Shown: positions 1-64,000 of the stretch, one piece after another
How positions within the stretch are numbered: the stretch's first letter is position 1
Layout: each line of letters begins with the position of its first letter
NCBI GenBank assembly: GCA_947044365.1
Contig: OX345636.1
Span: forward strand, 2,314,001-2,378,000
Length of the DNA stretch: 64,000 nt
Source of the DNA: Petrosia ficiformis
Taxonomy: Eukaryota > Porifera > Demospongiae > Haplosclerida > Petrosiidae
Direction of reading: 5' to 3'
The notes under the pieces: generated by a model
Databases searched by the model: none
What the model saw: the letters and a program-made list of their open reading frames with translations, nothing else
Told to the model about the DNA's origin: nothing
Position numbers and translations under genes: made by a program

Positions 1-178
1 GAAGGTATTGGTAGCTGAGTTGGGAGGTTTACATCACAGATATAGACCAATAAAACATGTTATACATGTTTATTATAAAATTCATACCTCAAGATCTAAA
101 CCATATAAACAACATAAAAAAAAATTATATCGATTTAATTATCCCCCACTTGGGTTTTGTCAAATATACCATTGTATA

Positions 179-707
179 TTAGTCTCGTCCCCAGCTGCCC
201 ACGCCTTTAACGAGTGAGAGAGCGTCTGGCACACTAAGTCAACTTTCTTGGAAGTATGACAGGAAATTGATGGCAAATTATACGTGTCACATACATAAAC
301 ACAATACTAAGCATGGCTGCAGATGTTAGTTCGGCGATAATGCAGTCTTTCCAGCCTACCTACCTACTGAAGATCAGTTTACTAAGTGCTAAACAACACT
401 AACCTGGACACAAGCTGTTGCATGGCTTACAAACATGGCATGTACCAAGGCTACGGGGATCAGGTACACAACCAAACTCTCTTTCATTTTCATTCCATTT
501 TCACTACTTCCCAGATTTCTCCATTCTTTAGCACTCTATGATAACAAATTTTAAACAGTTATTCACCATGTTAAAGTCAACATCACACAATACGTCACAG
601 AATAGTGTGATTTGATTGGAGAGACGGATTTTGTTCTCTAGTTCCAAGAAAGTGTGCCAGACGCCCTCTCGCTCATTAAGGGCGTGGGCGGCTGTGGACG
701 AGACTAA
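179..707. mobile_element. TIR element, about 530 bp (TTAGTCTCGTCC ends)
   Basis: The first 57 bp (179-235) and last 57 bp (651-707) are near-perfect inverted repeats beginning TTAGTCTCGTCC and containing GCCCACGCC and GTCTGGCACACT. The interior has no coding sequence. The ends resemble other TAGTCTCG elements in the window. A non-autonomous DNA transposon is the simplest reading. Confidence 0.72.
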
Positions 708-1152
708 TTGAAGATGACCAGGTGGGGATCCTCCCCATTTAAACGTAGCTACTTCAATGTGCAGACAACTACTTTGAATACAAACAAACCACAAAATTAA
801 ACTTGTGGTGTTGCTAAATTGTATAATTTGATTGCTGCTTATTGTTTTCCTTTGTTACGAGGCACTGTAGCATTCAACTTTAATTCAAGGGTTTGAAGAG
901 TTGTAAGAAGCATCATAAGGCTTAAACCACCCACAACAAGATAAGAATATCAATAAACAACCATATCAACCATACCATAAATCTTACATGTATTAGTAAT
1001 TAGTTGTACATGATAATTGATTATAAGTATAACATACATGTACATGTAATACAATGTGAAAGAGTTTACTTCATGAAAATGATGCAAACTGCAGTTTAGC
1101 ACAAACTACAGTGCTGTGTGTGACTAATAATATACGTGAGTATTATAATTAT
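708..1152. other. Spacer without recognisable features
   Basis: AT-rich sequence between two TIR elements with no credible frame, RNA gene or repeat that I can identify. Confidence 0.5.
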
Positions 1153-1452
1153 ACAAGAATAATAAAAAACATTTTCAATAAAAACGAAAGAAGATGTAGG
1201 GACGTGAAAACCCAAAAAGCATGTGAGCAAGGTTGGGAGGCTAACATAAGACCCAAAATTAAACAAACCACTTCCATATAACCATACATAAGTCAAAATG
1301 CAAAGAGCTGTACTTATGTAGGGTTATATGGAAGTGGTTTGTTTAATTTTGGGTCTTATGTTAGCCTCCCAACCTTGTTCACATGCTTTTTGGGTTTTGA
1401 CGTCCTTACATCTTCTTTCATTTTTATTGAAAATGTTTTTTATTATTCTTGT
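1153..1452. mobile_element. 300-bp full-length fold-back element, 141-bp arms
   Basis: The left arm (1153-1293) and right arm (1312-1452) are near-perfect inverted repeats separated by 18 nt. The termini read ACAAGAATAATAAAAAAC and its complement. RNA or single-stranded DNA from it would fold into a hairpin of about 140 bp. A second copy is at 19677-19977 inside a hAT remnant. Confidence 0.8.
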
Positions 1453-2251
1453 TTCCATTGTTTTTTCTCTGAATGGAGTGAATATTTTTTGTAGATTGCA
1501 GAAATACAGGTGAAAGTTATATTATATCATGTAATCATACAATCATATATTCATTAAAATTTGTTCATCAATGAAGGTCAGTTTCTTGTATATATCAATT
1601 ATTTATGCATTCTTTTTCACTTACAGAACTGTCTGCAGTCCTAGTGTCAGTCACTGTGTCAACCATTCAGTATTCCAATACTTATCATAGTATATAATAT
1701 TATTATACAATGGCTTTAATATTAATAATTATTATATTCATTATTGCAAGAATTTATTTGCTCACAAACGTTGCTTATGAGTTTCTCCTCCATGTTCCGA
1801 GTACACAAATGCGCATGCGTAATTAATACACTTATTAAAATGGCGTCCAATTCGAGAACAAATCTTTGTAGTTGTTGAGACTCTCTTTTTCATAGTATCT
1901 GAGGATATCATCTCGATATTTGTAGACCAGAATTTTACTATGAATGCAACTGGAATGGTGCTAGAATCATTGTGATAGTTCAACAAACAAAAAAATGATT
2001 TGTCTGAAAAATAATTATGACGAAGATTTTGCCAGTTTTGCCACTCGCCGGTTCTCTACCTTAACGACACTTTTTGGCCATTTAGAAGGTGTTAGTAGTC
2101 ATAAAAGCACTAGATATGAATAGGTATGTGTGTATTAAAACTTATTTGTATATATTACCAGAGATTTCATGTCACACTTGCAATTGAAATGTATGGGCGG
2201 CCATTTTTTTTCCGTGCCATCCCTACATAGAGAGTACTACCATACTCTCTG
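1453..2251. repeat. Segment associated with the fold-back element
   Basis: The stretch 2010-2251 (from GAAGATTTTGCCAGTTTTGC to the ATACTCTCTG end) is about 85-90% identical by eye to 19983-20222, and in both copies it lies to the right of the fold-back element. Here 1453-2000 is extra sequence missing from the other copy; I see no gene in it. The two parts may be one composite non-autonomous element, with TGTAGGGA near one end and TCCCTACA near the other. Confidence 0.55.
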
Positions 2252-4474
2252 ATTAATATCAGGAAATAATGCATGATATCTTTGTAAGAATCATCTTTCT
2301 CTTGTGTGTGATCTAGCTACAGCTTTTGAAATTAGAAATTATGTTTAGTATTGCATAAATCAGACCATAATTTTACATTGGGCCAAGTATATACAGTACA
2401 TTGGTACTTGTACTTGAGTATAATCAGTACACAAATTATATATAAGTATATACTTGTACTTGTACTCAAATACTTAGTTGAGAGGTTGTTCAACATTACT
2501 GGAAAATACCCCTGACTAAGTGATGGTAGATCTAAACAGTTAATGTTCATTCATCAGATGTAATAATGTATCACAATGATAATAAAATGGTTGACATGTC
2601 AGTTATGAACAGTAGTACCTCAGTACCAATTACTGATGTTTGATTTCAATACCTCTCAGTTAGAAGCATTTGTACTTTTATTTGTACTTAAATACTTTAA
2701 AATGTACTATTTTTCAGTACTACATTGTATACTTTACTTACGTCCTTGCAAATGTGCTTGGTCCCATCCCTGATACTCGTGCACATACATTTAGATGAGA
2801 GAGATAGTGGTTTTGAAAATAATAATGTCAAATCAGGCCTTCATTTGGATAATTTATCCAGGTGGGGAGGGCTAGAGGCAAAAGTTGAGTCTATGATAGG
2901 GGGGTACTTTTTCTAGCACACTCTTAAATGAAACCCCAGCTTACTTTTAAACACTGTATTTTGTTATTTTATATACGAAGCCAAACCAATGAGTGGTTTG
3001 TTTTAATGTGATGATGTATTTGTGGGTGGATTGTTTTGAATAAATGAACTGCTGTCATGAATATTATAAAACATGTTGTCAAGAAATTGTATTATAATGA
3101 ACTTATAATGTGACCTAATTTTTGAAAAAGGACACTTTCCTTCAAAGTAAGTTTGATCAAACACTTACATTACATAATTATAGTTGCTAATCATCAAACC
3201 ATTTTGTACAAAACTTCAATGATATTTAACATTTCCTGGATTCTACATTTCGTTGTTTCCTGTACAAAATTGTTGAGATGGTGAGGGATTAAAAGTAAGC
3301 ATTTGAGTGGAAAGTATCACTTTTAATTACATTTTGTTAAACAAGCTGTACATTATAGTTATTGTGATAAATGATTTCTTCCTGTTACTATAGTCTAATT
3401 GATAAAGAAAAGTCTCTGGACAAGTCATATTATGAAGAATGGTTTGGTGATTGTATGAAAGTGAATTTGAGAAGTAATCATTATCATTTTAATTTGACGA
3501 CTCACTTTCTACACTGCCTAATTGGTACATCTCATTTACAAATGTATACACTTGTTCTCATAAATCATCAAAATCAATGTCATTAAATATTCTCTTTAGA
3601 GTTGTTGCACAATTCATTCACTACATGTAGTTTTGAATACAACGTTTTCTCTCGTGTACGTTAAGTGTTATGCCTTCTTGTTCTTAAACTATAATTATTG
3701 TTTGTATTTGTGAGGGGAGTATTGTATACAATCCTTTTTTTTTTTGGATGAATGTTTTAAAAACCATACACTTTACATACATGTACACATACGTAACAAC
3801 TATAGAAAAGTGTGTGCTCGGAAATTAATTTTGATGTTGTTTTTAATTGAGTGATTGTTAGTACTTTATATATACCATGTGGAAAACCTTAATAATCTGT
3901 TCTTTCTTATAAACGCTAGTGAAATTATAATATTTATATAGCCCATAGCATGAATAATATCCTTTGATGTTAGATGCTATAATGAGGGATCTGCATAATT
4001 ATAATATAAATCCCACCAGTATGAACTGGGATTTAATCTGCATAGAACTCAGTATGTTCAGTGTAAACCACAAACAAGTCTCAGACAACTTCAGCCTAAT
4101 ATAGTTATTATTTTGAAAACTGCTGTTAATGATGGTATTGTGTCACACCCCTCATGAATAAATAATAAATGTCATACCTTTCCATTGATACCTGAGGCTT
4201 TGAGATCTCTATGTGATTAGGTGTTTAGCTATAATTATACAGCCAAAAAATGATAATTTATATTTTAATTAATTGCGAAGAGGAATGACTTCTACATTTC
4301 GTTTTGATCTTACTTGGTTTGTCTGATATACCATTCCTGAGCTAATGCAATACTAGATTCAAGTAAAAAATCATCTGCTTTTCTGAGCTGGTCACGTATA
4401 CAATATAATAATTATACTATGCAGTCGTCAATGTTGACTGAAAAAAATCATTTTTTCAAAAGAATGACCTAGAG
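2252..4474. other. AT-rich spacer
   Basis: No supported gene. 2380-2730 is enriched in GTACTT/AAGTAC words, resembling a decayed repeat, but no paired ends could be fixed. The small frames in this stretch have no coding signature. Confidence 0.5.
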
Positions 4475-5239
4475 TTAAAAAAATAGCATGAGTATCCATG
4501 CATATAATCTAATACAGCCTATATATAAACTTAAAAAATAAAAATAAAAAACGTCCGAGTGCCTACTATAAATTAATACACATGATGCATAAATGCAACA
4601 CGCATTCAAAAAAAAACTGGAAGTTATTTTTTCAAGTACTGCTATCACAAGAAATGCTGGAGTAGCATATATACCAGAACAAGGTTCACCTAGTGTAACA
4701 CCACAATCCTCGAATTCTTGTGTAGTGTTAGGAAGTAATCCAAGCTTTCCATAAGAACTTGTACAGCATCCCCCATAGTTACATTGAGTGCGGAGATCTT
4801 GGCGCATGTAGCATCGCAAATATCATCTTCCTCACCACAAACAGGAAGATCTCCATTAGCGATTCCATCAAAAATCGATTGTGCACAATACTTGCCATCA
4901 TTATCAGAACGAGCGCAATCAGCTTCTCTCAATTCTATAGCACTGTCATTATCACCAGTACACCTATAATAGCTTTCCAAATCATCGAAACAACTTTCAC
5001 ATTGTATATAGGACAACAACAGCACTGAGATATCCGTGGAGTCCTTCAGTGGTATTAAGATTGTATTGTTCAGCTAACGAGATACTCCTATTAGTGCAAT
5101 CAGCAATTATTGAATCACATGAAGATTGCCTTTCACTCTAAAACACTTGGTGGTGTATTATGTGCCTGGTGGGTTGACGAAGGGCAGATGTCGACGAAAA
5201 AATAAAAAGAAGTAGTGCAATAAATTTCATCATACTCAT
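4475..5239 (-). pseudogene. Secreted cysteine-rich protein gene, broken by a stop and frameshifts
   Basis: The minus-strand reading starts at ATG 5239 with a clear signal peptide (MMKFIALLLFIFSSTSA). It then runs HHQVF into a TAG and continues in the same frame with SERQSSCDSIIADC. Near 5005 the coding pattern jumps frame to CESCFDDLESYYRC, and near 4775, at a run of five G, it jumps again to GGCCTSSYGKLG and CGVTLGEPCSG, followed by a hydrophobic tail that could be a membrane or GPI signal. Regular Cys spacing across all three frames implies one ancestral extracellular domain. I do not recognise the family. A 41-nt intron ending TGTTTTAG could remove the stop, but its donor is poor. Assembly error is an alternative for the homopolymer shift. 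Confidence 0.55.
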
Positions 5240-5277
5240 TTGGGATCAATAGATAAACTACTGGATAGCTTAGCTAT

Positions 5278-5287
5278 CTTTTTATAG
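5278..5287 (-). promoter_or_regulatory. TATA box of the cysteine-rich pseudogene
   Basis: On the minus strand, CTATAAAAAG lies about 40 nt upstream of ATG 5239, the normal spacing for a TATA box with a very short leader. Its preservation suggests the gene broke recently or is still transcribed. Confidence 0.45.
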
Positions 5288-5877
5288 ATTTTCATGGGCC
5301 ATCCCGCGGGTTCCAAATAATTACTCGGAAGTTGCGTCATTCGCGTTAGGGTGGCAACGCGGCGATGTTTCCGGTAATTCCACATGACCTGGAAATGTTA
5401 ATGAAGGTACTTGAGGCAATGTTTGCCTTAGCAAATAATCAGAGTGGTTGCTATGGCTGTGTAGCTATTTATAGTATTCATGACAACTTGAAACACCTTG
5501 CATACACAATATATACATCTCCTAAGCAACCAGACCATAGATGTGGAAGCTTTGATATAAGGAAGTGCGCATCCAGTACAGCTGTGAAGTGTGGTGTGAT
5601 GCTCCCCAATTATTAACACAAAGTTTACTTACCATGGAATCTGAAGATCAAAGTTATTTTCCAGTCAGATTGTATTGCTACTTTTTTACCAAGTGCAAAA
5701 ACAAAGGCAGATTGCATACTAATTTTCTATTATATACTTGGGCAATGAAAACACTACATAATAATTATAATTATATTATAATGAATAAACAGCAAATAAG
5801 TAAAGTAAGTAAAGTAAGTAAATACTCCATGTTCTTCCATAGCATAAGCAATCCTCTCCATGAACAAGCCTTTGCAG

Positions 5878-6041
5878 GGTGTGTGGAAAGAATTTACACA
5901 AGGCCAGGGTGTTGTTCAAGTGTGCAGATTATGCCCGACCTGATGCAAACTTTTAGTATAGATGTGTCAACTGAGAACCCTAAAATACATCCAAATCTAT
6001 TTTGTCATGCATGTTATATGTATGTAGGAATCGTTCATGTC
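5878..6041 (+). pseudogene. Fragment with a CxxC...HPxxxCxxC zinc motif like the RAG1-like N-terminal region
   Basis: After a possible acceptor (TTTGCAG) one frame reads VWKEFTQGQGVVQVCRLCPT and then meets a TGA. The next frame continues from about 5935 as PDLMQTFSIDVSTENPKIHP and then NLFCHACYM. Read across the shift, the pattern is CRLC, about 20 residues, IHP, FC, HAC. This resembles the zinc-binding segment of RAG1-like N-terminal regions in invertebrates (CxxC ... dvedvHPxxxCxxC). It is a single frameshifted fragment with no catalytic core nearby, and the resemblance is from memory only. Confidence 0.35.
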
Positions 6042-6140
6042 TGACCAGTCCCCTGACCTACTAACAGTAAATAATATTTTAATCCAACTTTCTAATGCAT
6101 CACCATCTGCAACTGAAGAGCAGCTTGCCCCAAATATAGG

Positions 6141-6253
6141 TTAGATACTGTATTCGAGGTTTCTACGTGCAATAGAACTACCGCTGAGCCCGAAGTAATT
6201 AATGTTTCCAAGGTAGTTCTATTGCACGTGGAAACCAGGAATACAGTATCTAA
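6141..6253. repeat. Hairpin, 42-bp arms
   Basis: The arms 6141-6182 (starting TTAGATACTGTATTC) and 6212-6253 (ending GAATACAGTATCTAA) are near-perfect inverted repeats around a 29-nt loop. It could be a short MITE or a source of hairpin RNA. Confidence 0.65.
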
Positions 6254-6885
6254 GCAATTTAGATTATAGTTATTACTTTGTTGGATAGAAGACATTATAA
6301 GAAAGCCATGTAGTACTATTAGTTAGCTGCAGAAAAACAGCAAAGTGATCTGTAGCGCGAGTGTTTTGCTCTAGAGGGCAACGCCCACATCTCGATTTTG
6401 TCAGCTGTGTAACTTTTGGATTTCAAAAGGTTGAAGATTTTAGCTTGTTTAGTTGGACAGAAGTCCTTTCAAGAAAGCCGTGGATACTAAAACCATTCTT
6501 CATTTGTTTATAGAAAGCAGCTAGACGAGTGTTTTTACAAATGCAGTAGTCAGCGGTCAACGCCAACACTTTAGTCGATCGCTTGTAAAAATCTACAGAT
6601 CCAGCCTTACAACAAACGTTGCTTCTGTTCGTTGTGTGAAATTCCTATAGCAACATTGCAACAGCTTTACTAAGTAATTATAGGTTTACTAATCAATTAA
6701 AAGTAGGTTTACTACGGGATCTAATTGACCAATCAGATTGCAGCATTTTAATGAGCTATAATCTAAACTTAGTTAAACGAATGATGGTTGATGATCACTT
6801 CATTTACTTGACAGTTGACAATTCATGCAGGAGGCCAGGTATACTATAAAAATTGACCTTTTGTTTCATAGCCTTTAAAATTCAT

Positions 6886-7080
6886 TCATATTCCAAGACC
6901 TTGAAAACTCTCACCTGAGGCATCGAGTAAAACTGTCGAACAACATAGTGCCCCTATATATTCCATTAGGAAGGACATAAGTGAAGATCCTTGACTATCA
7001 ACTTCAATCTGAGTTGAAGAGTCTTCTTTTTCTAAAACTAGTTGGTAGGATAGCAAAAACATCTTTCCCTTCGAAGACAT
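6886..7080 (-). CDS. Unrecognised 64-aa reading frame ending at a good splice donor
   Basis: The frame from ATG 7080 has normal-looking amino-acid use (LSYQLVLEKEDSSTQIEVDS, then FLMEYIGALCCSTVLLDASG), and inside its 3' part lies AG/GTGAGAG, a strong donor. It could be an exon of a gene into which the neighbouring pogo element (left end at 7164) inserted. There is no homology I can name and no clear promoter. It may equally be chance. Confidence 0.22.
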   Translation of the reverse strand: MSSKGKMFLLSYQLVLEKEDSSTQIEVDSQGSSLMSFLMEYIGALCCSTVLLDASGESFQGLGI

Positions 7081-7163
7081 TCAAGAAAACCTGAAACTGC
7101 CCTGGTTTCAGTATTACACCCAGCTGACTCTCTCACACAGTTCCACGATCATCGCCAAGTGTA

Positions 7164-9085
7164 AGGTAAGCAAGGGGGTTTCCGGACGAACTTCCTGTTT
7201 CTGGTATAACCTCTCTTGCCACCTTTGGATATCACAGCGTTAAGCAATAAAAACTGCACAGTATGTTACCTAAAGTATTCAGTTTTCCATACAAAAAGTA
7301 TGGAGGAGAATGATCCAGCAATTGTTGGAAAATCTCGCATAGTTCAGAAAATATGAGTGGGGGTGGTTTCTTGCTATGATTAACTGGATTCAGGATTGTG
7401 AGTTTAACTGATTAATATAAAATGATTTGCTGAGATATTTGGATTTAAATGAATTGATGATAAAGTAAAATCACAAAGTAAACAGAATACTGATGTAAAA
7501 AAGATGGTTGTTTATGCACAGGTATAAATATAAACTGATGATATGAGTATACATCTAGCAATAATTACATGTAAATTTCTTTCGTGATGTTGGTTTTCAG
7601 CACACCAATAATGGTACCAGCGTCCACATTCCTCATTATCACAGCCTATCCAGGCCTTTTGCCCCTTTGTTTCAAGCTTATATTGCTTGAGAATCTTCTT
7701 CCATTCATTTTTGATTGGTGCAAAGATGGCTATGCCAAATGGTTGAAGGAGGTGAGTGGTGTTTGAAGGAAGACACAGAATCACAATGTTGTTGTCACGG
7801 GCTCTTCTGATTAGCTCCAAACTTATGTGGGAGTGATGGCCATCCTGGATGAGAAAAACTGGTGCTGTTTTAGTAAGGTGAGCTACTGCTGGAAGAAACA
7901 GCTTTGTAAACCAGGAAAGGTAGTTGGGAGAATCCATCCACCCTGAATCTTTTCCCATACAAAGTTCCTGCAGGACCACCCTCTATAGCCACCTTTTGTA
8001 TAATATTATATTCTTCCCTTTGTATAGGATAAAAGGAGGAAGCCTTTCTCCTGATGCACAACCCCCACAGAGTACTGTGATGTATTGATGTCCAGAGTCG
8101 CCCCCTATTTCATGAACTGTCCTGCTTCCTCATTGAGCAAGCAACTTGATTTCAGCAGGTGAGGTACAAAAGGCTGTCTCATCACAGTTCCAAAGGCGAG
8201 ATGCAACAGAAGGGTTAAATGGAACAAGACCAGCACTTGAGAACACCTCATCTAATTTTCAAACCAAGCATTAATGATATCACCATTACCTGCTTGGGCC
8301 CTCTTTTTTGAAAGGTGTTGTGGCTTTCTCTCACTGAGACGTGGCCAGCGTTTCAGAAACCTCTGCCACCAATCACGTCCAGGTACACCTCCAGTAAAAG
8401 GATTAGGTATATCATTTTTATAAATCATAATTTACCACCTCCACCAAATCTTTTGTAAGGCCATACCCCATGTCTGCTAATGTGGTGCATGTAAGAGCTA
8501 TCTCTCTCTATATTTGGTGTGAGGACTGTCGGACCTCCTGCACCGACTTTCTTGGAATTTCTCCGTAGGTGATCATGGAGAGTGCTTTTAGGAGTTCCAT
8601 ATTTTTGTGCTACAGCACGCATACTCTGTCCTTCCCCTTCCTGAACCTCAGCAATGGCATTTGTGAGATTCTCTAGGCTAAAGGTTCTTGTAACCATTAT
8701 TATTATTTTTCCGGGTATTATTTTGAATTTTAGTATAATACACATGCGCATAACGTCATAATAATATTACGTAAAATTAAATTAATGATTTATTGTTATT
8801 TTTCTATTATTATTTTCAGTCAAACATTGTAGAGATTAGAAGCTGTACTAGCCGTTCAGAAAGCAATACAAAAGTGTTCCATGTAAACAAAAAGTATGCA
8901 GAGTAACATAATCGCCTGGTTCATCGCCTAAAGCCGAGTTCTATGCAGTAAAAGGTAAACTCGGAAAAGCGCTAAGGTGGAGCAAGTGTAAGCAGTTAAC
9001 AGTACTCGGCAAAGCTGATCTCTCAAGCAGGACAAGTAGAAATGTCCGGGAACCCCGCCCTGTCCGGAAACACCCCCTCTTACCT
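7164..9085 (-). mobile_element. Complete pogo/Tigger-type Tc1-mariner element, inactivated
   Basis: The termini are inverted repeats of about 24 bp (AGGTAAGCAAGGGGGTTTCC at 7164; the complement of GTTTCCGGAC...-type sequence ending at 9085) flanked by TA dinucleotides (7162-7163 and 9086-9087), the target duplication expected of the superfamily. Length is about 1.9 kb. The interior carries a minus-strand transposase remnant. Sequence between the coding remnant and the right end holds nothing else I recognise. Confidence 0.8.
7512..8697 (-). pseudogene. pogo/Tigger transposase (psq HTH, CENP-B HTH, DDE, PHD-like finger), decayed
   Basis: From ATG 8697: a psq-type HTH (FSLENLTNAIAEVQEGEGQS, GTPKSTLHDHLRR), then a CENP-B-like HTH (GRDWWQRFLKRWP, RKPQHLSKKRA), then the DDE core with LWNCDETAF (first Asp, about 8182), VFLIQDGHHSHIS (second Asp) and LPSNTTHLLQPFGIAIF. 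In the last motif the usual third Asp of LQPLD is Gly. A C-terminal CDNEECGRWYHYWC segment resembles a PHD finger. At least two frameshifts and stops interrupt the reading. Together with the missing Asp this means no active enzyme. Confidence 0.85.
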
Positions 9086-9607
9086 TAGCATGATCGGATT
9101 GTCCGAAAGTCACATGATAAGAAACATGCACATCACATGATTGAAACCGAGCAATTGTTTCGTCCACTCTTACTACCGAAATACTGGATATCAAGGTAAC
9201 TGGTGTAGAGAAGATGTGTTACTGATTAGTATTCCTATTGAGTTATAACATTACAAAGTACATCCATCAAATCTTTGAAAATGAATATAATTTGTATGGC
9301 TTTATAGTGTAATGTTCAGAATATGGACATGGTATTCAATTATCTGACTGTATTTTTATATATTGATATACATGTATATGGCTGTTATAATGTGCATGTG
9401 CCAATAGACAGGAATATTGGGATAAAAGTTTCGTCTTGATATGTACTTTAAACGAAGCAAGAAGTATCTGGAAGATCTGTCTTGAGCACTTGAGGTGGTT
9501 GGATAAGTATTGAGCAATCGAAACTACTAGTGTTTAAAACACTGGAGGAGAAATATCAAGGTTTTCTGACAAGATGTATTTGTATCTTTGCCAATCGAGT
9601 ATGGGAA

Positions 9608-9731
9608 TAGTCTTGTGTAGTCAACCACTCCCACATTAAGTGGAATTACCAGATATCAACTGTATGACACAGATCTTGCAGACCCTTCCTGCTTTGTTAA
9701 AGTGGTAGGGCTGGCTGGCTACATGAGACTT
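9608..9731. mobile_element. Small TAGTCTCG-family MITE
   Basis: The ends TAGTCTTGTGTAGTCAACCA and GGCTGGCTACATGAGACTTT are imperfect inverted repeats around about 120 bp that includes CCACTCCCAC and its counterpart AAAGTGGTAGGG. The sequence corresponds to 50384-50519 within the duplicated block. Confidence 0.5.
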
Positions 9732-11224
9732 TACTTTATTACCTTATCAAGCACAGTGCTGAATTTACAAGTTTCAATACATCAGCCTAGAAATGGTACT
9801 ATGTATACACATAATATTATACTAAGAATCATGGGAATTATGCTTTTATGTGCTTAAATTTTGTAAATTTGTATAATTAGATATCTACTAGTTGATGCAC
9901 TGATAGATTTTACTGATAACTGAAATTGATTTCTATATCAAGTATCAATGAAAATGAGCTTAATGGTTATGGTATTGAAAATAATTATAATCTCAAGAAA
10001 TGATTTGTACTTATTACAATATCGTGCAATTTTATTACTGAAAACTAACTGATACTAATGGAAATTAATGTCTGATAAAAACCATTATCTTATATGTTAC
10101 CATGGAATCAATGAATCTCATACACATCTTCATTTATACATTCAAATCATGCACTAATCTGATATTTCACCGGTATTGTACTGGAAGTGTTATTGTAAGG
10201 GAAGTCAATTGACCAAAAGTTCTATTGTACTACTAGTCACATGATACGGGTGACAACAGCTGGAAAGATATTTTCTCTTACTTTGGTAATAGTAAACATT
10301 GTACTAATGAACTGTATTAAATACTGAACAAGGTAAGTTTATTTGTAATAATAATCTGGGAAGTTACAAAGCTTTATTTATGGTCATCCGGTACTAACAT
10401 TTCTTGCTTCCAAGGTGACAGTAGCTCAAGATAATCACTGGTCTGGGTTTTACCTTGTAAAAGCTCCATATCATGATTGTTTCATAATGATAATTGTTTT
10501 TTTGAAAAGCCTGTTACATAATATCACCTGTTTGATACTTCAGACTTGTGACAATACTTTGTATCTAACTCATGATATTTCCTGGTATTTATACAATTAT
10601 TTCTGAGTAAAGCACTTCAAATAACATGTTATCATACATTGTTTTCTTGTCCATGCTTACATTCACTTGTGTTTTTTTCAGTGGATGATCTAGCCTATCC
10701 TTTAGGGAGATTAGTAGTATTTACCTAATAAAAGCAATACTCTTCCATGGAGTATTGGGAGTGCATTAATCACTAATCTTCACTAGTGTCTATTATGTAG
10801 GACTTTATTAGCGGGGCAATAATATGCATGTGTATCTTATCTTGATGGTGCAATAATTTACATGTGTACAGTTAGTACATGTACATAATTATTATATTAG
10901 TGTTGTATTAAAACCCATTTCTTTAAGGCATTGTGACTTAATTTAGCTAAATCACATGTCTATTGCAATAACTATGTTTTAACTAACTAAACTGAAAAAT
11001 GCCCAATAATGGGTAATTTTTGTTAGTTAACTAAAACTAAAACACTTTTAGTAAGCCTAAAGTTTTAGTTAATTAACTATAACTAAACTATACATGTCCT
11101 ACAGTATAACTATAACTAAAAGTGGTCATTACTGTCATACTAAAACAACACTAGTACCTGTATGTATGTATAATTAGAGACAGGAAAATAGTTCATTTTG
11201 TTTGTATTGTGTATATTCTTACAG

Positions 11225-11417
11225 GTGGTCTTGGTTCCAATAAAAGTGATTTAGTTGATAATCTTTGAAATTCTAGTGGTATTTCGGAGATAACTACCAC
11301 AATGGAAATTTCAGATCTGGTTCCAAGAGATCCTTCACAAATACCTCTGGACTGGCTAAGATGGCTGATAAGAGATGATTTGTCAAATAAAGAGTACAGT
11401 ACAAAATGGAGGATAAG
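11225..11417 (+). pseudogene. P-loop pseudo-exon, copy 1
   Basis: Following acceptor TATTCTTACAG, the phase consistent with the other copies reads GLGSNKSDLVDNL, then TGA, then about 48 sense codons (ending with LDWLRWLIRDDLSNKEY and STKWRI) up to a donor AG/GTACAT. The open stretch after the stop and the matched splice sites suggest a captured exon of a P-loop NTPase. The parent gene is not in the window, and I cannot name the family beyond Walker A. Confidence 0.5.
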
Positions 11418-12200
11418 GTACATGTGTATTATATGTATTATGTGTATTATATTATAATCTAAAGAGGTTTATTTCATTTGGGTCATTTGTTATACAACTT
11501 TATGGTTGCATGTATGAATACATAATGATGTATGTATCTCCATACTGATGTTACTAAATTCTTTGTTTCCAATACCTCATCCAACTCATGACTCCTAGGT
11601 CTCCTTATTAGACATGTTATCCTGTAACATGGTGGAATTGTTGTTTGTATTAATAATAAAATTACTGAAAACTGAACATTTCAACCCAAAGGCCAATACT
11701 GTTGAAGAAGTCAAAACATTCAGTTAATAAGGTTCAGTAATCCACTGAATTAGAACAACATGATAATAATTAGGTACAATGTATCCACAATATTAAAATC
11801 AAACTAATTCATTTTGAAATTCTCATTAACACATCATCAGCTGCAGCCATATGTACAGTATGTAGTCATTTCAGTTATAAGGCAAAAATAAATATTTCTT
11901 CCAGTCAGTATATTTAACCGATGAAAACAACCTTTTCAGTATGTGTACATGTATGTGTACATGAAACATGATATGCCTGGCATGCTACTTGTAGCAAAAG
12001 GCTTAGAAACGATTAACAAACAAACACAACAAACAAGCAGCCACAATGGCTTAGAAAATATTAAAGCAGCCATCCTGGCTTAGAAAAATAACATGTACAT
12101 ATATACGTAGTTTATTGCTCTAAAATTTATTCTTATTAATGTTTTTCACTGGGGTATGGTATGTGAATAATGTCTATTTATAAATTATAATGTTTCCTAT

Positions 12201-14220
12201 TTACTAAACTGTCTGCTATCGATACAGCCAAAAGCCAAATAGCGAATATTGTATCATGATATTGAATGAAAATATTAATGTATTGATGTGTATTGTACAT
12301 CACTAGTGCTGAGCGATGGTGGTACTATCACTATCAAGATTGATATTGGTTAATTATTTACAATATGCAATAGTATCACAATATTTAATAATTATTAATA
12401 ACAGTTATATAAGAATTGATGTCTTGATGATATATATGTACATGTTACAATGATAATCGTAATTATGTAATATTATTGCCAGTATCCAGTCAACCAGTTT
12501 CATCGTGGTATTGTTGTTCAAACTTCAAAGATACTTGTTAAGGTTGTTTACTTGCTAGAATTTAGCTCTCTCATTATGTTCCAGGTATTGCCTGTATAGT
12601 TTAAAACTTTGGTCCACAGTGTACAATGAACACTTCTCTCTTTTTCTTTTACAAATTTCCCATCATTCAGTAGAAACCCAAAATACTTCTAAATTGCTCC
12701 ATTCAGAGTTGGAAGATCTGTTTCACTAGCTATTGTTTCATTACACACTTATCTAGCATCACACATTTTGTGTTTTATGCATGGTCGCTATCATGGTAGC
12801 AATAGATCACTAATCATCATCGTGATAGTAAATTATAAATAATCAATGTTATCAAACAATCAAAGCTTAGCTCTACTAATAACCTATTCATTATACATAA
12901 TAAACATAAGCTCTTTGACTATTTACCATTTCATCAGTTAATATACATAAGTAATTATATGTTTTCCCTACTGTGCTGTATATACATACATGTATGTATC
13001 TGTTAGTGTAACGTTTTTTAAACTTTTTCACTAAAAATGGCTACATGGTTGGTTCTATTGCCTTTCAAGGTAGGAACTCTGACCTGTTATATCCCTTGAA
13101 TTCTGCTATCTGATTGCTCAAAATAGGGTAAGTACATTGTATAGCATAAAAAATAATTTATAATTATAATTAAAATATATTTTTACCAAATTTTCCCTAA
13201 TCCCATGTTCCTCAAAATAATTTGTTACCTTTAATTGAATAATAACCAATTCTTAATTTCATTGACTTCCTGTACAAAATGGTGGAATAGTGTTTTATTT
13301 TCCAGGACTAAGTCCCTGTTTGAAATTAGGACATACAATTTATAATGAGATTCATAGCTCATGCATTTTTTAATTAGTTTATATTTCACATAATATGGAA
13401 ATATACATGAATAAACCTGAAAGATAAAGATCACTGTTTACTAACTTTGCTTGATCTTTGCAATTGCTTCTGATCATTAGGTATGAATCTTATTAAAATT
13501 AGGGCTTGAACAGATCCTGCTTTTACTATCTGGATATCTGTTTGCAATAACGGTCGAATAACCGGGTAATTGCACTAAAGAATTTATGATTTGTTTGCAT
13601 TAAAATATACTATATTACCTTACCTTTTTGCTTTAATCAACTGCAATAACTGACAAGCAGCATTGGTCTATTTACAGATTGTTCTGCTCTCTAAAAGCTA
13701 AAAAAGCTGGTAATACGGAGGAAGACTCTTATCAACTACCATTTTATTGCAATTTAGACTTCACGCATTTAGTTTCTGCACATACGCAGTTTCAGGATAC
13801 AAAGAAACAAATCTCATACTCAGATATCTGTTGCAGCACTAATTAAAATACATCATGTTTCATTGGTCTATATCTACGATATCTGGTGATATACATTGTT
13901 TATTTCTTTGTGACAAGGCTCTGAAACATAAAATATAAGTGTACATCGCATACATGTATGTACTATTGGTATAAGCAAATGTTTCAAATTCGAATTTCAA
14001 TCATTTAAATGTCAATTTTGATCTTCAAAGCTCAACATGCATATTTAATAAACTGTTGGATTGCCCTTTATACAATCCAACACTAAGGAGATTGACAGTT
14101 CACTAAAAACATGCTTAAGAAATCCAGACCAATGAATACCAGGAAAAAAAGTTACATAACAGTTTGAAATGAACACCTCAGCTGTGTCTCAGTGTTCAAT
14201 TGATCAAACACAATTAAAAG
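12201..14220. other. Repeat-derived spacer
   Basis: No gene. 12828-12985 is another copy of the segment at about 20470-20630, 31210-31370, 53790-53940 and 60260-60420 (containing CAAAGCTTAGCTCTACTA). 13510-13850 is a diverged relative of 23650-23900 (GGATATCTGTT...CAAGCAGCATTGGT). The rest is AT-rich without supported features. Confidence 0.5.
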
Positions 14221-14260
14221 ATAGACTTCTGGGGATGCCAATTGATACAGTACAATAGTA

Positions 14261-15343
14261 CAGGCTTTCATTTAGAAAAATTGCCAAGGGGGGGGGCAAA
14301 ATTTGAATCCTGAGAACTTTGGGGGGGTGATGTATAGGGTTGGTGTGGTCTGCACAGCAATTGTGTATGGGGGTCTGGGGGCATGCTCCCCCAGGGATTT
14401 TTTGGGTGTTAGACTCTCTGAGGTCATTTCTGGTGCATTTTCAGACCACAATGATGTAACTGTTTGAGATACTATTTTTGAAATCTAAACCCAAAATTGA
14501 GTCCCCCAGACAAACTGACAGAGTGACCTTGAAGACATTGTAGATGTATGGAACAGAAAAAGTATAAGAATAGCAGTTTAGGTTGAACTACTTAATCCTT
14601 AGAGCACTGATGTCACACACTCACATATATGTGACATTTCACCCCTACGTGGTTCGCCGCCTGTTCCTAGCTACACGAAGCTGTCCAAATGCTTGTAATT
14701 GGCATCAGGCACAAGCTGATGAACGTGGCTAAAAACGTTGATGGTTTTTCGGCCGCCCTTTGGCCTAAATAACAATTACGGGGGGAATTTTAAAGGGGGT
14801 GTCCCACTCTTAATGCGGGGGTTCAAAGGGGGCGCGGCCCCCTTGCTGTTGCCGAATTTTGCATTTTTTGACCACGCTCACGCACTCTGGTGGGTACCTG
14901 AGGCATTTTCCTTGTTGTGAAACCTGAAATCGTGGGTGTAGCTGGTGCCAACATGCTGTGGGGTCATTTTGTTAGCCCCAGTTCCAGTCAAAAGAGGGAG
15001 AGCACTGCATTTGATTTGATCCTACGAAGCGCTTGGGGACTTTCGAGTCCCGGTAAGCAAGTTGGTGGAAGTAGTACTCCATGTCGGAAAAGGAGCCAAG
15101 TTTAGGGTAGAGAAAGTGAACGGTGGCCACCCGAAATAGAGTCGCCAGTGTTGGAAATGGGAAGAATTTTGGAAAAACAGGCTCAGTGCTCTAAGGGTTA
15201 AGTTTTTTTTTTTTTTTTTTTGAGTTGTATTCAGCTAACTATTAACATTAAAAATATTTTTGAGCAACCAAATTCCCAAGGGGGGGCAAGACTCTAGCAA
15301 GGGGGGGGGGGGGGGCGAATGCCCCCCCCTAAATGAAACTCTG
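14261..15343. mobile_element. 1083-bp TIR element with 5-bp target duplication
   Basis: The ends CAGGCTTTCATTTAG and CTAAATGAAACTCTG are inverted. TAGTA flanks both sides (14256-14260 and 15344-15348), and the related copy near 56635 shows a single TAGTA, which fixes the insertion exactly. G-rich tracts lie near both ends. No transposase remains and the superfamily is undetermined. A second element is nested within it. Confidence 0.8.
14596..15197. mobile_element. piggyBac-like non-autonomous element, TTAA flanks, nested
   Basis: TTAA occurs at 14592-14595 and 15198-15201. Just inside are inverted ends (T/C)CCTTAGAGCACTGA and TCAGTGCTCTAAGGG. TTAA duplication and CCC-type ends are the hallmark of piggyBac-type transposition. 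Length is 602 bp. The interior is GC-richer than the surroundings, and the short frames there show no transposase. Confidence 0.72.
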
Positions 15344-15999
15344 TAGTAGAGTAAAAAATTGCAAATACATGAATTTCTTCTACACAAAACTCCTTTATAA
15401 AAAGAGTGATTTTATAAAAATTACCAAATGAAAGCAGAAATAGTCAACAAACATGCAAACAGCATGTACATTTCACAACTCCATTTATACATTGTACTGT
15501 AGTCAATTTAAAATTTGTATTATCACAAATTTAATTAATTTCTGAAAGGATATTTAAATTCAAAATTTCATAATGATGATGATGCAAAATTATCCACTTG
15601 ATAATACGATTGGCTACAATGAATATTAACAAGTCACATATCAACAACTTTTAGTTACATATTAACACTTCATAAAATTCAAATCCAAAAAGACCACCAA
15701 CAAGACAAGAAAAGGATATTAGTAGACAAAAGATTAGTTAATACTGATAGTATGAGACTCTAAGAACTGTCAGGTACTAGGTTTCAAAGTGTGGGCCTGT
15801 TCAATATAAGTATATTTTCAGTGAGAATGCAAGGAGAGTACTTCAGAGTTTAGCTTAATTATAATCTGTGAGCAATGGCCAAATCTTTACTTGCCCATAA
15901 AGATTACTTACTAATGTTAATACATGTAACTAATTTCACAATAATAACAACAATTATTTACATAGAGGTAAAAGGAATCATCAAACATACTGTGGTAGG

Positions 16000-17300
16000 T
16001 AATTTTGTACATGTACATGTACATTACAATGTAGTGAATATACATAATGCATACATACTGTAGTAGGTAGTGTTGTACATGTACATGTACATGTACATTA
16101 CAATGTAGTGAATATACATAATGCATGCATACTGTAGTAGGTAGTGTTGTACATGTACATGTACATTACAATGTAGTGAATATACATAATGCATGCATAC
16201 TGTAGTAGGTAGTGTTGTACATGTACATGTACATTATAATGTAGTGAATATACATAATGCATGCATACTGTAGTAGGTAGTGTTGTACATGTACATGTAC
16301 ATGTACATTACAATGTAGTGAATATACATAATGCATGCATACTGTAGTAGGTAGTGTTGTACATGTACATGTACATTACAATGTAGTGAATATACATAAT
16401 GCATGCATACTGTAGTAGGTAGTGTTGTACATGTACATGTACATTACAATGTAGTGAATATACATAATGCATACATTACAATGTAGTGAATGTACATAAT
16501 GCATGCATACTGTAGTAGGTAGTGTTGTACATGTACATGTACATGTACATTACAATGTAGTGAATATACATAATGCATGCATACTGTAGTAGGTAGTGTT
16601 GTACATGTACATGTACATGTACATTACAATGTAGTGAATATACATAATGCATACATACTGTAGTAGGTAGTGTTGTACATGTACATGTACATTACAATGT
16701 AGTGAATGTACATAATGCATGCATACTGTAGTAGGTAGTGTTGTACATGTACATGTACATGTACATTACAATGTAGTGAATATACATAATGCATGCATAC
16801 TGTAGTAGGTAGTGTTGTACATGTACATGTACATTACAATGTAGTGAATATACATAATGCATGCATACTGTAGTAGGTAGTGTTGTACATGTACATGTAC
16901 ATTACAATGTAGTGAATGTACATAATGAATGCGTAGGTAGTGTTGTACATGTACATGTACATTACAATGTAGTGAATATACATAATGCATGCATACTGTA
17001 GTAGTGTACATTGCAATGTAGTGAATGTACATAATGCATGCATACTGTAGTAGGTAGTTGTACATGTACATGTACATTACAATGTAGGGAATATACGTAA
17101 TGCATGCATACTGTAGTAGGTAGTGTTGTACATGTACATGTACATTACAATATAGTGAATGTACATAATGCATGCATACTGTAGTAGGTAGTTTGTACAT
17201 GTACATGACTACATGTACATGACTACATGTACATTACAATGTAGTGAATGTACAGAATGCATGCATACTGAGGTAAGTAGTGTTGTACATGTACATTACA
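16000..17300. repeat. 68-bp minisatellite, about 19-20 units
   Basis: The unit runs TACTGTAGTAGGTAGTGTTG, then TACATGTACATGTACATTAC, AATGTAGTGAATATACATAA and TGCATGCA. Length varies by 6 bp (62, 68, 74) with the number of TGTACA hexamers. Alternative units have GAATGTACATAA instead of GAATATACATAA. Apparent minus-strand frames (MHALC..., HVHVQHYLLQYACI...) are products of the repeat. Confidence 0.93.
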
Positions 17301-17650
17301 ATAACACTGTAGTACGTTTTATTGAGGGATAATGTATATTACATCTACCTTCAAGATGAGTTGAATGCTTGTGAATATTGAAAAAACTTTAGAAATGATA
17401 ATTATACTTATTACAATATCAGTTGTAAAAGTAAATGGCTGATAATGTGTTACCAATTTGATACATCACTAGTATGTACATGTGTACTATCTAGGACTAC
17501 ATATACATGTAGGTGGGGAAATAGTTTATCTTAAGGACCACACCCCTGAATTCTTCATACATGTACATGTCATTACATGTATGTGTGTATAACTTTAGAC
17601 GGTAGATAGTTTGTTTTGTAGATTACAATTATTATTGATATTTCTTACAG

Positions 17651-17720
17651 GTGGTTCTAGTTCTGGTAAAGGTGATGTAGTTGCTAATCTTTGAAGATCT
17701 GTGATATTTCTGACAACAGA
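17651..17720 (+). pseudogene. P-loop pseudo-exon, copy 3 (truncated)
   Basis: After TTTCTTACAG the phase reads GSSSGKGDVVANL followed by the shared TGA; similarity fades soon after. It lies just right of the 68-bp minisatellite within the repeat block. Confidence 0.42.
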
Positions 17721-18172
17721 TGAATGAATAATGAATGAATATAGCTCCCCACGGACAGGTAGAGGATTACAATACATGTAGTTTAGTTGCTAATAGTTTA
17801 AGTCAGTAATAATTATTAATACATATATCCTGTTAGAGATGTCAATATTCTTATATACTCCTCTTATGATAATTGTTTCCATAATATTGCACTTCTATTA
17901 GTTATAGTAGTAATATGTGTAATTGCTTTTCACCTGAGAACAAGGAAAACATTAACTTATCATATGTAACCTCATTGTTGTGTTGCTGAAGTAGCCTTAA
18001 ATACGACATATTATAATTATATTTATAAATATGTGTATTATTAATATATTATACACTGTTAAGTTCTGATTTCTGCTAATATATTATATGCACTTGTTTA
18101 AGTGATCGTTAAGTTTTAATGGCCCGTAGGGCCATCCCTATAATTGCTTTTCACGGTTTTTAATGTACATAT

Positions 18173-18734
18173 CCGGAGCCCATAATGACGAAAGCATAAG
18201 AGTAGGAGCAGTAAATGACCACGCATTTAATTAAAATTGGTCAAACTATCTGTCTGACCGTCTGTTACTATTTTTAGAACCCACATGTATACGCCTTTGT
18301 GAAATATGGCTTCAACAGTTACTATATACTACATTGACTAAGTTTCCGGTATAACAGAGAAAAGAATTGAGTGATATTCTGGCTCATGTAGGCTGTGAAG
18401 ATGTTCCTAGTGAAGCCATTGACAAAGTAATCAGAAGCCTTCACTGTAATCGCTTCAATGACAGAAGGCAATGATGTCAAACACTCTTGAATCGGACTAA
18501 ACAGTTATTTCACGGCTTTCCCAAAACATGCTCTTACTTTCCTGATAGTAGGGGACTCCATTTCTGCCTCTATACATGTTAGCTAAACTGACGCCATATT
18601 TAACAAATGCGTATACATGTGGGTTCTAAAAATAGTAACAGATGGCCAGACAGATAGTTTGACCAATTTAATTATATGCATGGTTGTTTACCACTCCTAC
18701 TTTTACGCTTTCTGGTCAACATCATTATGGGCTC

Positions 18735-18737
<3 letters not shown>
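18173..18737. mobile_element. 565-bp TIR element, full copy 1
   Basis: The ends (C)GGAGCCCATAATGACG and CATTATGGGCTCC are the outer parts of inverted repeats of about 120 bp, which also contain AAACTATCTGTCTG against CAGACAGATAGTTT and AGAACCCACATGTATACGC against its complement. The interior has no coding sequence. It abuts a (TA)n tract on the right. Confidence 0.78.

Positions 18738-18781
<44 letters not shown>
18736..18781. repeat. (TA)n microsatellite
   Basis: About 22 uninterrupted TA units next to the right end of the 565-bp element; the partner at about 30063 has only 8-9. Confidence 0.9.
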
Positions 18782-18782
<1 letters not shown>

Positions 18783-19048
18783 TTAAGCAAGTATTCATTG
18801 TATACATGTAAGGAAAGAAGTTGCATCATTCCGGGGGGCTCAGTAAATTAGTGGGCGTGGCATGTAAAAGAACGCGTGCTCAAGCTATAGACCAGCTGGA
18901 AGAATGTAAACTGCAACTAATGCCACTATACAGCAGAGAAACAGTATAAAGATGATGCAAACAAATGATGAATTATCAACATCATGTATATTATATACAT
19001 GTATATGTAATATTATACAATATATAAATTATTATTTATATATTATAT

Positions 19049-20316
19049 TAAAGATGTACCGATATCGTTTTTTACCGATATTCCGATAACAGATATAATA
19101 GCATGTTGTATTACTGATACCGATATAAACCGATCCGATAATTGCCATCTAATACATGTATAAGAGTCACATAACTCACTCTTCATGTTTTATCATCTTC
19201 AGACCATTTCAAAAAAGAAATAAATGATTGGAATAACTCAAGATAATAATAATTATAATCAATAAATATATGAAGTACTATTATTTTTATTGTTGACTGA
19301 TATTAAATCTAAGGGGTTCAGTATGTGTATTTATCTCCAACAAGTGCAAAGTTATTCTTTATATACAGGAGCATTTCTGCCTTTTCTGGAGCCAAACGGG
19401 ATCATTGATCATCATATATTTGTCCTGCACCAGAAAACAACCTTTCTGATGGAACACTTGTTGTAGGGGCACAAGCTCTTTTTGTCTTTCCCACCACGGG
19501 CAACAGATTTGGTGCATAATTTACAAATGGCAAACCTTTCATCACTAGCAACTTCAAAATACTCCCATATTGGTGAACGCTTAGCCATTATGAAGAATTG
19601 ATAACGTCTTGACGAACTTTAACAGTTGTAGAAAAAAAACCCACGTGGCTCCCGTTACTGCGCATGCGCAAATATAACAAGAATAATAAAAAACAATTTC
19701 AATAAAAGTGAAAGAAGATGTAGGGATGCCAAAACCCAAAAAGCATGCAAACAAGGTTGGGAAGCTAACATAGGACCCGAAATTAAACAAACCACTTCCA
19801 TATAACCCTACATAAGTACTTACACTGATATAAAACAAAATACAAAGAGCTGTACTTATGTAGGGTTATATGGAAGTGATTTTGGGTCCTATGTTAGCTT
19901 CCCAACCTTTTTTGGGTTTTGACATTCCTACATCTTCTTTCATTTTTATTGAAAATGTTTTTATTATTCTTTTAATAATAATAATATGATGAAGATTTTG
20001 CCAGTTTTGCCACTCGCCGGTTCTCTACCTTAACGGCAGTCTTTGACCATCTAGATGGTGTTGCTAGTCATAGAAACACTAGATATGAACAGACATGTGT
20101 GTATTAAAACATATCTGTATATATTACCAGAGATTTCAGCTCATCACTTGCAATTGAAATGTATGGGCGCCCATTTTTTTTTGTGCCATCCCTACATAGA
20201 GAGTACTACCATACTCTCTGATAATGTTATTTCAATAAAATTCGATACAGATATTTACCGATAAACATGATATCGGTACCGATCCGATTATTAGACCGAT
20301 AATCGGTACATCTTTA
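19049..20316 (-). mobile_element. hAT deletion derivative carrying a nested fold-back element
   Basis: The inverted ends are TAAAGATGTACCGATA and TATCGG...GTACATCTTTA, in AT-repeat flanks that hide the target duplication. The interior (about 19320-19590, minus strand) matches the hAT/BED remnant at 30603-30873. About 550 bp at 19678-20228 is a later insertion. Confidence 0.68.
19677..19977. mobile_element. Fold-back element, copy 2, nested in hAT
   Basis: It corresponds to 1153-1452 with arms of similar length, though the right arm has two short deletions. Together with 19983-20222 it makes up the insertion missing at about 30960. Confidence 0.72.
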
Positions 20317-20915
20317 ATATATATATATATTATAGATCATATTTTGAGTTTAAAAAAATTGATGTTTTACAACAATCATAAATATTAATAAGTTGCCTTA
20401 ACAAGTAAAGAATTTTGGATGGTTGCCACTAGGACAACTCATTTATAAAGTTAACTTCAATCCCTGGTGATAGTAAATTATAATCAATGTTATCAAACAA
20501 TCAAAGCTTAGCTCTACTATTAACCTATTCATTATACATAATAAACATAAGCTCTCCGATTCATTACACTATTTACCATTTCATCAGTTAATATACGTAA
20601 TATACATGTAATTATATGTTTTCCTCCTGTGCTCTATATATGTTAATGAATGTAAGTATATACATATACTCTTATTTATAGCACACTGGATTAGCTGCTA
20701 TGTAATTACATGTATGGATTGATTGCTCTTGAGCCACATATAGCACTATTTGTTAATGAACCAAATGTCATTTACTAATTACTTTTTGTTCATGGGCAAT
20801 TAATTTAGTAGTGGGGGAAAGTTTAGTTACACTCAACACATTGTTTAGAATAGCTACATTAACATGTATGCATGTATGTAATATATATAAATAGGTATAT
20901 AATTATGTACATGTA

Positions 20916-20944
20916 CATTTTTCATTTTTCCATTGCCTCAGGTG

Positions 20945-20987
<43 letters not shown>

Positions 20988-21148
20988 ACATCTCTGTACT
21001 TACTGGCGTATGAGATGTTTGATTCGGACCCTGCCAGCTGAGCTGCCTTAGCTCAGTTGGTAGAGCATCTGTCTGGAGTACAGAGTGTCGTGGGTTCGAA
21101 TCCCACCTGAGGCAACTCTCATTTTTCATTTTTCCATTGCCTCAGGTG

Positions 21149-21183
<35 letters not shown>

Positions 21184-21202
21184 ACATCTCTGATAACATC
21201 AT
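20916..21202 (+). mobile_element. tRNA-headed SINE-like element with TTTC tail, copy 1
   Basis: Order: a partial tail (CATTTTTCCATTGCCTCAGG then TTTC repeats), TACATCTCTG, a 50-nt lead-in, the tRNA-like segment, CATTTTTCCATTGCCTCAGG again, TTTC repeats, TACATCTCTGATAACATC. The homologous site at about 31660 reads straight through (TGTACATGTACAGTACTA), so the element is a discrete insertion. Confidence 0.72.
21045..21114 (+). tRNA. tRNA-like segment, anticodon GGA, SINE head (deleted variant)
   Basis: It has A-box (TAGCTCAGTTGG) and B-box (GGTTCGAATCC) sequences and a 5-bp anticodon stem around CTGGAGT. Compared with 57640-57712 it lacks 3 nt at positions 6-9, so the acceptor stem competes with T8/A9 and the fold is damaged. 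The short variable loop is wrong for a serine tRNA. Most likely a SINE promoter head, not a functional tRNA. Confidence 0.6.
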
Positions 21203-21490
21203 GTACAGTACTATATAGTACTGGACATAAAAAGTTAACATTTTGTAATAGTAAACAATCATTTTACGGTTCCATTTGTTGTTGATTACATTTGCAATCG
21301 TTTTTTTTTTTAAATGATGCTGGTCATTTTGCGTTAGTAAGTATAATATTTAACCTATGATTAAAATGGGCATTTTTGTTTACCCAAAAAATATGTGTGG
21401 GTAGAACACTTAATATCAAGGTGAGTGCTTGAAAGTATAGTAGTCCCACAGGCAATGCCCACCTCTGTACAACCTTGTATAACTTATGCA

Positions 21491-23364
21491 TTTTAAACAG
21501 TAATGAATTTCAACTCACATACATGTACATGTATTTAGACAGAAGACCTGTTTAGAAAGCCATATATACCAAAAACATACTGCAAAGATTGCTTTTAAAT
21601 TATTGGTTTCGGTCATTTTTAAAAGCAATTGCAATCGTAAAAACGAAATAAATCAATGAATGATAGTAGAAAGATTACTAAGCATTAACTATGCCCTCTA
21701 CTGTACCATTATTATGTTTACTATACATGTACATGTACTTCCATTGACTGCAGTGTTATTTGTAATGAAGTACACTGTACTTCAATTGCACTACACAGTA
21801 TTACACCTTAGTACTATGGTATCACACACAATTATAAAGGGAATTCATACATCGATCATACCACATGTACATGCATGACTATAGTACAAACTAATACATG
21901 TACTTAGAAGTAGAGTTGATTATCACCTTATTGAAGTGTAGCTCTCATCATAAGTACATTGTATGTACACTTAATAATGTCAGGTTACTGTACATGCACA
22001 TGTACATTGTACATGTACATGTACATATACATTGTACATGTACATGCACATTGTACATATATACATGTACATGTACATGTACGCTTTATTTGTTTTACAT
22101 GTAAGCTTAATTATTACTGTAAAATAGATTGGTTATGTATTAATTGTCATAACATACATGTACATTTTAACATTATAATATATTAGTATATACCAGGGTG
22201 GGAAATAAGCCTACAACATCTGGTGAGGAATTCCGTCACCAGTGCTCACCACAGTACAACTAGCATGCTTTGTCAGTGCTCCATAAGCTAATTTTGGTGT
22301 TCAAATGAGCACTGGAGCACTGTTATTTCCCATTCTGGTATAATACTGTAATAATAATTATATTGTGTATTAGCCACTATGGCTATATACATTGTTGTTT
22401 ACATTAGCAACATTCTAACACCAAGCTAATTAACTTGATTTCCTTTTTTCACACCTGACTTCAACAATTGTTGTGTAAATAGAATATTATACATATGTCC
22501 ACATGTAATTATTAATTTGGTTGATTCTCCTTTTCAGTGATGTTATTTATATGTCGGTACTTTTGATGTACTGGTTATAGCTATAATTACATGTATGATA
22601 TATAATATATAATAAGATATACTCCCTGTGTGTGTGTTATATACATTTATTATATACACACAAAATGTAAATTGTTGAAATACATACATGCAACTCATTC
22701 AATGGTAAAGTGTAGTTGCAAATAATAAATTTGTCATGAGCACTGGCTACAAGCATGTTCACGTTATTATAAATACCTACTATAATCACATACATGTACA
22801 TGTATATATATGTTTATTGCCAAAACAATGTTTTGTAGTGTTTCTTGGTAGATTAAATTATGAGGTTGCGGGTTTTCAAGAAATTTCAACCATCTGTTGA
22901 CGTGTACTTTAATGTTTTACAAGTGATAGTAAACATGTTATATTATGACTATAATATTATGATAACTTCACTATATATGTTATGGTATCAACATACATGA
23001 TCATGTATGTAATTTTAAATCTTTGTAACTGTAGTAACCAAGCAATTTTGGTTTTGCAGTGTACATGTATATATTAACACATCTACGAGTGCTATATCAG
23101 ATTTATAATCACAAAGGTGAAGGTGATTGTAAATTTGTTATAGCAAGTAGACAAGTTATAATGAATAGCTTTTCCTAACATTTAGTCTTGAGGTTGGACC
23201 AGGTGAGTGTTTTACTTGTAGTTTGTGTCGCTGTGGTTGTCAGGTTCTATATCTGATTTATAAATCCTGTGGTTACTTTGAATGTCACAATGCATTATAT
23301 GTATTATAGTTACATCACTTACATGTACATATAATTATACATATATATATAGATATATATATGC
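21491..23364. repeat. Repeat block with partners at 54.8-56.6 and 60.6-61.2 kb
   Basis: Shared landmarks: ACAGAAGACCTGTTTAGAAA, CTTCCATTGACTGNAGTGTTA, TTATCACCTTATTGAAGTGT and AGCTCTCATCATAAGTACAT. TGTACA tracts at 21725-22085 create spurious Cys/His/Val-rich frames. No gene. Confidence 0.7.
22192..22339. mobile_element. 148-bp MITE, ACCAGGGTGGGAAATAA ends
   Basis: The 17-bp ends ACCAGGGTGGGAAATAA and TTATTTCCCATTCTGGT are inverted with two mismatches and flanked by TA-rich duplications (TATA/TATA). The internal GTGCTCACCACAG and GAGCACTGGAGCAC words also mirror one another. Confidence 0.6.
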
Positions 23365-26300
23365 AGTATATATATATGTGTCCGGCTCTGCGAAAATCAG
23401 GCTTATGGATCAAAATTTCAAAATTTATTTTTTTGTCTTGCCTGAATAGAGCATTACATCTGCTCTAGAATGATATATTATACATCCCAATCATGTAAAA
23501 GACAAAGCTATAGTGAGCAATTAAACCATGGCAGTATTTGGAGAAAAACGCAATGAAATTTTTTAACCATTAAAATTAATGATTAACAATTTATTTAGCA
23601 GTGACTAGCAAAGTACAGAGAGGTCTCTAAGACTTGCTAAAGGTATCAGAAGGTCTTTAACTCTCTGGATATCTGTTCACAAAACGGTCAGGTAACATAA
23701 TAATTGCATTATAAAATTCATGACTTGTTTGCAGTAAAATATAAAGTATTACCTCACCCTTTTGCTATAACGAACTGCAATAAAGGTTTATACAAGCAGC
23801 ATTGGTATTTTATAAATTGATCTGCACTCTACAAACCTATTAACACAGAGCAAGACACTTATAAACTGCCATTTTCTTGCAATCTTGATTTCATGTGTTT
23901 GGTTTCTGCGCATATGCTAACATTAAACAAGTACCCAAATTCAAAGAACCAGATCCAGTGTTCAGTTCACTGATAATTATTGTTCAAATTTTAAAACGTT
24001 TTATTAAAGCTATGTGCGTGCTATGGTTAAAGAGAGATCAATGAAAAGCAGCAGAGAGGGACAGAGCTGCAGAGACTAAAGAGGAGAGATTGGATTGATG
24101 GTATGGATAAACTGGTCTTTTATGAGTTCCTGCAGCTTTGCTAGTTTCATCAGATGAAGAAGCTAATACTGGCTCAACATACATAACTGTAAAACCAAAA
24201 CTAACCCATGAACTGTTGCATTTTGCTCTTCTTCCATCTTGCTTTTGCTTATAGTTAAAAATGTGGTTATTCTAACCATGCCTTCTCAGGCTCACTCCAC
24301 AATGATTGCTGCATACAAGCATTCTGTAGTTATTAATTTGTGAGCATGCATATGCTTATAGTGCATGTACTAATGTGTTAATCATATTTGCACTTCACCG
24401 CTTCTAAATCTAGATAATGGAGGTGCCCAATAATAGAGATACAGATAATTGAGGGTTCACTGTGTAAAATATGTTGTATTATATACTTATTAGTATGTAC
24501 ATGTATATTAGCTATTCACAAGCCACATACAATATATGTACAATCTTTTGTAAGGGAGAATTGTAGTATCAATTATCAAGAGAATAAGTTTATGCAATTG
24601 AATATAACAATAATTATGTATATAACATTCAGTAATAATTATACTTGAATAATTATCACTATTAACTAGTCAGTAACCTACATATACATGTATATACATG
24701 TACATGTATAAAATTCTATAGGCCACCCTTAGTGTAGTAATGAGGTGTTGGTCAACAAAGCCTATCACATTACTAATTATCACTATGTAGACTTTTGATA
24801 AGTATCACAGGAATGAGAGGAATCCTTATTAACCTTTGTTTACAAACAGAGTTTACTTCATGATGTTTTACTTTATAAATGTACATGTAGTAGCAATATC
24901 TATACAGTGTTGATATAGTAACAAGACATGATTATAGTTTTACTTTGGAATATACAAACATGTATGTGTACACATATGCAACAGCCCATCCTTAAAATAT
25001 AATTAACAGAAACCTCTTGTTAATTTTTATCCTTGTGTAATTTGAAGTCTGCCAGCTACGAACATTGGTGTCTCCAACAAGCTACTGGCAGACTTCAAAT
25101 TACACAAGGATAAAAATTAACAAGAGGTTTCCTAACAAAGAGGAAAGAGCATTTGAAATCCAAATACTTTTTACAATAAGTGTGTAGAAATATTTAAATT
25201 CAAAATTCAAAAAGCAGATTCATAATAACAATGATGCAAAATTATCCACTCGATAATGATTGGCTACAATGAATATTAACAAGTCATATATTAACAACTT
25301 TTAATGAGGTCAATATACATATTAACACTTTATCAAACCAAAAAGACCACCAACAAGACAAGAAAAGGATATTACTAGACAAAAGATTAGTTAATACTGA
25401 TAGTATGAGACTCTAAGAACTGTCAGGCACTAGGTATCAAAGTGTGTTCAACTGATCTTAGTTATCACTTATCAGTTAGGCCTGTTCAATATAAGTATAT
25501 TTTAAGTGAGAATGCAAGGAGAGTACTTTAGAGTTTAATATGATTATAGCAATGCCCAAATTTTTTACTTCCCCATAAAGACTACTAGTGATAAATACTA
25601 ATGTAACTAATTTCACAATAATAACAACAATTTACATAGAGGTAAACAGAATCATCGAACAGTCCTACCACCTGTTTCCAAAATGACCTCTAGTAATCTG
25701 GGTATATGATTCAAGTATTTAGTACGACCTACATGTGCATTGCAACAAAGGATTATAGTATTTGTAACTCAGAGGTCCTGGATATGATCACCAAGGTTTT
25801 TACATTCTACTTTACCCTCTATGTACTATCAGAATTATTGTTCAGTTGAGGCATTAATTAAATTGATTAAACCACACCCAAAATAATGTGACAAGATATT
25901 AATTAGTAGTGTGATAAATAACAAAACAGCTAGAATACAAATGTAAATTAATAACACAATAGGATCTCACTGGTTTCTATAGCAGGGGTCTGTACCTTTC
26001 TATATGTTACTAGCACACTTCTTATATGTACATTGCAGTTTACTGATAATAGAAAAATACCGTTACTTGAGGAAAAATATAATAATGATGATTAATTACA
26101 TTATTATATTTTCGAATTCTGATTTTAAGTTATACAAGGAAAATAATGACAATAGGCTAAGATTTCTACTACCTCTTACATGTATATAAATTCCACATTT
26201 CAAATAATCTTTACAGCTTCAATTGCTTATAACTTTTGATTAGAAATGACAAAGATGCTAAGTGTGGGCGTTGCTGCAGATTGCTTTACTTTCAAATAGT

Positions 26301-26380
26301 TTCCTTGCTGGTTTGCTGCAAGTAACAAAGCGTGATTTTAGTATCTAAGGCTTTAGTAGAAGATCTTCTGTCTAATAGAC
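23365..26380. repeat. Segmental duplication, copy 1 (partner 61.19-64.0 kb)
   Basis: From TATATATGTGTCCGGCTCTGCG to AGAAGATCTTCTGT this matches 61200-64000 at an estimated 97% or more, apart from a gap of about 190 bp (here 23560-23745 is extra) and small indels. It is the youngest duplication in the window. It contains the 47-bp-arm hairpin and a small frame (about 24000-24200, minus strand). Confidence 0.85.
25009..25131. repeat. Perfect hairpin, 47-bp arms, copy 1
   Basis: The arms 25009-25055 (starting GAAACCTCTTGTTAATTTTT) and 25085-25131 appear identical in inverted orientation with a 29-nt loop. It was duplicated along with its surroundings to 62631-62753. Confidence 0.85.
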
Positions 26381-27563
26381 TTAAAATACTGAAGTTATAC
26401 AGGCTAATAAAGAGGTGTGCATTCCCCATGGGACTACTATACATTCAAGCACTCACCTTGCTATTTTACTACTGATAGCGAACCATAAATGTTACATCAA
26501 TGGCATTGTTAAAAACTCTTCTATCCAGCAAAGTAAGTTAAAATCTTCAGTCCTATATAATATAGAATTAAGTGCTCTGCCCACACATTTCTGGGTAATT
26601 ATATTTGTGTTAATAAACAAAAATGACCATTTTAAATATAGACGTTAAAGGCTATACATGCACATCCATAGAACATGTGTATGGATTAGTGTAGCACCAA
26701 TACTCCAATATCAGTACTAATACTGATATTACTTCCCCATTTCAGCAATATATATATGGCCCCGCAGAGCCAACCCTATGATTGTTTTCTCAAATGCTTC
26801 ATGTTCATACATATAATAATTCTTGTGTCATATGCAAATGTGTTGAATACATACATGTAGTATAGGAAATCGCATATGGCAAACCATATCACATTACTAA
26901 TTATTACTATGTAGTCTTTTGATAAGTATCACAGGAATGAGAGGAATCCTTATTAACCTTTGTTTACAAACAGAGTTTACTTCATGATGTTTTACTTTAT
27001 GAATGTACATGTAGTAGCAATATCTATACAGTGTTGATATAGTAATAAGACATAATTATAATTTTGCTTTGGAATATACAAACATGTATGTGTACACATA
27101 TGCAACATCTCATCCTTAAAATATAAATGTAAGAGAAAGCATTAATTACTGCTGTCTATCAAATGTATGTAATGTTTGAGATCATTCCAGTTATCACAAA
27201 ATAAAGCATGTCCATTTTGTGATATTATGATAATAAATTTCTAAAACAAGATATAATTATAAAGAAAAAGGATCCCTGTGATTGCTTTGTGGTGTCAGCA
27301 TTCAGTAATCATGGCTGATTTTCTTATGTCTTAAACACAACAGACTATTACAATTATTATTCATCTGCTCTTCTTACTTTAAGTTTCATGTAGAACTTTA
27401 GGAATATATTTCAGCTACAGCAGATATTAGCTCCAATTTCTACATATAAAGCTACAAGCAGCTTTCTACTTGTGGGTTGGTAGAGCTTGAGTGCACTTTC
27501 TATTATGTCATTCATTCCACTGAGTCACCAGAAAGACACAACTTCCTTTACTTATGCAATGTG

Positions 27564-27607
<44 letters not shown>

Positions 27608-27924
27608 CATATAATAAACTCCATAGAAAATAGCATAATTGTTTTCATTCCTAGTCAAACATCTATCACTTTAAAACAGTATTTGGATTTTAAATAGTTA
27701 TTATGCTCTTTCCTCTTGGTTAGGCTGTTTAGTGTAAATGTAAAAACTATATATGCTTGCTATAATAATAACATTATAGTGTATCTATCATTCATGTTTT
27801 CATGTCACTTATAAAACTTCACAGTACAAGGTTGAAATTTCTTGAAACCCTGACAACACATAATTTAATTTACTAAGAAACACTACAAAGATTGTAGCCA
27901 GTTATTTGGTAAATATTATATTAA
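26381..27924. other. Repeat-derived AT-rich spacer
   Basis: No gene. 26880-27120 is a direct repeat of about 24760-25000 (CACAGGAATGAGAGGAATCC). At 26752-26775, ATATGGCCCCGCAGAGCC is an inverted relative of TGTCCGGCTCTGCG at 23375, so 23375-26775 may be bounded by short inverted repeats. Confidence 0.5.
27567..27604. repeat. (TA)n microsatellite
   Basis: Pure TA run of about 38 bp in AT-rich spacer. Confidence 0.9.
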
Positions 27925-28385
27925 ATAAATGCACTGATATCAAATTTTACCAATATACCAATAACCGATATTAGGCAATAAATATCTGCCGATACCGATA
28001 TTCCTTGTTTGTTCTGAAGTGCTAATATTTAAATAATATTTTGTATTTTGAAAGTAAATAAAATTCAGAAATTCAAATTGGATATATCAGTTAGTATGTT
28101 TGGAGATAATACATGAAGCAAACTTGGTATCTTCTTGCAATGTAAAAACATCCCAAACCAATGACTTCTACTCTCTTACTAGACTTATTTGCACTTCAAT
28201 TTTCACACTCGAGCAAGTCGGAGCAACTCAACGATCAACATATCACAACATGTGGTTTTCATAATACGCATGCGCAGTATCAGTAGTTTGTGGCGAATTT
28301 ACTGATACTTGTACCAATATTTCACGTGATGAGCAATATCGGCCACTTACCAATAGCCGATACAATTATCAGTACACCTCTAAAC
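27925..28385. mobile_element. Degenerate hAT-like MITE
   Basis: Imperfect inverted ends (ATGCACTGATATCAA and TTATCAGTACACCTCTA) with clusters of CCGATA words just inside, as in the two hAT derivatives. No coding sequence remains. Confidence 0.4.
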
Positions 28386-28669
28386 TAAAAATATAATTAC
28401 TTCTTTAAGTTTGTAAAGATCAATACAAATTTTGTTATCATTGCAACCCAATTACTGACAGCTAGAGTGCAACAGTGTTTATCATGCAATTACAATATAA
28501 CGTTGCAACCCAATTACTGACAGCTAGAGTGCAAAAGCTTATATCACACGATTATATAATCAACCAGTATACTATAGTAGCTGTACAGTGAAGCAGTAGA
28601 TCATCTCTACTACAGGATAGTTAATATTATTTTTTAAAACATTTTATGAGGAAACGAAAGAACCATGTT

Positions 28670-29935
28670 ATGTTTTGAAGTGATATGATGTAGTGTTGTT
28701 TTAGTTTGAAAATAATCAATGCTTTTAGTTATAGTTATAGTATGCCTGGCTTCTCAAATTTATATATAGGTTTTGTTATAGTTTAATTGACTAATGTAAT
28801 ATTAGGCTTACTAAAAGGGTTTTAGTTTTCGTTATTGGCCAATTCTCATTTAGTTATAGTTATTACAGTGTATATATATGTGTGACAATATTGTTGATTT
28901 AGTAAATAGTGAGGAAGTACTGACATGTATAATGAGATTACATGTGTATTTGAATTTTAAATCAATGATAAACAACATTCTAAATCCAAGCTTAATTAGC
29001 TTTTTGACTGAAGAAATCATGGTGTTAGGAATATTACATGTCCTATGAATAATATTTTAATTTTGTGACATTATTAGGTGTGATGTAAACTTTAATTTAG
29101 ACTGATTGAATTTTTCAATTTACTGATCAAATGGTAAGGAAAGTGTTTATGTAATATATAAATTTGTGGAAATCAAATGAATGCAGAATTTTATACCGTT
29201 GCAACCCAATTACTGACAGCTAGAGAGCAAAAGCTTGTATCACATGATTATATAATCAAGCAGTATAGTAGCTGTACAGCGAAGCAGTAGATCATCTTTA
29301 CTACAGGATAGTTCATAGAGCAAACGAATGAACCATGTTAATGATGTTATGTTTTGAAGTGATATGATGTAGTGTTGTTTTAGTTTGAAAATAATCAATG
29401 CTTTTAGTTATAGTTATAGTATGCCTGGTTTCTCAAATTTATATATAAGTTTTGTTATAGTTTAATTGACTATACTAGGCTTACTAAAAGGGTTTTAGTT
29501 TTAGTTATTGGCCAATTCTTGTTATAGTTGTTACAGTGAACTTGTAATTTTATTTATAGTTACGTATAGTTATATAACTAAAATTCAAAATGCTTTACTA
29601 AAAGGGGTTTTAGTTTTAGTTATAGACCTACTGTGTATAATATATTACTATATACTACATTGACTAAGTTTCCGGTATAACAGAGAAAAGAATTGAGTGA
29701 TATTCTGGCTCATGTAGGCTGTGAAGATGTTCCTAGTGAAGCCATTGACAAAGTAATCAGAAGCCTTCACTGTAATCGCTTCAATGACAGAAGGCAATGA
29801 TGTCAAACACTCTTGAATCGGACTAAACAGTTATTTCACGGCTTTCCCAAAACATGCTCTTACTTTCCTGATAGTAGGGGACTCCATTTCTGCCTCTATA
29901 CATGTTAGCTAAACTGACGCCATATTTAACAAATG
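28670..29935. repeat. Direct duplication, copy 1 (partner 32.52-33.79 kb)
   Basis: Includes TTGCAACCCAATTACTGACA, runs of TTTAGTTATAGTTATAG and the 5' part of the truncated TIR element. 32520-33790 repeats it with a handful of differences. Smaller internal repeats (28440, 28500, 29195, 32383, 33055) show older tandem growth. Confidence 0.8.
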
Positions 29936-30064
29936 CGTATACATGTGGGTTCTAAAAATAGTAACAGATGGCCAGACAGATAGTTTGACCAATTTAATTA
30001 TATGCATGGTTGTTTACCACTCCTACTTTTACGCTTTCTGGTCAACATCATTATGGGCTCCTGT
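29650..30064. mobile_element. 565-bp TIR element, left-truncated copy 3
   Basis: It begins inside the element at ACTACATTGACTAAGTTTCC, lacking the left inverted repeat, and ends normally at GGGCTCCTG before a (TA)n tract. Confidence 0.72.
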
Positions 30065-30349
30065 ATATATATATATATATACTTAAGCAAGTATTCATTG
30101 TATACATGTAAGGAAAGAAGTTGCATCATTCCGGGGGGCTCAGTAAATTAGTGGGCGTGGCATGTAAAAGAACGCGTGCTCAAGCTATAGACCAGCAGGA
30201 AGAATGTAAACTGCAACTAATGCCACTATACAGCAGAGAAACAGTATAAAGATGATGCAAACAAATGATGAATTATCAACATCATGTATATTATATACAT
30301 GTATATGTAATATTATACAATATATAAATTATTATTTATATATATATAT

Positions 30350-31056
30350 TAAAGATGTACTGATATGGTTTTTTACAGATATTCCGATAACAGATATAAT
30401 AGCATGTTGTATTACCGATCCAATAATTGCCATCTAATACATGTATAAGAGTCACATAACTCACTCTTCATGTTTTATCATCTTCAGACCATTTCAAAAA
30501 AGAAATAAATGATTGGAATAACTGAAGATAATAATAATTATAATCAATAAATATATGAAGTACTATTATTTTTATTGTTGACTGATATTAAATCTAAGGG
30601 GTTCAGTATGTGTATTTATCTCCAACAAGTGCAAAGTTATTCTTTATATACAGGAGCATTTCTGCCTTTTCTGGAGCCAAACGGGATCGTCGATCATCAT
30701 ATATTTGTCCTGCACCAGAAAACAACCTTTCTGATGGAACACTTGTTGGAGGGGCACAAGCTCTTTTTGTCTTTCCCACCACAGGCAACAGATTTGTTGC
30801 ATAATTTACAAATGGCAAACCTTTCATCACTAGCAACTTCAAAATACTCCCATATTGGTGAACGCTTAGCCATTATGAGGAATTGATAACGTCTTGACGA
30901 ACTTTAACAATTGTAGAAAAAAGCCCACGTGGCTCCCGTTACTGTGCATGCGCAAATATAATAATTTTATTTCAATAAAATTCGATACAGATATTTACCG
31001 ATAAACATGATATCGGTACCGATCCGATTATTAGACCGATAATCGATACATCTTTA
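30350..31056 (-). mobile_element. hAT deletion derivative, about 0.7 kb
   Basis: It has the same ends as 19049-20316 without the nested insertion. On the minus strand, ATG 30873 begins a BED-finger-like start (MAKRSPIWEYFEVASDERFA, ICKLC), which runs out of frame directly into the hAT C-terminal dimerisation motif in another frame. An internal deletion has therefore removed the catalytic part. Confidence 0.72.
30603..30873 (-). pseudogene. hAT transposase remnant (BED finger start fused to dimerisation end)
   Basis: One frame gives the N-terminal BED-like piece with WEYF and CKLC. The overlapping frame gives APPTSVPSERLFSGAGQIYD and RRSRLAPEKAEMLLYIKNN, the classic hAT dimerisation signature (SVPSERLFS, RxxLxPe, lLflkxN). 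The full transposase is normally about 600 residues, so most is missing. The near-identical copy at about 19340-19590 has more substitutions. Confidence 0.75.
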
Positions 31057-32019
31057 ATATATATATATATATATTATAGATCATATTTTGAGTTTAAAAA
31101 ATTTATGTTTTACAACAATCATAAATATTAATAAGTTGCCCTTAACAAGTAAAGAATTTTGGATGGTTGCCACTAGGACAACTCATTTATAAGTTAATTT
31201 CAATCCCTGGTGATAGTAAATTATAATCAATGTTATCAAACAATCAAAGCTTAGCTGTACTATTAACCTATTCATTATACATAATAAACATAAGCTCTCC
31301 GATTCATTACACTATTTACCATTTCATCAGTTAATATACGTAATATACATGTAATTATATGTTTTCCTCCTGTGCTCTATATATGTTAATGAATGTAAGT
31401 ATATACATATACTCTTATTTATAGCACACTGGATTAGCTGCTATATAATTACATGTATGGATTGATTGCTCTTGAGCCACATATAGCACTATTTGTTAAT
31501 GAACCAAATGTCATTTACTAATTACTTTTTGTTCATGGGCAATTAATTTAGTAGTGGGGGAAACTTTAGTTACATTCTACACATTGTTTAGAATACCTAC
31601 ATTAACATGTATGCATGTATGTAATATATATAATATTTAAAATAGATATATAATTATGTACATGTACAGTACTATAGTACTGGACATAAAAAGTTAACAT
31701 TTTGTAATAGTAAACAATCATTTTACGGTTCCATTTGTTGTTGATTACATTTGCAATCGTTTTTTTTTTTAAATGATGCTGGTCATTTTGTGTTAGTAAG
31801 TATAATATTTAACCTATGATTAAAATGGGCATTTTTGTTTACCCAAAAAATATGTGTGGGTAGAACACTTAATATCTAGGTGAGTGCTTGAAAGTATAGT
31901 AGTCCCACAGGCAATGCCCACCTCTGTACAACCTTGTATAACTTATGCATTTATTTATAGTTATATAACTAAAATTCAAAATGCTTTACTAAAAAAGGTT
32001 TTAGTTTTAGTTATAGACT

Positions 32020-33790
32020 TACTGTGTATAATATATTACATGTGTATATATGTGTGACAATATTGTTGATTTAGTAAATAGTGAGGAAGGGAAGTACTGA
32101 CATGTATAATGAGATTACATGTGTATTTGAATTTTAAATCAATGATAAACAACATTCTAAATCCAAGCTTAATTAGCTTTTTGACTCAAGAAATCATGGT
32201 GTTAGGAATATTACATGTCCTATGAATAATATTTAAATTTTGTGACATTATTAGGTGTGATGTAAACTTTAATTTAGACTGATTGAATTTTTCAATTTAC
32301 TGATAAAATGGTAAGGCTGATGAAGAAAGTGTTTATGAAATATATAAATTTCTGGAAATCAAATGGATGCAGAATTTTATACCGTTGCAACACAATTAGA
32401 GACAGTTAGAGTGCAAAAGCTTGTATCACACGGTTATATAATCAAGCAGTATAGTAGCTGTACGGTGAAGCAGGATAGTTAATATTATTTTTTTAAACAT
32501 TTTATGAGCAAACAAATGAACTATGTTGTGTTTTGAAGTGATATGATGTAGTGTTGTTTTAGTTTGAAAATAATCAATGCTTTTAGTTATAGTTATAGTA
32601 TGCCTGGCTTCTCAAATTTATATATAGGTTTTGTTATAGTTTAATTGACTAATGTAATATTAGGCTTACTAAAAGGGTTTTAGTTTTCGTTATTGGCCAA
32701 TTCTCATTTAGTTATAGTTATTACAGTGTATATATATGTGTGACAATATTGTTGATTTAGTAAATAGTGAGGAAGTACTGACATGTATAATGAGATTACA
32801 TGTGTATTTGAATTTTAAATCAATGATAAACAACATTCTAAATCCAAGCTTAATTAGCTTTTTGACTGAAGAAATCATGGTGTTAGGAATATTACATGTC
32901 CTATGAATAATATTTTAATTTTGTGACATTATTAGGTGTGATGTAAACTTTAATTTAGACTGATTGAATTTTTCAATTTACTGATCAAATGGTAAGGAAA
33001 GTGTTTATGTAATATATAAATTTGTGGAAATCAAATGAATGCAGAATTTTATACCGTTGCAACCCAATTACTGACAGCTAGAGAGCAAAAGCTTGTATCA
33101 CATGATTATATAATCAAGCAGTATAGTAGCTGTACAGCGAAGCAGTAGATCATCTTTACTACAGGATAGTTCATAGAGCAAACGAATAAACCATGTTAAT
33201 GATGTTATGTTTTGAAGTGATATGATGTAGTGTTGTTTTAGTTTGAAAATAATCAATGCTTTTAGTTATAGTTATAGTATGCCTGGTTTCTCAAATTTAT
33301 ATATAAGTTTTGTTATAGTTTAATTGACTATACTAGGCTTACTAAAAGGGTTTTAGTTTTAGTTATTGGCCAATTCTTGTTATAGTTGTTACAGTGAACT
33401 TGTAATTTTATTTATAGTTACGTATAGTTATATAACTAAAATTCAAAATGCTTTACTAAAAGGGGTTTTAGTTTTAGTTATAGACCTACTGTGTATAATA
33501 TATTACTATATACTACATTGACTAAGTTTCCGGTATAACAGAGAAAAGAATTGAGTGATATTCTGGCTCATGTAGGCTGTGAAGATGTTCCTAGTGAAGC
33601 CATTGACAAAGTAATCAGAAGCCTTCACTGTAATCGCTTCAATGACAGAAGGCAATGATGTCAAACACTCTTGAATCGGACTAAACAGTTATTTCACGGC
33701 TTTCCCAAAACATGCTCTTACTTTCCTGATAGTAGGGGACTCCATTTCTGCCTCTATACATGTTAGCTAAACTGACGCCATATTTAACAA
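32020..33790. repeat. Direct duplication, copy 2, with a partial third copy
   Basis: 32520-33790 is near-identical to 28670-29935. 32020-32520 is a further, more diverged copy of the same unit, so the region grew by tandem duplication. Confidence 0.78.
33508..33790. mobile_element. 565-bp TIR element, internal fragment copy 4
   Basis: Only the interior (ACTACATTGACTAAGTTTCC to CGCCATATTTAACAA) is present. The left break is the same as in copy 3, showing that these two descend from one another through the 28.7-33.8 kb duplication. Confidence 0.7.
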
Positions 33791-33972
33791 AATTTAATTT
33801 TAATTTGTGAAGTTACTACTCATGCAAATAACATAATTATAGTCACTGTCTATAATTATGCTATTATGAGCCCACGAAATATATATATAATTATATTCAT
33901 TTTGGACATACACAGTAACTAAAAACATGCTTCGTTAGCTATAGGAAAGCAGCAAGGCAAGTGTTTGAAATA

Positions 33973-34075
33973 TAGTAGTCAGTGGCAATGCCCACGATTA
34001 GCATCTCTTTATCGCTTTGGTGCCTATCCAAAGCGATAAACAGATGCTAATCGTGGCCATTGCCACTGACTACTA
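33973..34075. repeat. Hairpin, 48-bp arms with 7-nt loop
   Basis: The arms 33973-34020 (TAGTAGTCAGTGGCAATGCC start) and 34028-34075 pair at about 46 of 48 positions around TGCCTAT. The arm sequence resembles dispersed text (AGTAGTCAGTTGGCGATGC at about 54924), so it may be a MITE. Its shape also fits a small-RNA precursor. Confidence 0.75.
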
Positions 34076-34152
34076 TGCAGCTACAATTTTTGAACTGCTT
34101 TAAACTAAATAAACGTCTTCTTCATGCTGTTTGCATGTCAGTTTCTTTTATT

Positions 34153-34450
34153 TCATACTATATTTGCAACCAGAAAATGTCTATGAATTTCTTTCACACC
34201 ATGCTCACAAACTGGAATAATTCCAAACGCATATGAAGGATAGGAAATTACTTTGTCTGGAGTCCAATCAAAATCCCATTTTCTCAATTCTACAATAGAA
34301 ATTTTGGAATTTATTGTGACAAATGTAGTAGCTGCACAGTGAAGCAGTAGATCATCTGTACTATATGGTAGTTTCATTGTTAAAAACATTTTGAGACCAA
34401 ATGAAAGAACTAAGTTGCGTTTTGCTGTGATATAATGTGTATGATAATAC
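34153..34450 (-). pseudogene. Unrecognised coding fragment, parent of dispersed copies
   Basis: The frame is open from about 34450 to the TAA at 34153: ITAKRNLVLSFGLKMFLTMK, LPYSTDDLLLHCAATTFVTI, then SIVELRKWDFDWTPDKVISY. Composition is protein-like. The section GTAGCTGCACAGTGAAGCAG to the AAATGAAAGAAC end is repeated in damaged form at about 28580, 29270, 32455 and 33127, so this is the best-preserved member of an amplified gene fragment. No family recognised. Confidence 0.35.
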
Positions 34451-34493
34451 TATATATAATTTATATAATTATGTATAGTATAATATTATATTT

Positions 34494-34760
34494 AACCCTT
34501 AGAGGGCTGATGTCACATACATATATCTGTGACACATATCTGAGACATTCAATGTCAGTGACATTTATATGCATTTTGGAGTGCTTCCTAGCTTGCGCTC
34601 CAAATGTTCATAATTGGTTTCAGTGATAAACCTATGAAATGGCTAAAAAAATTTGATGGCTTAACAACCACATTTTGGCCTTAATTGTAGGAATTACAAA
34701 GGTTGGTGGTGTCCCTACCTTGGCCATGAATTGTTGAAGCCAGGTGTCAAAAGAGGAAAT
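34494..34760. mobile_element. piggyBac-like end, second copy
   Basis: TTAACCCTTAGAGGGCTGATG at 34494 onwards resembles the left end of the nested element at 14592, followed by similar GTCACA...TGTGACA sequence and an AAATGGCTAAAAA segment that parallels 14727. I could not find its other terminus, so it is probably truncated. Confidence 0.5.
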
Positions 34761-36019
34761 CAGGTTAATAACTATTAATACAATAGCTTGGTATTAGTTG
34801 TTATACATGACTATACACATTGATAAACTGACAGAATTCAAATTCAAATTCAAAATGTATGCTTGTATGATTTTTTTAATAGTAGGGGAAGTACTGACAT
34901 GTAAACAGTGAATTTGAATTTTAAATCTGCCAGTTTATCAATGTACATACATGTATATATTATATATAGCTGTGTATAACATTATTCTAACACCAAGCTA
35001 TTAATAGAAATTAGCTTGATTTCCTCTTTTGACACTTGGCTTTTCTGTTCTGACCAATAAGATCTATACAGTCTCAGTTGATATTTCACTTATATTTTCC
35101 TCTTATGGGAGCCTGAGTATATGTTAAATCCCATGTAAGTGTGGTCTATACACTCTGAGGAGTGGCTACAATTATAGACCACACTTAATTACATGTACCA
35201 TGGGGTTCAACACATTTAGACTCCTTGACCACACTCTGATTTTGTGAAAATTCATAAATTAAAGCAGTCTTAATGGACTTTCTAACCACAAAACATTTAT
35301 ATAATGAAGCCTTTCTGTCGAAGTTGTAGACGAAATGTAATACATGTAGTTTTGGAGTCTATGAAAAATAGACTACATCTAGTTGCCGTGGCAATGGAGT
35401 CTAAATTCTGATTGTATCACCATGGCTACTAGAATAACAATAACACTCAACAGGTTCTATAAGAAACAACAACATATTCACTTAATATAAAATAATGATT
35501 TTCTCATAATTATATTATAATTATTCTCAAATATGCATAACTACATGAATACATGAAATTATGATACCTTTGGGAATGTTGGTTATTCCTTCTTCAATTA
35601 TAAAAAATATTTGTTTCCCACAGGTATGCAATCTGAATGTGTGGAGTAGTACTTAATAGTAAATTAGTGACTCTTCAATAATTATGATGAATACTATACA
35701 GTAAGTGATATACCAATCATCTGTGTGATTAGTGATTTGTTGAAAATTAATAAATTATAAAATTTTTTTATTCAGAAAAGAAAAAAACCATGACAAAGAA
35801 ACTGATATTTTAAGGTCACAACTCCATGTAGATATGTTAGAGACATGCCTCCCTTCACATCAATTTTGACACAACATAGTAATTAATATTTATGTTATCA
35901 ATAATTGCTTTTTTACACAAAAGGAATTTCATTAATGACAAATTAGTATTAATAATACTAACAGTAATATCGCTACTATACTCATAATAAAAGTTTTGAA
36001 TTTCAATACAAGCATATTC
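34761..36019. other. AT-rich spacer with an imperfect inverted repeat
   Basis: No gene. 35109-35228 is an imperfect inverted repeat (GTGTGGTCTATA against TATAGACCACAC, with ATCCCATG and CATGGGGTT outside). The rest is AT-rich without supported features. Confidence 0.45.
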
Positions 36020-36180
36020 TTTTCTGCATGACGATTTCTTTGTTTTAGGAGGTAATCTATGATATCAATAAAATTATGGGAAATAGTCTATAACGGTTTT
36101 TTTTTTCTCTTTTTTATGAAACAAATCTGGAGCCCTTTCAAACCTGGATTTCATGATCTTCAGATAGCCAGTTACATTAT
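36020..36180 (-). pseudogene. Decayed ankyrin-repeat fragment, paralogous to the giant ankyrin gene
   Basis: The plus-strand text at 36118-36180 (with AATCTGGAGCCCTTTC) closely matches 39176-39240, which encodes the last full ankyrin repeats of the giant gene. Upstream, TTGTTTTAGGAGGTAATCT parallels TTGTTTTAGAAGGTATTCT at about 39091. Between them a poly-T stretch and a gap destroy the frame. It sits about 2.8 kb beyond the gene's 3' end in the same orientation, so it is probably a relic of tandem duplication of the 3' end. Confidence 0.65.
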
Positions 36181-38147
36181 CATTAATAAAAATTTTGTTT
36201 ATGCATGAATGTATGTATGTATTTCTGTATGTATGTATGTATTGGTGCTCACATATAAATAGGTCAAATGTATGTTACAAGCTGGCACACGTGGTATATT
36301 AATTAATTATACACTAATGTCATCCAAATTGCATGATGGAACTATTTAGTAAAGATCCCTTGTTGAATAGTTTCATCCTCCAAATTGATGACTATATAAG
36401 TATCAACAGTAGGTGGGAAGACTAGGAACTTAGGAAGCCATTGAACAAAAATGGTCAAAACTATGATTGTTGCACATAGAGTAATAGTGGTAGTAGCTAA
36501 TATACACAATGATGATTCAGCCTCAATTTGTGCATAATCAGATTCTGTTACATAATTATACTCTGCTGATGAGCTAGAAGCTAACTACTGTAAATTGATC
36601 GTTCAAAAAATGGGAGAACTAGCTACTCCACAACCAAATATGAACTATTTTTGACGTTATCTGCTTCTGAAACCCATTTTGAGAGTGTTTTCATTTTAAC
36701 CTGGGTATATTACTGCTCTGTGTGACTGATGAGATACATGAAGATTATTGATGACGTACATGTACATGATGATGATGGAGGTACATGTTTGGAGGTGGAT
36801 GTTGACTATAGTGAAGGATAAGTATCCATTAGAGTTTATCGATAAGTCTATTTTCCCCATCTTAGTACTCAATATAAAAGATATGGTGTAATCAGTTCAC
36901 TGATTCTCCACCCAGTCATCATTCAGTGCTGGCAATTACTTTGAGGATGAAATTGATGTAAATATTATACTTACAATATCATGTATAATTATAATGACAT
37001 ACATATACATATGTACAACCATACATATCCCATTCATATACTCATATACATGCATTTATTGTTGAAAATGACGGTCTAAGAATAAACTACAGTGCTTTGC
37101 TGATTTTAAAGGATAATAAATCTTATAGTGAACCAGACAATTAGTTAATGTATATGACATTAATAATTATTATTATATCAACATACTGAACATTAATTGT
37201 CTCTTCCTTGAGAACATGTATTGCCTCACAAAGGATTCTATTTTTCTTTACACTTAGCAAAACAAATTAAAACTTACCACAGAATGAAGGAAATTAAATC
37301 TTCATTTTAGTACTTTAAGATTGTTACTAAGTGTGTATGTACTGTACCCGTAATCATGTGTGAGTGCACGTACTAATAAATTACAGTTGAGACCAAAGAA
37401 TAGAGGAAATGAATTCTTTATTTTAATAAATGTAATAAACATTATGTATATACTTTACCTGTCAATAATTTCCCCTTGTATTTTTGTTTACTAAAAAGAA
37501 GATTTCTTCTGCTTCGTTCTTCGGTCTCAACATAATATATATTACATGGTTAACAAAGTACTTTTTTTTACTGAAACTGCATCCATACTTGATCTCAGCA
37601 ATAATTTACATTCATAAAAATATACATACACTACACTAAATGTGGCCAGGCTTGCTCATAAATATATAAACCTGTACAAAATATCCGCATGTTATTAATT
37701 ATAATAACATGCAGATATTTTGTATACTTAATAATTTTTAATTATTATGCAAGCTTACAGAATGCATTGACACACTGAGAATCTTCATAATTTGTGGTCA
37801 CAGGCAGGATTCTGTTACCAAATTTGTTACTACACAAATGCAATTGTTAATTTTGTTGAAACCAAGGAATGGAGGAAATGTATTCTTCTGGGTTATCACA
37901 TTCAGTAAACACACTGATAAGTACGATGCATCAACATGACTTAGTTATATATTGAATTAATTACGTTATGTACAAATCTGTAGATTGCAAACAATCTTGT
38001 TTCTGTGCTTTTTTCAGTTTTGATATATATAATTATATATATATATATCCCTTTTAATTTTTTTAAAAATGTGTGTTATATATCATGTGTAATCAGAGTG
38101 TGAACATTATCCTTGAAGAACCTTTCTAATATTTACCATCATACATA
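36181..38147. other. AT-rich spacer with a small hairpin
   Basis: No credible gene. 36205-36243 has GTAT repeats. 37676-37723 is a hairpin with 21-bp arms (ACAAAATATCCGCATGTTATT) and a 6-nt loop. 37390-37440 and 37855-37910 are diverged copies of GAGACCAAAGAATAGAGGAA. Confidence 0.5.
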
Positions 38148-38301
38148 TATAGTATGCTAATAGGTCCTATATAATGAATATAGGACCCTCGTTTTGTGTC
38201 CTCGGATGTGATATAGCCGTCGCAGGCTTGGGCTATATCACATCCTTGGACACAAAACTCAGGTCCTATATTTTGTATATAGGACCTATTAGCGTACTAT
38301 A
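38148..38301. mobile_element. 154-bp double-palindromic fold-back
   Basis: The 71-bp arms (38148-38218 and 38231-38301) pair with few mismatches around a 12-nt loop. Each arm also contains its own palindrome (GGTCCTATA...TATAGGACC), so the stretch can form a long hairpin or a cloverleaf-like fold. Probably a MITE. Confidence 0.72.
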
Positions 38302-38991
38302 TAATATACATATAGCTCATTGAGGGTATTATGACATTATATATATATGCGAAAATTGCATAAAGAGTGATAAGCAGGTTTATATAATGACACAAAGCCT
38401 TACGTTTCTTTGCGTCATGTCAATGGTAAACATGATACACTTCCTAAGACACAATGTAATGCAAGGATAATATCTTTGTGTCAGCTACATTGCAATGAAT
38501 CAGTTTTCAAAATTTTATCACAACACAATGAATGCAACACAAGGCTTTCCATCAATATGTGAACCCAACCTTAGACTTAGCATTGCAAACTACACATTAT
38601 GTCAACACAAAAAGGAGTCTTTCATTTCACAGGTGTGTGATTCAGTTATCGTATCTAATGTCATTAACAGGATGCATACTATATTTATTTTGCACAAAAT
38701 TCAGAAACGTATGCATGCAATTGTATCGACTGTGTTTTTGTTTGACAGGGTGTTGATATATTTTGAGACATTATAATAATTAACTTCCATTATTCAATAA
38801 GCATGTATTTGTACAAGGAGATGAAGAAACATAAGGATGTAAGGAGACATTTAAGATGTGAGAGTTGTATAATTATACTTTTAGATCATTTAGGAAATAA
38901 CATCTAAGCAATAATATCATAGACATTACTGATACAACATGTTCATAAACTACAGTAAATATCATTATCATAAAGTCAAAATTTGAAATTG
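38302..38991. other. 3' flank of the giant ankyrin gene
   Basis: No gene. A minus-strand AATAAA (TTTATT at 38684-38689) lies about 300 nt past the stop and is a possible poly(A) signal. The small plus-strand frames here lack coding character. Confidence 0.4.
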
Positions 38992-41900
38992 TCAGAATAT
39001 TTCTTTCTTGATCAAACTAGCTATGTCATAGCATCCGTTTGAAATTGCAGCTTCACTTGCATTTCTTTTTTCATCTTCATTATGAGTTCCTTGTTTTAGA
39101 AGGTATTCTACAATATTGATATCTCCATTCTGGGATGCAATCTCCAATGGTGTTTCGTTCGCAATAGTTGTTTTGTGAAGCAAATCTGGAGCCCTTTCGT
39201 ACATGGATCGAATGATCTGCAGATACCCATTCTCAACAGCTACGTGGAATGCAGTCTTTCCATTGTTGTCAGGAAGACTAAGATTAGCTTCTTTCTGAAT
39301 AAGGTATGAAGCAACTTTGGGATAGTGTTTGGATAGGGAAAGATGAAGAGCTGTTTCCTGGCTTGTGTGTGTTTGTACGTTCATGTCCACTCCATTATCA
39401 ACCAATAAAGCCACAAGTTCTACCGCTCCGGTACTGGCTGCATCCATTAAAGCTGTAAAGCCATTTTTGTCAAAGACACCACACTGAGCACCTTTGGATA
39501 TCAACAAACTAACAACCTCAGTTTGGCCTTTGACGCATGCCAATTGAAGGGGTGTACAATCATTATTCGACCTAGCATCCACCAACCTCTGGAGTTGCTT
39601 GTCTTGTGAAGTATGCTGCTGATCGCCAGCTAAGGTCTTGTGATTTAACAACAATGACACAGTTTGAATGTGACCTTCTTGAGCTGCAAGATGTAGAGGT
39701 GTCCAACCATCTTTATCCTGTGCTTGCATTTCACACCCATTGTGAAGAAGGATTTCACATACTTCCTTCCCTCCCTTGAAAGCTGATAGATGTAAGCAAT
39801 TCCGTTTGGTGTTAATTGTTCGATGACAATCAGCTCCAAGATTGATGAGTGTACGAACAGTAGTACTATGGCAGTTGTTACATGCGGAATGAAGGGGTGT
39901 CCACTGATTGCTGTCTGTGACATCAATATTTGGTGCATTTACATGTTTAACTAATAGTTTCACAATATCAGGATGATCGAACATTGCAGCCAGGTGGAGA
40001 GGAATACGAAGATAATTTGACCTTGCTGTAGGATCTGCTCCTTTAGCTAGAAGAAGTTGAATTAAGCCAATGTGGCCCCGTTGTGCTGCAACATGAAGAG
40101 GTGTCCAGCCCTCTCTGTCGGGTACATCTATGTCAATGTTTTCATCCAGTAGATATTTTGCCATTTCTTTCTGGTCGTGGAATGCACAGATATGTAAAGC
40201 ATTTCGTCCTATATCCATTTTAGCATTTATCTCTGCCCCATTCTCTTTCAAAAGCTTGCCAGATTTTAAATGTCCTTTTTTACATGCCACATGAAAAGGA
40301 GTCAGCTGTTTATTATCTCTACTGTGAACGTTTGCACCCTTGGAAATGAGATATTTAATAATATTGATGCCACCTGAGTAGGAACACATGTGTAATGGAG
40401 TACGACCATTTTTGGTGGTTGCATGTACATTTGCTTTTTTTTCAACAAGAACCTTAACCACATCCAAATGCCTTTCCCAAGCTGCCAGATGTAGAGGAGT
40501 CCATCCATATACATCTTCAGCATCCACATCTTTGTCCTTAAGTTTCTCGATAAGAAGATGACAAATTTCCAAAAACCCATTCCTGGCAGCCAAATGAAGT
40601 GCAGTCCTACCTTCTTCAGTCTTTCCACGAACATTGATATGACTTTTCTTTAAAAGTAAAGACACAACATCTTTGTTATTGCTACTAAGACAAGCTGTGT
40701 AAAGAGGAGACCACTCACGATGATCTTGCTGATTAATGTTTGCTCCATTTTTAATTAGAAAATCAACTACCTCTTTTTTACCCTCAAGAGATGCTAAATG
40801 AAGAGCTGTTTTCCCATTCAATGACTGAGTATTGACATCAACATGTAGTGACTGATTGCGAACAAGCTCTTTCACAATTTCGATGTGACCTTTCTGTGAG
40901 CACAAGTGCAAAGGAGTGAAACCTTCGTTGTCTTTAACCATACAGTCTGTTTGCTTGTCCTTTATATGCCCTGCAAGAAGCAATTTCATGATTTCCACGT
41001 GACCAAAAGAGCATGCAGAATGTAGGGGAATACGTCCATTCTTAGCCCTGTTTAAAATATTAATATTGGGTACTTCAAGAAGGGTTTGTACTATGTCTGT
41101 ATGTGCTTGTTGAACAGCAAGATATAGTGGGCTCCACCCTTCTGTATCCTTAAGATTGCAATTAATAGAATATTTGATAAGGCATCGAACTACATCAGAA
41201 TGGCCTTCAAATGCGGACAAATGAAGACAGCTGCGACCGCTAGGGAGAACATCATTGACACAATTTGGATGTTCACTAACTAAAAGATCAACTATATTGG
41301 AGAAGCCATTCTGTGAGGCAACATGCAAAGGTGTCCAACCTTTTGAATCTTTAAGCGTGGTATCAGCATGATGGTCAAGTAAAAGCTTAACCATCTGGAA
41401 TTCCCCTTTCCACGCTGCAGTGTGAATTGGTGTACACTTATTGTTTGCTTGACTATTAATAATTTCTACATCAATTCTAGGATTACTTAGAAAGCACTTT
41501 ATAACGTCAGCATGACCTTCTTGTGCTGCCAAGTGGAAAGGAGTCCAGCCATCCTTATCCTTTGAACCAACCAACTTGTGCCCTTCACTTGTTTCTAGTA
41601 AATATTTTACACACTCTTTATTCCCATGGAAGCTGGCAGCATGCATTGCATTACGTTTATATAATTCGCTACATAAGGATAGATCAGCTTGTGAGCATAT
41701 TAATTTAACTATGTCAGGGTGATTCTCCTGACTAGCCAGAATAACAGCTGTCCACCCTTCGTTATCTTGTACGTCAACAGAACACTTTTCCTGCTGTAGC
41801 AAAATTTTCGCACATTCGGTATGGCCCTCAAAAGCAGCAAGATGTAAACATGTTCTACCAGTCTCCTCTCGAAGGTCAACCTTAGCTCCCTCCAATATAA

Positions 41901-42405
41901 GAAAATTAACAATTTTATCATATCCATACTGGCAGGCATAGTGTAAAGGAGACCACTTTTTGTTATCCTGGTGGTTAATAAGATTGGCTTTACGATCTCC
42001 TACCTTTTCAGTAACTAGTTTTACTATTTCTAAGGAATTGCTACATACTGCCTCATGAATGGTGGTGGAATTTATGTCTTTCACCAGATCTATTGCAGCT
42101 GTATACTTATCAATGAAAAGCTGAACTATTTCAAGATTGCCCATACCACATGCAATATGTATAGGTGCATAACCGTCATTGTTAAGAATATTTGGATTAG
42201 CACCTTTTGTCAGTAACAGCTTACATATTTCTGCATGCTCACCCTCAACAGCCAAATGAATAGCAGCTTGTTCGCCATGAGATTTAGTATTATAGGTAAG
42301 TTCATCTATTATACTTGAATTTTGTGCTAGTATTTTCTGAACTTCAGGTAAATTTCCCTCAGCGCAAGCATCATGAAGGTGATGAAGCGTCCTCAAGTGT
42401 TCCAT
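38992..42405 (-). CDS. Giant ankyrin-repeat protein, 1137 aa, single coding exon
   Basis: An uninterrupted 1137-residue frame made of about 31-33 ankyrin repeats of 33-36 residues, from a capping repeat near residue 10 to the C-terminus (ending KKEIF). Consensus pieces such as DxxGWTPLHLAAQEGH recur throughout. From about repeat 5 to repeat 27 the repeats alternate between a GW(T/S)PLH type and a GR(N/T/S)xLHLxAF type, so the real duplication unit is about 66-70 residues. I see no signal peptide, membrane segment, kinase, caspase or Death domain, so it is probably an intracellular scaffold or recognition solenoid. The start is the first ATG; just upstream on the minus strand is a splice acceptor (TTTGCAG ending at 42411), matching a donor at 42504 (AAAAG/GTAAGA), which gives a 94-nt intron in the 5' leader. 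It is head to head with the ankyrin/pseudocaspase gene. Function cannot be named; partners are unknown. Confidence 0.93.
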   Translation of the reverse strand: MEHLRTLHHLHDACAEGNLPEVQKILAQNSSIIDELTYNTKSHGEQAAIHLAVEGEHAEICKLLLTKGANPNILNNDGYAPIHIACGMGNLEIVQLFIDKYTAAIDLVKDINSTTIHEAVCSNSLEIVKLVTEKVGDRKANLINHQDNKKWSPLHYACQYGYDKIVNFLILEGAKVDLREETGRTCLHLAAFEGHTECAKILLQQEKCSVDVQDNEGWTAVILASQENHPDIVKLICSQADLSLCSELYKRNAMHAASFHGNKECVKYLLETSEGHKLVGSKDKDGWTPFHLAAQEGHADVIKCFLSNPRIDVEIINSQANNKCTPIHTAAWKGEFQMVKLLLDHHADTTLKDSKGWTPLHVASQNGFSNIVDLLVSEHPNCVNDVLPSGRSCLHLSAFEGHSDVVRCLIKYSINCNLKDTEGWSPLYLAVQQAHTDIVQTLLEVPNINILNRAKNGRIPLHSACSFGHVEIMKLLLAGHIKDKQTDCMVKDNEGFTPLHLCSQKGHIEIVKELVRNQSLHVDVNTQSLNGKTALHLASLEGKKEVVDFLIKNGANINQQDHREWSPLYTACLSSNNKDVVSLLLKKSHINVRGKTEEGRTALHLAARNGFLEICHLLIEKLKDKDVDAEDVYGWTPLHLAAWERHLDVVKVLVEKKANVHATTKNGRTPLHMCSYSGGINIIKYLISKGANVHSRDNKQLTPFHVACKKGHLKSGKLLKENGAEINAKMDIGRNALHICAFHDQKEMAKYLLDENIDIDVPDREGWTPLHVAAQRGHIGLIQLLLAKGADPTARSNYLRIPLHLAAMFDHPDIVKLLVKHVNAPNIDVTDSNQWTPLHSACNNCHSTTVRTLINLGADCHRTINTKRNCLHLSAFKGGKEVCEILLHNGCEMQAQDKDGWTPLHLAAQEGHIQTVSLLLNHKTLAGDQQHTSQDKQLQRLVDARSNNDCTPLQLACVKGQTEVVSLLISKGAQCGVFDKNGFTALMDAASTGAVELVALLVDNGVDMNVQTHTSQETALHLSLSKHYPKVASYLIQKEANLSLPDNNGKTAFHVAVENGYLQIIRSMYERAPDLLHKTTIANETPLEIASQNGDINIVEYLLKQGTHNEDEKRNASEAAISNGCYDIASLIKKEIF

Positions 42406-42410
42406 ATCAA

Positions 42411-42504
42411 CTGCAAATAAGAGAGATAATTACATAGATGTATAATATAATAATAATAATTATCAAAATTTCTAACTATATGAGTACGACTTACAGTGTC
42501 TTAC
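42411..42504 (-). other. 5'-leader intron of the giant ankyrin gene
   Basis: On the minus strand, AAAAG/GTAAGA (donor at 42504) and TTATTTGCAG (acceptor ending at 42411) bracket 94 nt. The downstream exon begins five bases before the ATG at 42405, so the intron lies wholly in the untranslated leader and leaves the protein unchanged. This is inferred from consensus splice sites only. Confidence 0.6.
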
Positions 42505-42666
42505 CTTTTGTTAGGCAAATTTGGAGACTTCACCCGTTTCTAGTTCGATTGCGTTTTATAGCAATCCCGTGATTACGAATATTTACGTCACATGTGTTTA
42601 GATCTATATATAAGCCGCCGCGATATCGAGCATTCGGACAGCAAAAATTAACTCCAGCAAATAATC
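42505..42666. promoter_or_regulatory. Divergent promoter shared by the two ankyrin genes
   Basis: The interval between the minus-strand leader exon and the plus-strand ATG is under 170 bp. It holds a plus-strand TATA box (TATATATAAG at 42605-42614), placing the start of transcription near 42632-42640 and leaving a leader of about 30 nt before the ATG at 42667. A bZIP/CRE-like site (TTACGTCA, 42583-42590) is followed at once by an E-box-like CATGTG. Both genes encode ankyrin proteins, so joint regulation through this interval is likely, but that is inference. Confidence 0.6.
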
Positions 42667-45600
42667 ATGGTTAGTCTTCCAGAAAGTAAAATGTATTTTC
42701 GGGGTCCTGTCATCTCTTTGAAAGAACAGAGCATGAATATTATCTAAAACAGAAAAGGAGCTGATTTGCTATGATAACATTATATAGGCTATATGTATAA
42801 TTTAATAATTATTATTTTAATTATATTACATATGATCTTACACATGCAGGGTGATCAAGAGAAGATACTGTATGATGCTTGTAAACGTGGTAACCTTGAA
42901 GTCATAAATTCTTGTTCAGTAGAGGAGGCCAGAATCAATTGGAGAAATCCAGACGACGTAAGTGTGTTCTTTTTGCAAACATTCCTTGCATCTGTGCATA
43001 GTGTAATTATGTTGAATGTATGTGCATTGACAAAATGATACTATTATTATAATTTCTTTGTAGATGGATAGATCTTTTTTGCATATTGCAGCAAGATATG
43101 GTCGTGAAGATGTTGTCAATCATCTTCTTTTAAAGACGAAGGCAAAATTGACCCAGTGTGATAAAGTGAGTCGTGCTTGGATTTGAAAATCCACATTCAT
43201 CATTCATACTTTGAGTACATACATGAGAGAAATAATGAAGTTGAGTCTTAGAGAGAAATAAAGTAGTTAATTTATGTTATATAGGTATAACATCCCAAAA
43301 AAGCACACTGTTAAACCATATTTACAAATGTAACAAGAGAGCAGCTGTACATAGGATGCAATTGTGCGCATCTTGCCTTATAAATCACATTTCTGTTCTT
43401 AGGATGAATTGAGCTGAGACGTTTTGTGTGTATACGAGCAACACAATTTTAATACTATACTCAACACCTAGAAAATTGACATCAACAGAAAGATTTTCCC
43501 GAATTACTCACATGTGTTTAAAGTGAAACTAAAATAGGTTTGCTGTTTTTCAGTTTTATTGACTATTAATTTTAGTAGAACAGTACATTAAGTCATTAAC
43601 TTTGTCCTGAAATCATTTTAAAGACTGAATTGTAATCACAGCTTCTCTGTTAGAAGTGTTTGGATTGGAGTCTGTCCAGTACCATTTGCTATTTGCTATT
43701 TTAATGCACAAAACAATTATTATTTGCATGCTGATCATTAAATGACCATAACCAGATCTGAACAACATTTGCTAGCTATAGAACATTCCAGTGATACTAA
43801 CTCAGGAGCTATCAATAATCTTCTATATAACATATCAATGTTTATTGGCTTCCTATACAAATGCTGAAGAATAAACAATGTAATTGATCATTTGCATGAA
43901 AGAGCCCTTTTTGAATATTAAGTTTATTTTTTTAATGATAAATTGTTGAAAGCTGGTCCCCACTACCTGAAGCAAATATTTAGGAACAAACAAAAAGGAA
44001 CAAAGTACAGGAAAAAAGTATTAAAGTAAATACGGTAGTCCTATATACTATGAAAATTTATTTGTAAACAAAATATGACCGGCAATAACAATAACATGTG
44101 AGTTGTTTATTATGAGAAACTCTAAGAGTATAGGCTTCACATGCATATGATACAAAAATAAACTGGGAGGACAATATATATATAATTAAGAATTTATATG
44201 TGCATTTAACAAATGTCATCATGATTAGTCCATGAATCCAGCAACTGTTGATCTCTTTTGAGGCGAGGATCCCAGACAAAGCATGAATAATCCAATATTT
44301 ATAATACCATGGTTTTATATATAAGTTTAGTAATCATAATTACATATAAGTGTTATAGTTATAATTATTTATACAACATGATTATTCTTGTGTAATTGAT
44401 ATAATTATTAACATTTTGTAATAACTATATAATTATAATTATAGCAATACGATTATTGTTGTATAGCTAATTGATATAATTATAATTATTATGAAATTAT
44501 AATTACAATTATACTATACAGCTATATAATATTATATATTTATTAGTGTAAATTTAATTTGTAACTTGGATTTTGTGTTTGAGACAATGCCTTTTTTAAT
44601 TAAGAGTATATAATTATATTTCTAATATTGCATTTAGAATAAACAGATTCCATTGCATCTTGCAATAACAAGTGGCAATCCCAAGGTGGTTGAGATGCTG
44701 TTACAAGCTGCAACTGAAAGAAACAAGAGTATAAGTATAGTAAATGTGAAAGATAAGGTGAATTTAATATTTCTAAAACAATACACTAAATGTTAAAGTA
44801 AATAATTCAATGGTATGTGCAGTTGCAAAGATTACTGAAACTTGATTTAAATTATCATGATGCAGGCTGTGGCTACATGCATGCTAATGCCCTTAGAAAT
44901 ACGTACTTTGCACCTACTATAACTGAAGTACATATTGCCAAAACAATCTTTTGTAGCATTTGCAATAAATTATGAGTTTGTAAGTTTTCAAAAAATCTAA
45001 ACAATTTGTTGACAGTTACTATGAAGTTTTATAAGTAACATAAAACGTATAACTAAATTTTATGGGTTCACCAGCAACTTTAAATCCTTGTAACTACAAT
45101 ATTTAATTAATGACAATTTTTTTTACAGTGTCAGTTATTCTGTAGTATAATAAAATTATAATCTTGGCTGTCTAAACAGCTGCACATGAGTGTTGTCAAA
45201 ATGATTATAAATAATAAACTTTGACATTTGCAGTATGGATTAACCCCTATGCATTGTGCAAGTGCACAGGGAAGAAAGGAGTGTATTAAGCTGCTGGTTC
45301 AACACAAAGCAAACCTTGAAATTACTGATGATGTAAGCCACTTTGTTTCTCATTCAAATGACTATTAATTTTATAGTCAAAATACTATATTTTATGATTG
45401 TCCCATGCAGAATGGAGATAGACCACTACACAAAGCAGCTATGAATGGACGAATTGATGCTGTTAAAGTTCTTACAGAACTGGGTGCATATTTATCTGCC
45501 TCTAATAAAGCAAGTTCATGTAATAGCTTTCTAAAGGAAATGTATTGTATAATAAACAATCATCATTGAAAAGTTTAATTCAGCTATATTTTAATTTCTA

Positions 45601-48600
45601 TTATAGTTTAATTCTACAATTATTCCCTGTTCTACATAATGTTGGTTTCGTATACGTAATTGCTGATCAATTTATTACAGGCTGGCAAAACGGCCCTTCA
45701 TCTTGCCAAAGAGGAAAACAGAACAGTATGTGCTGAGATACTTGAAGCCAAAATGGTTTGTGTTCTGATAATAATTAATGTTTACTCCTGAAATAATTAT
45801 TATAAGTTACATTTTATATACCTCTATCCTAGAGTAGTTATGTACATGCATATATGTGAAGTTTAATCAGCATGATTATTTGTAAGTATTATACCTTTCG
45901 CTATGTAGAAGCACAGAATGCTATCAGGACATCAGACAATAAATGAAGAGGAAGGAAAAGGTGAATAATTATAGTAAAATTGTCTAAAAACATCTGTGTT
46001 TATTTCTACAGTGGCTGGTGATGTGCAGAAAGAAACAGGTAAATATAAGTTGTATCATTTTAGAAAAAGTGTATTATGATTGCATACTCATTATTCATTT
46101 CATTGTTAAGAATTTTTTTTATCTGTCTGAAATGAAACAAACCACTCTTTCATTACTTTTGCAATGTATTTAGCACAGCATTATTGCTTCTTCCTGCTGA
46201 TCTGTTGACTGTAGCTTGAGTACTTTTATGTGCCAATCATATCAGACCCCATCCAGGCACTTTTCTTTAATTCCAAGTAATTTCAATCAGCCTAGTATGT
46301 GTGATGGGCTTATAACACCTTCATGAAGACTTAGAGTGATCTCACAATAGTTCACAGGAAGTAGAAGACATGCAATGTCAACTCTTGTTGGTTAGTGAGC
46401 TTCATTCATGGTTTTAAGTGGCACTCGGAGAGGTTGTTTTCCTCTTAATACTTCTATATGGTACATACCATGTAGTCTCGCATAGCCAGACCCACCCTCA
46501 GCAATACGACAGGAGGTTCTGGTCTATATACTGACATTACACCGTTCGTTCCAACTACCAAATATTTGGTAGTTCAAAGGTTACCTAACACAGAGTCAAG
46601 TGTGACTTTTACATTATGCTAACGTACTATTAATTTATGTCGGAATCTTTTTCTTGTGCGAAAGCAGTGTGCAGTCAGGGACTGCAAAAGCAACGATGTA
46701 GTCCCAGACTACACTGCACGCTGCTCTTGCACAAGAAACAGGACGCGTTAGGTGACCTTTGAACTATATACCAAATATTTGGTAACTTGGAACAAATGTC
46801 AGTAGACCAGACCCTCCCATCTTGTAGCAGAGGGTGGGTGTGGCTACGAGGACTGCATACAAGGCATGGCTTTGCAAGTCAAATAATAATTATAAACATT
46901 TGTTTCATTCACAGATGTAACTGCCGCCTTACCCCAAGAAGTGAAACAAAGTAAAGTAACCTTCATATACATCATTATAATTACATCGATATTAATTTCA
47001 TTGAACATTCCTAATAATTATTATCATAATCATTATTATTCTCAAACTACCATCGTAATTGTTATATCAAAATAATTATCATTATCCTATTTTTAGAGTT
47101 TATGGGCTTGGATGATAGAAAATCAACTTTAGGTATAATCACACTATAATTATTATATATTTTCAATTGTTGGTCAAATGGGGCTGGCATTTTCCTACTA
47201 AGCGCAACACAATTATATATAACCTTTATTTTTAGTGTTGCCATTGGAAAGACCATATGAAGGAGAAACCTCAACAGGTACATAGTAATAGTTTGTGTGT
47301 TTTGTTATTATTCCACATTCGTTTTCATATGTTATACTTACAGATACTTTTTATAATGACAGCCAATGGAATTTTACAGAAATATTTTCTGAATCTCCTG
47401 AAGCTCCTGGTATGGCATTCTTAATTGGGATGGCTGGTCGTGAAGGTGACATCAAGAAAATGACTACAGCATTTGAGACATTGCAATATGCTGTCTTTCC
47501 GATGGAAGACCCATCACTTGATGAGCTTCAGAGATTGGTCTACGAAGCTTCCAAAAATCTCGAATACCCTCTTGACTACAAAAACATTGTTTTTTATTTG
47601 GCTGGTCCAGGTGGGATTGATCCTCAGGCTAATCCCTATATATTAGGGCTGCATGGAGATGCAAACAGACAAGTGCATATCGAAGAAGAGATTATTATCC
47701 CTTTTGATGGAAGTCGATTAACGGCAAAGCGCCGTTTATTTTTTTTTGATATAATCTTGAGCGATTATCATTCTAAAAGTTCCAACATGAAAAAGCCACC
47801 CTATCTTCAACCACGTAGTGGGTTCCTTATTGCATTCTCAGCATTGAAACCTTGTTCAGAAATTTGTGATGATCAAGGTAAAGGTGGAATATGGACATAC
47901 CTTCTTCATGACAATCTGATAAAGCTTGGTACCAGTAACACTATTACTAGTATTCTCGACAGAACATTTCATCAACTTCGTGAACGTACGACTGGTAGAC
48001 GTGTGAGTTATAAACGGCAAGAATCACATTATGTCTCTTGTGTTGGTCCTATTTATCTTGATAAACCAGGTGATATAGTTCAACTTAATCCTTAGAAAAA
48101 ATGTTTTTCATAAATTCAATTATTATAGGAACTGCAATGGCAATTCAAGAGCAGAAACCAGTAGAAGGTGAGAAATGTGCTAGTGAGGATAGTATATTAT
48201 GTCAAAAGACATCATTAATATAATTAAGGTGCTAGGCAAATCTTCAAATGAGTTTACAGCTGCAAGCAGCTGTATATCACAAACTATCATAATATGTACT
48301 ATTAGTTTACAATACAATTGCATAATTTCTCAATTATAGATGGAAACGAAATTAGACAAAGTGAACCAAAACAGAAATATCAAGATATTTTGAAAAAAGA
48401 ACCAGAGCTCTATGATGTTTATCATCTGCTAATGGGTAAATGTGCAGAATGGAATATGTTTGCAATAATGCTAAGAGTCGATACTAATATCCGCACAACA
48501 TGCGAGAGTTGTACCAATAATTACTTAAATTTAGAGAAAATCATAGACAGTTGGATCCAAGCAAGACGAGATGACTGTGATGTGACATGGGAAATGATTC

Positions 48601-48719
48601 TTGATGGATTGCAAAAATTTCAAATGAATCTTCTTGCAAAAGAGGTAATTGATTTTCTAAAGAAGGATAAGACAATAAAGAAATACATGAAAAAAAAGGA
48701 TTTTTTCAACGATAATTAA
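42667..48719 (+). CDS. Ankyrin-repeat / pseudocaspase / Death-domain protein, 15 exons
   Basis: Exons I assembled: 42667-42669 (ATG alone), 42850-42957, 43064-43165, 44638-44757, 45234-45332, 45411-45509, 45681-45755, 45909-45960, 46012-46038, 46915-46950, 47097-47132, 47236-47277, 47344-48069, 48129-48167, 48340-48719. Introns 1-7 are phase 0; all later ones are phase 1. All are GT-AG except the one after 45509, which has a GC donor. The joined frame is open for 647 codons. Residues 2-202 are ankyrin repeats, close to one per exon (e.g. PMHCASAQGRKECIKLL). Residues about 203-266 are a linker from five mini-exons. Residues about 289-505 match the caspase p20/p10 fold, but the catalytic His and Cys positions hold Gly354 and Ile404. 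Residues about 545-628 form a Death domain with W559, W593 and the TW at 604-605. A poly(A) signal (AATAAA) follows at 48773. Likely an intracellular death-fold adaptor or regulator, not a protease. Function is inferred. Confidence 0.82.
43166..44637. other. Intron 3 of the ankyrin/pseudocaspase gene
   Basis: A 1472-nt intron, the longest in the gene, with donor AAA/GTGAGT and acceptor GCATTTAG. Its 3' half is dense in TAATTATA palindromic words. No nested gene recognised. Confidence 0.7.
46473..46854. mobile_element. Fold-back MITE in an intron (TAGTCTCG family)
   Basis: A 382-bp element lies inside the 876-nt intron between exons 9 and 10 of the pseudocaspase gene. Its ends are imperfect inverted repeats (TAGTCTCGCATAGCCAGACC against GGCTACGAGGACT). 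Internal inverted pairs include ACCAAATATTTGGT near both ends and CTTGTGCGAAAGCAG against CTGCTCTTGCACAAG. The outer TIR resembles those at 179-707, 9608-9731 and 50384-50519, which suggests a non-autonomous DNA-transposon family. Confidence 0.65.
47344..48095 (+). other. Pseudocaspase exon with alternative in-frame stop
   Basis: This exon supplies the whole caspase-like region. The p20 part runs AFLIGMAGREGD..., FETLQYAVF..., then YLAGPGG where active caspases have LSHG, and LFFFDIIL where they have FFIQAC(R/Q)G, so neither the catalytic His nor the Cys is present. The p10 part has SGFLIAFSAL and GGIWTYLL, equivalent to caspase (A/D)FLIAYST and GSWFIQ; the SWR piece that binds P1 aspartate is not recognisable. 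If the donor at 48069/48070 (CCAG/GTGATA) is used, the frame continues into the Death-domain exons in the correct phase 1. If it is ignored, the reading ends at TAG 48093-48095 after about eight extra residues, giving an ankyrin-pseudocaspase short form. Confidence 0.78.
48340..48719 (+). other. Death-domain terminal exon
   Basis: The exon follows acceptor CAATTATAG and ends at TAA 48717-48719. About 85 residues fit the six-helix Death fold: ELYDVYHLL, then WNMFAIMLRV (helix 2 with the conserved W), LEKIIDSWI (helix 4/5 with W), DVTWEMILDGL (the conserved TW step) and LAKEVIDFL. The lysine-rich tail has no further domain. Death domains mediate homotypic assembly of signalling complexes; the partner here is not deducible. 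The preceding mini-exon (48129-48167) encodes only a 13-residue linker. Confidence 0.72.
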
Positions 48720-48772
48720 TATTTCTGATGAACAAAATAATTATAATTGTAATTATTATGCTGCTGAATTTT

Positions 48773-48778
48773 AATAAA
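48773..48778 (+). terminator. Poly(A) signal of the ankyrin/pseudocaspase/Death gene
   Basis: A canonical AATAAA lies 54 nt after the stop codon of the last exon, in AT-rich sequence. Confidence 0.55.
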
Positions 48779-49389
48779 CATCCTATTATAATAATTAATA
48801 TACATACATATGATGAGCTATATATATTATTATATAATTATATAAATGTATTATAATTATATATATATAATTTTATATATATATAATTTACAAACAACAT
48901 GTTTTCATTTGTCTGTACCTGATTCTCTCTTGAACGTTTGCACATACATAGTTATTATGCACTCCACATAGGCTGACATAGCCAATGAAATTCATCCATA
49001 GACTTTTTTTACACTTGCAGATTATCACATACCAAGTCCATGCAATGCATGGACTTGGTATGTAAAAGTAAGTAAAGGATACATGGCATGCATCCTTTAC
49101 ATAGGCGTAGGAATCAGGGGGGCTCAGGGGGTTGCAGCCCCCCTATATTTTTTGTTAAGAAAATAAATTATCATTACGTACCAGCACGTGTTCTCGAGTG
49201 TTCTGATGATACTGCAGAAACTGTCATTCTCGAAGACTGCAACAACTTTTTACACAATCAGTAATGTTTAATTACGTCTATCATCGTGTCTTGTAGATAA
49301 GAACAGCAGTGAAACCAGTACTAATTAATTTAACAAAATCACTGTCTTACAGAAATTACAACTCATGCCAATTATATTGTCCACTGCCC
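48779..49389. other. Downstream spacer with palindromes
   Basis: Holds a perfect 17-bp-arm palindrome with a 1-nt centre (CATACCAAGTCCATGCA, 49028-49062), a second imperfect one at 49072-49100 (AAAGGAT...ATCCTTT) and a GGGGGGCT...GCCCCCC pair near 49117-49143. No gene. Confidence 0.5.
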
Positions 49390-50383
49390 ACCGAAAGTCA
49401 CATGATATGAAACCTTACTAAAGCCTACTGCAAACGTACAAGAAAATCGATTAGTAATCCTTACTACAGAGATACTACATATTGAGAAACTGGTGTAGCG
49501 AAGGTTTGTTACTGATTAGTGTATGTTATAACGTGTGCATGTTCACTCAAAATCTTTAACTGAATATAATTTATAAGGCTCAAGGATGTACTTGGGGGAG
49601 GGGTAGATGTAACTCCCTAGTCTTGCAAGCTTCTTGCTGCATACAATCTGGTTCCAAATCTGTATCCGTAGGTAGCCACAGGCATGCATCTGGGGGTATA
49701 ATTATAGGGCCTAAACGTTTCTTGTGATAACAACCCTGAGTAAGCACTAGGGATGGAGGAGGGGGTGGTGGGTGTTTACTCTGGCAGAGTAACTGTATGT
49801 AGTTGGTCTTTATCGGAGTTTGATACTGATAGTGCCTAGAAAGGTAAATTTTATGGTTTCACTTGCAAGCTGCAGAATTCAGCTTTCTTCAACCCCTTGT
49901 AACTATAAAAGTAAAATAGATTTTCAGAAAACGGCTCGGTTCATTTGTTTTGTCATAAGGCATTGTACTTGGTGCATGCCATGTTTGGTGGGCGTGGCTT
50001 TTGTACTTATTGCAATTGGAAAAATGGAAATTTTAGTCACTTTCAGGATGAAATAGAAGTAACCAGAAGATAAAATATTATGAAGGTTGATATTACACAA
50101 AATTGGAGTCATATCTCATCATTTTCTATTTTGAAACTGATTGGAGTCACATCTGCCCACTCCCTAGTACCACCTTAATTAAACACTATTGTTAACGAGA
50201 CAGGTGGAGGTCTTGAAGTTCTGTGTTGAGGCAGTCATTAAGTGCTTTTACCCAATATTTGGTGATTTTACTTAACCAGGTGGTTGGATAAGTATAGAGC
50301 AATCGAAATTGCTAGAATTTAAAACGCTACAGGAGAAGTAATTAAAGTTTTTCTGACAGGAAAACATGTGTTCGCTAAGGGAA

Positions 50384-50519
50384 TAGTCTCTCGTTGTCAG
50401 CCACTCCCACGTTAAATAGAATCACCGGAAACCCAGGGAAAGCACTGGACAACTGCTTCAACACTTCTCCCAGACCCTCCCTTTTTGTTAAAGTGGGTGG
50501 GGCTGACTACACGAGACTA
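50384..50519. mobile_element. Small TAGTCTCG-family MITE
   Basis: The ends TAGTCTCTCGTTGTCAGCCA and GGGGCTGACTACACGAGACT form inverted repeats, with CCACTCCCACGTTAAA inverted against TTAAAGTGGGTGGGG. It is better preserved than the related copy at 9608-9731. Confidence 0.55.
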
Positions 50520-51367
50520 CTACATGAATTTATAGTTTGTTCACTGAACTAAAGGTGACTTAAATTTATCAAGCACAGTGCTGAATTTCAAATTGTATAG
50601 ACATTAAATTTTCTACTATAGACAATGATGATGGAAGCGGTGTGGCTGGTGCAGCCATGTCTGCACCACCTTTTCTGCTCACGCACCGATCCTATACCAT
50701 AAACCTATCATGCATGACATGTCGACATGACTGGTTTACTTTGTGCTTGAGAGTGTGCTACGCTAGCCCCAGCCCCATGCCTGCACGACGCAAGCGCGAG
50801 GCTCGACTCGCTAGCCTGGATACAATAACCACACCCACAAAGTGAGGAAACTGATAAAATTTAATTGTTTTTAATAATATGTATCACTTCATACATTTAT
50901 TCACAATGCATTCTGGCAAAAAAACTTTCATCGTAAAGGTCCATGGGCAACGCATCAATTATGAATTGCTTCTTCTGATACAATGTACGTGTATAATGCT
51001 GTACAGCAAAGCCCTAATATTATTTAATGTGCTTAAATTCTGTAATTTGTATGTACTAGGTAATGCTAATATTGACTTACCAATCCTATATTACTTCAAA
51101 TTTCGAAAGCTAACTGATAGGTAAAATGGGCTGATAATGATCATTGCCAATTCGATTATCGGTACATCTCTGGTATTTACTAACTAGAACTATATAGGTA
51201 GGACAGTAGCATATTCCAAACACCGCACTCATGGATACTACATGTCATTACTGTTAATAACTTAATATATATTATATGTGTGTATAATTACAGACAGCAG
51301 GTAGTTTATTTCATTTTATGGTCTGCAATTATTGTTTTATTATTCATCTTCTATTTTATTCTTACAG

Positions 51368-51576
51368 GTGGTCCTGGTTCCGGTAAAAGTGATGTAGTTG
51401 CTAATCTTTGAAGTTCTGGTGATATTTCAAGCATTCAATGGAGATAACTACCACAAAGGAAATCTCAGATGTTTTGTAATACCCTTTACAAATACCTCTG
51501 GACTGGGTACTAATCTACATGAAAAATGGCTGATAAATGTTGATTGGCTAATTAGAGAGTATAGTACAAGGATAAG
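51368..51576 (+). pseudogene. P-loop pseudo-exon, copy 2 (best Walker A motif)
   Basis: After TTATTCTTACAG comes (G)GPGSGKSDVVANL, an ideal Walker A motif like that of adenylate-kinase-type or other P-loop NTPases, then TGA at the same position as in the other copies. Downstream sequence is homologous to copy 1 but carries more stops and ends at the same GATAAG/GTACAT donor. Confidence 0.5.
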
Positions 51577-52200
51577 GTACATGTATAATATGTGTATTAT
51601 ATATAAAGAGGTTTATTTTCTTTTGTGGAATTGTTTGTACTTTTGTTGTACAATTTATACTTATAAATACTTATCTCCATACCTATTCCTTAAATTGTTT
51701 GTTGGCAATACCTCATCCAACTCCTCTCACCAAGATCACCAAGATCACCAAGATCACATATTATGCTTTATACACCAACTAAAATCAAACAATTTCATTT
51801 TGAACTCCTCATAATCATCGGCTGTGGCCACATATATGTACATAATTATAGTCATTTCAGTTACATTTATAAGGCGAATATAAATGAATGTTTCTTCTAG
51901 TGACTGTTACGAAATTTTTAACCAATGAAAATGACCCTTTCAGTATATGTATGTGTACTTGTAGCTCATTAATTTTAATCCATTGTTATGATTGCTATTT
52001 TTACTGGAGTATGTGAATGTTTATTTATAAATTATAATGTGTGGATGTAAATGTAAATACTTTGGAATGAATGTCAATAACATGAATAATTACACTTTTT
52101 AAGCCATGGTGGCTGATAAGTATTTTTGTAAGCCATTGCGGCTGATAATTTTTGTAAACCATAGCTCTAATGTTTAATGAAGCCATTGTGGCTGCTTGTT

Positions 52201-53586
52201 TGTTTGTTGTGTGTATTTCTCTATGCCTATTGGTAGCATGCTATACACATGAATTTTCATGTAATACATGTATGTCATGTAGTTAAAGATATTGATGATA
52301 GCTAGTATATGTGAAAAGGTCATGCGTAATAATTAATGAATGTTATGAAGGGGATATTTAACCCTCCCCATGGACAGGTAGAGGATTACAGTACATGTAG
52401 TTTAGGTTTAAGTCAGTAATTATTAATACATATATCCTGTTAGAGATGTCAATATATCTTATATACTCCTCTTATGGTAATTGTTTCCATAGTATTGCAC
52501 TTCTTGTAATTGCTTTTCATCTGAGAACAAGGAAAACATTAAGGTGATGGGTAAACAACCACCAGTAATTTCTGTAAAAATTAATACTTAATACATCTGG
52601 AACTTCACCAAGATGTGCAGTCAAGAAATGCTCGTTCTCTTCCACCTATGAGATTTCTTCAACATTCTATACACCAATCATACTAATACAACTTATAGAA
52701 GGGGTGTACGGAGCCTTTTCCAGAAAAAAAGTCTTGCTGATAAATGACGAGCAAATTAGCGAACTTGTACTGCCAAAAAAGTGACAAATCAAACATCGCT
52801 ATCCCATGGTGTACTGTATCATCTAAATTCTCCGTACCCCCCTGTAGGATGGACCTACCTAACTCCAGAATAAATTTGAAATAATATTTCTTTGTAGTCC
52901 TCATGTAAGAGTGCTTTATATATGTACGATGTCCAGCATATGTCGCCTGCTTTTAAAATGTCAGAAAGATCCTATCTTTTTACAGAACATTTGACTATGT
53001 GTCTTTTAGCCAAAGTGTAAGCTTAGAATTGTTATCTTTTTTTAAAACAAGATATAATCGAAATAGTCATTGTGTTTACCCGCCACCTTAACTTATTGTA
53101 TGTAACCTCATTGTTGTGTTACTGAAGTAGCCTTAAATACGACTTATTATAATTACAAATGTGTGTATTATTAATATATTATACACTGTTAAGTTCTGAT
53201 TTCTGGTAATATATCATATGCACTTGTTTAAGTGATCGTTAAGTTTTAATGGCCTGTAGGGTCATCCCTATAATTGCTTTCCACGGTGTTTAATGTATAC
53301 ATATGTTTGTGTCACTTACGCGAGTATGTGTTGTATACATGTAAGGAAGAAAGTTACATCATTCCGGGGGGCTCAGTCAATTAATGGGCATGGCATGTAA
53401 AAGAACACGTGCTCAAGCTACAGACCAGCAGGAAGAATATAAACTGCAACTAATACCACTATACAGCAGAGAAACAGTATAAAGATGATGCAAACAAATG
53501 ATAAACAATGTGATTTATCAACATCATGTATATTATATACATGTATATGTAGAATTATCTAATATATAAATTATATATATATAATA

Positions 53587-53657
<71 letters not shown>

Positions 53658-54239
53658 TATTTTGAGTTTAAAAAAATTGATGTTTTACCACAATCATGAA
53701 TATTAATAAGTTGCCCTTAACAAGTAAAGTTTATTGGATGGTTGCCACTAGGACAACTCATTTATAAGTTAATTTCAATCCCTGATGATAGTAAATTATA
53801 ATCAATGTTATCAAACAATCAAAGCTTAGCTCTACTAATAACCTATTCATTATACATAATAAACATAAGCTCTCCGATTCATTACACTATTTACCATTTC
53901 ATCAGTTAAAATACATAATATACATGTAATTATATGTTTTCCTCCTGTGGTCTAATAAATGTAAGTATGTACTCTTATTTATGGCACACTGGATTAGCTG
54001 CTATATAATTACTTGTATGGATTCATATCTCTTGAGCCACATATAGCACTATTAGTTAATGAACCAAATGGCATTTACTAATTACTTAATGATGTAAATT
54101 TTTGTTCATGGCCGATTAATTTAGTAGCATAGGAAAGTTTAGTTGCACACTACACATTGTTTAGATTAGCTACATTAACATGTATGCATGTATGTAATAT
54201 ATATAATAGGTATATAATTATGTACATGTACATAATTAT
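52201..54239. repeat. Repeat block with partners at 17.7-20.9 and 59.0-60.6 kb
   Basis: Landmarks: GACAGGTAGAGGATTACA (52373), GATCGTTAAGTTTTAATGGC (53235), CATCATTCCGGGGGGCTCAG (53355), CAAAGCTTAGCTCTACTA (53820). The section 52545-53090, absent from the partners, is a unique insertion-like stretch without a recognisable gene. Confidence 0.65.
53568..53656. repeat. (TA)n microsatellite, about 90 bp
   Basis: Nearly pure TA run sitting exactly where blocks A and D carry the hAT remnant, between AATATATAAATTA and ATCATATTTTGAGTTT. Confidence 0.88.
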
Positions 54240-55527
54240 ATGCCTATTTTTCTAAGCAGTCACAACTGGCTTAGAAAATGAATAGCCATACTGGCTTAGC
54301 ATGTACATGTACATGTACATGTACATATACAGTACTATAGTACTGGACATGTACATGTACATGTACATGTACAGTACTATAGTACTGGACATAAAAGCTA
54401 ACATTTTGTAATAGTAGAACTATTGTTTTACAGTTCCATTTGTTGCTGATTACAGTTGCAATCATATTTTAGAACAATGCTGATCATTTTGTGTTAGTAA
54501 GTATAATAATTAACCTACATGTACATGTATAATTAAAATGGGTGTTTTTGTTTACCCCAAAAATATGTGTGGGCAGAGCAATTAATATCTAATTCTTTTC
54601 AGCTCCATATAACTCTCATATTTTATCAGACTGAAGATTCTAACTTACTTTACTGCACAGAAGAGTTGTTAATAAAGCCAATGATGTTAAAATAATGTTT
54701 CGCTATCACCAGGAAGAGAGCAAGGTGAGCACTTGAAAGTATAGTAGTCCCATGGACAATGCCCACCTCTGTACAACCTTGTATAACTTATACATTTTAA
54801 ACAGCAGTGACGTTTAACTCACATACATGTATTTAGACAGAAGACCTGTTTAGAAAGCCATATATACCAAAAACATACTTCATTAGCTGCAAGAAAGCAG
54901 CAAGGCCAGTGTTTGAAAGTGTAGTAGTCAGTTGGCGATGCACATACTTAGTGTTCATGTGATTTCTTGTTGAAATGCACATCAGCAAAGATTGCTTTAT
55001 CTATTTCAATTGTTTTTAAAAACAATTGCAATCGTAAAAACCATTCTTAATCGTAAAAACATAACAAATCAAAGAACAATAGTAGAAACATTACTAAACG
55101 TTAACTTTTTTATCTCCTCTACTGTACCATTATTATGTTTACATACTATCACTCTACATGTACATGTACTTCCATTGACTGTAGCGTCATTTGTGAATGA
55201 AGTACACAGTACTTTGATTGTACTACACAGTATTACACCTTATCACACACAATTGTAATGGGAACTCACACATCATACTACATGTACATGACTGACTATA
55301 GTATATGTACTTAGAAGCACAGTTGACTATCACCTTATTAAAGTGTAGCTCTCATCATAAGTACATTGTATTTACACTTAATAATGTCAGGTACTGTACA
55401 TGTACATGTACATGTACATGTACGCCTTTTTGTTTTACATGTAAGCTTAATTATTACTGTATAATAGATTGGTTATGTATTAAATGTCACAACATACATT
55501 TTAACAGCTTGTATTATATTAGTATAT

Positions 55528-55687
55528 ACCAGGGTGGGAAATAAGCCTACAACATCTTCTGAGAAACTCCATCACCAGTGCTCACCACAGTACAACTAGC
55601 ATACATTGTCATGTCAAAATCTGGTGCTCCTTTAGCTAATTTTGGTGCTCAAATGAGCACTGGAGCACTGTTATTTCCCACTCTGGT
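55528..55687. mobile_element. 160-bp MITE, second copy
   Basis: ACCAGGGTGGGAAATAA at the left and TTATTTCCCACTCTGGT at the right. Corresponds to 22192-22339 with a small insertion (CATGTCAAAATCTGG). Confidence 0.6.
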
Positions 55688-55939
55688 ACATGTATATACT
55701 GTAATAATAAATATACTGTGTTAATATTAGCCACTATGGCTATATAGTTTACATTAACAACATTCTAACACCAAGCTAATTACCTGATTTCCTCTTTTCA
55801 CACCTGACTTCACAATTTATTGTGTAAATGGAATATTATACATATTACTATAATGATATGTCCACATGTAATTCTAAAGATTATTAATTTGGTTGATTCA
55901 CCTTTGCAGTGATCTAATTTATATGTCAGTACTTTGGAT

Positions 55940-56310
55940 ATACATGATATTCTCAGGAAAGAAAGAAAGAAAGACAGAAAGACACCTGAGGCAATGGAAA
56001 AATGAAAAAATGAGAGTTGCCTCAGGTGGGATTCGAACCCTAGACACACTGTACTCCAGACAGATGCTGTACGAACTGAGCTACCAAGGCAGCCCAGCTG
56101 GCAGTGTCCGAATCAAGGCTTAACCAATACTAGGCATTAGGTGAAGGCCAGGGTAATGAAACCACCAAAAGACACCAACACCGACCTTAGCATATATACT
56201 TGATATTCTCAGGAAAGAAAGAAAGAAAGAAAGACAGAAAGAAAGAAAGAAAGACACCTGAGGCAATGGAAAAATGAAAAAATGAGAGTTGCCTCAGGTG
56301 TACTTGTTAG
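55940..56310 (-). mobile_element. tRNA-headed SINE-like element, copy 2
   Basis: Both ends carry GATATTCTCAGGAAAG, AAAG repeats, CACCTGAGGCAATGGAAAAA and GAGAGTTGCCTCAGGTG. Between them is the pseudo-tRNA and about 70 nt (AGGCCAGGGTAATGAAACCA) shared with copy 3. Confidence 0.65.
56018..56090 (-). tRNA. tRNA-like segment, SINE head, degraded copy
   Basis: Same 73-nt layout as 57640-57712, but with mutations in the D-loop (GTTCGTACAGC instead of GTTGGTAGAGC) and the T-stem (CTAGGGTTCGAATCCCAC), breaking pairs in both arms. Pseudo-tRNA. Confidence 0.6.
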
Positions 56311-57554
56311 CTAAAATTATGATATATAATATATAATAAGATATACTCCCTGTGTGAAGTGTTACATGTACGTATATACATGTATTATATACACACAAAA
56401 TCAAAATTGTTAAAATACATACATGTAACTCATTCAATGGTAAAGTGTAGTTGCAAAGAATAAATTTGTCATGAGCACTGGTTGTGGCTACAAGCATGTT
56501 CATGTTACACTTTGTACCTACTGTAATCACATACATGTACGTATATATGTGTATTTTCCTTTATTGCCAACATTGTAGTATTTATTGGTAGATTAAATTA
56601 TGAGGGATGCCAATTGATACAGTACAATAGTAGAGTAAAAAATTGCAAATACATGTTTTTCTTCTACACAAAACTCCTTTATAAAAAGAGTGATTTTATA
56701 AAAATTACCAAATGAAAGCAGAAACAGTCAACAAACATGCAAACAGCATGTACATTTCACAACTCCTTTTATACATTGTAATGTAGTCAATTTAAAATTT
56801 GTATTATCACAAATTTAATTAATTTCTGAGAGATATTTAAATTCAAAATTTCATAATGATGATAATGCAAAATTATCCACTTGATAATATGATTGGCTAC
56901 AATGAATATTAACAAGTCACATATTAACAACTTTTAGTTACATATCAACACTTCATAAAATTCAAATCCAAAAAGACCACCAACAAGACAAGAAAAGGAT
57001 ATTAGTAAACAAAAGATTAGTTAATACTGATAGTGTGAGACTCTAAGAACTGTCAGGCAATAGGTATCAAAGTGTGCGCCTGTTCAATATAAGTATATCT
57101 TCAGTGAGAATTCAAGGAGAGTACTTCTGAGTTTAGTTTAATTATAATCTGTGAGCAATGGCCAAATCTTTACTTGCCCATAAAGATTACTTACTAATGT
57201 TAATACAAATAACTAATTTCACAATAATAACAACAATTATTTACATAGAGGTAAAAGGAATCATCTAACATACTGTGGTAGTTAATTTTGTACATGTACA
57301 TGTACATTACAATGTAGTGAATATACATAATGCATGCATACTGTAGTAGGTAGTGTTGTACATGTACATGTACATTACAATGTAGTGAATGTACATAATG
57401 CATGCATACTGTAGTAGGTAGTGTTGTACATGTACATTACAATGTAGTGAATATACATAATGCATGCATACTGTGGTAGGTAGTGTTGTACATGTACATG
57501 TACATTACAATGTAGTGAATATACATAATGCATGCATACTGTAGTAGGCAGTGT

Positions 57555-57870
57555 TGTACATGATGTTATCAGAGATGTAGAAAGAAAGAAAGAAAGAAAG
57601 AAAGACACCTGAGGCAATGCAAAAATGAAAAATGAGAGTTGCCTCAGGTGGGATTCGAACCCACGACACTCTGTACTCCAGACAGATGCTCTACCAACTG
57701 AGCTACCAAGGCAGCTCAGCTGGCAGGGCCCGAATCAAACATCTCATACGCCAGTAAGTACAGGCTAACTTAATACTAGGCAGTAGGTGAAGGCCGGGGT
57801 AATGAAACCACCAAAGATACCAACACCAAACCTAAGCTTATATACATGATGTTATCAGAGATGTAGAAAG
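57555..57870 (-). mobile_element. tRNA-headed SINE-like element, copy 3, inside the minisatellite
   Basis: It splits the 68-bp array. TACATGATGTTATCAGAGAT and GTAGAAAG occur at both junctions (about 57557 and 57844). The right part (GGTAATGAAACCACCAAAGA) is also in copy 2, and the same ATGTTATCAGAGATGTAGA sequence ends copy 1, so it belongs to the element, not to the target. Confidence 0.65.
57640..57712 (-). tRNA. tRNA-like gene, anticodon GGA, intact cloverleaf, within a repeat element
   Basis: It folds completely as 73 nt: acceptor GCCTTGG/CTGAGGC (7 pairs with G-T allowed), T8 A9, D-stem GCTC/GAGC, anticodon stem TCTGT/ACAGA with loop CTGGAGT (anticodon GGA at 57677-57679 complement), 5-nt variable loop, T-stem GTGGG/CCCAC, discriminator A. 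GGA would be serine, yet the long variable arm needed for serine tRNAs is absent. It is flanked by AAAG repeats and element sequence shared with two other copies. Confidence 0.65.
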
Positions 57871-58905
57871 TACATTACAATGTAGTGAATATACATAATG
57901 CATGCATACTATAGTAGGTAGTGTTGTACATGTACATGTACATTACAATGTAATGAATATACATAATGCATGCATACTGTAGTAGGTAGTGTTGCACATG
58001 TACATGTACATTACAATGTAGTGAATGTACATAATGCATGCATACTGTAGTAGGTAGTGTTGTACGTGTACATGTACATTACAATGTAGTGAATGTACAT
58101 AATGCATGCATACTGTAGTAGGTAGTGTTGTACGTGTACATGTACATTACAATGTAGTGAATATACATAATGCATGCATACTGTAGTAGGTAGTGTTGCA
58201 CATGTACATGTACATTACAATGTAGTGAATATACATAATGCATGCATACTGTAGTAGGTAGTGTTGTACGTGTACATGTACATTACAATGTAGTGAATAT
58301 ACATAATGCATGCATACTGTAGTAGGTAGTGTTGTACATGTACATGTACATTACAATGTAGTGAATATACATAATGCATGCATACTGTAGTAGGTAGTGT
58401 TGTACATGTACATGTACATTACAATGTAGTGAATGTACATAATGCATGCATACTGTAGTAGGTAGTGTTGTACATGTACATGTACATGTACATTACAATG
58501 TAGTGAATGTACAGAATGCATGCATACTGTAGTAGGTAGTGTTGTACATGTACATTACAATAACATTGAGGGATAATGTATATTACATCTACCTTCAAGA
58601 TGAGCTCAATGCTTATGAATATTGAAAAAACTTTAATCATAAGAAATGATAATTATTTCTAGTATACTTATTATAATATCAGTTGTAAAATTAAATGGCT
58701 GACATTGCGTTACTAATTTGATACATCACTAGTATGTACATGTGTACTATCTAGGACTGCATATCCATGTAGGTGGGGAAATAGTTTTTTTAAAGACCAC
58801 ACCCCTGAATTCTTCATTCATCATTCATTACATGTATGTGTGTATAACTTTAGACAGTAGATAGTTTGTTTTGTGGAGTACAATTATTATTAATATTTCT
58901 TACAG

Positions 58906-58975
58906 GTGGTTCTGGTTCTGGTAAAGGTGATGTAATTGCTAATCTTTGAAGATCTGTGATATTTCTGATAACAGA
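58906..58975 (+). pseudogene. P-loop pseudo-exon, copy 4 (truncated)
   Basis: After ATTTCTTACAG the phase reads GSGSGKGDVIANL then the same TGA. Position and flanks match copy 3, confirming collinearity of the 14-26 kb and 56-64 kb blocks. Confidence 0.42.
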
Positions 58976-59415
58976 CGAATGAATAATGAATGAATATAGC
59001 TCCCCACGGACAGGTAGAGGATTACAATACATGTAGTTTAGTTGCTAATGGTTTAAGTCAGTAATAATTATTAATACATATATCCTGTTAGAGATGTCAA
59101 TATATCTTATATACTCCTCTTAAGGTAATTGTTTCCACTTCTATTAGTTATAATATGTATAATTGCTTTTCATCTGAGAACAAGAAAAACATTAACTTAT
59201 TGTATGTAACCTCATTGTTGTGTTGCTGAAGTAGCCTTAAATACGACCTATTATAATTATAATTATAAATGTGTGTATTATTAATAATTATATTATACAC
59301 TGTTAAGTTCTGATTTCTGGTAATATATTATATGCACTTGTTTAAGGGATCGTTAAGTTTAATGGCCCGTAGGGCCATCCCTATAATTGCTTTCCACGGT
59401 GTTTAATGTACACAT

Positions 59416-59980
59416 CAGGAGCCCATAATGACGAAAGCGTAATAGTAGGAGCAGTAAATGACCACGCATTTAATTAAAATTCATCAAACTATCTGTCTGA
59501 CCGTCTGTTACTATTTTTAGAACCCACATGTATACGCCTTTGTGAAATATGGCTTCAACAGTTACTGTATACTACATTGACTAAGTTTCCTGTATAACAG
59601 AGAAAAGAATTGAGTGATATTCTGGCTCATGTAGGCTGTCAAGATGTTCCTAGTGAAGCCATTGACAAAGTAATCGGAAGCCTTCACTGTAATCGCTTCA
59701 ATGACAGAAGGCAATGATTTCAAACACTCTTGAATAGGACTAACTAGTTATTTCACGGCTTTCCCAAAGCATGCTCTTACTTTCCTGATAGTATGGGACT
59801 CCATTTCTGCCTCTATACATGTTAGCTAAACTGACGCCATATTTAACAAAGGCGTATACACGTGGGTTCTAAAAATAGTAACAGATGGTCAGACAGATAG
59901 TTTGACCAATTTAATTATATGCATGGTTGTTTACCACTCCTACTTTTACGCTTTCTGGTCGACGTCATTATGGGCTCCTG
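59416..59980. mobile_element. 565-bp TIR element, full copy 2
   Basis: CAGGAGCCCATAATGACG at the left and CATTATGGGCTCCTG at the right give matching ends. It is the same length as copy 1 and highly similar. Confidence 0.78.
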
Positions 59981-61625
59981 TATATATATAACAATGTGAA
60001 TTATCAACATCATGTGAATTATCAACATCATGTATATTATACATGTATATTATACATGTATATGTAATATTATACAATATATAAATTATTATTTATATAT
60101 ATATAAATTATATATATTATAGATCATATTTTGAGTTTAAAAAAATGATGTTTTACAACAATCATAAATATTAATAAATTGCGGCTAATTGCCCTTAACA
60201 AGTAAAGAATTTTGGATGGTAGCCACTAGGACAACTCATTTATAAGTTAATTTCAATCCCTGGTGATAGTAAATTATACTCAATGTTATCAAACAATCAA
60301 AGCTTAGCTCTACTAATAACCTATTCATTATACATAATAAACATAAGCTCTCCGATTCATTACACTATTTACCATTTCAATATACATAATATACATTATA
60401 ATTATAATTATGTTTTCCTCTTGTGCTCTACATTTTTTAGTATATACATGTACTCTTATTTATAGCACACTGGATTAGCTGCTGTATAATTACATGTATG
60501 GATTGATTGCTCTTGAGGCATGTAGCACTATTAGTTAATGAACCAAATGGCATTTACTAATTACTTTTTGTTCATGGCCAATTAATTTAGTAGTGGGGGA
60601 AAGTTTAGTATAGTAATTCCACAGACAATGCCCACCTCTGTTTCTTCAACCTTGTGTAACTTGTATGCATTTTAAACAGTAGTGAATTTCAACTCACATA
60701 CATGTATTTAGACAGAAGACCTGCCATATATACCAAAAACATACTGCAAAGATTGCTTTTAAATTATCGGTTTCGGTCATTTTTAAAAACAATTGCAATC
60801 GTAAAAACGTAACAAATCAAGGAATGATAGTAGAAAGATTACTAAGCATTAACTATGTCCTCTACTGTACCATTATTACGTTTACATACTATCACTATAC
60901 ATGTGCACATACTTCCATTGACTGTAGTGTTATTTGTAATGAAGTACACTGTACTTCAATTGCACTACACAGTATTACACCTTAGTACTATGGTATCACA
61001 CACAATTATAAAGGGAATTCATACATCGATCATACCACATGTACATGCATGACTATAGTACAAACTAATACAGGTACTTAGAAGTACAGTTGATTATCAC
61101 CTTATTGAAGTGTAGCTCTCATCATAAGTACATTGTATGTACACTTAATAATGTCAGGTTACTGTACATGCACATGATAGTAGAAAGATTACAGTATATA
61201 TATATGTGTGTTCGGCTCTGCGAAAACCAGACTTATGGATCAAAATTTCAAAATTTATTTTTTGTCTTGCCTGAATAGAGCATTACATCTGCTCTAGAAT
61301 GATATATTATACATCCCAATCATGTAAAAGACAAAGCTATAGTGAGCGATTAAACCATGGCAGTATTTGGAGAAAAACGCAATTAAAGTATTACCTCACC
61401 CTTTTGCTATAACGAACTGCAATAAAGGTTTATACAAACAGCATTGGTATTTTATAAATTGATCCGCACTCTACAAACCTATTAACACAGAGCAAGACAC
61501 TTATAAACTGCCATTTTCTTGCAATCTTGATTTCATATGTTTGGTTTCTGCACATACGCTAACATTAAACAAGTACCCAAATTCAAAGAACCAGATCCAG
61601 TGTTCAGTTCACTGATAATTATCGT

Positions 61626-61826
61626 TCAAATTTTAAAACATTTTATTAAAGCTATGTGCGTGCTATGGTTGAAGAGAGATCGATGAAAAGCAGCAGAGAG
61701 GGACAGAGCTGCAGAGACTAAAGAGGAGAGATTGGATTGATGGTATGGATAAACTGGTCTTTTATGAGTTCCTGTAGCTTTGCTAATTTCATCAGATGAA
61801 GAAGCTAATACTGGCTCAACATACAT
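61626..61826 (-). CDS. Unrecognised 66-aa frame within the duplication
   Basis: The frame reads MYVEPVLASSSDEISKATGT, then HKRPVYPYHQSNLSSLVSAA. The counterpart in the other copy (about 24000-24200) keeps the frame until a TGA replaces an Arg codon near its end. Ser/Leu-rich composition and lack of splice context leave it doubtful. It may be an exon relic carried by the repeat. Confidence 0.18.
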   Translation of the reverse strand: MYVEPVLASSSDEISKATGTHKRPVYPYHQSNLSSLVSAALSLSAAFHRSLFNHSTHIALIKCFKI

Positions 61827-62630
61827 AACTGTAAAATCAAAACTAACCCATGAACTGTTGCATTTTGCTCTTCTTCCATCTCAAATGCACTAATTGCTTT
61901 TGCTTATAGTTAAAAATGTGGTTATTCTAACCATGTCTTCTCAGGCTCACTCCACAATGATTGCTGCATACAAGCATTCTGTAGTTATTAATTTGTGAGC
62001 ATGCATATGCTTATAGTGCATGTACTAATGTGTTAATCATATTTGCACTTCACCACTTCTAATAAGAAGATACAGATAATTGAGGGTCCACTGTGTAAAA
62101 TATGTTGCATTATATACTTATTAGTATGTACATGTATATTAGCCATTCACAAGCCACATACAATATATGTACAATCTTTTCTAAGGGAGAATAGTAGTAT
62201 CAATTATCAAGAGTATAAATTTATGTTGTTCATTGCAAATGATAATTATAATTATGTATATAACATTCAGTAATATTAGACTTGAATAATATTACTAGTC
62301 AGTAACCTACGTGTACATGTATATAATTCTATAGGCCACCCTTAGTGTAGTAATGTGGTGTTGGTCAACAAAGCCTATCACATTACTAATTATTACTATG
62401 TAGTATAAAAAGTATTTTGATAAGTATCACAGGAATGAGAGGAATCCTTATTAACCTTTGTTTACAAACAGAGTTTACTTCATGATGTTTTACTTTATAA
62501 ATGTACATGTAGTAGCAATATCTATACAGTGTTGATATAGTAACAAGACATGATTATAGTTTTACTTTGGAATATACAAACATGTATGTGTACACATATG
62601 CAACAGCCCATCCTTAAAATATAATTAACA

Positions 62631-62753
62631 GAAACCTCTTGTTAATTTTTATCCTTGTGTAATTTGAAGTCTGCCAGCTACGAACATTGGTGTCTCCAAC
62701 AAGCTACTGGCAGACTTCAAATTACACAAGGATAAAAATTAACAAGAGGTTTC
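62631..62753. repeat. Perfect hairpin, 47-bp arms, copy 2
   Basis: Same structure as 25009-25131; arms 62631-62677 and 62707-62753. No change between copies is visible by eye. Confidence 0.85.
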
Positions 62754-64000
62754 CTAACAAAGAGGAAAGAGCATTTGAAATCCAAATACTTTTTACAATA
62801 AGTGTGTAGAAATATTTAAATTCAAAATTCAAAAAGCAGATTCATAATAACAATGATGCAAAATTATCCACTCGATAATGATTGGCTACAATGAATATTA
62901 ACAAGTCATATATTAACAACTTTTAATGAGGTCAATATACATATTAACACTTTATCAAACCAAAAAGACCACCAACAAGACAAGAAAAGGATATTACTAG
63001 ACAAAAGATTAGTTAATACTGATAGTATGAGACTCTAAGAGCTGTCAGGCACTAGGTATCAAAGTGTGTTCAACTGATCTTAGTTATCACTTATCAGTTA
63101 GGCCTGTTCAATATAAGTATATTTTAAGTGAGAATGCAAGGAGAGTACTTTAGAGTTTAATATGATTATAGCAATGCCCAAATTTTTTACTTCCCCATAA
63201 AGACTACTAGTGATAAATACTAATGTAACTAATTTCACAATAATAACAACAATTTACATAGAGGTAAACAGAATCATCGAACAGTCCTACCACCTGTTTC
63301 CAAAATGACCTCTAGTAATCTGGGTATATGATTCAAGTATTTAGTACGACCTACATGTGCATTGCAACAAAGGATTATAGTATTTGTAACTCAGAGGTCC
63401 TGGATATGATCACCAAGGTTTTTACATTCTACTTTACCCTCTATGTACTATCAGAATTATTGTTCAGTTGAGGCATTAATTAAATTGATTAAACCACACC
63501 CAAAATAATGTGACAAGATATTAATTAGTAGTGTGATAAATAAGATAATTCAAAACAGCTAGAATACAAATGTAAATTAATAACACAATAGGATCTCACT
63601 GGTTTCTATAGCAGGGGTCTGTACCTTTCTATATGTTACTAGCACACTTCTTATATGTACATTGCAGTTTACTGATAATAGAAAAATACCGTTACTTGAG
63701 GAAAAATATAATAATGATGATTAATTACATTATTATATTTTCGAATTCTGATTTTAAGTTATACAAGGAAAATAATGACAATAGGCTAAGATTTCTACTA
63801 CCTCTTACATGTACATAAATTCCACATTTCAAATAATCTTTACAGCTTCAATTGCTTATAACTTTTGATTAGAAATGACAAAGATGCTAAGTGTGGGCGT
63901 TGCTGCAGATTGCTTTACTTTCAAACAGTTTCCTTGCTGGTTTGCTGCAAGTAACAAAGCATGATTTTAGTATCTAAGGCTTTAGTAGAAGATCTTCTGT

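Follow-up and report, generated by a model that had tools for sequence, protein, structure and literature searches.

The locus at 42667–48719 (+) of the window, that is, the whole 64,000-nucleotide stretch of DNA analysed here, raises the question of whether a protease fold that has lost its catalytic residues has been built into a single protein together with ankyrin repeats and a Death domain, and what role such a protein might play. The preliminary description read the locus as a fusion of these three domains in an unfamiliar order, and proposed a decoy or scaffold. Judged by its sequence, the gene is well formed, encodes a pseudoprotease, and belongs to a large family that is undergoing duplication, and the wider family is a more interesting find than the single gene. 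The protein appears to comprise ankyrin repeats, a C14 domain, and a divergent Death domain. Within this claimed fusion, the ankyrin and C14 parts are recognized by Pfam and the Death domain through its relatives, whereas the ankyrin-to-protease join is putative; a decoy or scaffold role is plausible.

A chain of 15 exons, all on the + strand, can be rebuilt into a stop-free frame of 647 residues, with 13 of the 14 introns bounded by GT-AG and one, after exon 6, by GC-AG. A TATA-like sequence of putative function, found by pattern scan (42605..42611, +), lies about 60 bases ahead of the first ATG, which makes up the whole of exon 1 in the rebuilt chain (42667..42669); an in-frame ATG immediately 5′ of exon 2 offers an alternative start. 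Exons 2 (42850..42957), 3 (43064..43165), and 4 (44638..44757) encode an ankyrin region, exons 5 (45234..45332) and 6 (45411..45509, with the GC donor) an ankyrin repeat each, and exon 7 (45681..45755) a partial last repeat, all six supported by the chain, by Pfam, and by a second genomic copy. Downstream, exon 13 (47344..48069) encodes the C14 (caspase-fold) domain, identified by Pfam, profiles, alignment, and Foldseek, in which Pro355 and Ile404 occupy the His and Cys sites and Asp402 is kept. It is followed by exon 14 (48129..48167), a putative linker of the rebuilt chain, and by exon 15 (48340..48719), which carries a divergent Death domain, recognized by homology to relatives and by the profile A4, and the stop codon. 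The AATAAA polyadenylation-like signal found by pattern scan 54 bases past the stop codon (48773..48778, +) is weak evidence, because 12 such motifs occur within 42601–49000.

We infer that exons 1–7 are joined to exons 13–15 through the mini-exons 8–12, and this is the weak link of the gene model. A splice-site score, trained on 8 acceptors and 7 donors from homology-supported exons, was applied to 440 candidates. By this score, of the five predicted linker exons, 27–52 bases in length, exon 8 (45909..45960) ranks 8, exon 9 (46012..46038) 10–11, exon 10 (46915..46950) 4–5, exon 11 (47097..47132) 23, and exon 12 (47236..47277) 15–16. Alternative donors outscore the one chosen for the exon 10 acceptor. 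The ankyrin part is in phase 0 throughout exons 1–7, exon 8 carries the frame from phase 0 to phase 1, and exons 9–14 are each of phase 1-1.

A Pfam scan of the 647-residue product matched Ank_2 to the ankyrin repeats (E 4.9e-32) and Peptidase_C14 (PF00656) to residues 298–488 (29.2 bits against a cut-off of 21.4; E 9.4e-7), and the landmarks FLIAFSA, GGIWTYLL, and KRRLFF, named in the preliminary description, are all present in the translated frame. Searched as a single sequence against the PDB, the C14 domain drew one insignificant match (E 0.83), so a family profile of 17 sequences (A1) was used instead; it reached caspase-7 at E 1.5e-14, and the caspase fold proposed earlier is thereby supported. 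The predicted structure of the domain is of moderate quality (pLDDT 53, pTM 0.63). Foldseek with this moderate model returned 224 PDB matches at E ≤ 0.001, and the best 50 of these 224 are caspase entries plus one MALT1 entry. NCBIfam gave zero matches for the target protein; the match of an active-type relative to a bacterial caspase subfamily fell far short of the cut-off.

The Death domain is reached by a less direct path. A profile check of the whole product had been suggested, and where its ankyrin and C14 parts matched, exon 15 yielded no Pfam match of its own at E ≤ 1, PF00531 included. Profile A4 comprises eight relatives, five of which reach PF00531 at E ≤ 1, two of them above the cut-off; such above-cut-off matches are found in the Death-exon relatives L043 (2.4e-7) and L023 (1e-5). 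P0008, 83% identical to exon 15, has Death as its top match under the cut-off (E 0.027), and the A4 profile finds the FADD Death domain as its best PDB match (E 1.2e-4). The genome holds at least 150 relatives of the Death exon, several of which overlap above-cut-off PF00531 matches, for example on C1 near 10.864 Mb. The predicted structure of the exon (pLDDT 52, pTM 0.39) is of too low a quality to serve as a structural query. Relatives of 48340–48719 in the databases are 83% identical at 87% coverage and 85% identical at 58% coverage.

Central to the question posed by this gene is its catalytic dyad. In the alignment of A1 with caspase-7, the catalytic residues line up with the His of the family and with the second of the two Cys in its DCC motif. 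The His equivalence was taken from this profile alignment; in the family alignment the eight canonical caspase rows are displaced by two columns at the His site, with the 90 family rows unaffected. At the two catalytic columns the target has Pro355 (His) and Ile404 (Cys) in place of the His-Cys dyad. The earlier assignment of the missing Cys to Ile404 was correct, whereas that of the missing His to Gly354 is off by one residue, Gly354 preceding the Pro355 that occupies the column.

At least 111 related C14 matches, the target domain included, are present in the genome, and 90 loci, representing 91 of the 111, were read at these columns, with the remaining 20 outside the counts. These loci are not independent, near-identical copies being among them, and 74 remain at 95% identity. 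Both His and Cys are kept in 71 of the 90 (58 of 74 after the collapse); the other states are Tyr-Cys (11), Pro-Ile (2), His-Phe (2), and single cases of Arg-Cys, Asp-Cys, Asn-Cys, and His-Ile. Part of the dyad is therefore missing at 19 loci, 17 of them besides the target and its copy, to which the Pro/Ile pair is confined among the 90. By our reading of the tree, dyad losses fall at six or more places, a count to be taken with caution given long branches, among them that to the target gene (1.13 changes per column). Five more distant database relatives keep both His and Cys. Fifty columns are conserved in 80% or more of 86 relatives, and the target agrees with 39 of them; among the 11 at which it departs are the His, both Cys of the DCC motif, and positions in and near the caspase Arg207-site loop. 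A retained fold signature with both catalytic residues gone fits a pseudoprotease better than random decay, and the target domain is predicted to have no protease activity.

The family has a distinctive residue signature. Asp stands at Cys-2 in all 90 loci, target included; Arg is found at the caspase Arg207 column in none of them (4 gaps) and at the R64 column in 4 (15 gaps, the target among the gaps). Canonical caspases (C14A) are recognized by QACxG and by an Arg pair for P1 Asp (R64 and R207 of caspase-3), a combination that the target does not show; the Asp at Cys-2 in the S1 pocket, the paracaspase-like mark, is present in both target and family. Because of this Asp and the missing Arg207 equivalent, the family does not consist of ordinary Asp-cutting caspases. 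The target domain has the caspase fold, as originally described, but belongs to this family and not to the canonical caspases. Eight QACxG caspases of the same genome (L001–L008) form a separate clade in the midpoint-rooted tree; examples of family loci are L011–L038 and L046–L105. In MALT1, as reported in PMC4626109, Asp462 helps anchor a P1 Arg, and caspase-3 has Gln161 at that position; by this comparison, active relatives may favour a basic P1.

Across the genome, C14 domains repeatedly have a Death domain downstream. At no fewer than 30 of the 111 C14 matches, a Death-exon relative occurs on the same strand no more than 3 kb downstream, against one upstream on the same strand, one downstream on the opposite strand, and none upstream on the opposite strand; the counts took in all 111 C14 matches and all 150 Death relatives listed, and are lower bounds. 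By this recurrence, the half of the putative fusion encoded by exons 13–15 is better supported than the ankyrin join. What lies upstream of the C14 domains differs: ankyrin, Death, or ankyrin with a Roc/COR-like part. A Death domain precedes C14 at several loci (hand-picked parts of the Death list; 108 of the 111 C14 matches), and at G000:C1:1385632-1389595 and similar loci Death, C14, and Death follow one another on one strand. At L106 (3-5280, G000:C9), ankyrin repeats and a Roc/COR-like part (under the Pfam cut-off) share a frame of 1200 residues or more, which is followed by an intact C14 domain; elsewhere on C9, ankyrin and C14 matches occur on the same strand within 4 kb of each other. 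An AIG1-type GTPase frame (L045:1022-1933), which may be a separate gene, lies about 3 kb upstream of an intact C14-Death pair. These upstream modules (Death, ankyrin/Roc/COR-like, and AIG1) are, by genomic adjacency, candidate parts of C14 genes. The claimed novelty of the domain order is weakened accordingly, given the recurrent C14-then-Death order, the ankyrin repeats that precede an intact C14 domain at L106, and the Amphimedon proteins discussed below (PMC8195603); the open-access literature titles and abstract openings searched describe no ankyrin-pseudocaspase-Death protein.

A second copy of the gene lies some 330 kb away, in a 9.8-kb stretch (C1 2.685–2.694 Mb) that is 99.0–99.1% identical, introns included, and retains all 15 exons, the splice sites, and the reading frame. 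Ten of the 11 exonic differences between the copies alter the protein, a proportion (p 0.48 against sites) that gives no sign of purifying selection. An appearance of exon conservation between the copies weakened on re-check, when all exons were taken together (11/1944 differences against 36/4109 in introns, p 0.21). Under a post hoc split, exons 1–14 have fewer differences than introns (4/1564, p 0.012), and exon 15 has more than exons 1–14 (7/380, p 0.0017; against introns, p 0.089). The flanks of the gene are duplicated as well and part of them is inverted, which makes a rearranged duplication likelier than an uncollapsed haplotype; by these signs, the region around the gene is a recently rearranged segmental duplication cluster. 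The segments 30001–31000 and 55001–56000 likewise have 97–100% copies at C1 2.65–2.83 Mb, some of them inverted. A protein from ENA contigs, P0001, is 98% identical, carries the same Pro and Ile together with two residues unlike either copy, and is taken to come from another individual. A public protein set searched with residues 265–647, confined to 2467 candidates of similar total length, held none at E ≤ 0.001.

What might such a protein do? The explanation that we favour, to which we would give very nearly an even chance, is that a catalytically dead, ankyrin-bearing C14-Death protein tunes its active paralogues within Death-domain assemblies. Its ankyrin repeats would be the part that binds a partner or senses a ligand. 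Through its Death domain it would join Death-domain assemblies, which would recruit active paralogues too, and there the dead C14 domain would block or tune an active one by pairing or competing with it, as in c-FLIP(L) and caspase-8. Since 71 of the 90 loci keep the dyad, active partners probably exist. The same observation argues against a rival reading as a Death-domain scaffold or adaptor, whose C14 fold would be no more than a structural or oligomerization module and would not pair with active paralogues. Such a scaffold would have an identical anatomy, and the 17 other partly dyad-less loci are compatible with it; we judge it unlikely, marginally more so than the split-gene reading discussed next.

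That reading divides the locus into two adjacent genes, a short ankyrin-only gene made up of exons 1–7 and ending at a stop 11 codons beyond the exon 7 donor, and next to it an independent gene for the C14-Death pseudoprotease. It draws on the shortness of mini-exons 8–12, which have no homology support, on an AATAAA at 45938, and on two C14-Death loci: upstream of L107, tblastn at E 0.05 found no ankyrin match within the stretch examined, and upstream of L045 the ankyrin matches within the stretch examined are at chance level (best E 0.94). Against it, no ATG is found in the C14 frame ahead of the first conserved strand, which means that upstream exons are needed; all five mini-exons are among the best 23 of 440 and a phase-consistent chain exists; and the intact C14 domain of L106, itself a candidate single gene, has an ankyrin frame in front of it. 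On balance we consider two genes unlikely, if still worth serious attention. Somewhat more doubtful than either is a decaying duplicate, whose dyad loss would reflect relaxed selection without a regulatory role. The long branch, the predominance of nonsynonymous differences, exons that overall are not less divergent than introns, and the recent duplication and rearrangement of the region all speak for decay, but both copies are intact across 15 exons, a further database protein keeps the domain intact, and 39 of the 50 conserved columns persist.

The favoured explanation, that of a dead paralogue tuning active ones, has precedents that differ in their construction. c-FLIP has its DEDs at the N-terminus and an Asp-specific caspase as its homologue, whereas here a C-terminal Death domain is combined with N-terminal ankyrin repeats, and Asp stands at Cys-2; the Pfam scan found no DED match in the product, and thus not the tandem DEDs of c-FLIP. 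Common to both are a dead caspase-fold domain, one or more active homologues, and a coupling to death-fold recruitment domains. According to PMC11121540, the caspase-fold domain of c-FLIP(L) is inactivated by mutated catalytic residues and pairs with its active homologue caspase-8; the DED of c-FLIP is named in PMC8195603. With MALT1 and the paracaspases, the family shares the Asp at Cys-2 (D462 in MALT1, aligned with Q161 in caspase-3; PMC4626109) and the lack of the caspase Arg pair, and type 1 paracaspases also carry a Death domain (PMC5978004). As described in the latter source, type 1 has N-terminal Death and Ig domains and type 2, reported in Porifera, consists of the paracaspase domain alone; here, Death is C-terminal, the Pfam scan found no Ig match, and the dyad is lost.

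A further counterpart is the Death/TRADD-N expansion of Amphimedon, a similarly large combinatorial repertoire of death-fold, ankyrin, and caspase parts, for which Kaur et al. (2021; PMC8195603) report 357 TRADD-N proteins, many with death-fold domains and with variable C-termini that include ankyrin repeats or caspases. There, one to three N-terminal death-fold domains and TRADD-N precede the variable C-termini, whereas here C14 is followed by Death and the upstream part varies. The caspase-like decoys of Diptera, which likewise lack activity, are caspase homologues produced by duplication and are candidate regulators of other caspases (PMC3141678); the part of that source drawn on here mentions neither ankyrin nor Death domains for them.

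More speculatively, and in our estimate unlikely as a whole though not far-fetched, a large and shuffled set of MALT1-like Death-domain proteases (Asp at Cys-2), dead members included, may have evolved in an early animal, independently of vertebrates. Within this set, the ankyrin pseudoprotease would switch its active siblings off, or select among them, in response to a ligand, so that a c-FLIP-like principle would operate in another protease subfamily. If so, dead paralogues would be able to control death-fold proteases without DEDs and outside the Asp-specific caspases and, should the host be a sponge, early animals would have applied such control on a different C14 branch. With its 111 or more C14 matches and its 19 of 90 loci without part of the dyad, the family would provide natural pairs of active and dead proteases, in which the roles of pseudoproteases could be tested in animals without adaptive immunity.

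The immediate surroundings of the gene hold a further ankyrin frame, intronless, of 1145 residues, and in divergent orientation to the gene, on the opposite strand at 38992–42429 (−), about 240 bases away; the second copy is likewise adjoined by a 1145-residue frame.
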